From assembly GCF_030581075.1 (NCBI RefSeq), contig NZ_JAUQSW010000010.1, forward strand, positions 62,001-126,000: a DNA stretch of 64,000 bases, in the 5' to 3' direction. The stretch is from Hymenobacter cheonanensis (GTDB lineage Bacteria > Bacteroidota > Bacteroidia > Cytophagales > Hymenobacteraceae). Shown here piece after piece: positions 1-64,000 of this stretch; within the stretch, counting starts at the first letter, position 1, and every line of letters starts with the position of its first letter. Under the pieces are notes generated by a model. The model made no database searches, was not told the origin of the DNA, and was given only the letters and a program-made list of their open reading frames with translations. Both the position numbers and the translations under genes were made by a program.

Positions 1-1
1 C

Positions 2-964
2 GTGCGCACGGTGCTGCTCACCCACTTCAACCCCCTCACGGCGCACGCCGTGACGGCCGCCGAGCAGTGCAAGTTCCTGATAGGCACGCCTTTCATGATA
101 CAGGCCATGTTTGCGGCGCAGCCCGCGGCGGCCGGGCAGCTGCCCGGCGTGCTAGGGGTGGTTTTTGCCTCGGCGGCCGTTAATGGCCCCATGCTCATGC
201 GCATTGCCGATAAGCTGCCCAACCTGCACTTCTTCACCGTCAGCTACGGCTCGTCGGAGGCGGGGGCTGTGGCCAACGGCACCTGCCTGCTGCACAAAAA
301 GCGCAACCTGATGGTGACGCTCTTCATTCGGCTACTGCGCAGCATCAACCTGCTCAATGGCCTGCTGCCCTACGAGGAGTTTCACCAAACGCCCTATAGC
401 ATTTGTGGGCAGGTAGATAAGGCCGTGGAAATATGCACCCGCAACCCGCACACGGGGGCCCTGCTGCCGCCCGGCCAGCCGGGCGAGCTGCTGATTCGCA
501 GCCACCGCGTAATGCGCTACGCCCACGAAGAACTACTCCACGATAGCTTTCTGGCCGATGGCTGGTACCGCTCGGGCGACATTGGCTACGTCGATGCGCG
601 GGGGTGCCTGTATCTCTCCGACCGCCTCAAGCGGCTCATCTCGCGCGGGGGCGAGAAGATTTCGCCCGTCGAGGTCGAGCACGCGCTGCTGCGGCACCCG
701 GCCGTGGCCGAGGCCTTCGTGGTGGGCGTGCCCGATGAGCTGTACGGCGAGCAGGTGTGCGCCGCCCTGGTAGCGCACAGCAGCATTGCGCTCGACCTCA
801 GCGCATTGCGTGCCGAGCTGGCGGGCAGCCTGTCGCAGTTTAAGGTGCCGAAATATTTTGTGGTACTGCCCGCCCTGCCGCTGTCGCCCACCGGCAAGGT
901 ATCGAGCGAAACTATCAAGAGCCTTGTGTTGCCGCAGCTTGGTGCGGCCCTGCCCCATGCGTAA
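2..964 (+). CDS. Acyl-CoA synthetase / AMP-dependent ligase, C-terminal part (5' end outside window)
   Basis: ANL-superfamily adenylating enzyme, which activates a carboxylic acid as acyl-AMP and passes it to CoA or a carrier thiol. About 320 residues are visible and the reading frame is open to the window edge, so the N-terminal half with the P-loop is missing. Seen: YGSSEAG (about residues 82-88, A5-like), GWYRSGDIG (187-195), the hinge region SDRLKRLISRGGEKISP, a typical small C-terminal domain, and PTGK near 296-299 carrying the catalytic lysine. The stop overlaps the start of the next gene, an acyltransferase, by 8 nt, so the two are probably translated together and may make or transfer an acyl group onto a sugar, lipid or metabolite. 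The substrate cannot be read from this part. Confidence 0.85.
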   Translation: MRTVLLTHFNPLTAHAVTAAEQCKFLIGTPFMIQAMFAAQPAAAGQLPGVLGVVFASAAVNGPMLMRIADKLPNLHFFTVSYGSSEAGAVANGTCLLHKKRNLMVTLFIRLLRSINLLNGLLPYEEFHQTPYSICGQVDKAVEICTRNPHTGALLPPGQPGELLIRSHRVMRYAHEELLHDSFLADGWYRSGDIGYVDARGCLYLSDRLKRLISRGGEKISPVEVEHALLRHPAVAEAFVVGVPDELYGEQVCAALVAHSSIALDLSALRAELAGSLSQFKVPKYFVVLPALPLSPTGKVSSETIKSLVLPQLGAALPHA

Positions 965-2072
965 GTACTACTCCGGCATCACGGTATTTAAGCTGGTGGG
1001 CTCGCTAACGGTGCTGCTGGCCCACATCAAGCTACCCAGCGCGTACCTGGCGCTTACCTACCGGGTTGCGGGCCTGGCGCAGATGATGGCCGTGGTAGTG
1101 CCCTGCTTCTACATGGTATCCGGCTTTTTGGCCTACCAGGGCTGGACGCGGGCGGCTAGCCCCGGCACGTATATTCGGCGGTACTTGCTGTGGATAAGTG
1201 CGGTTTACGCGCTGTTTTGCGGCTATTACCTGGCTACTACCACCCTGCCGGCGCTTATAGGCAACTACCAGGCGCACGTGGCGCTGGGCGGGCCGGTGCG
1301 GCTGCTATTCGACGTTTTCTTCTTGCAGGGGCCGGCCTATTCGCTGTGGTTTGTGCCACCGCTGCTGGCTGGCATCGGCACCACGTATTTTTTCGAGCGC
1401 CGGGGGTGGTTTCGGGCAGTATGCCTGCTGGCGCTGGCGGGCTTTGGGTTTGCGCAGCTCACCTACGGCCCCCTGCGCGTGCTGGCCGAGCGCCTGGGCC
1501 AGCCCGTGCCCTGGTGCACCGGCCGGCATGCGCTGCTGGTGGCCAAGCTAAGCGCCAATTACCTCGGCATTGGCTTTCCGGCCGTGGTAGCCGGCGCGTG
1601 GGTGGCCCGGCACGAGACTGTCTTTCTAGGTATGCGGGCCCGCTGGCTGGCGCTGGGTGCCGCTGGCTTGCTGGTAGCCGAAACCTGGTTTTTGTGGTGG
1701 GCCACGGGTGGGCACTATTCCTACACGCTGGTTTTCAGCATGGCGCCCATCAGCCTGCTGCTTTTTTTGGGAGTGCTACGCCTGGAAGCTCCTGGTATCC
1801 GGGCCTACCACACGCTCATAAACCGGTTTAGCATGGTGGTTTTCTTTGCCCACGTGCTGCTCATCCGCGCCAACTACCTGGTGCTGAACTGCCCTGCCCT
1901 GGGCCTGGCGCCCGGGCAAGAGCTGGCCTGCGTGGTGCTTACCCTACTAGAATCGGTGGCTCTCACCCTGCTGCTTACGCACTACCTGGCCCGCCGCAGC
2001 CAGCGCGCGGCCCCCGCCCCCGCGCTGGCCCTGGCCAACTACGAGCCCGCTACCCAGCCGGGCCTGCGCTAG
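957..2072 (+). CDS. Acyltransferase family 3 membrane protein
   Basis: Integral membrane O-acyltransferase of the acyltransferase_3 family (371 aa), a group that acylates exopolysaccharides, O-antigen, peptidoglycan or small molecules. The frame is open further upstream to 786, but the residues there are Arg/Cys/Pro-rich and look like out-of-frame translation of the synthetase, so I start at the ATG at 957, which overlaps the synthetase stop by 8 nt. Seen: about ten hydrophobic segments and the family hallmark VVPCFYMVSGFLAY near residues 43-56 (family consensus is roughly VplFFvlSGf). The C-terminus is a hydrophilic Ala/Pro/Arg tail. Translational coupling to the acyl-CoA synthetase suggests the ligase supplies the acyl donor; that is inference. 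Confidence 0.85.
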   Translation: MRKYYSGITVFKLVGSLTVLLAHIKLPSAYLALTYRVAGLAQMMAVVVPCFYMVSGFLAYQGWTRAASPGTYIRRYLLWISAVYALFCGYYLATTTLPALIGNYQAHVALGGPVRLLFDVFFLQGPAYSLWFVPPLLAGIGTTYFFERRGWFRAVCLLALAGFGFAQLTYGPLRVLAERLGQPVPWCTGRHALLVAKLSANYLGIGFPAVVAGAWVARHETVFLGMRARWLALGAAGLLVAETWFLWWATGGHYSYTLVFSMAPISLLLFLGVLRLEAPGIRAYHTLINRFSMVVFFAHVLLIRANYLVLNCPALGLAPGQELACVVLTLLESVALTLLLTHYLARRSQRAAPAPALALANYEPATQPGLR

Positions 2073-2087
2073 CCGCGCTTATATTTT

Positions 2088-2139
2088 GAAACAAAAATTT
2101 CCCGGCTGCCGGCCTTGCAGGGCCCACAACCGGGAAATT
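2088..2139 (-). terminator. Rho-independent terminator, minus strand
   Basis: Arms AATTTCCCGG (2096-2105) and CCGGGAAATT (2130-2139) form a 10-bp stem. Read on the minus strand the stem is followed by a T-rich run (2095-2088). It lies between two convergent genes and fits the 3' end of the hydrophilic minus-strand gene best; it may also stop the acyltransferase transcript. Confidence 0.7.
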
Positions 2140-2164
2140 CTGTATTTCGAACAGTCTGGTGCTG

Positions 2165-2620
2165 CTACTTGCTGCTTTCGTCCTGGGTGCGCTGCACCGA
2201 GGCGCCGGGCTTGTCGTCGCCCAGCTTCTGCTCGTGCATCCGGATGCCTTCGCCCTGCTCATCAAGCTCGTAGCTGCCCTCCTCCGTAAAGCCCGGGCCC
2301 TGGGCCTGCTCGCCGGAGGTAGTGTGGTTGCTGCCGCCCTGGGGCTCGGTTTCCGAGCCGCCGATGTGCAGGTTGGCCAGCTGGTCTTTCTGGTCGCTGC
2401 GCTGGGTATAGCCGTTGGCGCCTACGTTGCGGTGGGCGCTGGCGTCATCGCTCTTTTTATTGTTGCTCTGGTCTTCCTGGTAGTCGCGCTGCTTGGCTAG
2501 CTCCTCGTTGTGGCCCGCCGGAATGCTGTTGGTCGGGTTCTGGTTGGGGGCGTCGGTTTGCTGGCCGTCTTTCTTGGGCGTGGTGCCGTCTTCTTCGAAT
2601 AGCTCGTCGCTGAGAATCAT
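2165..2620 (-). CDS. Hypothetical hydrophilic, probably disordered protein
   Basis: 151 aa, no family recognised. The protein is rich in Asp, Glu, Gln, Asn, Gly and Ser, has no hydrophobic stretch, no signal peptide and no cysteine, and looks largely disordered. It begins with MILSDELFEEDG, and short acidic/Gly-rich motifs recur. The frame is open with few alternatives on this strand, and a terminator stands directly behind the stop, which supports it being a real gene. Its composition resembles small stress-related hydrophilic proteins, but there is no motif to assign one. It is isolated, flanked by a convergent acyltransferase and a divergent small membrane protein. Confidence 0.6.
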   Translation of the reverse strand: MILSDELFEEDGTTPKKDGQQTDAPNQNPTNSIPAGHNEELAKQRDYQEDQSNNKKSDDASAHRNVGANGYTQRSDQKDQLANLHIGGSETEPQGGSNHTTSGEQAQGPGFTEEGSYELDEQGEGIRMHEQKLGDDKPGASVQRTQDESSK

Positions 2621-2782
2621 AAATCGGGGTGGGAGGTTTTACGTAGTGGCTGGTTACTGGCTGAGGCCCGCGCCGCGTGGGGGCCACGCTGCCGGGCGGC
2701 GGCCCTAGCATGTACGCGCCGGCTAGCCCGAAGTTGAGCCCGCCAGCCCCTTTTCTTTGTCTTCTCTTCTACCGCCTTCCTC

Positions 2783-3016
2783 ATGGATTTCGCCAAGCTC
2801 TATCGCCCCAGCCACTTCAACTCGTGGCAGTTTATTGCCTTCACCGGGCTGCTGATGAGCGGCGGGGCCGAGCTGCTGCTGCGCTACGTGGTGCGCCGGC
2901 CGCTGCCGGCCGGCTACGGCTGGCTCTACGTGTGCTGGGCCGCCCTTTTTGTGGTGGGCGCGCTGGTCAACATCTTTGGCAAGCCGGCTGCCCCGGGGCA
3001 ACATCACCACCACTGA
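2783..3016 (+). CDS. Small two-helix membrane protein of unknown function
   Basis: 77 aa, no family recognised. Two clear membrane segments are visible (about residues 17-35 and 45-65) joined by a short basic Arg/Pro loop. The N-terminus (MDFAKLYRPSHFNSW) is amphipathic. The chain ends in GQHHHH, a natural tetra-histidine tail that could bind metal. The start ATG is the first Met of the frame. It stands alone between the minus-strand hydrophilic gene and the efflux operon. Small size and lack of a homolog I can name make this less certain, but the codon pattern (GC-rich third positions) fits a real gene. Confidence 0.55.
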   Translation: MDFAKLYRPSHFNSWQFIAFTGLLMSGGAELLLRYVVRRPLPAGYGWLYVCWAALFVVGALVNIFGKPAAPGQHHHH

Positions 3017-3207
3017 AAGCAAGTAAATAGCGCCTGAAAATGAGCCCGGTGGCGTAGTGGGCCGCGTTCGGCCGGCCGTTCACCGCCCCCTCATAACTCT
3101 GCTGGCCCCATCGGCCGTATAGCAGCGTCTGCCGGGATAGTTGGGGGCTTCGTCTTTTAGGAAGCGGCTAGCCCAGCCGCCCGGCCCGACTTATCCGTTT
3201 CAAGACG

Positions 3208-4398
3208 ATGCACACTCGATTACCGGGCCTCGCCGCCGGGCTGCTGGCCCTGCTGAGCCTAGCCGCCTGCGGCTCCAAAAAAGACGATACCGCCAGCGAC
3301 GGCAAGCAAGGCAAAGGCGGCAAGGATGGTGGGCCCCAGCCCATTAAAGACTACCCCGTGCTCGTGGTAAAGCCCGACACGGTGACGCTCTACCAGGACT
3401 ACCCGGCCACCATTCAGGGCCAGCAGAATGTCGAAATCCGGCCCAAGGTCGATGGCTTCGTTGAGGCCATCTACGTTGATGAAGGGGCTAGCGTGAAAAA
3501 GGGCCAGAAGCTCTTTCACATCTCGGCCCCACAGTACGAGCAGGAGGTACGCACGGCCCGTGCGGGCATCAAAACCGCCCAGGCCGACGTGGACGCCGCC
3601 CGCATGGGCGTGCGCAAAGTGCAGCCCCTGGTGGCGCGCAATATCATTAGCAAGTACGAGCTGGAGGCCGCGCAGTACACCCTCGAAAGCAAGCTGGCCG
3701 CGCTGGCCCAGGCCCAGGCTACGCTGGCCAACGCCCTGACCAACCTGGGCTACACCACCATTACAAGCCCGGTCGATGGCGTAATGGGCAGCATCCCGAA
3801 CAAAATCGGGTCGCTGGTGAGCAGCACCTCCACCGACCCGCTGACTACGATTTCGAGCATCGGCAACGTGTACGCTTATTTCTCGCTCAGCGAGAAGGCG
3901 CTGCTCAATTTCACCCGCCGCCGGCCCGGCAATACCCTGCAGGACAAGCTGGCCAAGGTGCCCGACGTGCGCCTGGTGCTGGCCGATGGCACGGTGTACC
4001 CCTACCCCGGCCGCGTCGAAACGGCTATCGGCCAGATAAATACCGAAACCGGGGCTAGCAGCTTCCGCGCCACGTTCCCCAATCAGCAGGGCTTTTTGCG
4101 CAGTGGCAGCAGCGGCTCGGTGCGCACGTTTCAGCCCATGGACAACGTGCTCATCATTCCGCAAAGCGCTACGTATGAGCTGCAAGGCAAGCGCTTTGCC
4201 TACGTGCTGGGCCGCGACACGGCCGCCCACGCCCTGCCCATCACGGTGGTGCCCACCCCCGATGGCGCCTCCTTCGTGGTGCAAAAGGGGCTGAAAGCCG
4301 GCCAGGAAGTAATCGTAGACGGTATTAACGGGCTCAAGGAAGGCACGAAAATCAAGCCTAAGGTGGTGAAAAAGGCTACCACGGAAATGGCGGGCTAG
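3208..4398 (+). CDS. RND efflux periplasmic adaptor (membrane fusion protein), lipoprotein
   Basis: 396 aa AcrA/MexA-type adaptor linking the inner-membrane pump to the outer-membrane channel. The N-terminus is a lipoprotein signal with lipobox LAAC (Cys21), followed by a Lys/Gly/Asp-rich linker. A biotinyl-lipoyl half (about residues 76-105), an alpha-helical hairpin (about 107-170), the second lipoyl half and beta-barrel (about 180-300), and a membrane-proximal domain with the family sequence DNVLIIPQSA near 312 follow in order. It is the first gene of adaptor-pump-channel. A 197-nt gap containing a large inverted repeat separates it from the pump gene, longer than expected inside an operon. 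Substrate range is unknown. Confidence 0.93.
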   Translation: MHTRLPGLAAGLLALLSLAACGSKKDDTASDGKQGKGGKDGGPQPIKDYPVLVVKPDTVTLYQDYPATIQGQQNVEIRPKVDGFVEAIYVDEGASVKKGQKLFHISAPQYEQEVRTARAGIKTAQADVDAARMGVRKVQPLVARNIISKYELEAAQYTLESKLAALAQAQATLANALTNLGYTTITSPVDGVMGSIPNKIGSLVSSTSTDPLTTISSIGNVYAYFSLSEKALLNFTRRRPGNTLQDKLAKVPDVRLVLADGTVYPYPGRVETAIGQINTETGASSFRATFPNQQGFLRSGSSGSVRTFQPMDNVLIIPQSATYELQGKRFAYVLGRDTAAHALPITVVPTPDGASFVVQKGLKAGQEVIVDGINGLKEGTKIKPKVVKKATTEMAG

Positions 4399-4416
4399 CC
4401 CCCTCGTTCTTGCGTG

Positions 4417-4575
4417 AGGCCCCACTCCCCGGCCCCCTCCCCTTTGGGAGAGGGGGAGCCTGACGATTAGCAAAGCTCTTTACTAACAAGACTTTGTGCT
4501 GAAAGCTAATTTTATTCTCTTCCTGCCTAGGCCCCCCCCTCTCCCAAAGGGGAGGGGGCCGGGGGGGTGGGGCCC
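4417..4575. repeat. Family A inverted repeat, copy 1 (adaptor/pump intergenic)
   Basis: Two arms of about 44 nt (4418-4460 and 4530-4574), G+C-rich and nearly complementary, built around GGCCCCCTCCCC / GGGGAGGGGGCC. Each arm also contains its own short inverted repeat (CCCCT...AGGGG), so the element can fold either as two small hairpins or one long one. The about 70-nt spacer is A+T-richer and not shared with the other copies. Related copies lie at 22057-22166 and 57291-57413. Here it separates two genes that should be co-transcribed. Confidence 0.85.
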
Positions 4576-4595
4576 CACGTAAGGATTACAACTCT

Positions 4596-7500
4596 ATGCT
4601 AAAAATATTCATCGAGCGCCCCGTGCTCTCCACCGTCATCTCGGTTATTATCGTGCTGCTGGGCATTTTGGGGCTGCTGTCGCTGCCCATTGCGCAGTAC
4701 CCCGACATTTCGCCGCCCACGGTGCAGGTGTCGGCCAGCTACGCGGGCGCCAACGCCGACGTGGTGCTCAAGAGCGTGATTGTGCCGCTGGAGGAGCAGA
4801 TAAACGGCGTGGAGGGCATGACCTACATGACGTCCTCGGCCACCAACGATGGGGCGGGCTCCATCCAGGTGTATTTCAACGTGGGCACCGACCCCGACCA
4901 GGCGGCCGTAGACGTGCAGAACCGCGTGGCCAGCGCTACCAGCCTGCTGCCGCAGGAGGTGACGCTGGCCGGCGTGACGGTGCGCAAGCGCCAGAGCAGC
5001 AACCTGTTGATTTTCGCGCTCTACTCCGACAACCCGGCCTACGACCAGACGTTTCTGCAGAATTACGCCCAAATTAACATCGTGCCGCAAATCAAGCGGG
5101 TGAACGGCGTGGGCGATTCCAACGCCTTCGGCTCGCGCGATTACGCCATGCGCGTGTGGCTCAAGCCCGATGTAATGGCCATTTACGGCCTCACGCCGGC
5201 CGATGTCACGGCGGCCCTGGCCGACCAGAACGTGGAGGCGGCGCCCGGCAAGTTTGGCGAGAACTCCGACCAGAGCTTTCAGTACGTTATCAAGTACACC
5301 GGCAAGCTGCTGACGGCCGACCAGTTTGGCGACATCGTGCTCAAGGGCACGGCCCAGGGCCAGCTGCTGCATCTCAAAGACGTGGCCCGCATCGAGCTAG
5401 GGGCCCAGGCCTACAGCAGCAACAGCGCCACGTTTGGCAAGCCCTCGGTAGGCATTTCGGTAAACCAAACGCCGGGCTCCAACGCCCGCGACGTGATTGA
5501 GAAGTCCATCGCGGTGCTGCAAGCCGCCGAGAAGGACTTCCCGGCCGGCATTCACTACACCAACCTGGTGAACATCAACGACTTCCTGGATGCCTCGATT
5601 GACAAGGTAATCCACACCCTAATTGAGTGCTTCGCGCTGGTGTTCCTGGTTATTTTCATCTTCCTCCAGGATTTTCGGTCTACTATCATTCACGGCGTAT
5701 CGGTGCCGGTGTCGATTATCGGCACGTTCTTTTTTCTCAAGCTCTTCGGCTACAGCATCAACCTGCTCACGCTCTTTGCGTTGGTGCTGGCTATCGGCAT
5801 CGTGGTTGACGATGCCATTGTGGTGGTCGAGGCCGTGCACGCCAAGCTGGAAAGCGGCTACACCTCGCCGCGCCGCGCCGCCATCGACGCCATGAGCGAG
5901 ATAACCGGCGCCATCGTGAGCATCACGCTGGTGATGGCGGCGGTGTTCTTGCCGGTCACGTTTATTACCGGCTCGGTCGGCGTGTTTTACAAGCAGTTCG
6001 GGATAACGCTGGCGGTGGCCATTCTTATTTCGGCCATCAATGCCCTCACGCTGTGCCCGGCCCTGGCCGCGCTTTTTCTGCTGCCGCCGCACCACGAGGA
6101 GGACAAGAAGGCCGAGAAAAAGACGCTTATGCAGCGCTTTGGCGTAGCTTTTAACGCGGCCTACGACGCGCTGGTGGCCAAGTACACCCGCGCTGTGCAG
6201 TTCCTGATGGGCCGTAAGTGGCTGGCCCTGGCGGGCGTGGCGGGCTTCGGCGTGGCCTTGTACGTGCTGATGACGAGCACCCCTAGCAGCTTCGTGCCCA
6301 ACGAGGATATGGGCACCATTTTCGTGAACGTAAGCCTGCCGCCCGCCTCCACGCTGGAGCGCACCACGGCCGTTAACAACGAGGTCGATAGCCTGATTCG
6401 GACCATTCCGGCGGTGCGCGGCACGCTGCGCATCACGGGCCAGAACTTCCTAGCCGGCGCGGGCAGCGCCTACGGCATGGTTATCGTGCGCCTCAAGCCC
6501 TGGGATGAGCGCAAGGACATGAACAACGAACAAATTATCAAGAAGATAACCGCGCTCACGGCGCACATCCGGGCCGGCGATATTCGCAGCATCTCGCAGC
6601 CCACCATCACGGGCTTCGGGGCCACGGGCGGCTTCACGTTTCAGCTGCAGGACAAGGGCGGGCACACCACGGCCGAGTTCTATAAAGTGGCCCAGGACTA
6701 CCTGGCCAAGCTCAGCCAACGCCCTGAAATTCAGTTTGCCACCACGGCCTTTAACCCCGGCTTTCCGCAGTACCAGCTCTCGGTGAACGTGGCGAAAGTG
6801 AAGGAAGCCGGCCTCACGGAGAAGGACATTCTGAACGCCATGCAGGTGTATTACGGCGGCTCCTACGCCTCCAATTTCAACCAGTTTGGCAAGCAGTACC
6901 GGGTAATGGTGCAGGCCGACACCTCGTACCGCGCCAACCCCGAGGGCCTGAGCAAAATATTTGTGCGCAACGCCACGGGCAGCATGGCGCCCATCACCGA
7001 ATTTGTCACGCTTAAGCGCATTTACGGGCCCGAAAGCTTGTCGCGCTTCAACCTGTTCACGGCTATTTCGGTGAACGGCTCGCCCAAGGAGGGAACTAGC
7101 TCGGGCCAGGCGCTAGTGGCCATTCAGGAGGTGGCCAAGCAGCTGCCGGCCGGCTACGGCTTCGAGTTTTCGGGCATCAGCCGCGAGGAGGAAGGCAGCG
7201 GGCAGCAGTCGCTCTACATTTTTGCCCTATCGCTGGTGTTCGTGTACCTGCTGCTGAGCGCGCAGTACGAGAGTTACATCCTGCCGTTTGCGGTGCTGCT
7301 TTCCATCCCGATTGGCCTGAGCGGCACGTACTTATTCGCCAAGATTTTTGGGGTCGACAATAATATCTACCTCCAGATTTCGGTGATTATGCTCATCGGC
7401 CTGCTGGCCAAGAACGCGATTCTGATTATCGAGTTCTCGCTAGCCCGCCGCCGCGACCACGGCCTGGAAATAGTAGACGCAGCCCTCGAAGGTGCCAAAG

Positions 7501-7835
7501 CCCGCCTGCGGCCGATTCTGATGACCTCGTTTGCCTTCGTCTTTGGCCTGATGCCGCTGCTGTTTGCCAGCGGGGCGGGGGCCAATGGCAACAAGGCCAT
7601 CGGGGCGGGCGCCATTGGCGGTATGCTGTTTGGCACGCTGGTCGGGGTGTTCTTCATCCCGGTACTGTTCATGATTTTTGAGGGCTTGCAGGAGCGCATC
7701 AGCGGCCCGCCCAAAACCAAGCAACAGCTCGAAGAAGAGGAAGCCGGCGGCGGCCCGCCCGCCCCCGAAGGCGCCAAAAAGCCGGACGAACCGAAGCCCG
7801 AAGGCCAACCGGCCGTGCAGCCCGCTATGGCGTAG
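4596..7835 (+). CDS. RND multidrug efflux pump, HAE1/AcrB type
   Basis: 1079 aa proton-driven inner-membrane transporter of hydrophobic/amphiphilic compounds. The start MLKIFIERPVLSTVIS and PIAQYPDISPPTVQVSASY are classic for HAE1 pumps. Twelve membrane segments with two large periplasmic loops fit the trimeric AcrB fold. The proton relay is intact: Asp405-Asp406 (VDDAIVVVE) in TM4 and Lys939 (GLLAKNAILIIEF) in TM10. The C-terminus ends in a 45-residue hydrophilic Glu/Pro/Gly/Lys tail, longer than in E. coli AcrB. Adaptor upstream, TolC-like channel 66 nt downstream. No dedicated regulator gene is next to the operon. Confidence 0.96.
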   Translation: MLKIFIERPVLSTVISVIIVLLGILGLLSLPIAQYPDISPPTVQVSASYAGANADVVLKSVIVPLEEQINGVEGMTYMTSSATNDGAGSIQVYFNVGTDPDQAAVDVQNRVASATSLLPQEVTLAGVTVRKRQSSNLLIFALYSDNPAYDQTFLQNYAQINIVPQIKRVNGVGDSNAFGSRDYAMRVWLKPDVMAIYGLTPADVTAALADQNVEAAPGKFGENSDQSFQYVIKYTGKLLTADQFGDIVLKGTAQGQLLHLKDVARIELGAQAYSSNSATFGKPSVGISVNQTPGSNARDVIEKSIAVLQAAEKDFPAGIHYTNLVNINDFLDASIDKVIHTLIECFALVFLVIFIFLQDFRSTIIHGVSVPVSIIGTFFFLKLFGYSINLLTLFALVLAIGIVVDDAIVVVEAVHAKLESGYTSPRRAAIDAMSEITGAIVSITLVMAAVFLPVTFITGSVGVFYKQFGITLAVAILISAINALTLCPALAALFLLPPHHEEDKKAEKKTLMQRFGVAFNAAYDALVAKYTRAVQFLMGRKWLALAGVAGFGVALYVLMTSTPSSFVPNEDMGTIFVNVSLPPASTLERTTAVNNEVDSLIRTIPAVRGTLRITGQNFLAGAGSAYGMVIVRLKPWDERKDMNNEQIIKKITALTAHIRAGDIRSISQPTITGFGATGGFTFQLQDKGGHTTAEFYKVAQDYLAKLSQRPEIQFATTAFNPGFPQYQLSVNVAKVKEAGLTEKDILNAMQVYYGGSYASNFNQFGKQYRVMVQADTSYRANPEGLSKIFVRNATGSMAPITEFVTLKRIYGPESLSRFNLFTAISVNGSPKEGTSSGQALVAIQEVAKQLPAGYGFEFSGISREEEGSGQQSLYIFALSLVFVYLLLSAQYESYILPFAVLLSIPIGLSGTYLFAKIFGVDNNIYLQISVIMLIGLLAKNAILIIEFSLARRRDHGLEIVDAALEGAKARLRPILMTSFAFVFGLMPLLFASGAGANGNKAIGAGAIGGMLFGTLVGVFFIPVLFMIFEGLQERISGPPKTKQQLEEEEAGGGPPAPEGAKKPDEPKPEGQPAVQPAMA

Positions 7836-7901
7836 GGGCTAGCCCCGCGCCCCGCCCACCCTCCTCCCAGCCGCCGCGTACAAGGCAGTAACTGACTTAT
7901 A

Positions 7902-9497
7902 ATGAGTACATGTAAATTATTTCGGCCGGCTGCTGCCCTGCTTTTGCTCGCTGCCGCGAGCAGCTGTGGCATCCTGCACCCGTATGGCCGGCCCGCTACG
8001 GCCACCACCGGCCTCTACCGCGACGCGGCCACTACTGACACCACCACCCTGGCCAGCCGCCCCTGGCAGCAGCTCTTCACCGACCCGCTGCTGCAAAAGC
8101 TCATCAGCGAGGGGCTGGCTAACAACCGCAACCTGCAAGTGGCCGATGCGCGCATTGCCCAGGCGCAGGCGCTGCTGGCCCAGAGCCGGGCGGCCTTTTT
8201 GCCTAGTCTGAACGGCCGGGCCACTACGACCCTTTCGCGGGCGGGTGGGGCTTTTGTGAGCACCGGCACCGGCGGCAGCAGCACCACTACGGGCACTACC
8301 ACCGGGGGTACCACTACCGGGGGCACTACCACGGGCGGCGGTACTACTACCGGCGGGGGCACCACCACGGGGGGCGGTACTACTACGGGCGGGGGCACTA
8401 CTACCGGCGGCACCACGGGCACGGGCACTACCACCGGCACCACCACCACCGACCAGTCGACCATCGTGACGGGTGGCGCGGCTCACCAGTATCTGCTAGG
8501 CCTGAGCAGCAGCTGGGAGGCCGATGTGTGGGGCAAGCTGCGTAGCACCAAGCGCTCGTATGTGGCGGGCCTGCTCCAGAGCGAGGCCTACCGGCGCGTG
8601 GTGCAAACCCAGCTCATCGCCGACATTGCCGACAACTACTACTCGCTGCTGGCCCTCGATGCGCAGCTCGAAATAACCCGCCAAACGGTACAGAACCGCA
8701 TCAAGGACGTGGAGGTGATGAAGCTGCTGCTCGAAGGCGATGTGGTAACCGGCGCCGCCGTAGTGCAGAGCGAGGCCCAGCGCTACGCCGCCGAAGTCAC
8801 CATTCCGGACTTGCAGCGCAGCATTCGGGAGGCCGAAAACCTGCTGGCCACGCTGCTGGGCCGCACGCCGGGCCCCATCGAGCGCAGCACCCTAGCCACT
8901 CAGGATGCCCCGCCCGCTCTGCTCACGGGTGTGCCCGGCCAGCTGCTGCGCAACCGCCCCGATGTGCAGCAGGCCGAGTACGCCTTCGAGGCCAGCTTCG
9001 AGCAAACTAACGCGGCGCGCACCTATTTCTACCCCAGCTTCACCATCACCGCCAACGGCGGCCTCACCAGCACCACGCTCGAAAACCTGTTTTCGCCCAC
9101 GGCTATCTTCGCCAGCATCGTGGGCGGGCTAGCGCAGCCAGTGTTCAACCAGGGCATCAACCGCCTGCGGCTGGCCCGCTCGCACGCCTTGCAGCAGGAG
9201 TACCTCTACACCTACCAGCAAACTATGTTCACGGCCGGCCAGGAGGTGTCAAATGCGCTGTTCTCTTACCAGAGCGCCACCGACAAGGCGCGCATCCGGG
9301 CGCAGCAGCTCGACGCCCTCAACAAAGCCGTAGACTACACCCAGGAGCTGCTGCGCGCCGGCTTCGCCAACTACACCGAGGTGCTCACGGCCCAGCAAAG
9401 CCTGCTGCAAGCCCAGCTTAACGGCGTAAACGACCAGCTGCAACAGCGCCAGGCGGTTACGGACCTCTACCACGCGCTGGGCGGCGGCTGGCGGTAA
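7902..9497 (+). CDS. Outer-membrane efflux channel (NodT/OprM family lipoprotein) with Thr/Gly repeat insertion
   Basis: 531 aa TolC-like channel closing the tripartite pump. The signal peptide ends at a lipobox-like ASSC (Cys22). The first OEP repeat (about 50-115) and second (about 195-525) are typical, including LGLSSSWEADVWGKLR and the NRPDVQQAEY motif. Between them, residues about 121-183 are an almost pure Thr/Gly/Ser tract in which (T)TTGGG recurs; the DNA at 8262-8450 is correspondingly a tandem array of about 15-nt units. In OprM homologs this site joins the first two beta-strands of the barrel, so the tract should be an extracellular loop. The repeat DNA is prone to slippage. Apart from the insertion the length fits the family. 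Confidence 0.93.
   Translation: MSTCKLFRPAAALLLLAAASSCGILHPYGRPATATTGLYRDAATTDTTTLASRPWQQLFTDPLLQKLISEGLANNRNLQVADARIAQAQALLAQSRAAFLPSLNGRATTTLSRAGGAFVSTGTGGSSTTTGTTTGGTTTGGTTTGGGTTTGGGTTTGGGTTTGGGTTTGGTTGTGTTTGTTTTDQSTIVTGGAAHQYLLGLSSSWEADVWGKLRSTKRSYVAGLLQSEAYRRVVQTQLIADIADNYYSLLALDAQLEITRQTVQNRIKDVEVMKLLLEGDVVTGAAVVQSEAQRYAAEVTIPDLQRSIREAENLLATLLGRTPGPIERSTLATQDAPPALLTGVPGQLLRNRPDVQQAEYAFEASFEQTNAARTYFYPSFTITANGGLTSTTLENLFSPTAIFASIVGGLAQPVFNQGINRLRLARSHALQQEYLYTYQQTMFTAGQEVSNALFSYQSATDKARIRAQQLDALNKAVDYTQELLRAGFANYTEVLTAQQSLLQAQLNGVNDQLQQRQAVTDLYHALGGGWR
8262..8450 (+). repeat. In-frame coding tandem repeat (Thr/Gly units)
   Basis: Roughly 190 bp of ACTAC(T/C)ACCGGCGGG-like units, alternating 12 and 15 nt, all keeping the frame and encoding TTTGG or TTTGGG. 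Synonymous changes between units (act/acc/acg) show the array is not freshly amplified. It lies wholly inside the efflux channel gene. Confidence 0.85.
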
Positions 9498-9563
9498 CTA
9501 CCTTGAGTGGCACCAGATGCTGAAGCTTTGGCTAAATCTGGGCAAAGGTTTTAGGAAAGCTTT

Positions 9564-9571
9564 TAGCTTTG
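9564..9571 (+). promoter_or_regulatory. Bacteroidota -7 element TAGCTTTG
   Basis: TAGCTTTG matches the TAnnTTTG consensus exactly and lies 19 nt before the ATG at 9591; a TTTG at 9537-9540 is a candidate -33 box (23-nt spacing, slightly long). It separates the TonB-domain gene from the efflux operon. Confidence 0.5.
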
Positions 9572-9590
9572 CTGCTTACTCATACCGTCC

Positions 9591-10049
9591 ATGCAGCATT
9601 TTTCCGGCAGCTACCTAGTCCGCGCCCTCAAAGTCGGGGCCTTTGCTTGCTTATCGCTAGGCCTCCACCACGGAGCCCAGGCCCAGACTGCGGCGGGCGA
9701 TACCCTGGCCAAGGCTAAGGTTTATACCGAAGCGGAGCAAATGCCACAGCTGCCGAAAGCGAATAGTAAGTATACAAACAAGGAAGCAGTGATAGCCGCC
9801 ATTCAGCGGGCATGCCGGTATCCGGCCGAGGCGCTGCGCAACCGCGTACAGGGCACAGTCCTCATCGGCTTTACCGTGAACCAGCAAGGTGAGATACGGG
9901 ATATACGGGTTGAGCAGGGCGTGAATACTGACCTTGACGAAGCCACCGTGGCGGCCGTTAAAATGCTGCCCAGGTTCCGGCCGGGCCGGCAAAGCGGGCA
10001 AAACGTGGCCGTTCGGTACACGCTACCTATTCGCTGGGCTGTTCAGTAG
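9591..10049 (+). CDS. TonB C-terminal-domain protein (secreted)
   Basis: 152 aa. An N-terminal signal peptide (about residues 1-31, ending GAQAQ) replaces the usual TonB membrane anchor and proline arm. The rest is a TonB_C domain: GTVLIGFTVNQQGEIRDIRVEQG...LDEATVAAVKMLPRFRPG, with the typical bab core. Such short proteins are abundant in Bacteroidota and are annotated energy transducer TonB, but without an anchor this one cannot couple to ExbBD by itself; an envelope structural or adaptor role is possible. A similar protein occurs at 48546-48998. The last 23 nt overlap the 3' end of the convergent methyltransferase gene. Confidence 0.8.
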   Translation: MQHFSGSYLVRALKVGAFACLSLGLHHGAQAQTAAGDTLAKAKVYTEAEQMPQLPKANSKYTNKEAVIAAIQRACRYPAEALRNRVQGTVLIGFTVNQQGEIRDIRVEQGVNTDLDEATVAAVKMLPRFRPGRQSGQNVAVRYTLPIRWAVQ

Positions 10050-10752
10050 CCGGGCGGCTGGTTGCGCTGCCCCTATGCATAAAAACCGTAAAATCCCCAT
10101 CGCGGTAACCTTCTACCAGCTCCACGCCAGGGGCCAGCGTTTGGCAAAAGGCCACAATCTCGGCCGGGTCATATGCAGCCAGCGGACCGCCGCCCTCGGG
10201 CTCCCAGCTCAGCAGATTAAAGCCCAGGCCGCGCCGGCTGCTACCGTAGAGCTTCTCGATGGCTTCGTAGATGAAGCGCGGCCGGCGCTGGCGGTAGTTG
10301 AGCGAGCCGCTGGCCAGCACGTAGTCGCTAAGCGGCAGCGGCGCCCGCAAAAAATCGCCGGTGGCTAGGGTCACCGCCGGGGCATGGGCGTAGCGGGCCT
10401 GGGCCAGGGCCAGCAGCTCGGGCATTTGCTCGATGCCGTGGTACTGCACCCCCGCAAAGCGCTGCCGCAGAAACGGATACAAATCGGCGTAGCCGCAGCC
10501 CACATCCAGCACCGAGCAGTGGGCGAGGTCGCCAATCTGGCTCAGGATTTCGAAGCGAATGAGCTGGCCATCGGGCTGCCAGCCCAGGGCGCCGGGGCTG
10601 CCGGGGCCATACTCGCGGATGCGCTGCCGGTGGTAGCGAAACACGGCCGCGTTGTCGAGCAGCTGCCCTAGTCGTTTGCGCATCAAAAAGTTGGGGTAAA
10701 TGCTGCTGGCTTTACCCAACTTGCGCGGCGGCCCGGGCCGCCAATGAATCAC
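10027..10752 (-). CDS. Class I SAM-dependent methyltransferase
   Basis: 241 aa from the first Met; an internal ATG at 10683 (residue 24, MRKRLGQLL) is an equally good start. Seen: motif I VLDVGCGYADLYPFL (about 81-95), the acidic residue ending beta-2 in YHGIEQMPELLALA, and a motif-II-like region ATGDFLRAPLPLSDYVLASGSL. No target-recognition domain is recognisable, so substrate is unknown; fold is that of small-molecule methyltransferases. The C-terminal end overlaps the convergent TonB-domain gene by 23 nt. Confidence 0.8.
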   Translation of the reverse strand: MIHWRPGPPRKLGKASSIYPNFLMRKRLGQLLDNAAVFRYHRQRIREYGPGSPGALGWQPDGQLIRFEILSQIGDLAHCSVLDVGCGYADLYPFLRQRFAGVQYHGIEQMPELLALAQARYAHAPAVTLATGDFLRAPLPLSDYVLASGSLNYRQRRPRFIYEAIEKLYGSSRRGLGFNLLSWEPEGGGPLAAYDPAEIVAFCQTLAPGVELVEGYRDGDFTVFMHRGSATSRPATEQPSE

Positions 10753-10807
10753 GAACTAAGGAATTTACCTAACGCTTTCGGTACAAAGGCCTGCTAATCG
10801 GCCAGTC

Positions 10808-11263
10808 TTACCGGGCTAGCCCGCGCAGCACCTCTTTGGTCTTGCTTACGTGGTCGGTAGCGCCGCTCAGCGAGTTGAAGATGTAGGCAATTTTGCCGTC
10901 CTTATCAATTACGAACGTAACGCGCCCGGGCAGCAAGCCCAGCAAGGCGCGCGGCACTTCGTACTGCTTGCGCAGCTGCCCGCCGCTATCGGCCAGCAGC
11001 GGAAACGGCAGCCGGTGCTTCTGGCTGAATTTCTGGTGCGAGGCCTCACTGTCGGAGCTTACGCCCACTACCACGGCGCCCAGGTCCAGAAAATCAGCGT
11101 ATTGGTCACGAAAGGCGCAGGCCTCGGCAGTGCAGCCGGGCGTATCATCCTTGGGGTAGAAATACAGCACTACCGGCCGGCCGCGCTGCCCGGCCAGGTG
11201 AAAGCGGTCGCCCTTATCGGTGGGCAAGGTAAAATCAGGAGCCAGGTCGCCGAGCTGAAGCAT
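10808..11263 (-). CDS. bcp: Thioredoxin-dependent peroxiredoxin, PrxQ/BCP type
   Basis: 151 aa cytosolic thiol peroxidase that reduces hydrogen peroxide and organic hydroperoxides using thioredoxin. Peroxidatic Cys44 in YPKDDTPGCTAEACAF and resolving Cys49, five residues later, give the CxxxxC pattern of PrxQ. The frame extends upstream to 11344, but those 27 extra residues are translated from an inverted repeat, and the family begins with a sequence like MLQLGDLAPDFTLP, so I use the ATG at 11263. Downstream of the secreted hydrolase gene on the same strand. Confidence 0.93.
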   Translation of the reverse strand: MLQLGDLAPDFTLPTDKGDRFHLAGQRGRPVVLYFYPKDDTPGCTAEACAFRDQYADFLDLGAVVVGVSSDSEASHQKFSQKHRLPFPLLADSGGQLRKQYEVPRALLGLLPGRVTFVIDKDGKIAYIFNSLSGATDHVSKTKEVLRGLAR

Positions 11264-11268
11264 GCGTG

Positions 11269-11342
11269 CAGTAAACAGTTGGTAATGGGTAGTGAACAGG
11301 TAAAGTGCGTATTGTTCACTGCCCACTACCAACTGTTCACTC
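11269..11342. repeat. Imperfect inverted repeat (about 31-nt arms)
   Basis: Arms 11269-11299 and 11312-11342 are about 80-85 percent complementary, with the core AACAGTTGGTA / TACCAACTGTT. It fills the gap between the hydrolase stop and the PrxQ start, and its arm includes the hydrolase stop codon. The short, simple composition resembles spacer repeats seen between genes in this group. Confidence 0.7.
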
Positions 11343-12291
11343 ATTTTGTCAGCCAGCCGTTGTCAGCCAGCCAGTTCTGGAGGCGGTCCATCCACTGGTC
11401 TTTGGTAGTGGCGTTGTTCATGCCGAAGCCGTGGCCGCCTTTGGGGTAAAGGTGCATTTCGGCGGGCACGTTGTGGCGGCGCAGGGCGTCGTAAAACACG
11501 AGGCTGTTTTGCACGGGCACGGTCTTGTCGTCCTCGGCATGCACGAGGAAGGTAGGCGGCGTTTGGGCGCTCACCTGCAGCTCGTTGGAGTAGCGGCGTA
11601 CCTGGGCGGGGCTAGCGGTGGCCCCAATCAGATTATCGCGCGAGCCGGTATGCTTCAGGCTGTCGCTGAAGCTGATAACCGGGTACAGCAGCACCAGAAA
11701 CGCCGGCCGCACCGAGGCCGGGCCGGGGTTATCGCCCACCGGCTGGGCAAAATGGGTGCCCGCCGTGGCGGCCAGGTGGCCGCCCGCCGAAAAGCCCATC
11801 AGGCCGATGCGCTCGGGGTTGAGGCTGTACTTGGGGGCTAGCTGGCGCACCAGGCGCAGGGCCTGCTGGGCATCGAGCAGCGGCGCAATGCTTTTGTCGG
11901 GCTGGCTGCGGTCGTTGGGCAGGCGGTATTTCAGCACGAAGGCGGCCACGCCCATCTCGTTCAGGCGCTTGGCCACGTCGTAGCCTTCGTGGTCGATAGC
12001 CAGCCGGGCGTAGCCGCCGCCGGGGCAAATGATAACCGACGTGCCGTTGGCCTTGGCGCGGTCGGGCATAAAGACCGTGAGCGTGGGCTGAATAACGTTG
12101 GAGATGCGCACGCCGGCCGTTTCGGTCACGCTGGTTTCCTGCACCTGGCTAGGCTTCGAATCGGGGATGGAGCCGCTGTAGAGCGGCAGCACCGGCGCAG
12201 CGGTGCCAGCGGCCGTGGTTTGGGCGTGGAGGTGGGAGGCGGTAGTCATGCACAGCAAACCGAGGGCTAGCGACAGGGTGGTATTTTTCAT
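11341..12291 (-). CDS. Secreted alpha/beta hydrolase (acetyl-xylan-esterase-like)
   Basis: 316 aa with an N-terminal signal peptide (cleavage near SHLHAQ). Seen: oxyanion region CPGGGY (about 89-94), nucleophile elbow GFSAGG (Ser near 168), acid in HAEDDKTVP (about 251-259) and base in KGGHGFG (His near 287): a complete Ser-Asp-His triad. The layout fits the BD-FAE / Axe esterase group, acting on esterified plant polysaccharides, or alternatively a small peptidase; substrate not proven. The open frame extends to 12621, but this start follows a TACTTTTG promoter at 12322-12329 and begins the signal peptide. Confidence 0.88.
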   Translation of the reverse strand: MKNTTLSLALGLLCMTTASHLHAQTTAAGTAAPVLPLYSGSIPDSKPSQVQETSVTETAGVRISNVIQPTLTVFMPDRAKANGTSVIICPGGGYARLAIDHEGYDVAKRLNEMGVAAFVLKYRLPNDRSQPDKSIAPLLDAQQALRLVRQLAPKYSLNPERIGLMGFSAGGHLAATAGTHFAQPVGDNPGPASVRPAFLVLLYPVISFSDSLKHTGSRDNLIGATASPAQVRRYSNELQVSAQTPPTFLVHAEDDKTVPVQNSLVFYDALRRHNVPAEMHLYPKGGHGFGMNNATTKDQWMDRLQNWLADNGWLTK

Positions 12292-12321
12292 AAAGTGCAA
12301 ATTATCAGGCAAAGTACGCGG

Positions 12322-12329
12322 CAAAAGTA
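12322..12329 (-). promoter_or_regulatory. -7 element TACTTTTG for the hydrolase gene
   Basis: Exact TAnnTTTG match on the minus strand, 30 nt upstream of the start at 12291. On the plus strand, TACCTTTC at 12364-12371 (one mismatch) stands 4 nt before the M2 peptidase start, so the region is a divergent promoter pair. Confidence 0.5.
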
Positions 12330-12375
12330 CCGGGGCAGGCGAGCAAGCGCGGGGCTTCCCTCCTACCTTTCCGAC

Positions 12376-14244
12376 ATGAAAACGCGCTATTCCGAATTTC
12401 GTTTTGCCCGGCCCTGGCCGGTACTGGCCGCGCTGCTCACCGCCTGCGCCCCCACGGCCAAAGTGCCGGTAGCTACTACGCCCGCCCCGCCGGCCGCCCC
12501 GGCTAGCCCCGCCGCGCCCGATTACCGCGCCCAGGCCGAAGCTTTTCTGACCCAGTACACGGCCGAGTACGTGCGCCGCTACACCGAGGCCAGCGAGGCC
12601 GAGTGGACCAGCAACACCCACATTGTGCCCGGCGACACCACTAACGCCGGCCGCACCGCCCGCGCCAACGAGCGCATGGCCGCCTTCGCCGGCTCGGCCG
12701 CAACTATTGCCCGGCTGCGCGAGCTGCTAGCCCATAAAGACCAGCTCACGCCGCTGCAAGTCAAGCAGTTGGAAACGGCGCTCTACAACGCCGCCAACTC
12801 GCCCCAAACCGTGGCCGACCTCGTGAAGCGCCGCATCAAGGCCGAGGCCGCCCAGACGGAGAAGCTCTACGGCTTCACCTACACTTACGCCGGCAAGCCG
12901 GTGACGACCAACGACCTCGACGCGCTGCTGCGCACCGAAACCAACCCGCAGAAGCGCCAGCAAGTGTGGGAGGCCAGCAAGGCCATCGGCCCCACGCTCA
13001 AGGATGGCCTGCTAAACCTGCGCGACCTGCGCAACCAAACCGTGCAGGCGCTGGGCTACCCCGATTTTTTCTCGTACCAGGCCAGCGACTACGGCCTGAG
13101 CCGCGACGAAATGATGGCCTTGGTGCGCAAGCTCAACGATGAGCTGCGCCCCCTCTACCGCGAGCTGCACACCTACGCCCGCTACGAGCTGGCCAGGAAA
13201 TACCACGCCCGGCAGGTGCCCGACTACCTGCCCGCGCAGTGGCTGCCCAACCGCTGGGGCCAAGACTGGGGCAGCCTGGTGACGGTGAAGGGCCTGAACC
13301 TCGACGCGGTGCTGGCCAAAAAGGGCCCGGAGTACCCGGTGAAGCAGGCCGAGCGCTTCTACCAGAGCCTGGGCTTCCCGGCTTTGCCGGCCAGCTTCTA
13401 CGAAAAAAGCAGCCTCTACCCGCTGCCCGCCACGGCTAGCTACAAAAAGAACAACCACGCCTCGGCCTGGCACATGAACCTGGACCAGGATGTGCGCAGC
13501 CTGATGAGCGTGGAGCCCAATACCGAGTGGTACGAAACCACCCACCACGAGCTGGGCCACATCTACTATTACCTCACCTACTCCAACCCCGAGGTGCCGC
13601 CGCTGCTGCGCCAGGGCGCCAACCGCGCCTACCACGAGGCCATCGGCAGCATGATGGGCCTAGCCGCGCAGCAAAAGCCCTTCCTGGCCGGGCTGGGGCT
13701 GATTGACCCCGCTACCAAAACCGACCAGACCCAGCAATTATTGAAAGAAGCGCTGCAATACGTGCCGTTCATCCCCTTCGCCTCGGGCGTGATGAGCGAG
13801 TGGGAAAATGCCTTTTATGCCGAAAACCTGCCCGCCGACCAGCTCAATGCCAAGTGGTGGGCGCTCTGCAAGCAGTACCAGGGTATGGTGCCCCCTAGCC
13901 CGCGCGGCGAAAATTTCCTCGACCCGGCCACTAAAACCCACATCAACGACGACCCCGCGCAGTACTACGACTACGCCCTGAGCTACATCATCTTATTTCA
14001 GCTGCACGACCACATTGCCCGCAAAATCCTGCACCAAGACCCGCACGCCACCAACTACTACGGCAGCAAAGAGGTCGGCCAGTTCCTACAGGACATCATG
14101 CGCCCCGGCAGCAGCCGCGACTGGCGCACCGTGCTCAGGGAGAAAACCGGCGAGGACCTTTCGGCGAGGGCGATGGTGGCGTATTTCGAGCCGCTGATGG
14201 GGTATTTGAAAGAGCAGAACAAAGGCCGGAAATACACGATGTGA
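12376..14244 (+). CDS. M2 family metallopeptidase (ACE-like), lipoprotein
   Basis: 622 aa zinc dipeptidyl carboxypeptidase family protein (angiotensin-converting-enzyme family). The N-terminus has a lipobox LTAC (Cys about 24) followed by an Ala/Pro linker, so it should be anchored in the periplasm. The zinc site HEXXH is His391-Glu392-Leu-Gly-His395, and YHEAIGSMM (Glu421) supplies the third ligand position, as in ACE. Length matches single-domain bacterial ACE homologs. I start at 12376; the open frame begins at 12295 but its extra 27 residues lack family resemblance. The stop overlaps the next start by 1 nt (TGATG), so the esterase is translationally coupled. Confidence 0.92.
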   Translation: MKTRYSEFRFARPWPVLAALLTACAPTAKVPVATTPAPPAAPASPAAPDYRAQAEAFLTQYTAEYVRRYTEASEAEWTSNTHIVPGDTTNAGRTARANERMAAFAGSAATIARLRELLAHKDQLTPLQVKQLETALYNAANSPQTVADLVKRRIKAEAAQTEKLYGFTYTYAGKPVTTNDLDALLRTETNPQKRQQVWEASKAIGPTLKDGLLNLRDLRNQTVQALGYPDFFSYQASDYGLSRDEMMALVRKLNDELRPLYRELHTYARYELARKYHARQVPDYLPAQWLPNRWGQDWGSLVTVKGLNLDAVLAKKGPEYPVKQAERFYQSLGFPALPASFYEKSSLYPLPATASYKKNNHASAWHMNLDQDVRSLMSVEPNTEWYETTHHELGHIYYYLTYSNPEVPPLLRQGANRAYHEAIGSMMGLAAQQKPFLAGLGLIDPATKTDQTQQLLKEALQYVPFIPFASGVMSEWENAFYAENLPADQLNAKWWALCKQYQGMVPPSPRGENFLDPATKTHINDDPAQYYDYALSYIILFQLHDHIARKILHQDPHATNYYGSKEVGQFLQDIMRPGSSRDWRTVLREKTGEDLSARAMVAYFEPLMGYLKEQNKGRKYTM

Positions 14245-15122
14245 TGCAGCAAGCTTCTTTCTTAAACCATTCGCCTAGCTGGCTACCTCTTCGCTTTAGT
14301 CAGCTGCTAGGGCTCATTTTGCTGCTGGCCGCCGGGCCTGCTGCGCGCGCCCAAACGCCGGCCGCTCCGCTGTGCATCGGCGAAACCTTCACGCTAGCCT
14401 CCAAGGTGCTGGGCGAAACCCGCCGCCTGAACGTGTACCTGCCCCCAGTCTACCGCGATTCGGCCACCGTGCGGCTGCCCGTGCTGTATATGCCCGATGG
14501 CGGACTGGCCGAAGACTTTTTGCACGTGGCCGGGCTGGTGCAGGTGCTGGTGGGCAACGGCACCATGCGGCCCTTTATTCTGGTAGGTATCGAGAATACC
14601 CAGCGTCGCCGCGACCTCACCGGGCCCACTACCAATGCCGAAGACAAGAAAATAGCGCCCCGCGTGGGCGGCTCGGCCACGTTCCGGCAGTTTATCCGCC
14701 GCGAGCTAATGCCGGCCGTGCGCCAGCGCTACCGCACCACGCCCGAAACGGCCCTGGTGGGCGAGTCGCTGGCCGGGCTCTTCACCGTCGAAACGCTGCT
14801 GCTGGAGCCCGACCTGTTCGATACCTACCTGGCCTTCGACCCTAGCCTGTGGTGGAACAACGGGCAGCTGGCGCAGCAGGCCTCCGGCATCGTAGCCGCC
14901 TACCACGGCCCTGCCAAAACGCTGTACCTAGCCACCAGCAGCCAAGGCGACACGGCCGCCACCCGCCGCTTGGCCGCCCTGCTGCCCGGCCCGGCCCGCC
15001 GCCCCATCACGGCCTACTACGAGCCCATGCCAGCCGAAACGCACGCCACTATTTACCACCCTGCCGCGCTGCGCGGCTTTCGGCGGGTGCTGCAGCCGCC
15101 AGCCAAGTCTTCGGCTAAGTAG
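14244..15122 (+). CDS. Secreted alpha/beta hydrolase (esterase D-like)
   Basis: 292 aa from ATG 14244 (a GTG at 14241 is also possible). Signal peptide ends near ARAQT. The fold is that of the putative esterase family (Pfam Esterase; IroE/Fes/antigen 85-type): RRLNVYLPPVYRD, LPVLYMPDGG, nucleophile elbow GESLAG and a C-terminal His in ETHATIYHP. Members hydrolyse siderophore, feruloyl or S-formylglutathione esters; the substrate here is open. The start overlaps the M2 peptidase stop, so the pair may act on the same extracellular material. Confidence 0.85.
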   Translation: MQQASFLNHSPSWLPLRFSQLLGLILLLAAGPAARAQTPAAPLCIGETFTLASKVLGETRRLNVYLPPVYRDSATVRLPVLYMPDGGLAEDFLHVAGLVQVLVGNGTMRPFILVGIENTQRRRDLTGPTTNAEDKKIAPRVGGSATFRQFIRRELMPAVRQRYRTTPETALVGESLAGLFTVETLLLEPDLFDTYLAFDPSLWWNNGQLAQQASGIVAAYHGPAKTLYLATSSQGDTAATRRLAALLPGPARRPITAYYEPMPAETHATIYHPAALRGFRRVLQPPAKSSAK

Positions 15123-15167
15123 CTAATTTTTAATTAGTAGTCATTCAGCGCTCTTCTGCGCCAGCAA

Positions 15168-15205
15168 ACAGCAAAGCCCGGCTCATCGCCGGGCTTTGCT
15201 GTTTT
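15168..15205 (+). terminator. Terminator hairpin
   Basis: Perfect 15-bp stem ACAGCAAAGCCCGGC (15168-15182) with GCCGGGCTTTGCTGT (15188-15202), then a T run. It lies between convergent genes and could serve both. Confidence 0.85.
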
Positions 15206-15233
15206 AACTGAGGAAGGGCTTAATGCCCGCTGG

Positions 15234-15935
15234 CTAGCCTAGCCGGCGGGTCAGCACCCGGTCCACGTTTTCGAGGCACCGGACAATGGGCTGGGTGACC
15301 TCCGCGTCTTCCAGGTCGATGCCCTGGTTGCGGCTGGCGAGGTAGCGCGCCAGGGCCGCATTGTCGTCCAGCACTTTGCTAAGCTCGTGCTGGGCGTCCT
15401 CCCACTCGGCTAGCTGGTCGGCGGCCAGGTAGCGGTAGCGCAGCTCGATGGTGCGGCTCACCAGGCCCGCCAGGCGGGTAAGCAGGTCGGCTTCGGCGGC
15501 CGAAAAGCCCCGGGGTTCCTTGCCGATAACGGCCAGCATACCCAGGCGCGAATCGTCCTGGGCCACTAGGGCCGCGCCGGCGTAGAAATTCAAGCCAATG
15601 GCCTGGGCTACATCGGGCTTGATGAGCTGGCAGCTTTCGGGTTTGTAATCAGATATCACCACATCATCGCCCGAGAGAATGGCCGCCGAGCACATGCTTT
15701 CGTTGCGCGCCAGCCCGGGTATGCCCGTGGCGCCAGCCAGGGCCTTAAACCACACGTAGTCAGCATCGACGAGCGAGATGAGCGAGATGGGCACCCCAAA
15801 CAGCTGCGCGGCCCAGGCCACGTAGTCGTCAAAAATCTGCTCAGGCGTGGTATTCACAATCTGAAACTGGTGCAGCGTGCGCAGGCGGGCGGCATCGTGC
15901 GCAGGTATCAGGGAAGCGGGAAAATTGCTGGTCAT
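15234..15935 (-). CDS. GAF-domain protein
   Basis: 233 aa cytosolic sensor-like protein. Residues about 25-170 form one GAF domain (VPISLISLVDADYVWFKALAG, SMCSAAILSGDDVVISD, GLNFYAGAALVAQD, GMLAVIG, FSAAEADLLTRLA); the Cys-containing SMCS segment is common in redox or tetrapyrrole-type GAFs. The C-terminal 60 residues are helical and carry no kinase, cyclase or HTH output, so it may signal through a partner or be a remnant sensor. The start overlaps the stop of the upstream pirin gene by 1 nt (TAATG), indicating translational coupling and a shared oxidative or ligand-stress role. Confidence 0.85.
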   Translation of the reverse strand: MTSNFPASLIPAHDAARLRTLHQFQIVNTTPEQIFDDYVAWAAQLFGVPISLISLVDADYVWFKALAGATGIPGLARNESMCSAAILSGDDVVISDYKPESCQLIKPDVAQAIGLNFYAGAALVAQDDSRLGMLAVIGKEPRGFSAAEADLLTRLAGLVSRTIELRYRYLAADQLAEWEDAQHELSKVLDDNAALARYLASRNQGIDLEDAEVTQPIVRCLENVDRVLTRRLG

Positions 15936-16657
15936 TAATAGTTTGCCTCACTGCCGGGCAGGTCAATCAAAATAAATTGGGCGTCTTTGGTGGCTTCAAT
16001 AGCCAGCACGTCTTCCGCACTGATGCGAGCCTGGTCGTTGGCCCCCAGTACCGTGCCATTTACGGAAATGCTACCTTCCTTGACATAGATAAAGGTAAGG
16101 CGAATGGGGAATGTTTTGAACGTCAGTTTTTTCCCGCAGTCCAGGTTGCTCCAGTAAATGGTGCTGTTCGAGTTCATGTACACCACGTCTTCGAGCACGC
16201 GCTGGCCGGTTACGAGGGGCACCAACTCGTTTTTCTTGCTTTTCAAAAAACCCAGGTCCTTTTGCTCGTAGCTGGGGGCTAACCCCTTTTGGCTGGGCAC
16301 AAACCAGAGCTGATAGAGGTGCAGGGGCTTGTCCTGGCGGTTCATTTCGCTATGGGCCACGCCGGTGCCGGCCGTCATGCGCTGCACCTCACCGGCCGGG
16401 ATGGCCGTGCGGTTGCCCAGCGTATCCTCGTGGCTCACCTCGCCCTCAAGCACCAGGGTCACGATTTCCATCTCGGAGTGTGGGTGCTGCGGAAAGCCAT
16501 TTTGCGGGGCCACCGTGTCGTCGTTGAACACGCGCAACGGGCCGAAATGCATGTTGTCCCGGTCAAAGTAATCGGCAAACGAAAACAGAAAAAAGGAGCT
16601 GAGCCAGGCAGTGGGGGCCGCGTGGTGGCGGCTGGCGGCGGCAATGTGGGCGAGCAT
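15935..16657 (-). CDS. Pirin family protein
   Basis: 240 aa bicupin. Iron ligands in the N-terminal cupin are readable: PHPHSEMEIVTLV (HxHxxxE) and the distal GVAHSEMN. Pirins bind Fe and act as redox-sensing cofactors or as quercetin 2,3-dioxygenases. The sequence PQHPHSEMEI is the typical PHPHRGFE-equivalent. The upstream end could be shorter, since MHFGPLRVFNDD at residue 36 is the point where the conserved pirin core starts, but N-terminal Ala/His residues are common in this group. Coupled to the GAF gene downstream. Confidence 0.9.
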   Translation of the reverse strand: MLAHIAAASRHHAAPTAWLSSFFLFSFADYFDRDNMHFGPLRVFNDDTVAPQNGFPQHPHSEMEIVTLVLEGEVSHEDTLGNRTAIPAGEVQRMTAGTGVAHSEMNRQDKPLHLYQLWFVPSQKGLAPSYEQKDLGFLKSKKNELVPLVTGQRVLEDVVYMNSNSTIYWSNLDCGKKLTFKTFPIRLTFIYVKEGSISVNGTVLGANDQARISAEDVLAIEATKDAQFILIDLPGSEANY

Positions 16658-17048
16658 AGAGCGAAAGAAAAAGGGACGCGCCAGGGCGGCCGTGAACAGA
16701 ATAGCCCTAGAACTGCGAATCGGGGCCTGGGGTTGCTGCCGCTGGGTTTGCCCCGCGCCTTGCCAGGCAAAAATCAGGGCCGCAACTCACCCCCGAAATA
16801 TACAATAGCGCACACTAGGGCGTGCCAACTATTTCCGCAAACGTTTGCAGGATAAGAAAGAATTAGAAAATGGATTAAAAGCCTTATAATGTTCGTTTTG
16901 CGTGCTTTTTCAGCTTTGCCTACGAAGGGAATATTCAAACAAAAATCTTCATCAAATTTTAATCATTATAAAAAAAATCTAAATTTTGTTGTGACATGTT
17001 GCGGGAATTTTGCTAACATTGCGGCGTCCTTTTCCCCACCCAAACCTC
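16658..17048. other. Intergenic region between pirin and amylase genes (391 nt)
   Basis: No convincing gene. 16658-16800 is GC-rich and belongs to the pirin upstream region, with TATATTTC on the minus strand near 16796-16803 (one mismatch to TAnnTTTG). 16837-16848 is the palindrome described separately. 16850-17010 is markedly A+T-rich (poly-A runs, TTTTGTTGTG) and should contain the amylase promoter. Confidence 0.6.
16837..16848. promoter_or_regulatory. LacI-family-type operator palindrome GCAAACGTTTGC
   Basis: A perfect 12-bp palindrome with central CG, matching the half-site pattern (GCAAACG) of LacI/GalR-family sugar regulators. It is about 200 nt upstream of the first alpha-amylase start, just before an A+T-rich promoter-like stretch. 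No lacI-type gene is in the window. Binding is inferred from the motif only. Confidence 0.55.
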
Positions 17049-18548
17049 ATGCTACTACCCCTACCCGGGTCCGTGCGCCTAGCTGGCGCGGCGGCCCTGC
17101 TGTTTCTGGCGGGCTGCGCCAAAGAAACCGCCACCCCGAGCGCTAGCCCGGCGCTCGCCACCTCCGCCACCTCGGCCAATGCCACCGCCGTGAACGGCGT
17201 GATGATGCAGGGCTTTTACTGGGATGTGCCCGGCAGCACCTCGGCCGGCACCTGGTGGCAAAACCTGGGCAGCAAAGCCACCGAGCTGAGCGCGGCCGGC
17301 ATCACGGCCATGTGGCTGCCGCCCGCTTACAAAGGCAGCGCCGGCGGCTACGACGTGGGCTACGGCGTGTATGACCGCTACGACTTGGGCGAGTTCAACC
17401 AGAAGGGCACCGTGGCCACGCACTACGGCACGCTGGCCCAGCTCCAAAGCTGCATCGCGGCCCTGCACGGCAAGGGCATTCAGGTGTACGAAGACGTGGT
17501 GATGAACCACCTGATGGGCGCCGACTACCAGGAAAGTTTCACGTATAACGGCCAGAATTTCAACGTGTACACGGGCTTCAACTATCCCGGCCGGGGCACC
17601 ACGTACAGCAATTACCAGTGGCACTATTACAATTTTAACGGGGCGCAGCAGGGCGCCAATAATAGCTGGCTGCAGTGGAACCCCTGGGATTTTCAGCCCT
17701 ACAACAACGGCGACGCCTACGACAATCTCATGGGCTGCGAGGTGCGCTACGCCGACGTGAACCAGGCCAACGAAACCATTAAGTGGGGCAACTGGCTGAC
17801 CACCAAGCTCGGGCTGGACGGCTACCGCATCGACGCGGCTAAGCACATTCAGACCGCCTTTTTCAACAACTGGCTCGACAATGTGAAGGGCACTCGCTTC
17901 GCCGTGAGCGAGGTGTGGTTTAACAGCGTGAGCCAGCTCAACGACTACGCCTCGGCCACGGGCGGGCGCACCAGTTTGTTCGACGTGCCGCTGCACTACA
18001 CCTTTAAGGCGATGAGCGACGGCAACGGCGCCTGGGACATGCGCGGGCTGGAATTCGCGGGCTTTACCGAGTCGAACCCGACACTATCGGTGTCGTTCGT
18101 GGATAACCACGACACCGACACGCCGGGCGGGCTAAACTCGCCGGTCGTCAACCTCAAGATGCTGGCCTATGCCTACATCCTGACCCGCGAAAAGGGCTAC
18201 CCCTGCGTGTTTTACCGCGACTACTACGAGTACGGGCTAGGGGCCCAGATTAAGACTCTGAGCCTCATTCGCAAGGCCAATGCCTACGGCGCGGCTTACG
18301 AGTACACCAGCGTGGATGACACCGACTACTATGCCTACTCGCGGGCCGGCGACAGCACGCACAAAGGCCTGATGCTCATTCTCAACGATGGCAGCGGCGC
18401 CCGCACCAAGGGCATTACCTCGCCCTTCAAGAGCGCCACGCTCACCGACAAAACCGGCAACTACGCTGGCACCATCACCACCGATGCCAACGGCTACGGC
18501 AACTTCCCGGTGAACGGCCGCAGCTGGTCGGTGTGGGTGCCGAATTAA
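17049..18548 (+). CDS. Alpha-amylase lipoprotein (GH13), no starch-binding domain
   Basis: 499 aa endo-acting glucan hydrolase. Lipobox FLAGC puts Cys at about residue 20, followed by a short Ala/Ser/Thr linker; hence it should be surface- or periplasm-anchored. MMQGFYWDVP, LPPAYKG, YGVYDRYDLGEFNQKGTV, and LHGKGIQVYEDVVMNH are as in GH13 subfamily 5-like enzymes. Catalytic residues: nucleophile Asp262 (YRIDAAKH), acid/base Glu288 (VSEVW), and Asp355 (VDNHDTD). It ends right after the C-domain at VWVPN. The ATG at 17049 starts the signal; the TTG at 17010 is a worse alternative. Paralog at 18659-20476 is close throughout the catalytic domain. Confidence 0.95.
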   Translation: MLLPLPGSVRLAGAAALLFLAGCAKETATPSASPALATSATSANATAVNGVMMQGFYWDVPGSTSAGTWWQNLGSKATELSAAGITAMWLPPAYKGSAGGYDVGYGVYDRYDLGEFNQKGTVATHYGTLAQLQSCIAALHGKGIQVYEDVVMNHLMGADYQESFTYNGQNFNVYTGFNYPGRGTTYSNYQWHYYNFNGAQQGANNSWLQWNPWDFQPYNNGDAYDNLMGCEVRYADVNQANETIKWGNWLTTKLGLDGYRIDAAKHIQTAFFNNWLDNVKGTRFAVSEVWFNSVSQLNDYASATGGRTSLFDVPLHYTFKAMSDGNGAWDMRGLEFAGFTESNPTLSVSFVDNHDTDTPGGLNSPVVNLKMLAYAYILTREKGYPCVFYRDYYEYGLGAQIKTLSLIRKANAYGAAYEYTSVDDTDYYAYSRAGDSTHKGLMLILNDGSGARTKGITSPFKSATLTDKTGNYAGTITTDANGYGNFPVNGRSWSVWVPN

Positions 18549-18551
18549 AGA

Positions 18552-18620
18552 AGCTGAAAGTGAAGCGTTGAAGGTGAAAAAGATACGTCCTAACCCGCCT
18601 TTACCGCTTCACTTTCAACT
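18552..18620. repeat. Inverted repeat between the two amylase genes
   Basis: AGCTGAAAGTGAAGCG (18552-18567) pairs with CGCTTCACTTTCAACT (18605-18620), 15 of 16 positions. It lies in the 110-nt gap and could act as a weak terminator or mRNA-processing site. No strong T run follows. Confidence 0.6.
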
Positions 18621-18658
18621 TTTAACTGCTTTCCTTTCCCACCCATTTCCCTTTTCCT

Positions 18659-20476
18659 ATGTCCACTTTTTTACGCGGGGCTAGCCGCGCTTCGCTGGCC
18701 GCCGCCCTCTTCCTGGCTTCCTGCGCCAAGGAAGCCACCGTGCCCACCGCGCCGGCCCCGGCTAGCCTGGCTACCGCCAGCAACGATGCCACCGCCGTGA
18801 ACGGCGTGATGATGCAGGGCTTTTACTGGGACGTGCCCCAGACCACCAGCGGCCAAACCTGGTGGCAGGTACTCGGCGGCAAGGCCAGCGAGCTGAAAAG
18901 CGCCGGCATAACGGCCCTGTGGCTGCCGCCGGCCTACAAAGGCAGCGGCGTGAACGACGTGGGCTACGGCGTGTACGACCGCTACGACCTGGGCGAGTTC
19001 AACCAGAAGGGCACCGTGGCCACCCACTACGGCACGCTGGCCCAATTGCAGAGCTGCATCTCGGCCCTGCACGGCCAGGGCGTGCAGGTGTATGAAGACA
19101 TGGTAATGAACCACTTGACCTCGGCCGATGCGCAGGAGCAGTTCAACGTGGGCGGCACCAACTACAACGTGTACACCAGCTTCACTTACCCCGGCCGGGC
19201 CAACAAGTACAGCACCTACCAGTGGCATTATTATAATTTCAACGGTACCCAGCAGGCGCCCAATAATGGGTGGTACCAGTGGAATGCCTGGGACTTCCAG
19301 CCCTACGCCAACGGCGATGCCTACGATAATTTGCTAGGGTCGGAAATTCGCTACGCCGACCAGAACCAGGTGACCGAAACCATTAAGTGGGGCAACTGGA
19401 TGACGACCACGCTGGGCCTCGACGGCTACCGCCTCGACGCCACCAAGCACATGCTCACCTCGTTTGTGAACTCGTGGCTTGATAATGTGAAGGGCACTTC
19501 GGGGCGCTTTGCCGTGAGCGAGGCGTGGTTTCGCAACCTCACCGACCTCAATAACTACGCCTCGGCCACGGGCGGGCGCACGAGCCTGTTTGACGTGCCG
19601 CTGCACTACACCTTCGCCGATATGAGCAACGGCAACGGCGCCTGGGACATGCGCGGGCTGCAATTTGCGGGCTTCACCGAGGCCAACGGCGCGCTCTCGG
19701 TGTCCTTCGTGGATAACCACGACACCGACCAGACGGGCGGCGCGCTCTACTCGCCGGTGGCTAACCTCAAGATGCTGGCTTACAGCTACATTCTGACCCG
19801 CGAGAAGGGCTACCCCTGCGTATTTTACAAGGATTATTATAACTACGGCCTGGGCGCGCAGATTAAGACGCTCATCGGCATCCGGCAGGCCCACGGCTTT
19901 GGCTCGGGCTACGAGTACACCAGCGCCGACGACGCTGACGTGTATGCCTACTCGCGGGCCGGCGACGCCACCCACACCGGCCTGCTTGAGTTGCTGAACG
20001 ACGGCAGCAGCGCCGCCAGCAAGGCCATCACCACGCCCTTCAAAAACGCGACCCTCACCGACCTCACCGGCAACACCACCGGCACCGTCACGACCGATGC
20101 CAACGGCCTCGGCACCTTCCGCGTCAACGCCCGTTCCTACGCCGTGTGGGTACCCAGCGGCACCAGTGGCGGTGGCACCACCGGCAACACCTCGGTGGCG
20201 TTCACCATCAACTACAGCAACACCGTGAGCGGCCAGGACCTCTACATTGTGGGCAGCACCGCCCAGCTAGGCTCCTGGAACACGGCCAATGCCATTAAGA
20301 TGAGCGGCGCGGCCTACCCCAACTGGACCGTGACCGTGCCCCTCACCACGGGTACCAACGTGCAGTACAAGTACTTCCGCAAAGACGCTTCGGGTAATAT
20401 CCTCTGGGAAGGCGACCCCAACAACTCGCTTACCCCTAGCGGCAGCAGCCAGAGCGTAACCGATACCTGGCACTAG
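18659..20476 (+). CDS. Alpha-amylase lipoprotein (GH13) with C-terminal CBM20
   Basis: 605 aa. The catalytic part parallels the preceding gene, with nucleophile Asp260 (YRLDATKH), Glu288 (VSEAW) and Asp355 (VDNHDTD); lipobox FLASC. After VWVPSG and a Gly/Thr/Ser linker (about residues 500-512) there is a roughly 95-residue starch-binding domain of the CBM20 type: VAFTINYSNTVSGQDLYIVG, LGSWNTANAI, NVQYKYFRKDASG, WEGDPNNSL. This suggests granule- or polymer-binding, while the first amylase handles soluble products. The 110-nt gap and shared orientation indicate a tandem duplication followed by gain or loss of CBM20. Confidence 0.95.
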   Translation: MSTFLRGASRASLAAALFLASCAKEATVPTAPAPASLATASNDATAVNGVMMQGFYWDVPQTTSGQTWWQVLGGKASELKSAGITALWLPPAYKGSGVNDVGYGVYDRYDLGEFNQKGTVATHYGTLAQLQSCISALHGQGVQVYEDMVMNHLTSADAQEQFNVGGTNYNVYTSFTYPGRANKYSTYQWHYYNFNGTQQAPNNGWYQWNAWDFQPYANGDAYDNLLGSEIRYADQNQVTETIKWGNWMTTTLGLDGYRLDATKHMLTSFVNSWLDNVKGTSGRFAVSEAWFRNLTDLNNYASATGGRTSLFDVPLHYTFADMSNGNGAWDMRGLQFAGFTEANGALSVSFVDNHDTDQTGGALYSPVANLKMLAYSYILTREKGYPCVFYKDYYNYGLGAQIKTLIGIRQAHGFGSGYEYTSADDADVYAYSRAGDATHTGLLELLNDGSSAASKAITTPFKNATLTDLTGNTTGTVTTDANGLGTFRVNARSYAVWVPSGTSGGGTTGNTSVAFTINYSNTVSGQDLYIVGSTAQLGSWNTANAIKMSGAAYPNWTVTVPLTTGTNVQYKYFRKDASGNILWEGDPNNSLTPSGSSQSVTDTWH

Positions 20477-20537
20477 GTTTTAGTTATGAAGTAAAAGCCA
20501 GGAGTTCGGAGTTGCCTTTTGTAGCAACTTAGGACTA

Positions 20538-20584
20538 AACAAGAAGTCCCCGCCGCGCTGGTCGCGGCGGGGACTTCTTGTTTT
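20538..20584 (+). terminator. Strong terminator after the amylase pair
   Basis: Stem AACAAGAAGTCCCCGCCGCG with its near-perfect complement CGCGGCGGGGACTTCTTGTT, followed by TTTT. The length and GC content suggest high efficiency. It insulates the amylase transcript from aspA. Confidence 0.9.
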
Positions 20585-20643
20585 ACCAAAGCTACCTTTC
20601 GCCGGCTTCAGCCGTAAGACCACGCTTTCCCTACCTCTCCCCC

Positions 20644-22053
20644 ATGACCCCATCCACCCGCCTCGAACACGATTTCCTGGGCGAATTGCCCATCCCCGAC
20701 GACGCTTACTATGGTATCCAGACCCTGCGGGCGCTCGATAATTTTCACATTACGGGCATTCCCATCAAGGTAGAGCCACTGTTTGTGCAGGCGCTGGCCT
20801 TCGTGAAGAAGGGGGCGGCCCTAGCCAATAAAGAGCTAGGGGTCCTCGACCCCACCATTGCCGACTTCATCGCCCAGGCCTGCGACCGCGTGGCCAGCGG
20901 CGAGTTCGACAATCAATTCCTCACAGACATGATTCAGGGCGGGGCCGGCACCTCGGTGAATATGAACGCCAACGAGGTGATTGCCAACGTGGCCCTGGAA
21001 CTGATGGGCCACCAGAAGGGCGAGTACCAGTACTGCCACCCCAACAACCACGTAAACTGCTCGCAGTCAACCAACGACGCCTACCCTACCGCCTTTCGCA
21101 TTGCCCTCAACAACAAGCTGGCCGGCTACCGCGACACGCTTGCGCTGCTCGCCGACGCCTTTTTTGCCAAGGGCGAGGAGTTCCACAACGTGCTCAAGAT
21201 GGGCCGCACCCAGCTCCAGGACGCCGTGCCCATGAGCATGGGCGATGAGTTCAACGCCTTCGCCACCAACCTGCGCGAGGAGCTGCTGCGCATCGACGAC
21301 TCGCGCCGGCTCATCTCCGAAATCAACATGGGCGCCACCGCCATCGGCACCCGCGTAAACACGCCCCCCGGCTACGCGGGCCTCGTAACGCAGCACCTGC
21401 GCCAGATAACCGGCCTCGACCTGAGCCTGGCCGGCGACCTCATTGAGGCCACCTACGACACCGGGGCCTACGTGCAGCTCTCGGGTGTGCTCAAGCGCAC
21501 GGCCGTGAAACTCAGCAAGATATGCAACGACCTGCGCCTGCTAGCCTCGGGCCCGCGCGCCGGCCTGTTCGAGATTAACCTGCCGCCCTTGCAGCCCGGC
21601 TCCAGCATCATGCCCGGCAAGGTGAACCCCGTGGTGCCCGAGGTGGTGAACCAGACGGCCTTCTACGTCATCGGCGCCGACCTCACCGTAACGATGGCCG
21701 CCGAGGCCGGCCAGCTGCAACTCAATGTGATGGAGCCGGTTATCTCATTCGCGCTCTTCACCAGCATCTCTTACATGACCAATGCCTGCCGCACGCTGCG
21801 CGAAAAATGCGTGCTCGGCATCACCGCCAACGCTGAGCACGCCGCCAGCCTCGTCTACAACAGCATCGGCATCGTAACCCAGCTCAACCCCGTGCTCGGC
21901 TACGAAGCCTCGGCCAGCATCGCTAAAGAGGCTCTGGCCACCGGCAAGTCCGTCCACGACATCGCCGTAACCGAGCGCCACTTGCTGACCCAGGAAAAAT
22001 GGGACGAGATTTTCACGTTTGAAAACCTCATCCGCCCGGTGTTTATGAAATAG
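20644..22053 (+). CDS. aspA: Aspartate ammonia-lyase (aspartase)
   Basis: 469 aa. Converts L-aspartate to fumarate and ammonia; fumarase/aspartase superfamily, homotetramer. The superfamily signature GSSIMPGKVN lies at about residues 319-328; SQSTNDAYPTAF, GRTQLQDAVPMSMG, and TAIGTRVNTPPGY also match aspartase rather than fumarase (aspartase carries TAIGTGIN/TRVN-type loop). The frame runs back to 20578, but the conserved N-terminus RLEHDFLGELPIPDDAYYGI begins at the ATG 20644. TACCTTTC (20593-20600) is a near-consensus -7 element. Downstream is a family A repeat. Confidence 0.95.
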   Translation: MTPSTRLEHDFLGELPIPDDAYYGIQTLRALDNFHITGIPIKVEPLFVQALAFVKKGAALANKELGVLDPTIADFIAQACDRVASGEFDNQFLTDMIQGGAGTSVNMNANEVIANVALELMGHQKGEYQYCHPNNHVNCSQSTNDAYPTAFRIALNNKLAGYRDTLALLADAFFAKGEEFHNVLKMGRTQLQDAVPMSMGDEFNAFATNLREELLRIDDSRRLISEINMGATAIGTRVNTPPGYAGLVTQHLRQITGLDLSLAGDLIEATYDTGAYVQLSGVLKRTAVKLSKICNDLRLLASGPRAGLFEINLPPLQPGSSIMPGKVNPVVPEVVNQTAFYVIGADLTVTMAAEAGQLQLNVMEPVISFALFTSISYMTNACRTLREKCVLGITANAEHAASLVYNSIGIVTQLNPVLGYEASASIAKEALATGKSVHDIAVTERHLLTQEKWDEIFTFENLIRPVFMK

Positions 22054-22056
22054 CGC

Positions 22057-22166
22057 AACCCTCACCCCCGGCCCCTCTCCTTGGGGAGAGGGGAGCCTAG
22101 CGCAGGCGAACGTATAGCAATCGTCAGGCTCCCCTCTCCCCAAGGAGAGGGGCCGGGGGTGAGGTT
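22057..22166. repeat. Family A inverted repeat, copy 2
   Basis: Arms 22057-22098 and 22126-22166, almost perfectly complementary, each with an internal CCCCTCTCC...GGAGAGGGG hairpin around TTGG. Located 4 nt after the aspA stop and before the convergent DUF3109 gene, a position where it may serve as a terminator. Same arm consensus as the copies at 4417 and 57291. Confidence 0.9.
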
Positions 22167-22229
22167 ACACGGTCGGGTTTTCAATCAAGAGTAGCGCTCA
22201 TTGACGATTTGGTCGTCAGAGAGGCTAGG

Positions 22230-22799
22230 TTACGCCGTCGGGTTTTCAATCTCCCGCGCCAGCTCGGCGTACCAGTCGGCGCCGTATTTGCGCTCCAGCG
22301 GCTCTTTCAGGAATTTGTACACCGGCACCCCTAGCTTGGCCCCGAACGAGCAAGCCGGCGAGCAAATGTCCCAGCGGTCGTAGTTGAGCGCCTCGAAGCC
22401 CTCGTATTTCGTCACCCGAATGGGGTATAAGTGGCAGCTAATCGGCTTCTTAAAATCGGTAGCGCCCGCCAGGTACGCCTGCTCGATGCCGCACTTCAGA
22501 ATACCCAGCTCGTCGTAGAGCGCGTAGGCGCACTCCCGGTCGTTGATGGTCGTCGTGCTATAGTCGCCCTCCCAATCCTCTATGTAAAGCCCCTGGGCCG
22601 CAATGGCTTGCTTGCCAGCCTCCGTCAGGAACGGCTCAATCTTAGGGTATTCATTTTTAAGAATTTCCAGTTCTTCCAGCTCCAGGGGCGCGCCAAGGTC
22701 GCCTTCCACGCAGCAGGCGCCTTTGCAGGCGTTGAGGTTGCACACGAAAAACTGCTCGGCCACGTCGTCGGAGATAACGGTGTTTTGAATAACAATCAT
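22230..22799 (-). CDS. DUF3109 family protein (Cys-rich)
   Basis: 189 aa conserved Bacteroidota protein of unknown function. The N-terminal [20 protein letters not shown] contains the cysteines typical of DUF3109; further cysteines occur in ECAYAL, LKCGIEQ, SCHLYPI and ICSPACSFG. The spacing suggests a metal or Fe-S site, but no chemistry has been established. The open frame extends upstream to 22904, but the conserved start is [12 protein letters not shown] at 22799, downstream of a TATCTTTG promoter (22877-22884, minus). Confidence 0.85.
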
Positions 22800-22876
22800 A
22801 AGAAGCGAATTTATCGACGATAGAAAGCGGTTAGTAAAAGCGGGCAGCGGGCTAGCCTTGCCTAAAAACACTAGCA

Positions 22877-22884
22877 CAAAGATA
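22877..22884 (-). promoter_or_regulatory. -7 element TATCTTTG, DUF3109 promoter
   Basis: Exact TAnnTTTG on the minus strand, giving a leader of roughly 70 nt. Paired with the divergent plus-strand copy at 22907-22914; the two identical octamers are 22 nt apart. Confidence 0.55.
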
Positions 22885-22906
22885 CCGCCCGGCCGCCCCC
22901 TCAACT

Positions 22907-22914
22907 TATCTTTG
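22907..22914 (+). promoter_or_regulatory. -7 element TATCTTTG, helicase promoter
   Basis: Exact match, leading to an expected transcript start near 22920 and a 5' leader of about 27 nt before the UvrD start at 22947. Confidence 0.55.
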
Positions 22915-22946
22915 TCAGCTAGCCGCCCGCGGGGCGGCCTCTTCGT

Positions 22947-25193
22947 ATGGCTTTAGATTATCGCGCTCTTTTGAACCCCTCGCAGGCCGCCGCCGTGCTC
23001 CAAACGGAAGGCCCCTGCATGATTATCGCCGGTGCCGGCTCGGGCAAAACGCGGGTGCTCACCTACCGCATTGCTCACCTGCTTGAGCAAGGCGTCGACC
23101 CGTTTAACATCCTGGCCCTCACCTTCACGAACAAGGCCGCCAAGGAAATGCGCGCCCGCATTGAGAAGGTAGTCGGCCCCAACGCCAAAAATCTGTGGAT
23201 GGGCACCTTCCACTCCGTGTTCGCCAAAATTCTGCGCTCCGAGGCCGACCGCATCGGCTTTCCGCGCTCGTTCACCATCTACGATACGCAGGACAGCAAG
23301 ACCCTCATCGGCCAGATTGTGAAGGAGTTGGAACTGGATGACAAGCTCTACAAAGCCAGCACCGTGCTAGGCCGCATTTCAGCCGCCAAGAACAAACTGA
23401 TTTCCCACAATCAGTACCTCAGCGACCCCGTCATCAAGCAGGACGACGAGGCGGCGCTCCGGCCCAAAATCGGCGTCATCTACCAGCAGTACCAGCAGCG
23501 CTGCTTCAAGGCCGGCGCCATGGATTTTGATGACCTGCTGTTTCAAACCAACGTGCTGTTTCGCGACCACCCCGATATTCTGAATAAATACCAGAATAAA
23601 TTCCGGTTTGTAATGGTGGATGAGTACCAGGACACCAACTATTCGCAGTATTTAATTACCCGCAAGCTGGCGGCCAAGGAGCGCAATATTTGCGTGGTGG
23701 GCGACGATGCGCAAAGTATCTACGCTTTCCGCGGCGCGGATATTACCAATATCCTCAATTTCGAGAAAGACTATCCCGAGCTGAATATATTTAAGCTCGA
23801 ACAGAATTATCGCTCCACTAAAAATATCGTGTGGGCCGCTAATTCGGTTATTAAGAACAACCAGGCGCAATTGCGCAAGGACGTTTTTTCGGACAACGAA
23901 GACGGCCATTTAATCGAGGTAATTAAAGCCGCCTCCGACAATGAGGAAGGCAAATTAATTGCCCAGTCGATTTACGAGGACAAGATGAACCAGCATCTGT
24001 CCTACGACAATTTTGCCATCCTCTACCGCACCAACGCCCAGAGCCGGGCCATGGAAGAGGCCCTGCGCAAATTAAATATTCGCTACAAAATTGTGGGCGG
24101 CCTGAGCTTTTATCAGCGCAAGGAAATCAAGGACTTGGTAGCGTATCTGCGCCTCACGGTAAACCCGAATGATGAGCAGGCCCTGCGCCGGGTAATTAAT
24201 TATCCCAAGCGCGGCATCGGCGACACCACGATTAGTAAATTAATTAATTCGGCCGAGGAAAGCAACCACACTATTTGGGAAGTCGTGAGCAACGCCGACC
24301 AGTTTTTGCCAACCAGGGTATCAAACCCGGTGGTAGGCTTCGCCGAAAAAATTAAGAGCTACACGGCCGTGGCGGCTAAGGAAGATGCGTTTGAGGCGGC
24401 CAAATTCATTGCCAAAAACTCGGGCATGATTGAGGAATTGTACGCCGATAAGAGCATCGAAGGCTTGTCGCGCTACGAGAACATTCAGGAGCTGCTCAAC
24501 GGCATCAAGGAATATGTAGACGACCACGAGCGCGAGGACAAGTCGCTAGGGGCGTTTTTGCAGGACATTGCCCTCGTCACCGATTCCGACCTCAAGGACG
24601 CAGCCCAGGAGGGCGAGGCCGTGACGATGATGACCATTCACTCGGCTAAGGGCCTGGAATTCAGAAACGTGTACATCGTAGGCATGGAAGAAAACCTCTT
24701 CCCTAGCCAGATGATGATAACCTCGCGGGCCGACCTGGAGGAAGAGCGCCGGCTGTTTTATGTGGCTATCACGCGGGCCGAAAAGAAGCTCACGCTTAGC
24801 TACGCCACCTCGCGCTACCAGTGGGGCAACCTGCGCTCGTGCGAGAAGTCGCGCTTCCTGGATGAGATTGACCATCAGTACCTTAACGTGAAGTTTGCGG
24901 CCGGCCCGGCCGTGGGCGAGTCGCCGTTTCAGCACGTATTTGAGCGCCGCTCGAACCTTATAGCCGCCCCGGTGCGTAAGACGGTACCGACCAAGTACGT
25001 AGCTCCGGCCGACTTTCAACCCTCGGACACGAGTAACTTGCAGGCCGGCCAGCGCGTTGAGCACGCCAAGTTTGGCTTTGGCAAAGTGGCCACGCTCGAA
25101 AAGCAGAACGGCACCGTGAAGGCGATTATTCAGTTCGATGAAGTGGGCGAGAAAACGCTGCTGCTCAGCTTTGCCAAGCTGCGGGTGCTGTAG
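22947..25193 (+). CDS. pcrA: ATP-dependent DNA helicase UvrD/PcrA (SF1A)
   Basis: 748 aa 3'-5' DNA helicase for mismatch and nucleotide-excision repair and for clearing recombination intermediates. Motif I (Walker A) [13 protein letters not shown] near residue 28, motif [10 protein letters not shown] near 222, motif [17 protein letters not shown], motif IV EQNYRST, motif [11 protein letters not shown] and motif VI ITRAEKK are all present. The C-terminal 45 residues contain the PcrA Tudor-like patch ([15 protein letters not shown]) that contacts RNA polymerase. Length and start are as in the family. Parts of the gene use more AAT/ATT/TTA codons than its neighbours. Confidence 0.95.
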
Positions 25194-25269
25194 CGCAGAG
25201 CCCGGCGAGGCTAGCGAAATTTCGCCAAGGAAAGTGCAAAGCCTCGTCACCGCTGCCAAGCTCTGCGCT
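25192..25269. repeat. Imperfect inverted repeat after the helicase
   Basis: Outer arms AGCGCAGAGC (25192-25201) and GCTCTGCGCT (25260-25269), inner arms CGAGGCT (25206-25212) and AGCCTCG (25240-25246). It starts at the helicase stop codon and could work as a terminator without a T tail, or as a 3'-end stabiliser. Confidence 0.6.
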
Positions 25270-25286
25270 CACTAACTTTTAATTAC

Positions 25287-26054
25287 ATGCAAGAAATACC
25301 CACCCAGCTGCCCTTCCACCTGCAATTATTGGTGCGCGAGTACGGGCAAAGCACTTATCAGCTTATTCAGGGCCTGGCCCAGATTGAGGACGTAGCCGAG
25401 CGTACGCGCCGCGCCGCCGGCATTGTGCAGCTTATTCTGCGCCTGCGCCCCAGCCTGCGCGACCAGCCCGACATTCAAACCCGTCTCTGGAACCACATTC
25501 ATGCCCTGGCAGGTACCGAGGTGGCGCTGGACGCGCCCGTGCCGCTTACGCCGCCGCGCCTGTATGCCGAGCGCCCCAAGCGCGTGGAGTACCCGCGCCA
25601 GGCGCCTAAGCTCAAGGCTTATGGCCGGGGTATTGAAGCGCTCATTACCAAGGCGTTGACCATTGAAGATGGCACAGAGCGCGAGCAGGCTGCCATTCAG
25701 ATTGGGCGCACCATGAAGTTTCTCTACCGCCAGCACAACAAGGAAAACGCGAAGGATGTAACCATCATCCGGCACCTGGGTGAGCTATCGGGCGGACAGT
25801 TGAAGCTGGATGCGCAAACGGTGGCCGACCAAGGCCTGTTTGAACTGGCGGGCCTGCCCACCACGGCCGCCCCTAGCCAGCAGGCGGCCCGCCCCGCCAG
25901 TGGCCAGGGCAGCAGCCGCTTCGAAGGCAACCGCGATAACCGGGAGCGCCGCGCCGACCGCCCCGAGGGTGGCCAGGGCAATGGCAACAACAAAAAGCGT
26001 GATAAAAAGCGCAACAAGAAATTCCGTACCGAGCCCCAACAGCCGCCGCAGTAG
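25287..26054 (+). CDS. DUF4290 family protein
   Basis: 255 aa, Bacteroidota-specific family of unknown function usually found directly upstream of murA, as it is here. Residues 1-200 form the conserved helical part (LPFHLQLLVREYGQSTYQLI, RLWNHIHALAG, LKAYGRGIEALI, FLYRQHNKENAKDVTI). The last 55 residues are low-complexity, basic and Arg/Asn/Gly-rich (RDNRERRADRPEGG, KRDKKRNKK), probably disordered and able to bind nucleic acid or acidic lipids; this tail may be lineage-specific. The conserved gene order with murA suggests a role in cell-wall precursor supply, which is inference. Confidence 0.9.
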   Translation: MQEIPTQLPFHLQLLVREYGQSTYQLIQGLAQIEDVAERTRRAAGIVQLILRLRPSLRDQPDIQTRLWNHIHALAGTEVALDAPVPLTPPRLYAERPKRVEYPRQAPKLKAYGRGIEALITKALTIEDGTEREQAAIQIGRTMKFLYRQHNKENAKDVTIIRHLGELSGGQLKLDAQTVADQGLFELAGLPTTAAPSQQAARPASGQGSSRFEGNRDNRERRADRPEGGQGNGNNKKRDKKRNKKFRTEPQQPPQ

Positions 26055-26134
26055 CTTTGCGGCTTGATTGGCCTTGGCTGCTTATTGGGCGGCCACTGGC
26101 TCACTGCTCATTGTTAACTGTTAATTGAAAAAGA

Positions 26135-27442
26135 ATGGCTGCTTTTGAAGTACGCGGCGGACGGAAGCTGCACGGAGAAATTACTCCGCAGGGAGCTAAA
26201 AACGAGGCGCTCCAGATTCTGTGCGCGGTGTTGCTCAGCCCCGAGCCCATCACCATCAGCAACGTGCCCAATATCCGGGACGTGAACAAACTCATTGAGC
26301 TGCTGCGCGATATGGGTGTGAAAGTGGGCCAGCTAGCCCCCGACACCTACATGTTTCAGGCCGAGGACGTGCGCCTCGACTACCTCGATACGCCCGAGTT
26401 TGTGGCCCAGGCCCGCGAGCTGCGCGGCTCGGTGATGATACTAGGCCCCCTGCTGGCCCGCTACGGCCGCGCCCAGCTGCCCAAGCCGGGCGGCGATAAA
26501 ATTGGCCGTCGGCCGCTCGATACGCACTTTGTGGGCCTCGAAAAGCTTGGCGCGCACCTCACGCTGGAAGGCACTGATTTTTACCGCCTGACGGTGCCGG
26601 CCGGCAAGCTGCACGGTGCCTCTATGCTGCTCGACGAGGCTAGCGTAACGGGCACGGCCAACATCGTAATGGCCGCCGTGCTGGCCGAGGGTACCACCAC
26701 CATCTACAACGCCGCCTGCGAGCCTTACTTGCAGCAGCTGTGCCGGATGCTGGTGCGCATGGGCGCTAATATTCAGGGCATTGGCTCCAACCTGCTTACC
26801 ATTGAGGGCGTGGCCAGCCTTGGGGGAACCGAGCACCGGATGCTGCCCGACATGATTGAAATCGGCTCGTTCATCGGCCTGGCAGCCATGACGGGTTCCG
26901 AAATCACCATCAAGGACTGCCAGATTCCGGAGCTGGGGATTATTCCCGACACGTTTCGCAAGCTGGGTATCAACCTGGAGTTTCGCGGCGACGATATCCA
27001 CGTGGCGGCCCAGGAGCACTACGAAATCAGCACCTACCTCGACGGCTCGATTCTGACCGTGAGCGACCACACCTGGCCGGGCTTCACACCTGATTTGCTG
27101 AGCATTATCCTTGTCATTGCCACCCAGGCTAAAGGCACGGTCCTCATTCACCAGAAGATGTTTGAGTCGCGCCTGTTCTTCGTAGACAAGCTCATCGACA
27201 TGGGCGCCCAGATTATTCTCTGCGACCCGCACCGGGCCACCGTTATCGGCCTCGACCGCCAGAAGAAGCTCAATGGCATCACCATGTCGTCGCCCGATAT
27301 TCGGGCGGGCGTGGCGCTGCTCATCGCCGCCCTTTCGGCCGAGGGCACCAGCAAAATATTGAACGTGGAGCAGATTGACCGTGGCTACCAGAATATTGAT
27401 GAGCGCCTCAACGCGCTCGGGGCTGATATCCGGCGCATCTAA
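26135..27442 (+). CDS. murA: UDP-N-acetylglucosamine 1-carboxyvinyltransferase (MurA), Asp at the active-site Cys position
   Basis: 435 aa, first committed step of peptidoglycan synthesis: enolpyruvyl transfer from PEP to UDP-GlcNAc. Lys22 in QGAKNEAL is the conserved substrate-binding lysine. The loop that carries Cys115 in E. coli (GGCTIGARPVDLH) reads GGDKIGRRPLDTHF, so Asp121 (codon 26495-26497) takes the place of Cys. A Cys-to-Asp change here keeps catalysis but prevents covalent inhibition by fosfomycin, as known for mycobacterial and chlamydial MurA. The start is the first Met. DUF4290 lies 80 nt upstream, a strong terminator downstream. Confidence 0.96.
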   Translation: MAAFEVRGGRKLHGEITPQGAKNEALQILCAVLLSPEPITISNVPNIRDVNKLIELLRDMGVKVGQLAPDTYMFQAEDVRLDYLDTPEFVAQARELRGSVMILGPLLARYGRAQLPKPGGDKIGRRPLDTHFVGLEKLGAHLTLEGTDFYRLTVPAGKLHGASMLLDEASVTGTANIVMAAVLAEGTTTIYNAACEPYLQQLCRMLVRMGANIQGIGSNLLTIEGVASLGGTEHRMLPDMIEIGSFIGLAAMTGSEITIKDCQIPELGIIPDTFRKLGINLEFRGDDIHVAAQEHYEISTYLDGSILTVSDHTWPGFTPDLLSIILVIATQAKGTVLIHQKMFESRLFFVDKLIDMGAQIILCDPHRATVIGLDRQKKLNGITMSSPDIRAGVALLIAALSAEGTSKILNVEQIDRGYQNIDERLNALGADIRRI

Positions 27443-27467
27443 AAAGCTCAAAAATTTCTTAGCCAGG

Positions 27468-27509
27468 CATAAAAGAGGCCTTCTGCACGCGCAGAAGGCC
27501 TCTTTTATG
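27468..27509 (+). terminator. Terminator after murA (bidirectional)
   Basis: 19-nt arms CATAAAAGAGGCCTTCTGC and GCAGAAGGCCTCTTTTATG are perfectly complementary with a 4-nt loop. T/A runs flank on both sides, so it can also stop the convergent minus-strand transcript. Confidence 0.9.
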
Positions 27510-27528
27510 TTAGAGGGCTAGCCCCAGG

Positions 27529-27867
27529 CTAGTCCATTATCATATCTACCACCGACGTCACCAGCGATAGGGCTATGCTGAAAATCAGTGCGTTGATAAA
27601 ACCCGTAACGGCAAAGCTGCTCATCAGGTAATCTGCCAGTTTCACGATGATGACGTTGATAATCAGCAGGAAGATACCCAGCGTTAGTACCGTAATGGGG
27701 AAGCCGATTATTTTCAGTATCGGCTTTACCGTCGCGTTGAGCAGGCCTAGCACGATAACCAATATGGCGGCGCTACCCACCCCATCGAGGCGCACGCTGG
27801 GCAGTATCTGCGCCAGCCCGTAGGTCAGCACCGCCGTGAGAATGAATTTAATAAGGAATTTTACCAT
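27529..27867 (-). CDS. Phage-holin-family 4 membrane protein
   Basis: 112 aa with four hydrophobic segments (about 4-22, 30-46, 52-75, 88-108) and little loop sequence. The pattern LNATVKPILKIIGFPITVLTLGIFLLIINVIIV is typical of PF04020 (holin superfamily IV / YvlD-like), a group found in many non-phage chromosomes. No lysin or phage gene is nearby, so a host envelope-stress membrane role is more plausible than lysis. Lies 36 nt downstream of the agmatinase-like gene and may be in the same transcript. Confidence 0.85.
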   Translation of the reverse strand: MVKFLIKFILTAVLTYGLAQILPSVRLDGVGSAAILVIVLGLLNATVKPILKIIGFPITVLTLGIFLLIINVIIVKLADYLMSSFAVTGFINALIFSIALSLVTSVVDMIMD

Positions 27868-27903
27868 GAGGCAACGTGTGAAAGAGTGAGAGGGAAAAGA
27901 GTG

Positions 27904-28986
27904 TTATTCAGTTCCTTTGGCAGCCAGGCGACCCTGCGATACGGCCATCCAGTTGCAGAGTTGGTAGAGCAGGCGCGCGCCCACAATGCCGTTCCAGTCC
28001 GTATCGCCGGGCGCCACCTCATTCAGGTCGAGCCCGATGATGGTACGGCCCGAGCGCACTATCATGCGCAGCAGGTAGGTGGCTTCCTCAAATTCGAGGC
28101 CGCCGGGTACGGGCGTACCCGTGCCGGGGCACAGCTTGGGGTCTAGCCCATCGATATCGAAGCTAACGTACACTTTTTGTGGTAGTTGGGCAATGATTTT
28201 GCCGCACACCTTTTTCCAGGATTTTTTAGCAAATTTCTCCTCGCTCATAAACCGCTGGCCAAACAAGGCTACCCGGCCCACCGAATGCGCGATAAAGTCG
28301 GCCTCCTGCTGGCACATATCCCGGATGCCTACCTGCACCAGCTTCTTTACCTGGGGCAGTTGCAAGGCATTGTACATGATGCTGGCGTGCGAGTACTGGA
28401 AACCCTCGTAAGCCGGCCGCAGGTCGCAGTGCGCATCTATTTGCAGGATACCAAACTCACTGTGGCGCTCGGCTAGGGCGTGCAGGTAGCCTAGGGGCGT
28501 GCTGTGGTCGCCTCCTAGCACCGCCACGGCCTTGCCAGCGTCGAGCAGGGCGCCGGTTTTTTGCTTGAGCCATTGAATAAGTTTATCGCCTTCGGCCGTG
28601 ATGCGGGCGGGCACACTGCCGTGCTGGGCCGCTCCTTCAGCCGGCTGGCCATCTTCGAGCCAGCCGATGTAGTCGGCCGCCAGGGGTCGCAGCTCGCGGC
28701 TGGTTTGAGCAATGGCTTCGTCTTCGTCCTCCATCGCCAGGCCTAGCTTCCAGGCTTCGGGCAGGTCGGGGTCGTAAAGGTCTACCTGCAATGAGGCTTC
28801 GCGGATGGCCGCCGGGCCCTGGGCTGTGCCGGCGCGGTAGCTCACGGTAACTTCCCACGGCACGGGCACCACTACTACCTGGGCCTCTTCGGGCGTAAAG
28901 GGCAGCCCAAAGAGGCCACCAGCGGCGTCGCCGAGTGCGTTGGGGTCAAAATTGGCAATTTTTTGCGCGAGAGTAGAAGCAGACAC
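27904..28986 (-). CDS. Ureohydrolase (agmatinase/arginase family)
   Basis: 360 aa binuclear-Mn hydrolase family protein. Metal ligands are all present: GGDH (His161), DAHCD (Asp184, His186, Asp188) and SFDIDGLDP (Asp277, Asp279). The chain is about 50 residues longer than a typical agmatinase, mostly before residue 155. The family includes arginase, agmatinase and formimidoylglutamase; agmatinase-like proteins of this length are common in Bacteroidota, and substrate cannot be settled from sequence here. Placed after the chemosensory operon on the same strand with a 118-nt gap, so co-transcription is possible but uncertain. Confidence 0.88.
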   Translation of the reverse strand: MSASTLAQKIANFDPNALGDAAGGLFGLPFTPEEAQVVVVPVPWEVTVSYRAGTAQGPAAIREASLQVDLYDPDLPEAWKLGLAMEDEDEAIAQTSRELRPLAADYIGWLEDGQPAEGAAQHGSVPARITAEGDKLIQWLKQKTGALLDAGKAVAVLGGDHSTPLGYLHALAERHSEFGILQIDAHCDLRPAYEGFQYSHASIMYNALQLPQVKKLVQVGIRDMCQQEADFIAHSVGRVALFGQRFMSEEKFAKKSWKKVCGKIIAQLPQKVYVSFDIDGLDPKLCPGTGTPVPGGLEFEEATYLLRMIVRSGRTIIGLDLNEVAPGDTDWNGIVGARLLYQLCNWMAVSQGRLAAKGTE

Positions 28987-29104
28987 GGTTAAAAAAGAAC
29001 ACCAAGCGACCGGCGCTTGGTGGGTGAGAAATAAAAAATGGCAGTAGCGTCACTAGGTCCGCCAGAGAACCTACGCAACTGATAATAGTAATGTGTTCAA
29101 GAAC

Positions 29105-29743
29105 TTAGGCCGCAGACTGCGTTTTGCCTAGAAAATCGTAGGTGCGAATGATTTTCAGGATTTTTTCGAACGTAGCCCGGTCGAAGAACAGCATCAGCGG
29201 TAATTCCACCGAATTTTCTTTGTCCGAAAACTGCGTGATTACGGAGAAAATTAGCGGCTGCAAGGCTTCGGGGTCCGGCATCAGGCTGTGCAGGGCGTTG
29301 GCGAGGTCGCCGGTCGGGGTCAGGGGCGGCGCACCATAGATGTTGGCTTTCAGAATATTAGCCAGCTGCGTAACTAAAGCTCCGGTAATAATATTGCTAA
29401 TTTCCAGCAGCAAAGACTCCTGCAACTCATTGAGATTCAATGAATCAGACACTTGCATGCGCAGGCACACCCGCGATAGCCGCTGCACGTGCTGGCCCGA
29501 AAAGAACATGAACGTGGAGCCGTTAAAATCGCCCCGGATATCGCTCTGAATGGCTACGTAGCGGGTTTGATAATCCCGCACCCGCTCAATAATGCTGCTG
29601 CTAGGCAGCAGGTCCAAGTTAGGCACTTCCAACATCACCCGCTCTTGCGCAATCACAGCAAAGCTGTCGGCCGCCCGGGCAAGGCCGATGTTGAGGATTT
29701 CGCGAATAATATCGCGCTCTAACTCATTCATTGATAAATTCAT
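29105..29743 (-). CDS. cheC: Chemotaxis phosphatase CheC
   Basis: 212 aa, dephosphorylates CheY-P. Both family active sites fit the (D/S)-x3-E-x2-N-x21-P pattern: Asp11-Glu15-Asn18 with Pro41, and Ser110-Glu114-Asn117 with Pro139, so it should be a two-site phosphatase rather than a degenerate binder. The C-terminal 70 residues continue beyond the minimal CheC core and contain no recognisable domain. Last gene of mcp-cheW-cheY-cheA-cheC, 71 nt after cheA. Its presence supplies a signal-termination route in an operon that lacks cheZ, cheR, cheB and cheD. Confidence 0.93.
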   Translation of the reverse strand: MNLSMNELERDIIREILNIGLARAADSFAVIAQERVMLEVPNLDLLPSSSIIERVRDYQTRYVAIQSDIRGDFNGSTFMFFSGQHVQRLSRVCLRMQVSDSLNLNELQESLLLEISNIITGALVTQLANILKANIYGAPPLTPTGDLANALHSLMPDPEALQPLIFSVITQFSDKENSVELPLMLFFDRATFEKILKIIRTYDFLGKTQSAA

Positions 29744-29814
29744 AACGGCTTAGTTCGTAACAGCGGCGCAGAAGCTGGCAAAGTAATACGGAAAAGGGCG
29801 GGAAGCAGCTAAAG

Positions 29815-31515
29815 TTAAGGGCGTTTGGATAGAAATAGCCGGGTTAGGGCTGGCACATCCAGTACCAGGCAAAGCTGCCCACTACCCAGCAGGGTAACAC
29901 CTCCAAACAAGTCAATGGTATCCAAGGGCTTACTCAGCGATTTCACCACGATATTCTGCTGGCGCAGGAAGCGGTCGATGAGGATGCCCAGGCGGCGGTT
30001 GTTGTAGCTCACCACCAGCACCTGGTGCAGGCCCCCATCGGCGGGCAGGTCGGCGCGGGTGGCTAGGGGCAGTAGCTCGTCGCCTTCGGCGTAGAGCAGC
30101 TGCCGCAGGGGCACTAATGGCACATTTTCGTCCTGAATGCGGGTCATGAGCAGGCCGCCCACCACAAAAACCTGGTCGCTGGCCAACGCCAATACCGTGT
30201 CGGTGTGCAGCAGCGGCACCGCGTAGGCCCGCTCGTCAAGCTCGATAAGTAAGGCGCCTTTTACGGCAATGGAAGTGGGCAGCACCAGGGTAAACGTAGT
30301 GCCTTGGCCCAGCTCCGAATTCACGCGCAGGCGCCCACCGAGCGAATCGATGGCCAGCTTCACCACGTCGAGGCCCACGCCCCGGCCCGAGATGTCGGTT
30401 ATTTTTTCGGCCATGGAAAAGCCGGGCTCAAACAGCAGGGCCCATACCTGCTGCTCGTCGAGCACGGCGGCGGCTTCCGCCGTCAGCATTCCTTTGCGCA
30501 CGGCTTTCTGGCGCACGGCTTCGGTGTTGATGCCCCGGCCATCATCCTGCACCTGGATTAGTACGTCGTCGCGCTCGGTAAGGGCCGAAATGGTGAGCTT
30601 GCCAATAGCCGGCTTGCCGGCGGCGCGGCGGTCGTCGGGGTTTTCCAGGCCGTGGCTCACGGCATTGCGCACAATGTGCAGCAGGGCATCGGTGATGAGT
30701 TGCAGCACGTTGCGGTCAATCTGCACATCCTGGCCGGCCAGGCTCAGCTCGACCTGTTTATTTTCGGCGGCGGCTACGTCGCGCACCACCCGCGGAAATT
30801 TATTCAGCAGCACCCCGGCGCCTACCAGCCGCACATCCATTACGGAGTACTGCAAATCGTCGGAGATGCGAAACAGGTGGCGGGCCGTGGCTTGCAGCGC
30901 CGGGTGCCCTAGCTCGGCGGCTAGGGTCAGAATCCGGTCGCGGTCAATCACCAGCTCACCTACCAGGTTCAGCAGGTTATCCAGCTTCTTGACCGGAATG
31001 TACACCAGGTCCGACAGTTCAAGCTTGCGGGCGGCATCGGTTTCGGCCTCTTCCTCGGTTTGAGCGGGGCGGGTTTCTACGATTTCCTCGCCTTTGATGA
31101 GGTGCTCAAGGTTGTCGAGCAAGGGCTTGGCATCGGCAAATTCCTGCCCCGCTCCCACTGCCCGAATCATGTTGCCCAGAATGTCAACCGCCCGGAAAGT
31201 CAGCGAAACCAGCGCGCCCGTGAAGGTGCGCTCGTTGCCGCGAATCTGCCCGAACAGGGTTTCCATCTTGTGGGCTACCTCGCCCATGTCGATGAAGCCC
31301 ATGGCGCGGGCGTTGGCCTTAAGATTGTGCATGAGCCGGAAAAGCTCATTCAGCGCCGCCGTATCCTGCGGATTACGCTCCAGCTCGCTCAGGTGGCGCG
31401 ACATGGCATCGTAATACTCCAACGCCTCGGCCATGAACAGCTCCCGATACTCTTGCTCGCGTGCTGTCATAGTCGATTGGGCAACGAATGCTTCATGCGT
31501 ATTATCTCGGTGCAC
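29815..31515 (-). CDS. cheA: Chemotaxis histidine kinase CheA, without a P2 domain
   Basis: 566 aa. P1/HPt at about 20-125 with phospho-acceptor His63 in LFRLMHNLKANAR (usual HxxKGxA, here HNLKANA). A short acidic linker (about 140-165) replaces P2, so CheY must dock elsewhere. P3 dimerisation (about 165-225), P4 ATPase with N-box HIVRNAVSHGLENP (280-293), G1 DDGRG (324-328), F-box FEPGFSM, G2 GRGVGLDVV, and a C-terminal CheW-like P5 (from about 430) are complete. ATG at 31470 (residue 16) is an alternative start. Kinase core is intact, so it should phosphorylate CheY at 31659-32045. Confidence 0.95.
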   Translation of the reverse strand: MHRDNTHEAFVAQSTMTAREQEYRELFMAEALEYYDAMSRHLSELERNPQDTAALNELFRLMHNLKANARAMGFIDMGEVAHKMETLFGQIRGNERTFTGALVSLTFRAVDILGNMIRAVGAGQEFADAKPLLDNLEHLIKGEEIVETRPAQTEEEAETDAARKLELSDLVYIPVKKLDNLLNLVGELVIDRDRILTLAAELGHPALQATARHLFRISDDLQYSVMDVRLVGAGVLLNKFPRVVRDVAAAENKQVELSLAGQDVQIDRNVLQLITDALLHIVRNAVSHGLENPDDRRAAGKPAIGKLTISALTERDDVLIQVQDDGRGINTEAVRQKAVRKGMLTAEAAAVLDEQQVWALLFEPGFSMAEKITDISGRGVGLDVVKLAIDSLGGRLRVNSELGQGTTFTLVLPTSIAVKGALLIELDERAYAVPLLHTDTVLALASDQVFVVGGLLMTRIQDENVPLVPLRQLLYAEGDELLPLATRADLPADGGLHQVLVVSYNNRRLGILIDRFLRQQNIVVKSLSKPLDTIDLFGGVTLLGSGQLCLVLDVPALTRLFLSKRP

Positions 31516-31658
31516 CGCATTTTCTTCCGGGCCGCGGCACGCAGGCGGCAGCCAGGCCCTAGCAGGGAAAGCAGTTGCGCAGGAGCTAAAAAGGAAACCA
31601 AGAGAATACTGTTATCGGGTATTAGGTGAAGGGGGCGGCTAGCCCTCGGCGGCGGGGC

Positions 31659-32045
31659 TTAGGCCAGCGAGCCGTCGCCCTGCAGGGCACTGCCGACTAT
31701 CTCCAGCACGCGCTCTTCCGAAAAAGGCTTTACGATGTACGCCAGGGCGCCATTTTCAATGGCCTCATTTACAATGGTTTCCTGACCCACGGCCGAGCAC
31801 ATAACCACTTTGGCATCGGGCTGCTGCTGGCGAATGCCTTTGAGCACATCGAGGCCGGTATTGTCGGGCAGGATAACGTCGAGGGTGATGAGGTCGGGGG
31901 TGGTTGCTACCGCCATTTCCAGGGCCTGCTGGCCGTTGGCGGCTTCGCCTACTACATCGTAGCCGGCATCGGTGAGCATATTCTTGAGCATCGTCCGCAT
32001 GTAGAACGAGTCATCGACGATGAGAATGCGCTTATTCATGTACAA
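31659..32045 (-). CDS. cheY: CheY-like single-domain response regulator
   Basis: 128 aa receiver domain and nothing else. Acidic pocket Asp11-Asp12 (IVDDS), phospho-acceptor Asp56 (LITLDVILP), switch Ser84 (MCSAVGQE) and Lys106 (YIVKPF) are all present. The second Met (position 3, MNKRILIVDD, 32039) is the more usual start. Position between cheW and cheA and its single-domain form point to output through protein-protein contact, at a motor, gliding apparatus or other target not encoded here. Confidence 0.95.
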   Translation of the reverse strand: MYMNKRILIVDDSFYMRTMLKNMLTDAGYDVVGEAANGQQALEMAVATTPDLITLDVILPDNTGLDVLKGIRQQQPDAKVVMCSAVGQETIVNEAIENGALAYIVKPFSEERVLEIVGSALQGDGSLA

Positions 32046-32123
32046 CTGAATCTGAGAGAGTGATAAAAGAAAGGGAGGGCGCCGCCGCTACCTGGGGCGG
32101 CCGGCTAGGCTCGTCTACGGCTA

Positions 32124-32720
32124 TCAGGCGCCGGAGGGTGCATTGGCTGCAGGGGCCGCCTTGGTACCGGCGCGCCCAGCCGGGACAGCAGCCTGGCCCG
32201 GCAGCCGCATTATCTCGCTAGGGGTGAGCAGCTTGGGCATATCGAGCACAATAATGACGCCCTCGCCCCCGGGCAGCTTGGCAATACCCTCAAGGTATTT
32301 TTCGCGCTGGCCGCTGTCCTGCACAAACTCCGGCGCCGGCTCGATGGCACTCACCGGAATGGTGACGGGGCGGGGCACCTCGCGCACTATCAGGCCTAGC
32401 GTATAGTCGGGGGCTTCGACGGCCAGCGTGTACGAAAAATCGGGCACCGGCCGGCCGGCCGGCCGCAGCTGAAAACGCTCTTCCAGGTCTACCACGGCAA
32501 TAATATCGCCGCGCAGGTTGGTAATGCCCTTAATGAAGAGGGGCGTTTTGGGCATGCGCACTACCTCGGGCGTGATGGTGACTTCCTTCACCTGCTCGAT
32601 GCGGATGCCGTAATCCTCATCGCCCAGGCGAAAAACAATCAGCTGGACCACCGCCTCGGGAGCGGCCGGCGCAGGCCGGCCCGAAGCAGTAGCCGGACGG
32701 GAAGCAGCAGAATCAGCCAT
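32124..32720 (-). CDS. cheW: Chemotaxis coupling protein CheW
   Basis: 198 aa SH3-like scaffold linking receptor to kinase. The CheW domain covers about 24-170 (LIVFRLGDEDYGIRIEQVKEV, MPKTPLFIKGITNLRGDIIAVVDLEERF, TYDY-like LGLIVREV). The N-terminal 22 and C-terminal 25 residues are Ala/Pro-rich extensions, which match the Ala/Pro-rich tail of the receptor encoded upstream. Second gene of the operon, 55 nt downstream of the receptor stop. Confidence 0.94.
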   Translation of the reverse strand: MADSAASRPATASGRPAPAAPEAVVQLIVFRLGDEDYGIRIEQVKEVTITPEVVRMPKTPLFIKGITNLRGDIIAVVDLEERFQLRPAGRPVPDFSYTLAVEAPDYTLGLIVREVPRPVTIPVSAIEPAPEFVQDSGQREKYLEGIAKLPGGEGVIIVLDMPKLLTPSEIMRLPGQAAVPAGRAGTKAAPAANAPSGA

Positions 32721-32775
32721 TAAAATTAAAAAAACGCAAAACCAGGTAATTAGTCACTAAGCTGGGCTAGCCCGC

Positions 32776-35700
32776 CTATTTCGCCTTGGCGCGCCGGGGC
32801 CGGGCCGAAGCCTTGCCGTTTTCCCCGGCCTTCTCGGCGGCGGGCGGCGGGGTTGGGGCCGAAGCCGGCTTGGCGCGGCGCGTTGGCTTTTTGGCCGCCA
32901 GGGTGGCGGGGGCTTCGGGGGCTGTTGCGGCCGCGCGGGCATGGCCATTGCTGGCGGGCTGCTGGCCGTTGGTAGCCCCGGTAGTAACGCTGGCCGATGC
33001 TCGGCGCGTTGGCATGGGCCGGCTGGCCCGGGCCGACGGTACGGGCGTAGGCTCGGGAGCCGCGGCCTTGGCTGCCGCCACGGGCCGGCGCACTACCCGG
33101 CGCTGAGGCTCGGGCTCGGGTTCCGGTTCGGGCTCCGGCTCGTAGTCGAAGAGCTGGAAGGTTTCGAGGCCGTCCTGCAGGTCGTCGGCAATGTCGGAGA
33201 GCCGTTGCGACGAGCTGGTAAGCTCCTGCATGGAAGATGACAGTTGGCGGGCCGTGCCGGCCACCTGCTGGGTGCCGGTGGCCGTTTGCTCGGCAATGGC
33301 TACCACTTCCTCCACGTACTTCACTACGTCGCCAATCGAGGTTTGCTGCACGGCCGTGGCCGTGAGAATATCGCGCGAGGTGCGCAGCGTTTCGCCGCTG
33401 CTGGTGGCAATGTTCTTAAAGGCCGCGCTAGCCTCGAAGGTGGCATTTTTGCCCTTGAGCACCCGGCTTTCCATGGCGCTGATAGCAGCGGCGGCGCTGG
33501 TCGTGTCCTTGCGCACATCCTCTACAAGCGTGGCAATCTCGTTGGCCGACTTGCGCGAGCCTTCGGCCAGCTTGCGGATTTCCTCGGCTACTACCGCGAA
33601 GCCGCGGCCGGCCTCGCCGGCGCGGGCCGCTTCAATGGCGGCGTTCAGGGCTAGCAGGTTGGTTTGCGAGGCGATATCGGTAATTACCCCCAGCGACTTG
33701 CTGATTTCCTGCGAGCGGGTCGACAGTACTTCGATGGTGCGCGAGGTTTGGGTGGCGGCGCCGGAGATTTCCTCCATGTTTTTTACCACTTCGGCCACCG
33801 TTTTCAGGCCCTGCTGCGAGGTTTGCTCACCCATGATGGCCGACTTGTTCACCACGTCGGCCTTGTTGGCCGTTTCCTTGGTGGCCGTCATGATTTCCTC
33901 AATGAGCTTGAAGGCCTGGTCGGTTTTGAGAGCCTGGTTCTGGGCGCCTTCGGCCATCTGCTGCATGGCCAGGGCCACGTCAACCGTTACCCGGCTCATT
34001 TCCTGGCCTTTGTCCACCATCTCTTCCGAAGAAGTGCCCACCACCTGCGCCGAGTCGTTGATTTCACCGAGCAGCGCATTCAGGGTTTCCACGGCCTGGT
34101 TGAGCGAGTTCGACATCGAGAGAATGTCGCCCGTCGTCTGAATCTCGACCATTTGCGTCAGGTCGCCTTCCGAGATGGCGCGCACCACGCGGCTTACTTC
34201 GAGCACCGGCAGGGCAATGCTCTCAATCAGCGCGTTAAGCGTATCCACCAGTTCCTTCCAGGAGCCCGACACGCCACCCACCGTGGCGCGCTCGGTCAGC
34301 TTGCCCTCGGCACCCGCTACGCGGGCCACGCGGCTTACTTCCGAGGCCAGGCGGTTCAGGTCGTCCACCATCCGGTTGATGGTCTGGGCCAGGTCGGCTA
34401 CTTCACCGGCGGCTTCCAGCGTCAGCGTCTGGGTCAGGTCGCCCTGCGATACGGCCGTTACTACTTTCACAATGCCCCGCACCTGAATGGTGAGGTTGGT
34501 GGCCATCGTGTTCACGTTGTCGGTCAGGTCTTTCCATACGCCGCTCACGTTAGGCACTACGGCCTGGCCGCCCAGCTGGCCCTCGGTGCCTACTTCCACG
34601 GCCACGCGGGTTACCTCGCCGGCGAAGATGTTGAGCGAGTCCACCATCTGGTTGATGTTGTCCTTGAGGTCGAGCAGCTCGCCGCGCACGTCTACCGACA
34701 CCTTCTGGCTGAGGTCGCCCCTAGCCACGGCGGTGGTCACGTTGGCAATGTCGCGCACCTGGCTGGTGAGCGAGGCGGCCATCGTGTTTACGTTGTCGGT
34801 GAGGTCTTTCCAAGTGCCCTTCACGCCCGGCACCACGGCCTGGCCGCCCAGCTTGCCGTCGGTGCCCACTTCGCGGGCCACGCGGGTTACCTCGTCGCCG
34901 AACACGTTCAGCGAGTCCACCATCTGGTTCAGGTTTTCCTTGAGCTGCAGCAGCTCGCCGCGCACGTTTACCGTCACGCGCTGGCTGAGGTCACCCCTGG
35001 CCACGGCCGTGGCCACGTTGGCAATGTCGCGCACCTGAGAAGTCAGGTTCGAGGCCATGGTGTTCACGTTGTCCGTCAGCTCCTTCCAGGTGCCCGATAC
35101 GCGCGGCACATTGGCCTGACCGCCCAGGATACCCTCGGTACCCACCTCCCTAGCCACGCGGGTTACCTCGCCGGCAAAGATGTTGAGCGAGTCCACCATC
35201 TGGTTGAGGATGTTTTTCAGGTCGAGAATTTCGCCCTGCACATCCACCGTCATCTTCTGGCTGAGGTCACCCCTAGCTACGGCTGTCGCCACGTTGGCAA
35301 TGTCACGCACCTGAGAGGTCAGGTTGGCGGCCATGGTGTTCACGTTGTCCGTCAGCTCTTTCCAGGTGCCGCCTACGCGGGGCACTACGGCTTGGCCGCC
35401 GAGCTTACCCTCGGTGCCTACTTCGCGGGCCACGCGGGTTACTTCGTCACCAAAGATGTTGAGCGAGTCCACCATCTGGTTCAGAATATTCTTCAGCTCC
35501 AGAATCTCGCCCTTCACGTTCACCGTCATCTTCTGGCTGAGGTCGCCCCTAGCCACGGCGGTAGCCACGTTGGCAATGTCGCGCACCTGACTGGTCAGGT
35601 TGGCGGCCATGTTGTTTACGTTGTCCGTCAGGTCTTTCCAGGTGCCCGATACGCCCGGCACGCTGGCCTGGCCGCCCAGTTTACCCTCCGTGCCTACGTC

Positions 35701-36570
35701 GAGGGCCACGCGGGTTACTTCGCCAGCAAAGAGGTTGAGCGAGTCCACCATCTGGTTGAGATTCTGCTTGAGTTGCAACAGCTCGCCCTTCACGTCCACC
35801 GTCATTTTCTGGCTGAGGTCACCCCTGGCTACGGCAGTGGTCACGTTGGCGATGTCGCGCACCTGGCTGGTGAGGGCGGCAGCCATCGTGTTCACGTTGT
35901 CGGTCAGCTCCTTCCACACGCCGCCCACGTTGGGCACCACGGCCTGGCCCCCTAGCCGGCCCTCGGTGCCTACTTCCTGCGCCACGCGGCTTACCTCGCC
36001 GGCAAACACGTTGAGGTTGTCGATGGTGCGGTTGATGGTTTCGGCCATCACCTTGAAGTCGCCCGACACCGGAATCTGGAAGCTCTCATCCAGGTTGCCC
36101 CGGCTGATGTTTTTCAGCACCTTGCCCACTTCCAGTACCGGCACGGCGATGGAGTCCACCAGGCCGTTGATATTATTGAGCATGTCGCGCCAGAAGCCCG
36201 CCGCGCCGTCGGCCGAGGCGCGGGCTTTCAGATTGCCTTCCACCCCGGCCACCTTCGAAATGCGCGACACCTCGCCGCCCACGCCGCCAATCATCTCCAC
36301 CATCGAGTTGTAGGCCTCGGCGATTTCGGAGAAGATGTCGTCGTTCTGCTTGGTGAGGCGCACCGACACGTCGCCCTTCTTAAAAGCGTCGAGGGCGAAG
36401 AGCACGCGGTTGAGCTGCTCGTTCACGTAGTCGGTATCGGTGAGGCCGGCATTGCGGCGGGTGCCGCGCTTGCGGGTCGTGTTATCGTCGGCAAACGTGC
36501 CGGTTTCGTCCGGCCGGGCGTCGTCGATAGCGTCAGGTACCGGGGCCGTAGTTTTCTTGGCGGAAGCCAT
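32776..36570 (-). CDS. Soluble methyl-accepting chemoreceptor with a tandem poly-HAMP array
   Basis: 1264 aa. No signal peptide, membrane segment or periplasmic domain: N-terminal 50 residues are hydrophilic, followed by an extended HAMP-like array (about residues 50-770). Six highly similar 92-residue units share a recurring pattern: [26 protein letters not shown], then [13 protein letters not shown], then [19 protein letters not shown]. Diverged units flank them. The MCP signalling hairpin with [24 protein letters not shown] is at about 930-1000. The C-terminus is an EP repeat, then an Ala/Pro/Arg/Lys tail ending AKAK. First gene of the che operon, with a TACTTTTG promoter at 36624. The 92-residue HAMP units resemble those of fungal group III hybrid kinases (Nik1/Os-1). 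Confidence 0.94.
34611..36000 (-). repeat. Coding tandem repeat, exact 276-bp period (HAMP units)
   Basis: A recurrent marker (plus strand TTAC(C/T)TCG) occurs at 34611, 34887, 35163, 35439, 35715 and 35991: five exact intervals of 276 bp (92 codons). Units share long identical stretches with synonymous differences, so they are old duplications kept similar. It creates very long shadow reading frames on the plus strand (for example 33664-35955) that are not genes. Confidence 0.95.
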
Positions 36571-36623
36571 GCGGAAAGGAAGCAGAGAGGGTGGGGCGAG
36601 TTGGGGCTCGCGGTGGAGACTAA

Positions 36624-36631
36624 CAAAAGTA
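36624..36631 (-). promoter_or_regulatory. -7 element TACTTTTG of the chemosensory operon
   Basis: Exact TAnnTTTG on the minus strand, 53 nt before the receptor start at 36570. On the plus strand CATCTTTG (36704-36711) is the best candidate for topA. Confidence 0.5.
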
Positions 36632-36792
36632 GGCGCGGGAGGCTATCTGGCAATGCCGGGCGGCTCGAAGGTAGCCTAGCAGCCATAGTCGGCGCCGGGC
36701 GTGCATCTTTGTCCCCGTTTTCAACTTTTCGGGCCGGGGCTGCGTTCTCAGCATCCTGACAAAACACTTACTCCCGCCCCTACCGCCGCCGC

Positions 36793-39288
36793 ATGGTCAA
36801 GAATCTAGTTATCGTCGAATCGCCCGCCAAGGCTAAAACCATTGAAGGCTACCTCGGCCCGGACTACGTGGTGAAGTCCAGCTACGGGCACGTCCGCGAC
36901 CTGCCCAAGGATAATAACGCCATCGATGTAGCCAACGGTTTCAAGCCCACCTACGTGGTTGATGCCGACAAGCGCGAGCTGATTTCGCAGCTCAAAAAGC
37001 TATCGAAAGAAGCCGAGACGGTCTGGCTGGCGAGTGACGATGACCGCGAGGGCGAAGCCATCTCGTGGCACCTCTCGGAAGCGCTTAACCTGAAGGCCGA
37101 CAAAACGAAACGCATCGTGTTTCGCGAGATTACCAAGACGGCTATTCTGGCCGCCATCCAGAATCCGCGTCAGATTAATATTGACCTGGTGAACGCCCAG
37201 CAGGCCCGCCGCGTGCTCGACCGCCTGGTGGGCTTTGAGCTGAGCCCCGTGCTATGGCGCAAGGTGAAAGCCGGCCTCTCGGCGGGCCGCGTGCAGAGCG
37301 TGGCCGTGCGCCTGGTGGTAGACCGCGAGCGCGAAATCAACCAGCATAAGTCGGCCAGCGCCTACCGCGTGGTGGCCCGCTTCGACGCCGGCCAGGGCAC
37401 TACCCTGGAGGCCGAGCTGCCCACCCGCTACAAAACCCGCGAGGAGGCCGAAGCCTTCCTCACGCGCTGCATCGGGGCTAGCTACAGTATTAATAGCCTC
37501 GATAAAAAACCCGGCAAGCGCAGCCCCGCGCCGCCGTTTACTACTTCCACCTTGCAGCAGGAGGCTTCGCGCAAGCTCGGCTTTTCGGTGGCCCAAACCA
37601 TGACGGTGGCCCAGAAGCTGTACGAGGCCGGCCGCATCAGCTACATGCGTACCGACTCGGTGAACCTGAGCGAGGAGGCCCGCAAGGGCGCCCGCGAGGC
37701 CATTGAGGCCGCCTACGGCGCCGAATACGCGCTGGAGCGACAGTTCAAAACCAAGTCGGCCTCGGCCCAGGAAGCCCACGAAGCCATTCGCCCCACCGAT
37801 TTCAAGCAATTGAAGGCCGGGGCTGATGCCTCGGAGCAGCGCCTCTACGACCTCATTCGCAAGCGCGCCATGGGCTCGCAGATGGCCGATGCGCAGATTG
37901 AGCGCACCACGGCCGTTATCGGCATCAGCACCCAGCCAGGCACCACATTTTCGGCTACGGGTGAGGTTATTACGTTTGAAGGCTTCCTGAAAGCCTACGC
38001 CGAAAGCAAGGACGACGACGACCAGCCCGCCGATGGCGAAAGCTCGTTCTCGCGCGGCCTGCCGCCCCTGAGCGTGGGCCAGAACCTGCCGCTGCAAACC
38101 CTCACGGCCACCGAGCGCTTCAGCACGCCGCCGGCCCGCTACACCGAAGCCTCGCTGGTGAAAAAGCTGGAGGAGATGGGAATCGGCCGCCCGAGCACCT
38201 ACGCCCCCACCATCAGCATTGTGCAAAAGCGCGGCTACGTTGAAAAAGACTCGCGCGAGGGCAAAGAGCGTAAAATTTATGCGCTGGCCCTAGTGGGTAA
38301 TGAAGTAAAAACCGAGCAGCGCTCCGAAACATACGGCGCCGATAAGGCGAAGCTTTTTCCGACGGACACAGCGCTGGTAGTCAATGACTTTCTGGTCGAG
38401 CACTTCCCCGCCATCGTGGATTTTCAGTTCACGGCCAAGGTGGAGGATGAGTTTGACCAGATTGCCAACGGCCACGAGGACTGGGGCCACATGCTGGCCG
38501 GCTTCTACGAGCCCTTCCACGCCAGCGTGGAGCGCGGGCAGGACATTGAGCGCAGCACGCTCAGCAGCACCCGCGAAATTGGCCTGCACCCCGAAACGGG
38601 CGAAAAAATAACCGCCCGCCTCGGCAAATACGGCCCCTACGTGGCGCTGGGCGATACCGAAGGCGAAACCAAGCCCGCCTACGCCAACCTGCGCAAGGGC
38701 ATGTTTATCGAAACCATCACGCTGGAAGAGGCGCTGGATTTGTTTAAGCTGCCGCGCGTGGTAGGCGAGCTTGAAGGGAAAGACATGACGGCCGCGCTCG
38801 GTCGCTTCGGCCCTTATATCCGCCACGACAGCAAGTTTTACTCGCTTACCAAGGAGCAGGACCCGCATACCATCACGGGTGAGGAAGCCGTGACGCTTAT
38901 TGAAGCCAAGCGCAAATCGGACGCCGAGCGCCTTATCAAGAGCTTCGACGAAAACCCCGAGGTACAGGTGCTCAACGGGCGTTTCGGCCCCTACATCGTG
39001 GCGGGCAAGAAAAACGTGAAGATTCCGAAGGGCGAAGAGCCTGCCGACCTCACCCTGGAGCGCTGCCTGGAGCTAGCCGCCGCCGCCCCCGATAAGCCCG
39101 CCAAGGGCGGCCGCTTCGGCAAGAAAGCCACCGCCGAAAAGCCCGCCAAGGAAGCCGACGCGCCCGCTAAGAAAGCAGCCAAAGCCCCCGTAGCCAAGAA
39201 GAAAGCGCCGGCTAAAAAACTGGCAGCGGCCAAAAAACCCGCTACGGCCAAGAAGCCAGCTGCTAAAAAAGCGGCTGCCAGCAGCTAA
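36793..39288 (+). CDS. topA: DNA topoisomerase I with a Lys/Ala-rich C-terminal tail
   Basis: 831 aa type IA topoisomerase, relaxes negative supercoils. Toprim residues are in LVIVESPAKAKTIEGYLG (Glu9) and DDDREGEAISWHL; the active-site tyrosine is Tyr284 in RISYMRTDS. Instead of the four-Cys zinc fingers of E. coli TopA, the C-terminal half carries zinc-free topo C-terminal repeats (GEKITARLGKYGPYVALGD, AALGRFGPYIRHDSK, VLNGRFGPYIVAGKKN). The last 60 residues are a histone-H1-like tail of AKK and PAK repeats, which should bind DNA without sequence preference. A terminator follows the stop. Confidence 0.96.
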   Translation: MVKNLVIVESPAKAKTIEGYLGPDYVVKSSYGHVRDLPKDNNAIDVANGFKPTYVVDADKRELISQLKKLSKEAETVWLASDDDREGEAISWHLSEALNLKADKTKRIVFREITKTAILAAIQNPRQINIDLVNAQQARRVLDRLVGFELSPVLWRKVKAGLSAGRVQSVAVRLVVDREREINQHKSASAYRVVARFDAGQGTTLEAELPTRYKTREEAEAFLTRCIGASYSINSLDKKPGKRSPAPPFTTSTLQQEASRKLGFSVAQTMTVAQKLYEAGRISYMRTDSVNLSEEARKGAREAIEAAYGAEYALERQFKTKSASAQEAHEAIRPTDFKQLKAGADASEQRLYDLIRKRAMGSQMADAQIERTTAVIGISTQPGTTFSATGEVITFEGFLKAYAESKDDDDQPADGESSFSRGLPPLSVGQNLPLQTLTATERFSTPPARYTEASLVKKLEEMGIGRPSTYAPTISIVQKRGYVEKDSREGKERKIYALALVGNEVKTEQRSETYGADKAKLFPTDTALVVNDFLVEHFPAIVDFQFTAKVEDEFDQIANGHEDWGHMLAGFYEPFHASVERGQDIERSTLSSTREIGLHPETGEKITARLGKYGPYVALGDTEGETKPAYANLRKGMFIETITLEEALDLFKLPRVVGELEGKDMTAALGRFGPYIRHDSKFYSLTKEQDPHTITGEEAVTLIEAKRKSDAERLIKSFDENPEVQVLNGRFGPYIVAGKKNVKIPKGEEPADLTLERCLELAAAAPDKPAKGGRFGKKATAEKPAKEADAPAKKAAKAPVAKKKAPAKKLAAAKKPATAKKPAAKKAAASS

Positions 39289-39308
39289 GCTAGTTGATTC
39301 GCATAGTG

Positions 39309-39342
39309 CAAAAAGGCCCCGCCATCCAGCGGGGCCTTTTTG
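39309..39342 (+). terminator. Terminator after topA
   Basis: Stem CAAAAAGGCCCCGC / GCGGGGCCTTTTTG with a 6-nt loop; T run within the right arm. It separates topA from the DUF4846 gene. Confidence 0.9.
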
Positions 39343-39396
39343 GGGTATACTAGCCAGGGAAAACGTAGCGTTGGGGCAATATCTCACTCGTTTACG

Positions 39397-40236
39397 ATGG
39401 CTTTTTTTCGGTTGCTTGTCCCGGGCTTTATTCTATTAGCGGCCCCTGCCCCGGCCCCGCCAGTGTATGCGTGGCTAGCGGGGCCGTCGGCGCCGCAGGC
39501 TACCCTAGTCGGGCGCTTTGCACCGCCGGCGGGGTGTCAGCGCGTGGCCGTGCCAGCTGGCTCGTGGGGCGCCTGGCTGCGCACGCTGCCCCTGCGCTCG
39601 GTTGGCACCCTAGCGCGCCTCTACAACGGCCAGTTAAAAGACAACCAGGCGGTAGTGGCGGCGGTGGTCAATATCGACCCCGGCACCACCGACTTACAGC
39701 AGTGCGCCGATGCCGTTATCCGGCTGCGGGCCGAGTACTTATTCAGCATCAATCCGAATAAAATCCACTTTCACCTCACCACTGGCTACGATGCCTGGTT
39801 TTCGGATTACGTGGCCGGCACTACATTTCGGGTGAAGGGCGAGGAAGTGCGCCCCGCTCCCAAGCCGGCCGAGGCCCCCACGCACGCGGCGCTGGGGCGC
39901 TACCTGCTGCCCGTTTTTGGCTACGCAGGCACGCGCTCGCTTAGCCGTGAGGTGCTGCCGGTGCCGCTGGCCCAGGCGCAGCCCGGCGACGTGCTGGTGC
40001 ACGGTGGCAGCCCCGGCCACGCCGTGCTGGTAGCCGACGTGGCCGAAAACCCGCGCACCAACCAGCGCTACCTGTTGCTACTGCAGAGCTACATGCCCGC
40101 CCAAAACATCCATGTGCTACGCAACGTGGACCGGCCGGCGCTAGGGGCCTGGTTTGCCGTGCCGGGGCCGCAGGAACCGCAATTCGACACGCCGGAGTGG
40201 ACGTTTGCCAGCACCGAGCTAGGGCGCTTTGAGTAG
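39397..40236 (+). CDS. DUF4846 family protein
   Basis: 279 aa secreted protein of unknown function, with a short hydrophobic N-terminus (MAFFRLLVPGFILLAAPAPA). Conserved landmarks of the family are present: GSWGAWLRTLPLRS, LQQCADAVIRLRAEYL, QPGDVLVHGGSPGHAVLVADVA, LLLQSYMPAQNIHVL and TPEWTF. The G-G-S-P-G-H segment resembles a catalytic or ligand loop but no activity is known to me. The open frame begins at 39340, but the ATG at 39397 starts the signal sequence. Convergent with a HAD phosphatase gene 12 nt downstream. Confidence 0.85.
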   Translation: MAFFRLLVPGFILLAAPAPAPPVYAWLAGPSAPQATLVGRFAPPAGCQRVAVPAGSWGAWLRTLPLRSVGTLARLYNGQLKDNQAVVAAVVNIDPGTTDLQQCADAVIRLRAEYLFSINPNKIHFHLTTGYDAWFSDYVAGTTFRVKGEEVRPAPKPAEAPTHAALGRYLLPVFGYAGTRSLSREVLPVPLAQAQPGDVLVHGGSPGHAVLVADVAENPRTNQRYLLLLQSYMPAQNIHVLRNVDRPALGAWFAVPGPQEPQFDTPEWTFASTELGRFE

Positions 40237-40248
40237 CGCACGTACTGG

Positions 40249-40911
40249 CTAAGCTACTTCAATTGCCTCTATTTGGGTTGCCGACAGCTCCGAAAAATCC
40301 TGAATAATGCGGTCGGCCCGGCGCAAATCCTGGCCCGCCGAGTGCGGGCTGGCGTAGCCAATGCAATAAATGCCGGCCGCCTTGGCCGCTGCCACGCCGT
40401 TAGCCGAGTCTTCGATGACAATGCATTCGGTCACGGGTGTTTCGGCCTGGCTAGCAGCATGCAGAAAGATGGCCGGGTTGGGTTTCGACTGCGCAAAGTC
40501 TTCGCCGCTAACCACATGCGCAAAATATGGGGCTAGCCCGAAGCGCTTGAAAACCCGGGCTATCGTGGCTTTGGAGGCCGATGAGGCCACTACCAACTGA
40601 ATACCGTGCCGCTGAATATCTTCGATGAGCGCCCGCACGCCGGGCAACAAATCCAGGCTGGCATCGGTGTCAAATGTCTGGTTGAATAGCTCGCGCTTGC
40701 GCAGCAGCAACGCCTCCACTTCCTGCGGCAGGCCAAACTGCTGCTTGAGCTGCTGAAACACGTTGCGCGTAGAAGAACCTAGAAAAGAAGCGTATAGCTC
40801 GTCCGGAACGGTAATGCCCAACTCGGCAAACTGCGTAAAAAACGCCTGGTGGTGGATGGGCTCGGTGTCGATAATCACCCCATCCATGTCAAAAATTACG
40901 GTACGAATCAT
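40249..40911 (-). CDS. HAD-family phosphatase (beta-phosphoglucomutase-like)
   Basis: 220 aa. Motif I FDMDGVIIDTEP (nucleophile Asp8, general acid Asp10), motif II VVASSAS, motif III Lys in QSKPNPAIF and motif IV IEDSANG are complete, with a helical cap of the beta-phosphoglucomutase / sugar-phosphatase type between residues 18 and 80. Substrate could be a sugar phosphate. The frame continues upstream to 41067, but the motif places the start at 40911, 31 nt after a TACCTTTG promoter. Confidence 0.93.
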   Translation of the reverse strand: MIRTVIFDMDGVIIDTEPIHHQAFFTQFAELGITVPDELYASFLGSSTRNVFQQLKQQFGLPQEVEALLLRKRELFNQTFDTDASLDLLPGVRALIEDIQRHGIQLVVASSASKATIARVFKRFGLAPYFAHVVSGEDFAQSKPNPAIFLHAASQAETPVTECIVIEDSANGVAAAKAAGIYCIGYASPHSAGQDLRRADRIIQDFSELSATQIEAIEVA

Positions 40912-40941
40912 GAAGCCGGCCCCTGGGGCATATGGTCGGGG

Positions 40942-40949
40942 CAAAGGTA
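40942..40949 (-). promoter_or_regulatory. -7 element TACCTTTG of the HAD gene
   Basis: Exact TAnnTTTG on the minus strand, predicted leader of about 25 nt to the ATG at 40911. It lies in the 108-nt divergent gap to the VWA gene. Confidence 0.5.
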
Positions 40950-41019
40950 GCCCGTGCCACCCGGGTGGCTGGCCAGACACGGCTGCCAGCCGTAATTTGC
41001 GCCTCCTGGCCGTTTTTGC

Positions 41020-42033
41020 ATGACTATCTTTTCCTACGCCACCCTGGCCGGCTACGAGTGGCAACACCCGCGCCTGCTGCTGCTGCTGGCCCTAGTGCCG
41101 CTACTGCCGCTGCTGCGCTGGCTGCTGGCCCGGCGCCGGCGGCAGGTAGTGGTGGCTTTTGGGCCTAGCGGGCTGCGGCCCGACTGGCGGGCCGGCCTGC
41201 GCTTCGTGCCCGATGTGGTGCTGGCTCTCAGCCAGGTACTGCTCATTATTGCCGTGGCCCGGCCCCAGCACCTGAGCGAGCACCTGACCCAAACCGGGCG
41301 CGGCATCGACATCGTGCTAGCCCTCGACGTGTCGGGCAGCATGGAAATCGAAGACCTGAAGCCCACGCGCCTGGCGGCGGCCAAGCGCCTGGCCAGCCGC
41401 TTTGTGCAGCGCCGGGCCGGCGACCGGCTCGGGCTGGTGGCCTTTGCCGGGCAGGCCTACGCGCTGGTGCCCCTCACCACCGACTACGACCTGCTGCTCG
41501 ATAACCTAAGTAGCCTGCGCCCGGGCCTTATTGAGGAGGATGGCACGGCTATCGGCACGGCGCTGGGCGTGGCCATTAACCGCCTGCGCGAGTCGCCGGC
41601 CAAGTCGCGCATCTGCGTGCTGCTCTCCGATGGCGAAAGCAACGCTGGCAGCCTCGACCCGCTGCTGGCCGCGCAGCTCGCCCATGCCTACGGTATCCGG
41701 CTGTATACCATAGGGTTGGGGGAGGATGGCTACGTGCCCTTCGGCCGCGACTCTACTACCGGCAAGCCGCGCTACGTGCAAACTCGCCTCGACGAAACCA
41801 CCATGCGCCAGCTGGCCGAGGCGGCGGAAGGCCGCTTCTTCCGAGCTACCGATAATGCCGCGCTCAGCCGGGTATTTGGGGAAATTGACAAACTCGAAAA
41901 GTCTGATATCCGCACCCAGCGCTACCGCAACGTGCAGGATTTTTACCGCCCTTACCTGGGCTGGGGCCTGGCCCTGTGGCTGCTCTGGCTAGCCCTCAAA
42001 AGCACGTTTATGAACAACGTGCTCGAAGATTAA
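41020..42033 (+). CDS. BatA-like von Willebrand factor A membrane protein
   Basis: 337 aa. Two N-terminal membrane segments (about 18-36 and 63-80) and one C-terminal (about 312-330) bracket a VWA domain with a complete MIDAS: DVSGSM (Asp103, Ser105, Ser107), Thr in DGTAIG, and Asp in LLSDGES. This layout is that of BatA in the MoxR-associated Bacteroidota Bat cluster, linked to aerotolerance and envelope stress. No moxR, DUF58, batB or batC lies alongside, so it is a detached member. The start codon ATG at 41020 is directly in front of the first helix. The next gene starts 11 nt downstream. Confidence 0.9.
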   Translation: MTIFSYATLAGYEWQHPRLLLLLALVPLLPLLRWLLARRRRQVVVAFGPSGLRPDWRAGLRFVPDVVLALSQVLLIIAVARPQHLSEHLTQTGRGIDIVLALDVSGSMEIEDLKPTRLAAAKRLASRFVQRRAGDRLGLVAFAGQAYALVPLTTDYDLLLDNLSSLRPGLIEEDGTAIGTALGVAINRLRESPAKSRICVLLSDGESNAGSLDPLLAAQLAHAYGIRLYTIGLGEDGYVPFGRDSTTGKPRYVQTRLDETTMRQLAEAAEGRFFRATDNAALSRVFGEIDKLEKSDIRTQRYRNVQDFYRPYLGWGLALWLLWLALKSTFMNNVLED

Positions 42034-42043
42034 TTTAGTTATT

Positions 42044-42712
42044 ATGTCCATCGCTGCCAACATCGCCGCCTTTGAAACCCAGTTGGCCGGCACCGCCGCC
42101 CGCCTGGTGGTCGTCACCAAAACTCACCCCGTAGAGCGCCTACGCGAGGCCTACGCCGCCGGCGCGCGCCTCTTCGGCGAAAACCGGGTGCAGGAGATGG
42201 CCGCCAAGCAACCCGAACTGCCCGCCGATGTGGAGTGGCACCAGATTGGACAGCTCCAGACCAACAAGGTGAAGTACCTCGCCGCGTTTGTGCACACGGT
42301 GGAGAGCATCGACAGCCTGCGCCTGTTAGTAGAACTGGACAAGCAAGCCGCTAAGCACGAGCGTATTATCAACGGCTTGCTGCAATTTCATATTGCGCAG
42401 GAAGACACCAAAACCGGCCTTAGCCTGGCCGAAGCTGAGGAGATTCTGCAATCACCCGAATACCGCGCGCTACGCCACGTGCGCCTGACGGGCGTAATGG
42501 GCATCGCCACGCACTCGCCCGATGAGGAGCTGGTGCGCGGCGAATTCCGGCAGCTACGCCAGTATTTTGACTTTTTAAAAGCCAGGTATTTCGCGGCCGA
42601 CGAAGGGTTTCGCGAAATCTCGATGGGCATGAGCGCCGACTACGCCTGGGCGCTGGCCGAGGGCAGCACGCTCATTCGGGTGGGCAGCGCCATTTTCGGC
42701 AGCCGGGGCTAG
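42044..42712 (+). CDS. yggS: YggS/PLPBP-family pyridoxal-phosphate-binding protein
   Basis: 222 aa alanine-racemase-fold protein that keeps PLP levels balanced and has no known enzymatic activity. Lys26 in VVTKTHP is the PLP Schiff-base lysine; FGENRVQE, HQIGQLQTNKVK, MGIATH, SMGMSADYAWAL and STLIRVGSAIFG are family landmarks. Starts 11 nt after the VWA gene, so the two are likely one transcript. The last 4 nt overlap the stop of the convergent SDR gene. Confidence 0.95.
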   Translation: MSIAANIAAFETQLAGTAARLVVVTKTHPVERLREAYAAGARLFGENRVQEMAAKQPELPADVEWHQIGQLQTNKVKYLAAFVHTVESIDSLRLLVELDKQAAKHERIINGLLQFHIAQEDTKTGLSLAEAEEILQSPEYRALRHVRLTGVMGIATHSPDEELVRGEFRQLRQYFDFLKARYFAADEGFREISMGMSADYAWALAEGSTLIRVGSAIFGSRG

Positions 42713-43452
42713 CTGGCGCGCTTCACAGTAGCGGCGGCGGCCTGCGCGGCCGGAAACACTACTACCTCGGCTATCTGCACGTGCGGCGGGCGCGTAACGA
42801 TAAACTGGATGATGTCGGCCACATCAGCAGCCTGTAGGGGCTGCACGCCCTTGTACACGTTCGCGGCGCGCTCCTCATCGCCCTTGAAGCGCACTTCCGA
42901 AAACTCGGTTTCGACCATGCCGGGCGCCACCTCCGCCACGCGGATGCCCTTGGGCAGCAGGTCGATGCGCATGGTGCGCGTGAGCATAGCCACGGCCGCC
43001 TTCGAGGCGCAGTACACGTTGCCGTTAGCGTAGGCCTCGTAGCCGGCAATCGAGCCCATGTTCACAATAATGCCGCCCTCGCCCATGCGCGGCAGCACGG
43101 CGCGGCTCACGTAGAGCAGGCCTTTCACGTTGCCATCGAGCATGGCGTCCCAATCGGCCGGGTCGCCGTCCTGAATGGGGGCTAGCCCGTGGGCGTTGCC
43201 GGCATTATTGATGAGCACGTCGATGTGCGCAAAGGCGTCGGGTAGCTCGGCCACGGCGGCTTCTACGGCGGCACGGTCGCGCACATCGAAGGTGAGGCTA
43301 TGCACGGGCGTGGGGACCAGTTCCTGGGCTAGCGCGTCGAGGCGCTCGCGGCGCCGGCCGGTTATCACCAGTTGGAAGCCGGCTTTGGCCAGGGCCACGG
43401 CCGTGGCGCGGCCAATACCGGAGGAAGCACCCGTAATAAAGGCAGTTTTCAT
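42709..43452 (-). CDS. Short-chain dehydrogenase/reductase
   Basis: 247 aa classical SDR, NAD(P)(H)-dependent. TGASSGIG (8-15) nucleotide site with Arg33-Arg35 after beta-2 that favours NADP, NNAG (92-95 region), catalytic Ser134, Tyr147 and Lys151 (YCASK). VPEM-type PGMVETEFSE follows. It resembles YdfG-like serine/3-hydroxy-acid dehydrogenases, but substrate is unproven. It stands alone on the minus strand, overlapping yggS by 4 nt. Confidence 0.92.
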   Translation of the reverse strand: MKTAFITGASSGIGRATAVALAKAGFQLVITGRRRERLDALAQELVPTPVHSLTFDVRDRAAVEAAVAELPDAFAHIDVLINNAGNAHGLAPIQDGDPADWDAMLDGNVKGLLYVSRAVLPRMGEGGIIVNMGSIAGYEAYANGNVYCASKAAVAMLTRTMRIDLLPKGIRVAEVAPGMVETEFSEVRFKGDEERAANVYKGVQPLQAADVADIIQFIVTRPPHVQIAEVVVFPAAQAAAATVKRAS

Positions 43453-43553
43453 TGTACTAAGCAGGTAGCTATCAGCTGCCAGCTACTGGCTTTTCAGCAT
43501 TGCCTCTTAAAAAGAAGCTAACGCCTGGCAGCAACTAGCTAACAGCTTAAGTT

Positions 43554-44384
43554 TTATTCGATGTTGAGGTAGAGTGTCACCGTATTGGTGCGCAGGCTTT
43601 GCAAGCTGTTGCTGTACTGGTTATCGCGCGGCGCCAGCACATTGCGCAGGCCGTGCGAAAAGCGCAGTTCCGGCCCAAACTTGAAGTACGGATAAAACAG
43701 GTCGAGGCCGAAGCCGTATTCCAGCATCACGTCGTCTTTAATGACCGTAATCTGGTTGATGGCGGGCGTGTTCTGGCGCTGCGTCACGGCAAAGCTGGGC
43801 TTAATACCGCCAATCATGTAGAAGCGCGTGTTGCGCCGCCGGTTCGACTGGTACTTGAGCAGCAGCGGCAACTCAAGCTGCGTAGTGCTTATTTCCTGGG
43901 TGCGAATGGTATCGGGCATGCCCGCGCCCACGCTCGCAAACTCCACGCGGCGCGTCAGAAAAGTCAGGCCCGGCACGAAGCGCAGGTGAAACGGCGTGCT
44001 AGGGTTGCCCAACCGGATGTCATTGATAAACCCCACGCCGAAGCCGGGACTAATAATGGCATTGGCCGAAATGCCCCGCCCCTGCTGCGCCGCCTGAAAA
44101 TAGCTGCCCGACTGCTCCAGAAAAAACCGCGAAAAATTAGGCGCTATCGTGAGGCCCGGCCGGTAAAAACGGTCGTTGTAGTTCGACAGATTCTCGACCG
44201 TAATGCCCTTGATGTGGCCTTTGCGGCTGCGGTCAATGGCATCGCTGCGCTTGCGCTGGGCCAGCGCCGGGCTGGCCAGCAGCACAAGCAGCAGTAGCGG
44301 CAGGGCTAGCCGACCCAAGGGGCTGGTGCTGGCTATTTGCGAGCCGTGTAAATGGAGCTGATGCCGAACGTAAGGGGTTGCCAT
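43554..44384 (-). CDS. porT: PorT-like outer-membrane beta-barrel (type IX secretion/gliding)
   Basis: 276 aa from the only upstream ATG, which overlaps ubiE by 52 nt; a TTG at 44318, 15 nt after the ubiE stop and giving a clean signal peptide (LPLLLLVLLASPALAQ), is my preferred true start (254 aa). The mature part is a Bacteroidota outer-membrane beta-barrel with alternating beta strands and a C-terminal VTLYLNIE. Its position directly downstream of ubiE/menG is the usual place of porT/sprT, needed for type IX secretion and gliding. Sequence alone does not separate PorT from other small barrels; context tips the balance. Confidence 0.75.
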   Translation of the reverse strand: MATPYVRHQLHLHGSQIASTSPLGRLALPLLLLVLLASPALAQRKRSDAIDRSRKGHIKGITVENLSNYNDRFYRPGLTIAPNFSRFFLEQSGSYFQAAQQGRGISANAIISPGFGVGFINDIRLGNPSTPFHLRFVPGLTFLTRRVEFASVGAGMPDTIRTQEISTTQLELPLLLKYQSNRRRNTRFYMIGGIKPSFAVTQRQNTPAINQITVIKDDVMLEYGFGLDLFYPYFKFGPELRFSHGLRNVLAPRDNQYSNSLQSLRTNTVTLYLNIE

Positions 44385-45061
44385 GCAGGATTGGTAAAGC
44401 CGACGCGGCCCAGAATGGTCACAAACTCGGCACCGTCGGGAAAGGCCTGCACCGACTCGGGCAGGTAGGTATACGCGCTCTGGTCCTTGGAAATAACCTT
44501 GCCAAAGACCGGCAGCACCCGACTAAAGTAAAAATTATAGGCTTGCTTGAGCGGAAATGCGGTCGGCTTGCTGAACTCCAGGATGACGAGCTGGCCGCCG
44601 GGGCGCAGCACGCGGTACATTTCGGCTAGCCCCTTTTCGAGGTGCGCAAAGTTGCGCACACCGAAGGAGGCCGTCACCGCATCAAACTGATTGTCTTCAA
44701 ACGGCAGGTTTTCCGAGTCGCCCAGCTCCAGCTTAATGCGGTGGCTTAGCTTTTTATCAATCAGCTTCTGGCGGCCTACTTCCAGCATGCCGGCCGAAAT
44801 ATCCACGCCCGTTACCTGGGCGTTGGGCGCGGCGGCCCGTAGCGTTTCGATGGCAAAATCGGCCGTGCCGGTAGCAATGTCTAGGATGCGCGCCGGGCGC
44901 AGCGCCTTAAGCTCGTTCACGGCCTTGCGCCGCCAGTAAATGTCGGTGCCGACGCTCAGGAAGTGGTTGAGAAAATCATACTTGCCCGCGATGTTGTCAA
45001 ACATGCGGGCCACCTGCGATTTCTTATCGGCGGCGTCTTCTTTATAGGGTACTACGGCCAT
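44333..45061 (-). CDS. ubiE: Demethylmenaquinone methyltransferase UbiE/MenG
   Basis: 242 aa, last step of menaquinone synthesis. VARMFDNIAGKYDFLNHFLSVGTDIYWRRKAV is the family N-terminal signature; ILDIATGTADFAIE is motif I, GVDISAGMLEVGRQKL follows, then NLPFEDNQFDAVTASFGVRNF and RPGGQLVILEFSKP. The C-terminal SIYTARK is typical. I start at 45061 (MAVVPYKEDAADKKS) rather than the open frame's 45094. No ubiquinone-specific genes are seen, so menaquinone is the expected product. Confidence 0.96.
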   Translation of the reverse strand: MAVVPYKEDAADKKSQVARMFDNIAGKYDFLNHFLSVGTDIYWRRKAVNELKALRPARILDIATGTADFAIETLRAAAPNAQVTGVDISAGMLEVGRQKLIDKKLSHRIKLELGDSENLPFEDNQFDAVTASFGVRNFAHLEKGLAEMYRVLRPGGQLVILEFSKPTAFPLKQAYNFYFSRVLPVFGKVISKDQSAYTYLPESVQAFPDGAEFVTILGRVGFTNPAWQPLTFGISSIYTARK

Positions 45062-45141
45062 AGGAGGAGTGCAAAGAACGGCAAGGCGCCGCAAAAATTG
45101 CGCGCGCTGGCCGGGTAACGGTGGGCTGCTAGCTAGCAGGA

Positions 45142-45174
45142 CAAAAAAACGGCCGGACTGTTCGTCCGGCCGTT
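45142..45174 (-). terminator. Terminator after the PorE-like gene, minus strand
   Basis: AAACGGCCGGAC (45148-45159) pairs with GTCCGGCCGTTT, followed on the minus strand by seven T. It isolates ubiE-porT from the PorE-like gene, which is transcribed in the same direction. Confidence 0.85.
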
Positions 45175-45200
45175 TCCTTTTTTAGCAAAATTGCCGTGGC

Positions 45201-47447
45201 TTAGTCAACTTTGGTTTTCACCTTGGCCTTCTCGCCCGAAGCGTCTTTGGCTTTCGAGTCAAGCTCGCCGTCTTTCGAAATCGTCTTCGACTTCTCGCCG
45301 GCGGCGCCTTTGGTTTTTACTTTCACTTTGTCGCTGTCCTCGTCCACTTTGGTTTTCACCTTCGTGCCGTCGGCCATGCGCACTTTGCTCTTGCCAGGCA
45401 TCGGCGGGCCGGGGTTAACCGGGGTGGCGATAACCGTGGTAGTGGTCGTGGTAGCCGACGGAGCGGGCTGCATGGTCGGCATTTTCTCGCCTTCCTTCAG
45501 CACCGGCTTGAAGTCATCGCGGCGGTTAAGCTGCATGTTCTCCGGCGAATCGTTCGGGGCAACGGGCTTACGCTCGCCGTAGCTCACCGTAGTGAGGCGG
45601 CTGCTGGCGATACCCTGCTTCACGAGGTAGTTCTTGGCAGCATCGGCACGGTTCTGGCCGAGTACCATGTTGTACTCATCCGTGTTGCGCGAGTCGCAAT
45701 TGCCTTCAATCGAGATGTTGAGGCCGGTATTGGCTTTTAGGAAAGCCGTCGTGGCGTTCAGCGTCTTAATCGACTCCGGACGCAACTTGTACTTGTCGGT
45801 GTCGAAGTAAATCGGCTTCATCCGGCCAGCAAATGCAGTTCCCGCCGTATCGATATAGTCAACGTAGAAGTTCTTGGTGATGCTCGTCGAATCGTTCGTC
45901 GAAATCGGCACCGCAAACTCCTGCGTCTCAATGTTCTTACCGTCTTTATTCACCGCTACTTGGTAGGTACGGGCCGACAGCACTTTCACCATGTACGAGC
46001 CATCTTCCTTGGTGATGTCGCGGAAGCTGATGGCCGTTTTGTCGGCCTGCGTACCGTTGAACACCAGTTCTACGTTGGGGATGCGTTGCGTGCTGTCACG
46101 CTTCGAGAACACCGCCCCTTTGATGTTGATGTTCTTGATGTAGCTGATGGTGTAGATGTCTTTCTCGCCGTAACCACCGATGCGGTACGAGCTCAGGTAG
46201 GCATACGTGCCATCGGGCGCCAGGCGGTAGTACGAGTCCGCATCCGGCGTGTTGATGGGGTAGCCCATGTTCTCGGGGCGGCCCCACTTGTGGCCAATGC
46301 TATCATACTTCGAGGCGAAGATGTCGTAGTCGCCCATCGTGTTGTGGCCACGCGAGCTGAAGTACAGCGTACGGCCATCGCGGCTGATGTACGGGCTGTC
46401 CTCGTCGTACTTCGTGTTGATGGTGCTGCCTAGCGACTTAGCCGGGCCCCAGTCGCCCCCGGCGGTGCGGGTGCTATAGTACAGGTCGAGGTTGCCATCT
46501 TCCGAGTAGCGCGCCGTCGAGAAATACAGCGTCAGGCCGTCCGGCGTGATGTAGGCATCGCCTTCATAAGCCTTCGAGTTGATATTGTTATTCAGCTTCG
46601 TGGGCGCACCCCAGTCGCCACCGGCTTGTTTCGAAGCCACGAACACGTCGCCGTCCTCGTCGCTACGGTACATCAGCAGCTTAGTGTCGTTGTCGAACAG
46701 CTGGTCCGAGGCATCATGGCCCTTGCTGTTGAGTGCGGCCGAAAGCGAACGCGGCTTCTCCCAGTTGTCGGCGTCGATGCGGTGGGTTTCAACGATACCC
46801 TCGTAGTACTCGCCGTCGGCCGCCGTTTTGTTGCGGGTCTTGGTGTCGAGGCCAGGAATATCGGTTGGGTTGGCGCGGGTCGTGAAAATCAGCGTTTTGT
46901 CATCCGACGAAATAACCGGGCTGTGCTCCGAGTACTGCGTGTTCACCGTTGGGCCCAGGTTCTTTACAAAGATGTCCTTGGGCGAGTTGAACAGAATTTT
47001 GGCGTTTTTGCTGTGTTGAATCAGCTGGGCTACTTCCTCGCGGCGGGTATCGTTCCGCTTTTTCAGCGTCGCGTTGTAGGCCTGGTAATGCGTAATAGCC
47101 TCGTCGAAGTTGTAGTTGAGGTGGTCTACGCGGCCGAGCCAGTATTCCACGTCTTTCGACACTTTCGGCTTGAGCTTCTGCGCCTTATAGATGTAATCGC
47201 TCGCCTTTTCTTTGTCAAAGGACAGGTAGGCTACCCCGGCCCGGAACAGCGCCTGGGCGTTGTTGGGGTCCTTCGCAATCACCCGCTCGTAGTAAGGGAT
47301 GGAAGCGCGGTAGTTCTCCTGGTTGAACAGCTTGTTGCCGGTTTGCAGGTCCTTACGCGTGCTCTGTGCCTGGGCCGAGGTAGCCACGGCCGCAGTCAGG
47401 GCTAGCGCGGCAGAAGCTTGCAGCAGCCTTTTGGATACGTTGTCCAT
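45201..47447 (-). CDS. OmpA-family protein with TPR, PD40 propeller and CNA-like domains (PorE-like)
   Basis: 748 aa. Signal peptide (about 1-27), TPR-rich part (about 30-130: LFNQENYRASIPYYERVIAK), a PD40/WD40-like propeller (about 170-440, repeated SPYISRDGRTLYFSSRGH), a carboxypeptidase-regulatory-like beta domain (about 445-530) and an OmpA peptidoglycan-binding domain (about 545-645: IEGNCDSRNTDEYNMVLGQNRADAAKNYL). This order is that of PorE, a type IX secretion accessory protein of Porphyromonas. The C-terminal 95 residues are an extra low-complexity tail rich in KVKTK and TTTTT segments, with no counterpart I know. Near porT in the window; a general OmpA role is the alternative. Confidence 0.88.
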   Translation of the reverse strand: MDNVSKRLLQASAALALTAAVATSAQAQSTRKDLQTGNKLFNQENYRASIPYYERVIAKDPNNAQALFRAGVAYLSFDKEKASDYIYKAQKLKPKVSKDVEYWLGRVDHLNYNFDEAITHYQAYNATLKKRNDTRREEVAQLIQHSKNAKILFNSPKDIFVKNLGPTVNTQYSEHSPVISSDDKTLIFTTRANPTDIPGLDTKTRNKTAADGEYYEGIVETHRIDADNWEKPRSLSAALNSKGHDASDQLFDNDTKLLMYRSDEDGDVFVASKQAGGDWGAPTKLNNNINSKAYEGDAYITPDGLTLYFSTARYSEDGNLDLYYSTRTAGGDWGPAKSLGSTINTKYDEDSPYISRDGRTLYFSSRGHNTMGDYDIFASKYDSIGHKWGRPENMGYPINTPDADSYYRLAPDGTYAYLSSYRIGGYGEKDIYTISYIKNINIKGAVFSKRDSTQRIPNVELVFNGTQADKTAISFRDITKEDGSYMVKVLSARTYQVAVNKDGKNIETQEFAVPISTNDSTSITKNFYVDYIDTAGTAFAGRMKPIYFDTDKYKLRPESIKTLNATTAFLKANTGLNISIEGNCDSRNTDEYNMVLGQNRADAAKNYLVKQGIASSRLTTVSYGERKPVAPNDSPENMQLNRRDDFKPVLKEGEKMPTMQPAPSATTTTTTVIATPVNPGPPMPGKSKVRMADGTKVKTKVDEDSDKVKVKTKGAAGEKSKTISKDGELDSKAKDASGEKAKVKTKVD

Positions 47448-47630
47448 TGAAAAAAGGGTGTTTGGAAAATTTTAAAGGAAAGAGCGAAAGAGTAGCGTTA
47501 GTACAGCCCCGGGCTCGGGCGCACCGCTGGCACGCTCAATTTGCCGACTTATACTAATTTTTTGCGTCAGGGTTGGCCCAATTGGCCGGCCCACGGCTGA
47601 AAAAAGAGCACTATTGGCCCTCTACAGCTG

Positions 47631-47638
47631 CAAATATA
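47631..47638 (-). promoter_or_regulatory. -7 element TATATTTG, proximal
   Basis: Exact TAnnTTTG on the minus strand, 184 nt upstream of the PorE-like start; no good -33 box visible. Confidence 0.4.
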
Positions 47639-47741
47639 CCGGGAAAGCACCAGCAGGCCGGCTGGCCAGGGGCACTAAAAGGAGCGGGCGCTTGTACAGT
47701 ATTGTTTTAATAACTGGCGAATAGGCAGTTTGAGAGCTGCG

Positions 47742-47749
47742 CAAATATA
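47742..47749 (-). promoter_or_regulatory. -7 element TATATTTG, distal
   Basis: Exact match on the minus strand preceded by TTG 18 nt upstream, giving a -33/-7 pair of proper spacing. It would start a transcript with a leader of about 290 nt or a small RNA. Confidence 0.5.
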
Positions 47750-47863
47750 GGCGCAGGTTTTGAAAGACAACGATTTAGTACAAGATTGCTAGGCCCCTTG
47801 CCGGCCGGCAGCCGTAGTGCGACGCATCTTTGTACCCGCATAGCCTGATAGGTAACCCACACA

Positions 47864-48481
47864 ATGGTAATTCGTGAAGCAAGTTTTTTAGTTAGTAATA
47901 CGCAGGTTGCCCTTTGCCCGGCCCCCGACCGGCCCGAGTACGCCTTTATCGGGCGCTCCAACGTGGGCAAATCGTCGCTGATAAATATGCTGACCGGCCG
48001 CACGGGGCTGGCCAAAACATCCAGCACGCCGGGCAAAACCCAGGTTATCAATCACTTCAATATCAATGATGAGTGGTACCTGGTCGACTTGCCAGGCTAC
48101 GGCTACGCCAAGGTGAGCAAGAGTGCGCGGGCCGACTGGGGCAAAATGATAACCGCCTACCTGGGCAAGCGTGAAAACCTGACCTGTGTGTGCGTGCTGC
48201 TCGATTCGCGCCACGCGCCGCAGGCGGCCGACCTGGAGTTTATGACCAAGCTGGGCGAGGCGGGCGTGCCGTTCGTTATGATTTTTACGAAGACTGATAA
48301 GCAGTCGACCAGCCAGACCAAAGCCCTTATTAGTAGTTACCTCGCCAAGATGAGCGAAACCTGGGACGAGCTGCCGCGGCACTTCGTGACGTCGGCCGAA
48401 ACCGGGCTGGGGCGCGAGGAAGTATTGGACTTTATTACGGAAATAAACCGGCAGGTAGCCGCCGATGCGGCGGGCGCTTAA
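47864..48481 (+). CDS. engB: Ribosome-biogenesis GTPase EngB (YihA/YsxC)
   Basis: 205 aa essential GTPase for 50S subunit assembly. G1 GRSNVGKS (about 30-37), G2 region KTSSTPGKTQ, G3 DLPGYGYAK, G4 TKTDK (140s) and a G5-like TSAETG near 185 are complete. The start ATG is 32 nt after the CATCTTTG element. Followed by a TonB-domain gene in the same direction. Confidence 0.95.
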   Translation: MVIREASFLVSNTQVALCPAPDRPEYAFIGRSNVGKSSLINMLTGRTGLAKTSSTPGKTQVINHFNINDEWYLVDLPGYGYAKVSKSARADWGKMITAYLGKRENLTCVCVLLDSRHAPQAADLEFMTKLGEAGVPFVMIFTKTDKQSTSQTKALISSYLAKMSETWDELPRHFVTSAETGLGREEVLDFITEINRQVAADAAGA

Positions 48482-48545
48482 GTACTTTTGGCGCGCCAAT
48501 TGCCCGGCAGCAGGGATTTTCCCCGTACCTCCCTCCTATTTACTC

Positions 48546-48998
48546 ATGAAAAAACTATTGCTCACGCCGCTGGCTTTGGGCGGCCTGCTAGCCACCGCGC
48601 ACGCCCAAACCCCGAAGCCGAATACCGTGCCCCCGTCGCAGACGGCGCCCGCTGCCCCAGCGGGTACTGGCCTCAACCATGTAGGCCAGGACATTCCGGT
48701 GGCGGCCTACTACGAGGGCGGGCAGGAAGCCATGTACGCCTTCATTGCCAAGGAGTTGAAATACCCCTTGCTAGCTAAGCGCAACCGCATGCAGGGGCGC
48801 TGCATCATCAGCTTCACGCTGAATCCGGATGGCAACCTTCAGGGCCTGCGCATTGTGAAGCAGGTGGGTGGCGGCACCGGCGAAGAGGCCGCCCGCGTAG
48901 TGCGCCTGCTCAAATTCAAGAAACCCGAATACCCGATTCTCACTAGCCTGCCCATCGATTTCAAGCTCGGCGTAACCGGCGCGAACACGGTGGAATAA
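48546..48998 (+). CDS. TonB C-terminal-domain protein (secreted)
   Basis: 150 aa. Signal peptide MKKLLLTPLALGGLLATAHAQT, a Pro/Ala/Thr linker (about 22-47), then a TonB_C domain (AYYEGGQEAMYAFIAKELKYPLLAKRNRMQGRCIISFTLNPDGNLQGLRIVKQ). Same architecture as the gene at 9591-10049 but with low identity. No membrane anchor. The upstream open frame starts at 48465, but the signal peptide fixes the start at 48546. Separated by 64 nt from engB; a family B repeat follows the stop. Confidence 0.82.
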   Translation: MKKLLLTPLALGGLLATAHAQTPKPNTVPPSQTAPAAPAGTGLNHVGQDIPVAAYYEGGQEAMYAFIAKELKYPLLAKRNRMQGRCIISFTLNPDGNLQGLRIVKQVGGGTGEEAARVVRLLKFKKPEYPILTSLPIDFKLGVTGANTVE

Positions 48999-49009
48999 TT
49001 TTTTACCTC

Positions 49010-49096
49010 TGTCATTGCGAGGAGGAACGACGAAGCAATCATACCTGAATGGCTAATCTTGGTGTGATTGCTTCGTCGTTCCTCCTCGCAATGACA
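49010..49096. repeat. Family B inverted repeat
   Basis: Two 32-nt arms, 49010-49041 and 49065-49096, perfectly complementary, starting TGTCATTGCGAGGAGG. The sequence is of the kind of dispersed GTCATTGCGAG palindromes found in many Bacteroidota. It lies between a TonB-domain gene and the DUF5606 gene. Confidence 0.93.
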
Positions 49097-49119
49097 AAAC
49101 CCTTTTACTTCCCAAAAGA

Positions 49120-49623
49120 ATGCCCTACGATTTGAAAGAGCTGGCGGCCATCAGCGGCCAACCTGGCCTGTTCCGCCTGGTGCGCCCGGCCCGCCACGGT
49201 GTATTGGTCGAAAGCCTCGACGCGAAAGCTACCCGCTCGCTAGCCCCGGCCAGCAACAAAGTATCGCTGCTGAGCGAAATCGGCATCTACGCCCAGGATT
49301 CGGACGATACGCTGGCGCTGACCGACGTGTTTGAGCGCATTCATCAGAAGTACGGCGCCAGCCTCCCCGTGACCAATAAGTCGGGCGAGGGCGAGCTGAA
49401 AGACTTCCTGGCCGATGTGATGCCCGAGTACGACCGCGACCGCGTGTATTTGTCCGACATTAAGAAGCTGGCGACCTGGTATGGCATTGTAAGCCAGCAC
49501 GTGCCGTATTCGGAGGCTAGCGCCGAAGAACCCGCTGCGGGCGAGCCCCTAAGCACGGGCGGCGTTATTGGCGAGGGTGATGCTGAGCCCTCGGCGGCCG
49601 GCAACCCGGAGGCCACGAAGTAA
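49120..49623 (+). CDS. DUF5606 family protein
   Basis: 167 aa, conserved Bacteroidota protein of unknown function. Residues 1-130 are the conserved portion (LKELAAISGQPGLFRLVRPARHGVLVESLD, VSLLSEIGIYAQD, ALTDVFERIHQKYG, DFLADVMPEYDRDRVYLSDIKKLATWYGI). No signal peptide, cytosolic. The last 35 residues are an acidic, Gly/Ala/Ser-rich tail. The fold suggests a small adaptor, but no motif indicates chemistry. Followed by a terminator. Confidence 0.88.
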   Translation: MPYDLKELAAISGQPGLFRLVRPARHGVLVESLDAKATRSLAPASNKVSLLSEIGIYAQDSDDTLALTDVFERIHQKYGASLPVTNKSGEGELKDFLADVMPEYDRDRVYLSDIKKLATWYGIVSQHVPYSEASAEEPAAGEPLSTGGVIGEGDAEPSAAGNPEATK

Positions 49624-49658
49624 TTGGCTTAGTAGCGCGGTGTAATCTGCGCCCAAGC

Positions 49659-49697
49659 AAAAAGGTCGTTCCTGCTGGCAGGAACGACCTTTTTTTT
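49659..49697. terminator. Bidirectional terminator between DUF5606 and fbp
   Basis: AAAAAGGTCGTTCCTGC pairs with GCAGGAACGACC followed by eight T. A runs on the left and T runs on the right allow termination in both directions; the flanking genes converge on it. Confidence 0.92.
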
Positions 49698-49711
49698 GTG
49701 TTGTGCCCTAG

Positions 49712-50740
49712 CTACGCGGTGGCGGTAGCTTCGGCAGCCTCTTTTTCCTGGGCCAGGAAGGCTTCGGCCTGCTCGACCAGCTCTTTGCTGCCGATGAAGA
49801 CAGGGCAGCGCTCGTGGCAGGTTTTGGGCTCGATTTCGAGGGTGCGCAGCTGGCCGTTGGAGCTTTTGCCACCGGCCTGCTCCACGATGAAGGCCAGCGG
49901 GTTGCACTCGTACATGAGGCGCAGCTTGCCGCTAGGGTCCTTGGCGGTGGCGGGGTAGATATAGATGCCGCCTTTGAGCAGATTGCGGTGAAAATCGGCG
50001 ACAAGCGAACCGATGTAGCGGGCCGAAAACTTCTCGCTTTTGCAGTGCTGCACAAAAGCCGCTACGCCGGGTGAAAACGACTCGGCCGAGCCTTCGTTGA
50101 TGGAGTACACCTTGCCGGTTTTGGGCGTCTGAATGTCGGGGTGCGAGAGGAAGAACTCGCCCAGGCTAGGCTCGTAGGTGAAGCCGTTGACGCCGTTGCC
50201 GGTCGTGTACACGAGCATGGTGCTGGAGCCGTAGATGACGTAGCCGGCCGCCACCTGGTGGGTGCCGGGCTGGAGGCAATCGGCGCTGCTGCCCTCGCGG
50301 CCGGTGGGCGAAATGCGGCGGTAGATGCTGAAAATAGTGCCGATGCTCACGTTCACATCAATGTTGCTGCTGCCATCGAGCGGGTCGATGGCCACCACGT
50401 ACTTGCCCTGGTTGTTGCCGGTTTGGATGATGTCGGCGTCTTCTTCCGAGATGATAGTGCATACCTCGCCGCCGTTGCGTAGCGCCCGGATAAAGCGGAT
50501 GTTGGCAATCACGTCGAGCTTCTGCTGGTCCTCGCCCTGCACGTTGCGGTTGCCGTAGGCGCCGGCAATGTCGATGAGGCCCGAGCGGTTGATTTCGCGG
50601 TTGACAATCTTGGCGGCCAGTGCAATGTCGCGCAGCAGCTGCGAAAGCTCCCCGGTGGCATAGGGGAAATCTTCCTGCTTGCGCATGATGAAGCGGTCGA
50701 GGGTGGTGCCAACGGGCAGGGCTAGCTTATTGTGGTCCAT
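49712..50740 (-). CDS. fbp: Fructose-1,6-bisphosphatase class I
   Basis: 342 aa gluconeogenic phosphatase. Metal and substrate motifs [34 protein letters not shown] and [14 protein letters not shown] (here [13 protein letters not shown]) are present, as is KLRLMYECN (the class I active-site lysine). Length is as in the family. Promoter TAGCTTTG at 50768-50775 on the same strand. Convergent to DUF5606, divergent from lysC. Its presence indicates growth on gluconeogenic substrates such as peptides or acetate. Confidence 0.96.
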
Positions 50741-50767
50741 GTAAGCGAATAAGGGCGAGAATCGCTA

Positions 50768-50775
50768 CAAAGCTA
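50768..50775 (-). promoter_or_regulatory. -7 element TAGCTTTG of fbp
   Basis: Exact TAnnTTTG match, giving a leader of about 22 nt before the ATG at 50740. Confidence 0.5.
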
Positions 50776-50805
50776 GCCGGAGCGCGGCAAGCGGCCTAGC
50801 GAAAA

Positions 50806-50825
50806 CTCCGCACACGATTGCGGAG
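50806..50825 (+). other. Short hairpin upstream of aspartate kinase
   Basis: CTCCGCA and TGCGGAG form a 7-bp stem around a 6-nt loop in the 160-nt divergent fbp/lysC region. Too short and featureless to be a lysine riboswitch. Confidence 0.4.
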
Positions 50826-50901
50826 CCTGCCAGGGTTGTTTACGCCACTTAGCAGGTCGCAAACGGCCGCCTCTCCCGGCTACGCCCTAGTTTTGGGCCT
50901 T

Positions 50902-52215
50902 ATGAAAGACGAAGGAACGGGCTTGCAGGTCTACAAATTTGGCGGCGCCTCGGTGAAGGACGCGGCGGCGATTCTCAACCTCTGCCGCATCGTGCGCAAC
51001 TTTGGGCCTAGCGGGCCGCTGCTCATCGTAGTGTCGGCGATGGGCAAAACGACCAATGCGCTGGAGGAAATTTATGATTTGGCGTATCACGGGCGCGACT
51101 ACTCGGCGCAGCTGGCGGCAGTGAGAGCTTATCACGAGAAAGCAGGCAAAGAGATAGGCAAAGCACAGCCTCATTCCGGTATAGACCCTAATAAGCCAGA
51201 TGCTGGATTAGAAAGCCTCTTTCAAGAACTTGCCTACAGATTAACAAACCTCTCGCATAGCAAAAGCTATGATGAGGGCTACGACCAGGTAGTGAGCTTT
51301 GGTGAAGCTCTCTCTTCAGAGCTTGTTTACGGTGCACTGGCAGGCAGTTTAACTCATAAAGTATATCACCGTTCAACACAGATTGTAACTGATAATACTT
51401 GGCGCGAAGGGAAAGTAAACTGGGAAGAAACTGTGAAGAAGATTCGAGAAGAAATTCAAGGGCTCTTCTTTCCTAACGGCGATGCACACGTTGTTATAAC
51501 GGAGGGGTTTACCGGGCAAGTGCAAAATGACCACCGCACTACCACCCTCGGCCGTGAGGGCTCCGACTACTCGGCCGCCATCTTTGCCTACTGCCTAAAC
51601 GCTGAGAGCGTGACCATCTGGAAAGACGTGCCGGGCCTGCTAAATGCCGACCCCAAAATCTTCCCCGACACGGTGCTGTACCCTGAAATCAGCTACCAAG
51701 AAACCATCGAAATGGCGTTTTACGGGGCTAGCGTCATTCACCCCAAGACCCTGAAGCCGCTGGCCGACCGCCACATTCCGCTGCGGGTGCGCTCGTTTCT
51801 GGACCCGGCCGCGCCGGGCACGCTCATTCACGACTGCCAGCACCCGCCGCTGGTGCCCGCGTTTATTCGCAAGACGGGGCAGTGCCTGCTGTCGTTTGAA
51901 AGCAAGGATTTCGCGTTTATCTCGGAGGAAAACCTGGAGGTGATTTTTGGCGCGCTAGCCCAGGCGCGGCTCAAAATCAACCTCATGCAGAACTCGGCCA
52001 TTAGCTTTTCGGTGTGCACCGATTTCAATGAGATGCGCGTGCAGCGGCTGCTGGGGCTGCTGCAAGGCCAGTTTCGGGTGCAGTACAACTCGGACCTGAC
52101 GCTGTTCACCATCAAGCACTACGACGCGGCCAGCATCGAGCGCCTCACGGCCGGGCGCGAGCTGCTGCTGGAGCAGCGCACGCGCAGCACGTTCCAGTTT
52201 CTGGTGCGCGAATAA
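50902..52215 (+). CDS. lysC: Aspartate kinase (mosaic base composition)
   Basis: 437 aa; phosphorylates aspartate for Lys/Thr/Met synthesis. KFGGASVKDA (nucleotide site), SAMGKTTNALEE, VSFGEALSSEL, TEGFTGQ, TTTLGREGSDYSAAIFA, KDVPGLLNADPKI and an ACT-bearing C-terminus are present. Start at 50902; TAGTTTTG (50888-50895) stands only 6 nt before it. Bases about 51118-51515 drop to about 43 percent G+C (hand count 130 of 300 in 51181-51480) against about 63 percent in a flanking 60-nt check, with AAA, GAA and AGA-type codons, while the frame and the protein motifs continue. This suggests a recombined segment. Confidence 0.93.
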   Translation: MKDEGTGLQVYKFGGASVKDAAAILNLCRIVRNFGPSGPLLIVVSAMGKTTNALEEIYDLAYHGRDYSAQLAAVRAYHEKAGKEIGKAQPHSGIDPNKPDAGLESLFQELAYRLTNLSHSKSYDEGYDQVVSFGEALSSELVYGALAGSLTHKVYHRSTQIVTDNTWREGKVNWEETVKKIREEIQGLFFPNGDAHVVITEGFTGQVQNDHRTTTLGREGSDYSAAIFAYCLNAESVTIWKDVPGLLNADPKIFPDTVLYPEISYQETIEMAFYGASVIHPKTLKPLADRHIPLRVRSFLDPAAPGTLIHDCQHPPLVPAFIRKTGQCLLSFESKDFAFISEENLEVIFGALAQARLKINLMQNSAISFSVCTDFNEMRVQRLLGLLQGQFRVQYNSDLTLFTIKHYDAASIERLTAGRELLLEQRTRSTFQFLVRE

Positions 52216-52255
52216 CCGTTTGGCTGGTTTTGGAGTACTAGGCCTATTCGTTAGC

Positions 52256-52356
52256 AGCGCGTCGGGTTGAGCCTGCCGAAGCATCTTGCTTGAATCGTTC
52301 GGTAGAACCCCTGGCGACACGGGTAAGATGCTTTGGCAGGCTCAACATGGCGCGCT
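52256..52356. repeat. Family C inverted repeat, copy 1
   Basis: Arms 52256-52287 and 52325-52356 are complementary at about 28 of 32 positions; core TTGAGCCTGCCGAAGCATC. It lies between lysC and the AhpC-type peroxiredoxin. The imperfect arms make it the most diverged of the three copies. Confidence 0.85.
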
Positions 52357-52390
52357 GCTTCCAAGTCTCAACATTTCAGCTCCCATTTCA

Positions 52391-52984
52391 ATGCCCGTTC
52401 TCGTTGGCAAGCGTGCCCCTGCTTTTAAGGCCAAAGCCGTCATCGGCCAGCAGATAGAAGAAGAGTTTTCGCTCGACCGCTACCTCGGCAAGCGCTACGT
52501 GCTGCTGTTTTTTTACCCAGCCGATTTTTCGGGCCTCTGCCCTACCGAGCTGCTGGCGTTTCAGAAAATGCTGCCCGAGTTTGAGCGCCGGGGCGTGGCC
52601 GTAATCGGCTGCAGCACCGACTCGCACCAGGTGCACCAGGCCTGGCTGCGCACCCCGCTTGATGAGGGCGGTATTGTAGGCGTGACCTATCCGCTTATCG
52701 CCGACGCTACCAAAACCATCTCGGCCAACTACGACGTGCTGGCCGGGCACTTCGATTACAACGAGGCCGGCGAAATGGCCTTTATCGGCACGCCGCAGGC
52801 TTACCGGGGCTTGTTTCTGATTGACCGCGACGGGATTGTGCGCCACCAGCTCGTGAACGACCGCTTCCTGGGCCGCCGCATTTCCGACGCCCTGCGCATG
52901 GTCGATGCCCTGCGCCACTTCGAGGAATTTGGCGAAACCTGCCCCGCCAACTGGGAGGCCGAGGAGGCCGGCGACGCTGCCTAG
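52391..52984 (+). CDS. 2-Cys peroxiredoxin (AhpC/TSA family)
   Basis: 197 aa. Peroxidatic Cys in DFSGLCPTELLAF (usual DFTFVCPTE) and C-terminal resolving Cys in GETCPANW, so a typical 2-Cys Prx. No AhpF gene nearby; thioredoxin is the likely reductant. The start is the ATG at 52391; the upstream frame to 52286 is translated from a family C repeat. It is 406 bases from waaA start through a strong hairpin. Its PrxQ-type counterpart is at 10808-11263. Confidence 0.94.
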   Translation: MPVLVGKRAPAFKAKAVIGQQIEEEFSLDRYLGKRYVLLFFYPADFSGLCPTELLAFQKMLPEFERRGVAVIGCSTDSHQVHQAWLRTPLDEGGIVGVTYPLIADATKTISANYDVLAGHFDYNEAGEMAFIGTPQAYRGLFLIDRDGIVRHQLVNDRFLGRRISDALRMVDALRHFEEFGETCPANWEAEEAGDAA

Positions 52985-53005
52985 CGCTAAAAGCCGTAAT
53001 TTTGG

Positions 53006-53047
53006 GGCCGCGTCCGGACTTTTTCTTTCCGGACGCGGCCTTTTTTT
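53006..53047 (+). terminator. Terminator-like hairpin directly in front of waaA
   Basis: GGCCGCGTCCGGA (53006-53018) pairs with TCCGGACGCGGCC (53028-53040), then seven T. The T run reaches the predicted TTG start of waaA (53046-53048), so the transcript of the peroxiredoxin gene would end inside the waaA start region. Confidence 0.85.
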
Positions 53048-54290
53048 GCGCGTTTTATATTCTTTAGGTTTGGCGCTGTATGCGCTGCTGCTGCGGCTGG
53101 TATCGCCCTTCAACCCCAAGGCGGCTGCCTGGGTAGCGGGCCGCGAGGGGCTGCTAGCCCGCATAGCGCAGGCCCTGGCCGGCGAGGCCGCCCCGCGCCT
53201 GTGGGTGCACTGCGCCTCGCTGGGCGAGTTTGAGCAGGGCCGCCCGCTCATTGAGGGGCTGCGGCAGCAGTACCCGGGCCACAAAATTGTGCTCACGTTC
53301 TTCTCGCCCTCGGGCTACGAGGTGCGCAAAAGCTGGCCGGGGGCCGATTACGTGTTCTACCTGCCGCTCGACACGGCCGATAACGCCCGGCAATTTGTGG
53401 CGCTGGTGCAGCCGCAGCTGGCCATTTTCGTGAAGTACGAGTTCTGGTACTACTTCCTGCGCGAGCTGCGGCAGCGCGGCGTGCCGGCGGTAGTGGTGGC
53501 GGCTATTTTTCGGCCCAGCCAGATTTTCTTTAAGCCCTGGGGCGGGTTTTTTCGCGAAATCCTGGGCCAGCTTCAGCACATTTTTACGCAGAACGAAGCC
53601 TCGGCCGAGTTGCTGCGCGGCCTGGGCCTTGCCAGGGTGAGCGTGGCCGGCGATACCCGCTTCGACACCGTGGCGGCTACGGCACTGGCCCCGGCTAGGC
53701 CCCTGCCCCTGGCCGAAGCCTTCGTGGCCGATGGCGCGCCCGTGCTGGTAGCCGGCAGCACCTGGCCCGAAGACCTGCCCGCGCTGGCCCCGCTGCTGCG
53801 CAAGCACGCCCGCGCCATGCGCTTCGTGGTGGCCCCGCACGAGGTAAGCGAGGGGCATTTGCAGGAGATTGAGGCCGCCCTGCCGGGCCTCACGGTGCGC
53901 TACTCGCAGGCTAGCCCCGCCACGGTAGCCGAGGCCCGCCTGCTGCTCATCGATAACGTGGGTATGCTGAGCCAGCTCTACCGCTTCGGGCGCTTTGCCT
54001 ACATCGGCGGGGCGTTTGGGGCGGGGCTGCACAACACACTGGAGGCGGCGGCCTTCGGGCTGCCGGTGTTTTTTGGGCCGCGCTACGAGCGGTTTCAGGA
54101 GGCCGTGGAGCTGGTGCAGCTAGGGTGCGCCTTTGCGGTGCAGTCGCCCCAGCAGCTCGAAGCGGCCTTCGACCGGCTGTATTACAATGAGGAAGCCCGC
54201 CTGAAAGTGCAGGACCTGAGCCTCGACTACGTACACAGCCACGCCGGGGCCACGGGCCGCATTTTAAGTCAATTATCACTTACCAGTTAA
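53046..54290 (+). CDS. waaA: 3-deoxy-D-manno-octulosonate (Kdo) transferase
   Basis: 414 aa from a TTG codon. Adds Kdo to lipid A. Membrane-interactive N-terminus (LRVLYSLGLALYALLLRLVSPFNPKAAAWVAGR) is the usual beginning of Bacteroidota WaaA, LWVHCASLGEFEQGRPLIE carries the catalytic Glu, and LPLDTADNARQFV, KYEFWYYF, GDTRFDTV, YIGGAFGAGLHNTLE and FGPRYERFQEAVE are family marks. The frame runs back to 52905 (overlapping the peroxiredoxin), but that stretch would translate a terminator hairpin and has no WaaA resemblance; no ATG fits, so TTG at 53046 is preferred. Confidence 0.92.
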   Translation: MRVLYSLGLALYALLLRLVSPFNPKAAAWVAGREGLLARIAQALAGEAAPRLWVHCASLGEFEQGRPLIEGLRQQYPGHKIVLTFFSPSGYEVRKSWPGADYVFYLPLDTADNARQFVALVQPQLAIFVKYEFWYYFLRELRQRGVPAVVVAAIFRPSQIFFKPWGGFFREILGQLQHIFTQNEASAELLRGLGLARVSVAGDTRFDTVAATALAPARPLPLAEAFVADGAPVLVAGSTWPEDLPALAPLLRKHARAMRFVVAPHEVSEGHLQEIEAALPGLTVRYSQASPATVAEARLLLIDNVGMLSQLYRFGRFAYIGGAFGAGLHNTLEAAAFGLPVFFGPRYERFQEAVELVQLGCAFAVQSPQQLEAAFDRLYYNEEARLKVQDLSLDYVHSHAGATGRILSQLSLTS

Positions 54291-54317
54291 TAAATATAGA
54301 AGCGTATTATTTCACAA

Positions 54318-54710
54318 ATGTACATTATAGTTCAAATTTTAGCTGCCCAATACCACGCCTACCGCCGCCAGGGCAGTTCGGCTACAGAAAGCTTACTTTG
54401 GGTGAAAGTAACCAATAGCTTCCCGTTGGCTATGAGTGGCATGGCGTTACTATTTGTAGTCATAGCCACTACAATGAACAAGGAAAATGAACTTCGCCAA
54501 TGTCTAGCTCATACTATTGCCTACTTTTTCTATTTTTTACTTATAGGCGCTTTCTATTGTCTGCACATCTTTGTTCGTAAGCAGCAGCGCATTATTACTG
54601 AACCAATTGGAGAAGATGCTTTTCAGCTAGGTAGGCTGTTAGGTTGGACTTACTTAGTAGTATGTATGATTCTTTCAATTGGGTTGGTTATAGTTTGTAG
54701 TCCGCTTTAG
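54318..54710 (+). CDS. Low-GC hypothetical membrane protein
   Basis: 130 aa, no family recognised. Three hydrophobic segments (about residues 36-52, 68-89, 109-127) with a basic KQQRR loop. Composition is strikingly A+T-rich (hand count 20/60 in 54481-54540 and 25/60 in 54541-54600, about 38 percent G+C) and codons differ from all neighbours. Initiation at ATG 54318 is 28 nt after the waaA stop; the 76 nt before rsgA are also A+T-rich. It looks like a recently acquired or orphan gene inserted between two housekeeping genes. Confidence 0.6.
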   Translation: MYIIVQILAAQYHAYRRQGSSATESLLWVKVTNSFPLAMSGMALLFVVIATTMNKENELRQCLAHTIAYFFYFLLIGAFYCLHIFVRKQQRIITEPIGEDAFQLGRLLGWTYLVVCMILSIGLVIVCSPL

Positions 54711-54786
54711 TACTATGTGCTTACCAGTTTCCTTCGCTCATTAAGGCTCTTACGCAGCAGGCGCGTAATGCTATCAGGAATATTAA

Positions 54787-55713
54787 ATGACTGGAATAAT
54801 AGTCAAATCTACCGGCTCGTGGTACGTGGTGCGCGACCGCGAAACCAGCCAGCTGCACCGCTGCCGGCTGCGGGGCAAGTTCAAGAACAAGGGCCTGAAG
54901 GTGAGTAACCCCCTGGCCGTGGGCGATGTGGTAGAATTTGAGGTGCCCGAGCAATCGGAGGGCGCGGGCGTGATTCACACCATCGCGCCGCGCCGCAACT
55001 ACATCATCCGGCGCTCGGTGCACAAGAGCGAGCACGCCCACATTGTGGCGGCCAACCTCGACCAGGCCCTGCTGGTGGTTACGCTGGTATCGCCGGCTAC
55101 CTCGTTTGGGTTTATCGACCGCTTTCTGGTTACGGCCGAGGCCTATCACATTCCGGCCAAGCTGATTTTCAATAAGTCGGACCTCTACGACGAGGACACG
55201 CTGGATTATCAGCAGCAGATAGCCGGCATGTATGCCAGCCTGGGCTACCCCAGCGTGCTGTGCTCGGCCGAAACCGGCGATAACGTGGCTACCGTGGCCT
55301 CGCTGCTGCCCAACAAGGTGTCGCTGCTCTCGGGCCACTCGGGCGTGGGCAAGAGCACGCTCATCAACGAGCTGGTACCGGATTTGGACCTGAAAACGGC
55401 CGAAATCAGCGCCTTCTCCGACAAGGGCAAGCACACCACCACCTTCGCCGAGATGCTGGAGATAGTGCCCGGCACCTACCTCATCGACACGCCCGGCATC
55501 AAGGAGCTAGGCCTCGTAGATGTGCCCGCGGCCGAGTTGGCCGGCTATTTTCCCGAGATGCGCGCCCTGCTCGGCCAGTGCCGCTACCACAACTGCCAGC
55601 ACGTGCACGAGCCCGGCTGCGCCGTGCGCGAGGCCATGGACCAGGGCAAGCTGGCCGTGCCGCGCTACGAAAGCTACGTGAGTATGCTCCACGACGAGGA
55701 CAACCGGCACTAG
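54787..55713 (+). CDS. rsgA: Ribosome small-subunit GTPase RsgA
   Basis: 308 aa circularly permuted GTPase for 30S maturation. N-terminal OB fold, then permuted motifs: G4 NKSD (about 129-132), G5 CSAET (159-163), G1 GHSGVGKST (183-191), G3 DTPGIKELGL; the C-terminal zinc motif C-x-Y-H-N-C-Q-H-x-H-x-P-x-C (CRYHNCQHVHEPGC) is complete. The start ATG (MTGIIVKSTGSWYVV) matches the family. Its G+C returns to the genomic level at about codon 10, directly after the low-GC island. Confidence 0.95.
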   Translation: MTGIIVKSTGSWYVVRDRETSQLHRCRLRGKFKNKGLKVSNPLAVGDVVEFEVPEQSEGAGVIHTIAPRRNYIIRRSVHKSEHAHIVAANLDQALLVVTLVSPATSFGFIDRFLVTAEAYHIPAKLIFNKSDLYDEDTLDYQQQIAGMYASLGYPSVLCSAETGDNVATVASLLPNKVSLLSGHSGVGKSTLINELVPDLDLKTAEISAFSDKGKHTTTFAEMLEIVPGTYLIDTPGIKELGLVDVPAAELAGYFPEMRALLGQCRYHNCQHVHEPGCAVREAMDQGKLAVPRYESYVSMLHDEDNRH

Positions 55714-55754
55714 GGCTACTCGCTATTCAGCTTATCCCTGCCTTTGCAAAGGCA

Positions 55755-55856
55755 AAAAACGTTTGTCATGCTGAGCTTGTCGAAGCATCTCTACCGGGCC
55801 GCTAGGGTGTCGTTCGGTAGAGATGCTTCGACAAGCTCAGCATGACAAACGTTTTT
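55755..55856. repeat. Family C inverted repeat, copy 2
   Basis: 42-nt arms (55755-55796 and 55815-55856) are perfectly complementary, with the core GTCATGCTGAGCTTGTCGAAGCATC and an 18-nt loop. Placed between convergent rsgA and the Tat oxidoreductase gene. Family C sequences are known as dispersed palindromes in several bacterial phyla. Confidence 0.95.
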
Positions 55857-55892
55857 ACTTTCTAAAAAGAAACGGCTTTGCTCCTATAACCA

Positions 55893-57251
55893 TCAGTAGG
55901 TAAACACCTTACCACCTACCATCACCTCCTGCGTTTTCTCATCAAACGTGGCTTTGAGGCCGGTGTGGGCGGCAGCCGTGGTCATGATGTTGGCGATGGA
56001 GTGGCTGTAGCCGGCCTCCACGGGTGCGTGGGGCTGCTGGCGGCTGCGCACGCACTCCATCCAGTTGCGCACGTGGTTGGAGGTGAGTACGTCGCCGCCG
56101 GTATTGGCCGAGGCTACTACGGCTTCGCTGCTGGCCAGGCTGAACTCGGGCAGCAGGTTGGGCGGCATGTGCATGGCCTCAGCTGCCTGCCTGGTGAGGC
56201 CGCCGGTGGGCGATACGCGGTTGGTAATCAGGTTCAATTCGCCGCCGTTGGAGTAGTAGATTTCGGCCGGGTGCTCGTCGCCGTTGTGCATACGCGAGCC
56301 GAACGTGACCTGGAAGCCGCTGCCAGGGTCCTGGGCGGGGCCGTAGTCGAACACCGCCGTGAGGGTATCCCAGTTGCGGCGGCCGTCTTTCCACACGTAG
56401 ATGCCGCCGTTGGCTACCACGCTGCGCGGGTGGGCTAGCCCCGTAAACCAGTGCACGGTGTCAATCTGGTGGCTCATCCACTGGCCCGGCAGGCCCGACG
56501 AGTAGGGCCAGAACAGGCGGTACTCCAGGTACTTGCGCGGGTCGTAGGCTTCGGCGGGGCGGTTCATCAGGTAGCGCTTCCAGTCGATGTCGGCCTCGCG
56601 AAGCTGGGCCACCAGCTCGGGGCGGCGCCAGCGGCCGGGCTGGTTCACGTTCCAGGTCAGCTCGACCATCGTGATGGGCCCGAACTTACCCGACTTGATG
56701 AACTGCTCGGCGGCCATGTAGTTGGTGCCGCTGCGGCGCTGCGAGCCAATCTGCACAATCTGCCTGGAGCCCTTGATGGCCTTGAGCGCGGCGCGGTTAT
56801 CGGCCATCGTCTCGGCGAAGGGCTTCTCCACGTAGGCGTCGCAGCCGGCCTGCACGGCCTCGATGGCGTGCAGCGCGTGCTGAAAATCGGCGGTGCCGAT
56901 AAACACGGCATCTACGCTTTTGCTGGCGTAAAGCTCGTCGTTGTTGCGGTAGGCGGCCACGGGGTGGCCTAGCTTTTCTTTCCACGCGGCGGCGCCCTCG
57001 TCGCGGCGCTTGCTCCAGATATCGGACACGCCTACCACGTCGAAATTCAGCGCCTTGTAGTGCTGCAAAAAGCAGGGCAGGTGCGAGTTGCGGTGGCGGT
57101 CGGAGAAACCGACCACGCCCACCCGCACCCGGTCATTGGCCCCGATAATGCGCTTGTAGCTGCTGGCCGACCATGTAGTGCGGGGCAGCACGAGCGCGCC
57201 CGCGCTGGCCAGGGCTACTTGTTGAAGAAACTGACGACGCGGCTGCGACAT
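55893..57251 (-). CDS. Secreted Gfo/Idh/MocA oxidoreductase with Tat signal
   Basis: 452 aa. Twin-arginine signal RRQFLQQVALASAGALVLP (about 5-23) indicates folding with cofactor before export, as for glucose-fructose oxidoreductase. Rossmann fold VRVGVVGFSDRHRNSHLP, dinucleotide site region, and catalytic EKPF (Lys of the Gfo/Idh family). A C-terminal beta-sheet domain carries RLFWPYSSGLPGQWMSHQIDTVHWF and DEHPAEIYYSNGG. Likely oxidises a sugar C3 hydroxyl in the periplasm. Downstream gene (57426-58814) is DUF1080, with a family A repeat between them. Same strand as the DUF1080 gene, so possibly one transcript. Confidence 0.92.
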   Translation of the reverse strand: MSQPRRQFLQQVALASAGALVLPRTTWSASSYKRIIGANDRVRVGVVGFSDRHRNSHLPCFLQHYKALNFDVVGVSDIWSKRRDEGAAAWKEKLGHPVAAYRNNDELYASKSVDAVFIGTADFQHALHAIEAVQAGCDAYVEKPFAETMADNRAALKAIKGSRQIVQIGSQRRSGTNYMAAEQFIKSGKFGPITMVELTWNVNQPGRWRRPELVAQLREADIDWKRYLMNRPAEAYDPRKYLEYRLFWPYSSGLPGQWMSHQIDTVHWFTGLAHPRSVVANGGIYVWKDGRRNWDTLTAVFDYGPAQDPGSGFQVTFGSRMHNGDEHPAEIYYSNGGELNLITNRVSPTGGLTRQAAEAMHMPPNLLPEFSLASSEAVVASANTGGDVLTSNHVRNWMECVRSRQQPHAPVEAGYSHSIANIMTTAAAHTGLKATFDEKTQEVMVGGKVFTY

Positions 57252-57290
57252 GGCTAGGGTGGGTTGGGTGGGAAAATTGGTCTGGCGTGA

Positions 57291-57413
57291 ACCTCACCCC
57301 CCGGCCCCCTCTCCTTGGGGAGAGGGGGAGCCACGGCGGTATGGGCTTTGGCTTATATTAAAAGGTCTGCAGGCTCCCCTTCTCCCCAAGGAGAGGGGGC
57401 CGGGGGGTGAGGT
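57291..57413. repeat. Family A inverted repeat, copy 3
   Basis: Arms 57291-57332 and 57372-57413, nearly perfectly complementary, each with the CCCCTCTCC / GGAGAGGGG inner hairpin. Located between the DUF1080 gene and the downstream Tat oxidoreductase gene, i.e. inside a likely transcription unit, as with copy 1. Confidence 0.9.
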
Positions 57414-57425
57414 AAATCGACCGCG

Positions 57426-58814
57426 CTACTTCAGCTCCTTCAGCTTGATGCTGCGGAACGACACGCGGTTGCCGTGGTCTTGCAGCAGCAGGTGGCCGGC
57501 TTTGGCCTCGCCAAAGTTGGGCCAGATGTGGTACTTGCTCTGGGCCACCAGGTCGCGAAATTCTTTAGAGCCGCGCTCGTATTCAAGCACTTTGGCGCCG
57601 TTGAGGTAGTGCTCGACGTGGTTGTTGGGGTACACCACCACGCGGCCCACGTTCCACTCGCCGATGGGGTGCACGAAGCGCACGGGCTTGTCGGCCGTCT
57701 TCAGGTCGTAGAGCGAGGCTAGCGTGCGGTCGCCGTCGCGGCCCAGCTTGGCATCGGGGTGCAGGGCATCGTCGAGCACCTGGTATTCGAGGCCGATGGC
57801 CGAGCCGTCGGTTTTTTCGGCCAGGGTCACGAAGTATTTCACGCCGCTGTTGGCGCCCGGCGTCAGCTTAAACTCGAATGACAAATCGAAGGCGCTGTAC
57901 TCGGCCTGGCTCACAATGTCGCCGCCGTTGGCCGCTTCCTTGCCTTCGGAGGGCAACACGGTCAGGGTGCCGTCGGCAATCTGCCAGCCCTGGGCGGGGA
58001 AGGCCGCGCCCTTCGCGCTACGCCAGCCCTGGCTGGTTTTGCCGTCGAACAGCAGCTTCCAGCCGTGCTGCTTTTCGTAGGCATTCAGGTAGTTGGGCAC
58101 GAAATTGACCACGTAGATATCGGCCGGGAAAGCGCTCGGCTTGAGGTCGGTGGTTTTGATGCGAATGTTTTTGAAGTACACCCGCTGCCCGGCCTGGGCA
58201 GCCTCGCCCACGGCGTGCACCTGCAAGCCAATGAAGCCACTCGGGTCCACGGGGTCTACCACGTAGGCCACGGGCACACCGTTGACCCAGGTTTTCAGCT
58301 CGTTGCCCAGGCACTCTATTTTGAGGTGGTTGTACTGGCCCACTTTGAACGCCGTTTTGGCCTGGGGGTGCAAATCCAGGGGATACAGCCACTGGCGGCG
58401 GGCCTCGTCGTAGACGCCGCCCGACCAGCTGCGGGCCGAGGGGTCAACCTCAACCTGCCGGCCGTAGACCTTGCCCGGCTGCTCGGCCGAGTTGAAATGG
58501 CTGCGCGTTTGCACGCCCGAGTTGCTCGTGGGGTCATCGATTTTCACGTCCAGCTCCAGCACGTAGTCGCCGTACTCTTTTTCCGTCACCAGAAAAGTAT
58601 TGCCCGAGTTGGGCACGCTCGTGCCCACAATGGCGCCGTTTTCGACCTTGTACTCGGCGGTGCCCCCTAGCCGCTTCCAGCCGGTAAGGGTTTTGCCATC
58701 GAAGAGGTTCTGCCAGGTTTCGGCCGCGGGCGCTGCTGGCCGCGTGTGAAACGAGAAAAGCAGCGAGGCAGCCGCGCTGGCCGCCAGCACGCAGGTTTTG
58801 CGAAGGAAGTTCAT
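57426..58814 (-). CDS. Double DUF1080 (3-keto-disaccharide hydrolase fold) secreted protein
   Basis: 462 aa. Signal peptide MNFLRKTCVLAASAAASLLFSF; an ATG at 58814 is chosen because upstream Met is only a TTG. Two concanavalin-like DUF1080 domains follow: the first at about 35-215 (LFDGKTLTGWKRLGG, YVLELDVKI, NSGVQTRSHF) and the second at about 245-460 (LLFDGKTSQGWRSAKG, SFEFKLTPGANSGVKYFV, EYQVLDDALHPDAK). DUF1080 proteins bind or split 3-keto-glycosides made by Gfo/Idh-type dehydrogenases. Adjacent Gfo/Idh genes fit this route. Confidence 0.92.
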   Translation of the reverse strand: MNFLRKTCVLAASAAASLLFSFHTRPAAPAAETWQNLFDGKTLTGWKRLGGTAEYKVENGAIVGTSVPNSGNTFLVTEKEYGDYVLELDVKIDDPTSNSGVQTRSHFNSAEQPGKVYGRQVEVDPSARSWSGGVYDEARRQWLYPLDLHPQAKTAFKVGQYNHLKIECLGNELKTWVNGVPVAYVVDPVDPSGFIGLQVHAVGEAAQAGQRVYFKNIRIKTTDLKPSAFPADIYVVNFVPNYLNAYEKQHGWKLLFDGKTSQGWRSAKGAAFPAQGWQIADGTLTVLPSEGKEAANGGDIVSQAEYSAFDLSFEFKLTPGANSGVKYFVTLAEKTDGSAIGLEYQVLDDALHPDAKLGRDGDRTLASLYDLKTADKPVRFVHPIGEWNVGRVVVYPNNHVEHYLNGAKVLEYERGSKEFRDLVAQSKYHIWPNFGEAKAGHLLLQDHGNRVSFRSIKLKELK

Positions 58815-58961
58815 GGGGTGGGAAAAGGAAAGCAAACCGTAAGCGCCTTAAAAGTAGCTGCCGGGCCGCTTATGCGCCCTAAGCAGCCTCGTTAACCCTA
58901 CCAGGGCAACCCGCGCCGCCCGGCCCGAGTATGCGACCCCGCACCCCTCCTCCCCGCTCCG

Positions 58962-60062
58962 ATGCCTAAACTACTGGCGGCCATCGCCGCCCTACTACTC
59001 TTGGTTTTACTCGGCCACCCGGCCGCCGCACAGGCTAGCCCCCCGCTGCGGGTGGGCGTAGCCGGCCTCACGCACACGCACGTGCACGGCATTCTGGGCC
59101 GGGCCAAGCGCGGCGATATCATCATCGTGGGCATTGCTGAGCCCAACCGCGAACTGGCCCGCCGCTACCTGCAGCAGTATGGCCTACCAATGAGCTTGGT
59201 TTATAACACGCTAGACGAAATGCTGGCCAAAACCAAGCCCGAGGCCGTGACGGCCTTCGGCACCATTTACCAGCACCTGGAAGTGGTGCAGGCCTGCGCG
59301 CCCAAGGGTATTCACGTGATGGTGGAGAAGCCGCTGGCCGTGAGCCTGGACCACGCCCGGCAAATGCAGGCGCTCGCCCAAAAGCATCACATTCACCTGC
59401 TTACCAACTACGAAACCACCTGGTACGGCTCCAACCGCCAGGCCTATCAGCTGGTGCAGGACAAGGCCATCGGCGAGGTGCGCCGGATGGTAGCCCACGA
59501 TGGCCACCAGGGACCCAAGGAAATCGGCGTTAACAAAGAATTTCTGGACTGGCTCACCGATCCGGTTCAGAATGGCGGCGGGGCGCTGCCCGATTTTGGC
59601 TGCTACGGCGCCGACCTCATGACCTGGCTCATGCACGGCGAGCGCCCCCTGTCGGTGACGGCCAGCGCCTTGCACATCAAGCCCGACGTGTATCCCAAGG
59701 TGGAAGACGACGTGACCATTCTGGTTACCTATGCGAAGGCGCAGGGCGTCATTCAGGCCTCCTGGAACTGGCCCTACGCCCGCAAGGACCTCGAAGTGTA
59801 CGGCCAGACTGGCTCGGTCATCGCCCTCGACCGCGACCACCTGCGCGTGCGGCGCACCGAAAAAGAGCCCGCCCACGACGAAACCGTGGCCCCGCCCCCG
59901 GCGCCCTACGACGAGCCCTTCGCCTACTTGGCGGCCGTGGTGCGCGGCACCGCGCCCGAGGATGTGCTGTCTTCGCTGCCCACCAACATGCTGGTGGTCG
60001 AGATTCTGGACGCCGCCCGGCAGTCTATCAAAGAAGGCCGCACGGTGCAGCTGCCGCGCTAG
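58962..60062 (+). CDS. Secreted Gfo/Idh/MocA oxidoreductase (Sec signal)
   Basis: 366 aa. Signal peptide LLAAIAALLLLVLLGHPAAAQ, then Rossmann fold PLRVGVAGLTHTHVHGILGR (an unusual GLTHTH in place of GxGxxG), catalytic EKPLAVSLDHARQM and a family C-terminal domain. Compared with the Tat-exported relative at 55893-57251 this one uses the Sec signal, so cofactor binding would have to follow export, unless the signal is non-cleaved. Divergent from the DUF1080 gene across 147 nt, convergent with the cytosolic Gfo/Idh. The role is probably sugar C3 oxidation or reverse reduction. Confidence 0.9.
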   Translation: MPKLLAAIAALLLLVLLGHPAAAQASPPLRVGVAGLTHTHVHGILGRAKRGDIIIVGIAEPNRELARRYLQQYGLPMSLVYNTLDEMLAKTKPEAVTAFGTIYQHLEVVQACAPKGIHVMVEKPLAVSLDHARQMQALAQKHHIHLLTNYETTWYGSNRQAYQLVQDKAIGEVRRMVAHDGHQGPKEIGVNKEFLDWLTDPVQNGGGALPDFGCYGADLMTWLMHGERPLSVTASALHIKPDVYPKVEDDVTILVTYAKAQGVIQASWNWPYARKDLEVYGQTGSVIALDRDHLRVRRTEKEPAHDETVAPPPAPYDEPFAYLAAVVRGTAPEDVLSSLPTNMLVVEILDAARQSIKEGRTVQLPR

Positions 60063-60065
60063 GGG

Positions 60066-61046
60066 CTACTCGCCGGGGTAGCGCAGGCCGATTTGGGCCC
60101 GCACGGCGTCGAGCGTGCGCATCAGGTCGAGGCTGAAGGCCAGCGGCAGCAGCGGGCTTTCGGCCAGGCCCTGCGCCAGGCACTCCTGCACGTGGGCCGC
60201 TTCGTAGTGGTAGCCGAGGCCGGTTTTAGGATACGGAATTATTTCCGGCGCCTGCTCGGGTCGGTGAATTTCTATTCCATTAGGGGCATGAAACCGGCCC
60301 GTAAGGTGCAGCTGGCCCGCGGTGCCGTAGAGCACGCAGTAGTTGTTGGTGGTGGCGGCCAGCGTGGAAAACAGGCTGGCCGTGGCCCCGCTGGCGTGGG
60401 CTAGCGCCACCACGCAAGCCAGGTCGACGCCGGTGGGCGCGGGCGCAGCCACGGCGCGCACCGTGGCCGGCACGCCCAAAAACAACTGACTGATAAACAA
60501 CGGGTACACCCCAATATCCAACAGCGAGCCGCCGGCCAGCGCGGGGTCGAACAGCCGCGACGTGGGCTTAAAATCAGTGATGAAGCCGAAGTCGGCCGCC
60601 AGGTGCCTCACCTCGCCGATGGCGCCGGCCTGCACCAGGGCAAGCGCGTGTTTGATGGCCGGGAAGAAGCGCGTCCAGAAGGCTTCCATCAGAAATACGC
60701 CGCGCTGCTGGGCTAGCTGTATCATTTCCTGGGCCTGGCCGGCGTTCTGGGCAAAGGCTTTTTCGCAGAGCACGGGCAGGCCGGCGCGCAGGCACAGCAG
60801 CGCGTGGGCGTGGTGCTCGGAGTGCGGCGTGGCAATGTACACGGCGTCGATATCGGGCACGGCCAGCAAGTCTGCATAGCTACCCACGGCGTGGGGCGCG
60901 CCGTGGGTGGCGGCAAACTCCTGGGCTTTGGCCAGGCTGCGCGAGGCTACGGCGTGCAGCCTGGCCTGCGGCACGAGCGCCAGGTCGGCGGCAAACTTGT
61001 GGGCGATGTTGCCCAGGCCCAGAATGGCCCAGTTGAAAGTGCGCAT
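60066..61046 (-). CDS. Gfo/Idh/MocA family oxidoreductase (cytosolic)
   Basis: 326 aa, no signal peptide. Start MRTFNWAILGLGNIAHKFAADLALVP with GLGNIA nucleotide motif; CEKAFAQNAGQAQEM carries the catalytic Lys; EAFWTRFFPAIKHAL, DFGFITDF, GGSLLDIGVYPLFIS are typical of the dihydrodiol-dehydrogenase-like branch. The open frame goes to 61802 but the extra 252 residues are translation of the opposite strand. Convergent with the Sec-exported relative (4-nt gap to its stop) and divergent from the beta-hydroxyacid dehydrogenase gene; may convert imported keto-sugars. Confidence 0.92.
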   Translation of the reverse strand: MRTFNWAILGLGNIAHKFAADLALVPQARLHAVASRSLAKAQEFAATHGAPHAVGSYADLLAVPDIDAVYIATPHSEHHAHALLCLRAGLPVLCEKAFAQNAGQAQEMIQLAQQRGVFLMEAFWTRFFPAIKHALALVQAGAIGEVRHLAADFGFITDFKPTSRLFDPALAGGSLLDIGVYPLFISQLFLGVPATVRAVAAPAPTGVDLACVVALAHASGATASLFSTLAATTNNYCVLYGTAGQLHLTGRFHAPNGIEIHRPEQAPEIIPYPKTGLGYHYEAAHVQECLAQGLAESPLLPLAFSLDLMRTLDAVRAQIGLRYPGE

Positions 61047-61263
61047 AAAAACTACGGGCTTGGCTAGGGGTCGGGCGAAGGTAGGCCCTTGGATAGCATC
61101 TGCGAGGCCGCCCGGCCCCTGCGGCAAGAAACCAGCGCTTTCGTAAAATGCCCGAAGAGGTTGCTGCTCCCCAGCTTGATAGGCGGCGCGCCAAAACCTG
61201 GCGCGGCAGCCCAGGTTTAAGAGGCCGATTGCTTCCCCTCTCACTTCATGCAATCGGTTACTT

Positions 61264-62142
61264 ATGACTATTTCCTTTCTGGGCCTGGGCAGCATGGGCG
61301 CGGCCATGGCCGCCAATCTGCTGAAAGCTGGCTTCCCGCTGACCGTGTATAACCGCACTGCCGAAAAAGCCGAGCCCCTGCGCCAGCAGGGCGCCACCGT
61401 AGCCGCCAGCCCCGCCGAGGCCGTGCGCGGGGCCGACATTGTGTTTACGATGGTGACCGACGACCGCGCCCTCGAAGCGCTCACCACCGGCCCCCACGGC
61501 ATTCTCAGCACCCTGCCCAAGGGCGCCATCCACGCCTCGTGCAGCACCGTGGCGCCCGATACCAACCGCCGCCTGGCCGAGGCGCACGCCGCCCACGGCT
61601 CGTTTCTGGTAGCCTCGCCGGTGTTTGGCAAGCCCGATGTGGCGGCGGCCGGCAAGCTCTGGGTGGGTTCCTCGGGCCCCGCCGAGGCGCGCGAACGGCT
61701 GAAACCTGCCCAGGCGGCCATCGGCCAGGGCACCCACGATTTTGGCGACGACCCCGGCGCGGCCAGTGTGGCCAAGCTCTGCGGCAACTTTCTGCTCGGC
61801 ACCGTGATTGAGGGCCTGGCCGAGGCGCTGACCCTAGCCGAAAAGTGCGGCCTCGACCGCGTGGGCTTCTACGAGATGCTGACCAGCACGCTCTTCAACA
61901 ACCCCATCTACAAGAGCTACGGCAAGCTCATTGCCGAGCAGCACTACCAGCCGGTGGGCGCGCCGCCCGCCATCATCCGCAAGGATATGAACCTCGTGGT
62001 GCAGGAAGCTTACAAGCACGACATGCCCATGCCCTTCGCCAACCTCATCCGCGACCGCCTCACCGCCACCGTGGCCCTGGGCGAGCCCGACGTGGACTGG
62101 GCCAGCTTTGCCAGGCGCGTGTCGGAAGACGCGGGGCTGTAG
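61264..62142 (+). CDS. NAD(P)-dependent beta-hydroxyacid dehydrogenase (GLYR/HIBADH family)
   Basis: 292 aa. GLGSMGAAMAANLLKAG is the family N-terminal nucleotide motif, DDRALEALTTG and CSTVAP follow, SPVFGKP is the substrate-binding region (SG(G/V) usual), and VAKLCGNFLL carries the catalytic Lys. Likely reduces or oxidises a small 3-hydroxy acid or glyoxylate/succinic semialdehyde. It is divergent from the cytosolic Gfo/Idh gene; co-function is only suggested by position. A family C repeat follows. Confidence 0.92.
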   Translation: MTISFLGLGSMGAAMAANLLKAGFPLTVYNRTAEKAEPLRQQGATVAASPAEAVRGADIVFTMVTDDRALEALTTGPHGILSTLPKGAIHASCSTVAPDTNRRLAEAHAAHGSFLVASPVFGKPDVAAAGKLWVGSSGPAEARERLKPAQAAIGQGTHDFGDDPGAASVAKLCGNFLLGTVIEGLAEALTLAEKCGLDRVGFYEMLTSTLFNNPIYKSYGKLIAEQHYQPVGAPPAIIRKDMNLVVQEAYKHDMPMPFANLIRDRLTATVALGEPDVDWASFARRVSEDAGL

Positions 62143-62152
62143 TTGAATTAAA

Positions 62153-62265
62153 ATAAAGAGCGTCAGGCTGAGCTTGCCGAAGCATCTTGGCCGTACCGCT
62201 AGGGATTGCTTATTCCTAACGATTCAAACAAGATGCTTCGGCAAGCTCAGCCTGACGCTCTTTAT
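62153..62265. repeat. Family C inverted repeat, copy 3
   Basis: 37-nt arms (62153-62189 and 62229-62265) are perfectly complementary, starting ATAAAGAGCGTCAGGCTGAG. Loop of about 39 nt. It lies between two convergent genes, where it can act as a terminator for both (A/T tails at both ends). Confidence 0.95.
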
Positions 62266-62282
62266 GCAAAGCTGGCAGCGGT

Positions 62283-62921
62283 CTACTTGGCCAGCGGCAG
62301 CACCACGCCGTCAATCACGTGCGTCACGCCGTTTTTGGAAATCACGTCGGCAATTTGCACGGTGGCGGGGGCGTCTTTGCCATTGCTGACCATCACTTTG
62401 CCGTCTTTCACCGAGATGTGCAGCTTCTCGCCGTTCACGGTGGTTAGCTCCTGGCCATCCTTGAGGTCGGCGGCCACCAGGCGGCCGGGGATAACGTGGT
62501 AGGTCAGCACGCCTTTAAGCTTGGCGGCGTTGGCGGGGTCTTGCAGGGCGGCCACGGCCGCCTTGGGCAGCTTGGCAAAAGCCGCGTTGGTGGGGGCAAA
62601 TACGGTGAAAGGCCCGGCGCCCTTCAGCGTTTCAACCAGGCCGGCCTGCTTCACCAGGCTCACGAGCGTGCTTACGCTCTTGGCAGCCATCGCATTATCC
62701 ACAATGTCTTTGTCGGCCGTCATGGCCACGCCGTCTACCATCACGCCGCCGGGCTTGGCCATGCGGGCCGAGTCACCGGCCATCGCGGCCACCGAGTCGG
62801 CGGGGTTGGCCGTGCTGTTTTCAGTGGCCGTGGTGGTTTCGGTGGTTTTGTCGCCGCCGCAGCTGGCTAGGCCCAGCGAAAGCGTGAGGGCCGTGGCGAG
62901 AGGCAAGAAAATCTTCTTCAT
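62283..62921 (-). CDS. Fasciclin-domain lipoprotein
   Basis: 212 aa. Lipobox LASC (Cys21) then a Thr/Glu/Asn/Ala-rich linker (22-60), followed by a single FAS1 domain (about 70-210): DNAMAAKSVSTLVSLVKQAGLVETLKG, GPFTVFAPTNAAFAKLP (H1), LTYHVIPGRL (YH) and THVIDGVVLPL (H2). A surface-anchored adhesion-type protein. The linker is long for the domain. No operon partners are visible; the start follows a lone AT-rich upstream region. Confidence 0.94.
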   Translation of the reverse strand: MKKIFLPLATALTLSLGLASCGGDKTTETTTATENSTANPADSVAAMAGDSARMAKPGGVMVDGVAMTADKDIVDNAMAAKSVSTLVSLVKQAGLVETLKGAGPFTVFAPTNAAFAKLPKAAVAALQDPANAAKLKGVLTYHVIPGRLVAADLKDGQELTTVNGEKLHISVKDGKVMVSNGKDAPATVQIADVISKNGVTHVIDGVVLPLAK

Positions 62922-63020
62922 GAAAAAAGGAAATAGGGATTTTTGGAAAACATCCGGCTAGCCTTACGTAATAGCCAGGGCCTGTGGTTGGCCTAAACCC
63001 CGGCCCCGGGCAAGCTGTTT

Positions 63021-63028
63021 TACCTTCG
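63021..63028 (+). promoter_or_regulatory. Near-consensus -7 element TACCTTCG
   Basis: One mismatch (C in place of the third T) to TAnnTTTG; 59 nt before the cyclophilin start. Confidence 0.35.
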
Positions 63029-63087
63029 CAGTGCCCGGCCAGCCTAAGCCGGGCAGTTTCCCACCCTTCACTTCAGGTTATTTTTCG

Positions 63088-63555
63088 ATGAAAACCGCTG
63101 AAATCCACACGCCTAAGGGCGTTATGAAAGTTGAGTTCTACGAGCAGGATGCTCCTAACACCGTGAAGAACTTCACCGACCTAGCCAGCAAAGGCTTCTA
63201 CGACGGCACTACCTTCCACCGTGTCATCCCGAATTTTGTGATTCAGGGCGGCGACCCCAACACCAAGCCCGGCGCCAAGGGCGCGCCCGGCACCGGCGGC
63301 CCCGGCTACAAAATCGACTGCGAAACCAGCGGCGGCCATCAATACCACGAGCGCGGCGCGCTCAGCATGGCTCACGCCGGCAAAAACACCGGCGGCTCGC
63401 AGTTTTTTGTAGTGCACAGCCGCGACAATACTGCCCACCTCGACCGCGTGCACACCGTATTCGGCAAAGTGGTAGAAGGCCTGGACGTGATTGACCAGAT
63501 TCGCCCGAATGACACGATTGAGAAAATCGTGGTGAAGGACGACGCGCAGGCGTAA
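63088..63555 (+). CDS. Peptidyl-prolyl cis-trans isomerase, cyclophilin type
   Basis: 155 aa cytosolic cyclophilin. FHRVIPNFVIQGGDP carries the catalytic Arg and the Phe/Gln of the active site, MAHAGKNTGGSQFFVVHS is the second conserved block, and HTVFGKVVEGLDVID the third. No signal peptide. The upstream open frame begins at 63031, but the family N-terminus (MKTAEIHTPKGVMKVEF) starts at 63088. It is followed by a strong terminator hairpin. Confidence 0.95.
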   Translation: MKTAEIHTPKGVMKVEFYEQDAPNTVKNFTDLASKGFYDGTTFHRVIPNFVIQGGDPNTKPGAKGAPGTGGPGYKIDCETSGGHQYHERGALSMAHAGKNTGGSQFFVVHSRDNTAHLDRVHTVFGKVVEGLDVIDQIRPNDTIEKIVVKDDAQA

Positions 63556-63559
63556 GCTT

Positions 63560-63626
63560 TTGCCCTAGCACCATAAAAAGGCCGTTCTGTTTAGTCAGAG
63601 CGGCCTTTTTTATGGTGCTAGGGCAA
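63560..63626. terminator. Long terminator hairpin between cyclophilin and DUF4269 genes
   Basis: Arms of about 25 nt (63560-63584 and 63601-63626), starting TTGCCCTAGCACCATAAAAA, with a single added T in the right arm. Its right end abuts the DUF4269 stop codon; A/T runs inside both arms suggest bidirectional use. Confidence 0.9.
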
Positions 63627-63627
63627 G

Positions 63628-64000
63628 CTAACGCTGGCTACCTTCGACCACGGACGCCAGCGCGGCATCATCCCAGGTTTCCAGCGCCAGCAAGGCGTGG
63701 TAGGGGTTGCCGGGCAGGCCTAGCACCTGGGCAAAGGCCGGCTCCGTTTTCAGGCCGCTAGCCTTAAGCGCCAGCACCTGCTGCCGCAAGGCCGCGCCGC
63801 CCACCGCCAGCAGCCGCGCCTCCACTACCAGATGGCGATAGCCGTTTTGGCGCGCCGTGGGTTGGGCCTGCCCAAACACCTCCACCGCTAGCCCCTCCAC
63901 CAAAAATGAGGCCGCGAGGGCGGGCTCCGCGGTATTTACCGACCGCACCACATACCCCAAATGCCCGGCAAACCCGGCCAGCGCCTGGCGAAAATCAGTC
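63628..64000 (-). CDS. DUF4269 family protein, C-terminal part (5' end outside window)
   Basis: The last 124 codons of a gene that continues past the window. Frame stays open from 63960 through 63999 (TDFRQALAGFAGHL). GFxVEGLAVEVFGQ-type SFLVEGLAVEVFGQAQPT, followed by RQNGYRHLVVEARLL, is the core of the DUF4269 family, whose fold resembles nucleotidyltransferases. Also seen: PAFAQVLGLPGNPYHALLAL. Catalytic residues would lie upstream and cannot be read. Stop TAG at 63628-63630 is right behind the terminator. Confidence 0.8.
   Translation of the reverse strand, partial: TDFRQALAGFAGHLGYVVRSVNTAEPALAASFLVEGLAVEVFGQAQPTARQNGYRHLVVEARLLAVGGAALRQQVLALKASGLKTEPAFAQVLGLPGNPYHALLALETWDDAALASVVEGSQR

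Follow-up and report, generated by a model that had tools for sequence, protein, structure and literature searches.

Probable exchange of a low-GC3, hypervariable cassette within the aspartate kinase gene lysC of Hymenobacter

Introduction

The aspartate kinase gene of Hymenobacter cheonanensis has a stretch of markedly low GC in the middle of its reading frame, which raises the question of where such a stretch comes from and how it is accommodated within a core biosynthetic enzyme. The gene lies in a window (the whole stretch of DNA analysed) of 64,000 nucleotides, positions 62,001 to 126,000 of the forward strand of contig NZ_JAUQSW010000010.1. An earlier note on this DNA had read the stretch as a mosaic made by homologous recombination with a low-GC Bacteroidota donor, or alternatively as a product of unusual local selection. 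The reading reached here is that it is probably one allele of an exchangeable cassette, swapped recurrently by homologous recombination and with its diversity kept by selection.

The lysC gene of the window

The gene is identified as an aspartate kinase because three lines of evidence agree, namely a match to Pfam AA_kinase (132 bits), a match of 234.0 bits to the aspartate kinase family TIGR00657 (curated cut-off 208.7) and an AlphaFold2 model (mean pLDDT 90.5) that has the aspartokinase fold, matching solved aspartokinases, which occupy all of Foldseek ranks 1-42. It is not placed in the monofunctional class, TIGR00656, where its score of 193.2 bits is below the cut-off of 402.25. Upstream lies a putative fbp-like gene on the - strand and downstream a putative peroxiredoxin-like gene, both named by eye from their translations. 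The parts of the gene are as follows.

50902..52215, + strand: lysC, aspartate kinase, 437 aa (listed open reading frame; Pfam AA_kinase; TIGR00657; AlphaFold2 model)
50902..51081, + strand: conserved left flank, codons 1-60, with the left anchor VVSAMGKTTNALEE; GC3 0.78 (codons 1-72); identity high up to codons 60-75 in five printed pairs
about 51082-51126 to 51523-51537, + strand: limits of cassette exchange, from comparisons of close-relative pairs
51118..51515, + strand: low-GC3 hypervariable cassette, with the limits of the earlier note; GC3 0.39; 35-36% identity to loci L036 and L011
51280..51306, + strand: conserved motif YDQVVSFGE within the cassette; Y127, D128, G134 and E135 invariant in 69 sequences
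51388..51423, + strand: conserved motif TDNTWREGKVNW within the cassette; T163, W167, R168, E169 and W174 invariant in 69 sequences
51538..51576, + strand: right anchor TTTLGREGSDYSA, where high identity among relatives restarts; T214 to D222 invariant in 69 sequences
51577..52212, + strand: conserved right flank, the remaining catalytic domain and C-terminal part; GC3 0.82; median identity 0.80 among 28 carriers of a low-GC3 cassette

The compositional drop is as real as had been claimed, GC being 0.60, 0.45 and 0.61 and GC3 0.78, 0.39 and 0.82 across left flank, segment and right flank. The low values given before also stand, with GC down to 0.425 in the core of the segment in 200-base windows, but the 63% given for the flanks was slightly high. 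Frame and aspartate kinase motifs run uninterrupted through the segment, as previously described. It codes for residues from about 61-75 to about 208-212, which form a mostly helical portion of the catalytic domain and include the conserved SFGE and TD.TWREG motifs, the Glu of SFGE being presumably a substrate-binding residue; in the model the segment forms helices at residues 68-88, 101-115, 123-131, 133-149 and 174-184 and strands at 153-157 and 195-201.

That both edges are sharp was borne out by comparing close relatives, for which five pairs were printed and 17 pairs were examined in 15-codon bins. In the five printed pairs the right edge of the swap falls at codons about 208-212, just ahead of the TLGREGSD codons; for the left edge the position differs among pairs, within codons 61-75. 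The right flank of the window gene is 96% identical to those of L036 and L011, against 35-36% for the cassette.

Among 695 ORFs of at least 300 aa, from the window and one 400-kb stretch of each of four other Hymenobacter genomes (1.6 Mb), the internal GC3 dip of the window lysC (0.37) is the second largest, the 99th percentile being 0.30 and the largest dip (0.53) belonging to leuS of genome G092. A second scan used different settings and also took in 400 kb of the window's own genome; among its 992 ORFs the window lysC came fourth, after leuS of G092, leuS of the window's genome and a hypothetical gene of G043, in that order.

Other patches of this kind were seen in passing. A large ORF of the window's genome, peptidase-like by eye (G000:C11:211979-215068), has a GC3 of 0.41 vs 0.85 at codons 735-815; a helicase-like ORF of the window, again by eye (22947-25190), shows a mild dip of 0.65 vs 0.81-0.82 that is similar in its counterparts in G083, G010 and G092; and a small ORF of 130 aa, membrane-like by eye (window 54318-54710), sits in a patch of GC about 0.37-0.47.

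Low-GC3 middles across the genus

The search for lysC covered 120 genomes of the genus and named genome contigs (80 of 93 loci kept). After exact duplicates had been merged, 92 distinct coding sequences were aligned; one partial sequence (L111) was excluded from counts, leaving 91, and pair counts were made on the 85 from Hymenobacter after the exclusion of six rows of other genera. Four of the 120 genomes (G013, G019, G105 and G096, the last fragmented and 90% complete) gave only weak, distant matches, and a normal lysC seems to be absent from them or to have been missed. In three further genomes (G108, G111 and G118) the best match spans only the C-terminal half. The genes of G111 (L114) and G118 (L115) each carry a disrupting frameshift at a G-run close to the right edge of the cassette, with intact relatives in existence; a break linked to the cassette itself was considered and set aside in favour of the G-run frameshift, the cassettes being ordinary by eye and sequencing error being possible.

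By a fixed rule (GC3 below 0.6 in the middle and above 0.62 in the right flank), 28 of the 91 aligned genes have a low-GC3 middle. Their median protein identities for left flank, middle and right flank are 0.79, 0.36 and 0.80, against 0.66, 0.54 and 0.82 in the rest. For trees and for mean composition 25 of the 28 were picked by hand, L108, L084 and L088 being dropped because their cassettes resemble ordinary ones. In these 25 the mean GC1, GC2 and GC3 are 0.58, 0.39 and 0.44 in the cassette, 0.58, 0.41 and 0.80 in the right flank and 0.62, 0.39 and 0.74 in the left flank, so that the drop sits in the third codon position with GC1 and GC2 hardly lowered. An overlapping gene was rejected, since none of the 25 cassettes stays open over its full length in any of the five alternative frames, and so was an intein or other in-frame insertion, since the cassette takes the place of homologous residues and differs by small indels only.

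All-or-nothing divergence

Two clades, A and B, were read by hand off the flank tree, L066 being added by its right flank, and together comprise 37 sequences. In 25 of the 37 the GC3 of the cassette lies more than 0.2 under the right-flank value, a gap seen in 1 of the 48 others. Among the 85 Hymenobacter genes there are 57 pairs with right flanks at least 95% identical, and cassette identity in these is either 0.33-0.49 (16 pairs) or 0.63-0.94 (41 pairs), with no pair between 0.49 and 0.63. All but one of the 16 strongly diverged pairs (15/16) fall in the two clades, the exception being L054/L055. Right-flank and cassette identities are 0.98 and 0.34 for L022/L050, 0.96 and 0.34 for L010/L038, and 0.96 and 0.36 for the window gene and L011. 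In nine swapped pairs, a share of 0.71-0.91 of the identical residues in the flanks also have identical codons; for the cassette the share is 0.27-0.45. Single-linkage grouping of the 37 sequences gives 7 cassette types at 45% identity and 10 at 50%, which need 14 and 20 changes respectively on the flank tree (L066, one of the 37, is outside that tree). Across the aligned versions the frame and the catalytic motifs are preserved, and the length changes little.

The region also evolves quickly elsewhere. At right-flank identities of 0.90-0.95 its median identity is 0.80 in genus g2, called Pontibacter-like (6 pairs), and 0.60 in g33 (13 pairs), where no swaps are evident; in Hymenobacter it is 0.38 both in clade A (45 pairs) and in clade B (65 pairs) and 0.68 in the rest of the genus (148 pairs, lowest 0.34). 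This indicates that the cassette region is naturally fast-evolving but that swaps are concentrated in two Hymenobacter clades.

Comparison with other genes sets lysC apart. Between G083 and G010 (median identity 0.968) its left, middle and right identities are 0.98, 0.36 and 0.98, and this high-low-high dip of 0.63 is the largest of 157 genes, the next being 0.28; between G092 and G043 (median identity 0.887) its dip of 0.57 is the largest of 108 genes, followed by leuS (0.52) and a hypothetical protein (0.51). Overlapping ORFs were thinned for these scans, and the unthinned G083/G010 set of 221 ORF pairs, with its shadow ORFs, gave the same top gene. The stretches compared were chosen around lysC and not at random, and since each covers 400 kb, roughly a tenth of its genome or less, genes elsewhere may equal lysC.

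Conflicting trees

Quick trees of flank and cassette were made from 50 rows picked by hand from the 91, a comparison already suggested in the earlier note, and their histories are incongruent: seven of eight AU tests reject, although the p-values are optimistic because the tested groups were named after the trees had been viewed. The flanks reject the cassette groupings {L002, L039, L034, L035, L010, L006, L007} (p 4e-69), {L011, L050, L059} (p 9e-35) and {L036, L043} (p 6e-5), and do not reject {L012, L045} (p 0.62); the cassette rejects all four flank groupings tested (p 6e-54, 3e-6, 8e-8 and 2e-56). The window's cassette clusters with those of six other Hymenobacter (support 95). Together with the two-mode distribution of identities, the conflicting trees require recombination, which is well supported for the lysC cassette. 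The proposal of homologous recombination has thus held, by virtue of the sharp edges and the seven rejections, whilst that of a one-off mosaic in one strain has not, as relatives carry different segments at the same site, many of them low in GC3, and leuS behaves alike.

Constraint on the cassette

In the within-type pairs tested the cassette is under purifying selection, dN/dS being 0.09-0.21 in eight pairs, with a ninth saturated. All eight have a higher dS in the cassette (0.92-2.01) than in the right flank (0.42-1.01), and L020/L030 is the one pair in which the left flank is the higher (1.04, against 1.03 in the cassette). Because cassette dN and dN/dS are also above the right flank in 8/8 pairs, somewhat weaker constraint contributes. 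Y127, D128, G134, E135, T163, W167-E169, W174, G202 and F203 are invariant in 69 sequences.

Origin of the cassettes

Searches outside the genus produced no close source for the window's segment. Ranked by E-value, the top match among 390 genomes sampled from the order was 44% identical over residues 31-133 of 133, and that among 395 sampled from the class was 40% identical over residues 29-133; among the matches listed, identity was at most 49% and over part of the segment, and those spanning nearly all of it were 32-42% identical. The low-GC Bacteroidota donor that had been proposed finds no counterpart in these values. Viral contigs gave no match to the segment, plasmids gave no match to the segment and only matches below 60% to the whole protein (156 records), and phage records gave only matches below 60% (30 records). 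A search of the whole genome of the window for silent cassette copies returned one DNA match of the segment, and the other protein matches there were to distant kinases only, at 33% and 30%. Gene conversion from the genome's own thrA-like gene was also considered and rejected, that gene matching the cassette at only 32% over 53 residues and having a GC3 of 0.81-0.91 in its four quarters. With no close source in the searches, a single copy in the genome and a thrA-like gene that is no closer, the versions would have their source inside the genus or in relatives or vehicles beyond the samples searched.

A wider cassette tree of 73 rows used 24 of the 25 low-GC3 rows and excluded L051 (a long branch), L128, L140 and L141. 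One branch of it (SH-aLRT 87) separates 44 of 46 Hymenobacter cassettes from other genera, a placement that is uncertain owing to long branches and few columns. The other two, L087 and L088, fall with other genera and are candidates for true import.

A second gene, leuS

The leucyl-tRNA synthetase gene leuS behaves like lysC and is a second core enzyme gene with the same pattern. When leuS of G043 was used as the query, 48 of 120 genomes matched end to end, and in 55 (counted by hand from the match listing) the best stretch runs from residue 1 to 632-682. The break point sits before the KMSKS motif, in what we take to be the leucine-specific domain. Twenty sequences (19 of 20 chosen loci and G092; L318, from G083 and with no full-length frame, was excluded from the alignment) have a variable region of 112-157 residues with a GC3 of 0.31-0.47, against 0.80-0.93 in three long conserved stretches, and this is not a random sample because the loci were picked for broken or fragmented matches. 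Thirty others have a variable region of 76-77 residues and a GC3 of 0.51-0.86. Among the twenty the variable regions are 12-74% identical, mostly 20-45%, against 75-98% for the C-terminal part. L303 and G092 are 98% identical outside the variable region and 22% inside; L303 and L311 are 82% identical outside and have the insert in common at 71%. The window's own genome has a leuS of the low-GC3 hypervariable kind (L300, G000:C11:78800-82200). A full-length relative of the insert occurs in G129, from another family of the order, at 48% identity, and its pool therefore seems to cross families.

Several further features of leuS were observed. The hypervariable low-GC3 domain before KMSKS is found across much of the genus (L300, L301-L319 and G092:C1:2576497-2579481), with types shared by distant relatives. 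L300, L309, L316 and L317 have an additional in-frame stretch between residues 286 and 330, of ordinary GC3 (0.84) in L300. The genes at G083:C1:1122402-1124293 and G061:C1:3643296-3645208 consist of two open frames meeting near residue 320, a frameshift that is either real or a sequencing error.

Explanations

All-or-nothing identity and conflicting trees together lead to the view that the lysC middle is an exchangeable, hypervariable and mostly low-GC3 cassette, concentrated in two flank clades, in which it has been replaced repeatedly by diverged versions. The most likely mechanism would be homologous recombination by double crossover, with the crossovers in the near-invariant coding stretches that flank the cassette. 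DNA uptake may precede it; a DprA-like gene is present, though the DprA family also matches 11 of 14 control genomes. The persistence of many versions, and the way in which lysC stands out among the genes compared, suggest selection for being different, for example as a way to evade an inhibitor, a phage protein or a toxin that would bind this part of the enzyme. As no dN/dS above 1 was found in within-type cassette pairs, such selection is something we infer. Low GC3 without clearly lower GC1 and GC2 points to versions that would have evolved mostly in a lower-GC pool and be incompletely adapted to the host.

Of the other accounts, a fast drift in place towards an AT-rich mutational equilibrium, by local hypermutation or relaxed constraint, is the least improbable but still unlikely. 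It would suit the excess of dN, dS and dN/dS over the right flank in every within-type pair and the grouping together of nearly all Hymenobacter cassettes (44/46), but dN/dS is nevertheless only 0.09-0.21, GC1 and GC2 are hardly lowered, and the two-mode distribution and conflicting trees need recombination in any case, so that such drift could act in addition. A single import from a low-GC Bacteroidota lysC, as in the earlier note, accounts for the sharp edges and for a low GC3 with GC1 and GC2 near flank values, and L087 and L088 (not the window's cassette) do fall with other genera; it is very unlikely given that identity outside the genus does not exceed 49% over part of the segment among the matches listed (32-42% where nearly the whole is spanned) and that the window's cassette joins six other Hymenobacter in a group with support 95 and lies inside the genus in the wider tree.

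Equally hard to credit is the idea that low GC3 is kept for translation, as slow codons during folding, with the turnover of sequence incidental. The concentration of the GC3 drop in clades A and B (25/37, against 1/48 elsewhere) and the low GC3 of leuS, likewise at an internal domain, would fit, but the same flank clades include the high-GC3 cassettes (0.81-0.91) of L026, L028, L031, L056 and L058, so that low GC3 is not required, and the swapping is left unexplained. An assembly chimera or contamination is exceedingly improbable: a low-GC3 middle recurs at this position in 28/91 lysC genes drawn from different assemblies, which makes it implausible as a general cause, and frame and motifs are intact in the window. 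Recurrent exchange of a cassette remains the preferred reading.

Comparison with known systems

A number of systems offer partial parallels. The genes penA and pbp2x are mosaic housekeeping genes made by interspecies recombination, and lysC resembles them in that diverged homologous sequence has taken the place of internal blocks, leaving sharp edges and trees that conflict, but differs in that the swapped blocks are mostly only 33-41% identical in protein, that the same block is replaced repeatedly across the genus, and that the gene encodes a biosynthetic enzyme with no known donor or drug. The target-recognition domains of hsdS are modular and hypervariable, and their variation alters DNA specificity; lysC shares the variable cassettes between conserved anchors and the large pool of types, but encodes a metabolic enzyme whose catalytic motifs are retained, and the search of the window's genome turned up no silent cassettes, a point on which it also differs from antigenic variation based on cassette archives. 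The changes made by diversity-generating retroelements are scattered and adenine-linked, unlike the whole-segment replacement with indels seen in lysC. A literature search by title and abstract opening gave no report of such cassettes in lysC or in Hymenobacter, which is not proof of absence.

Passages of one paper describe AgnB2 as a plasmid-encoded self-immunity LeuRS resistant to a known toxin, and a figure legend there shows it to be without the leucine-specific domain (PMC5059758). In the Hymenobacter case the domain that appears hypervariable is the leucine-specific domain, missing in AgnB2 according to that legend, and the likeness would be that of a LeuRS altered against an inhibitor; AgnB2 as described there (PMC5059758) is plasmid-borne and directed against a known toxin, whereas the Hymenobacter cases have no known inhibitor. 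By the abstract of a study of recombination-hot regions in bacterial genomes (PMC4866539), hot genes frequently have to do with the cell surface or membrane, and cold regions are enriched in some housekeeping genes. The locally raised recombination at lysC resembles the hot regions described there, but here, unlike the hot genes of PMC4866539, the hot segment lies inside a housekeeping enzyme.

Implications

The lysC and leuS cases carry a warning that single-gene trees and composition-based calls of transfer can go wrong within housekeeping genes. Recombination with very distant sequence is not what one expects of core metabolic enzymes. It may be, although we regard this broader suggestion as tentative and rather doubtful, that Hymenobacter exchanges low-GC3 cassettes from a shared pool and so varies internal surfaces of its core enzymes, namely aspartate kinase and, in LeuRS, the leucine-specific domain, in an immune-like variation of targets against phage proteins, toxins or antibiotics that bind them, with catalysis retained. 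Repeated swaps of one block in lysC and one in leuS, for versions as different as those of other families, would imply strong pressure on those parts of the two enzymes, and these parts would then be likely targets of natural inhibitors.
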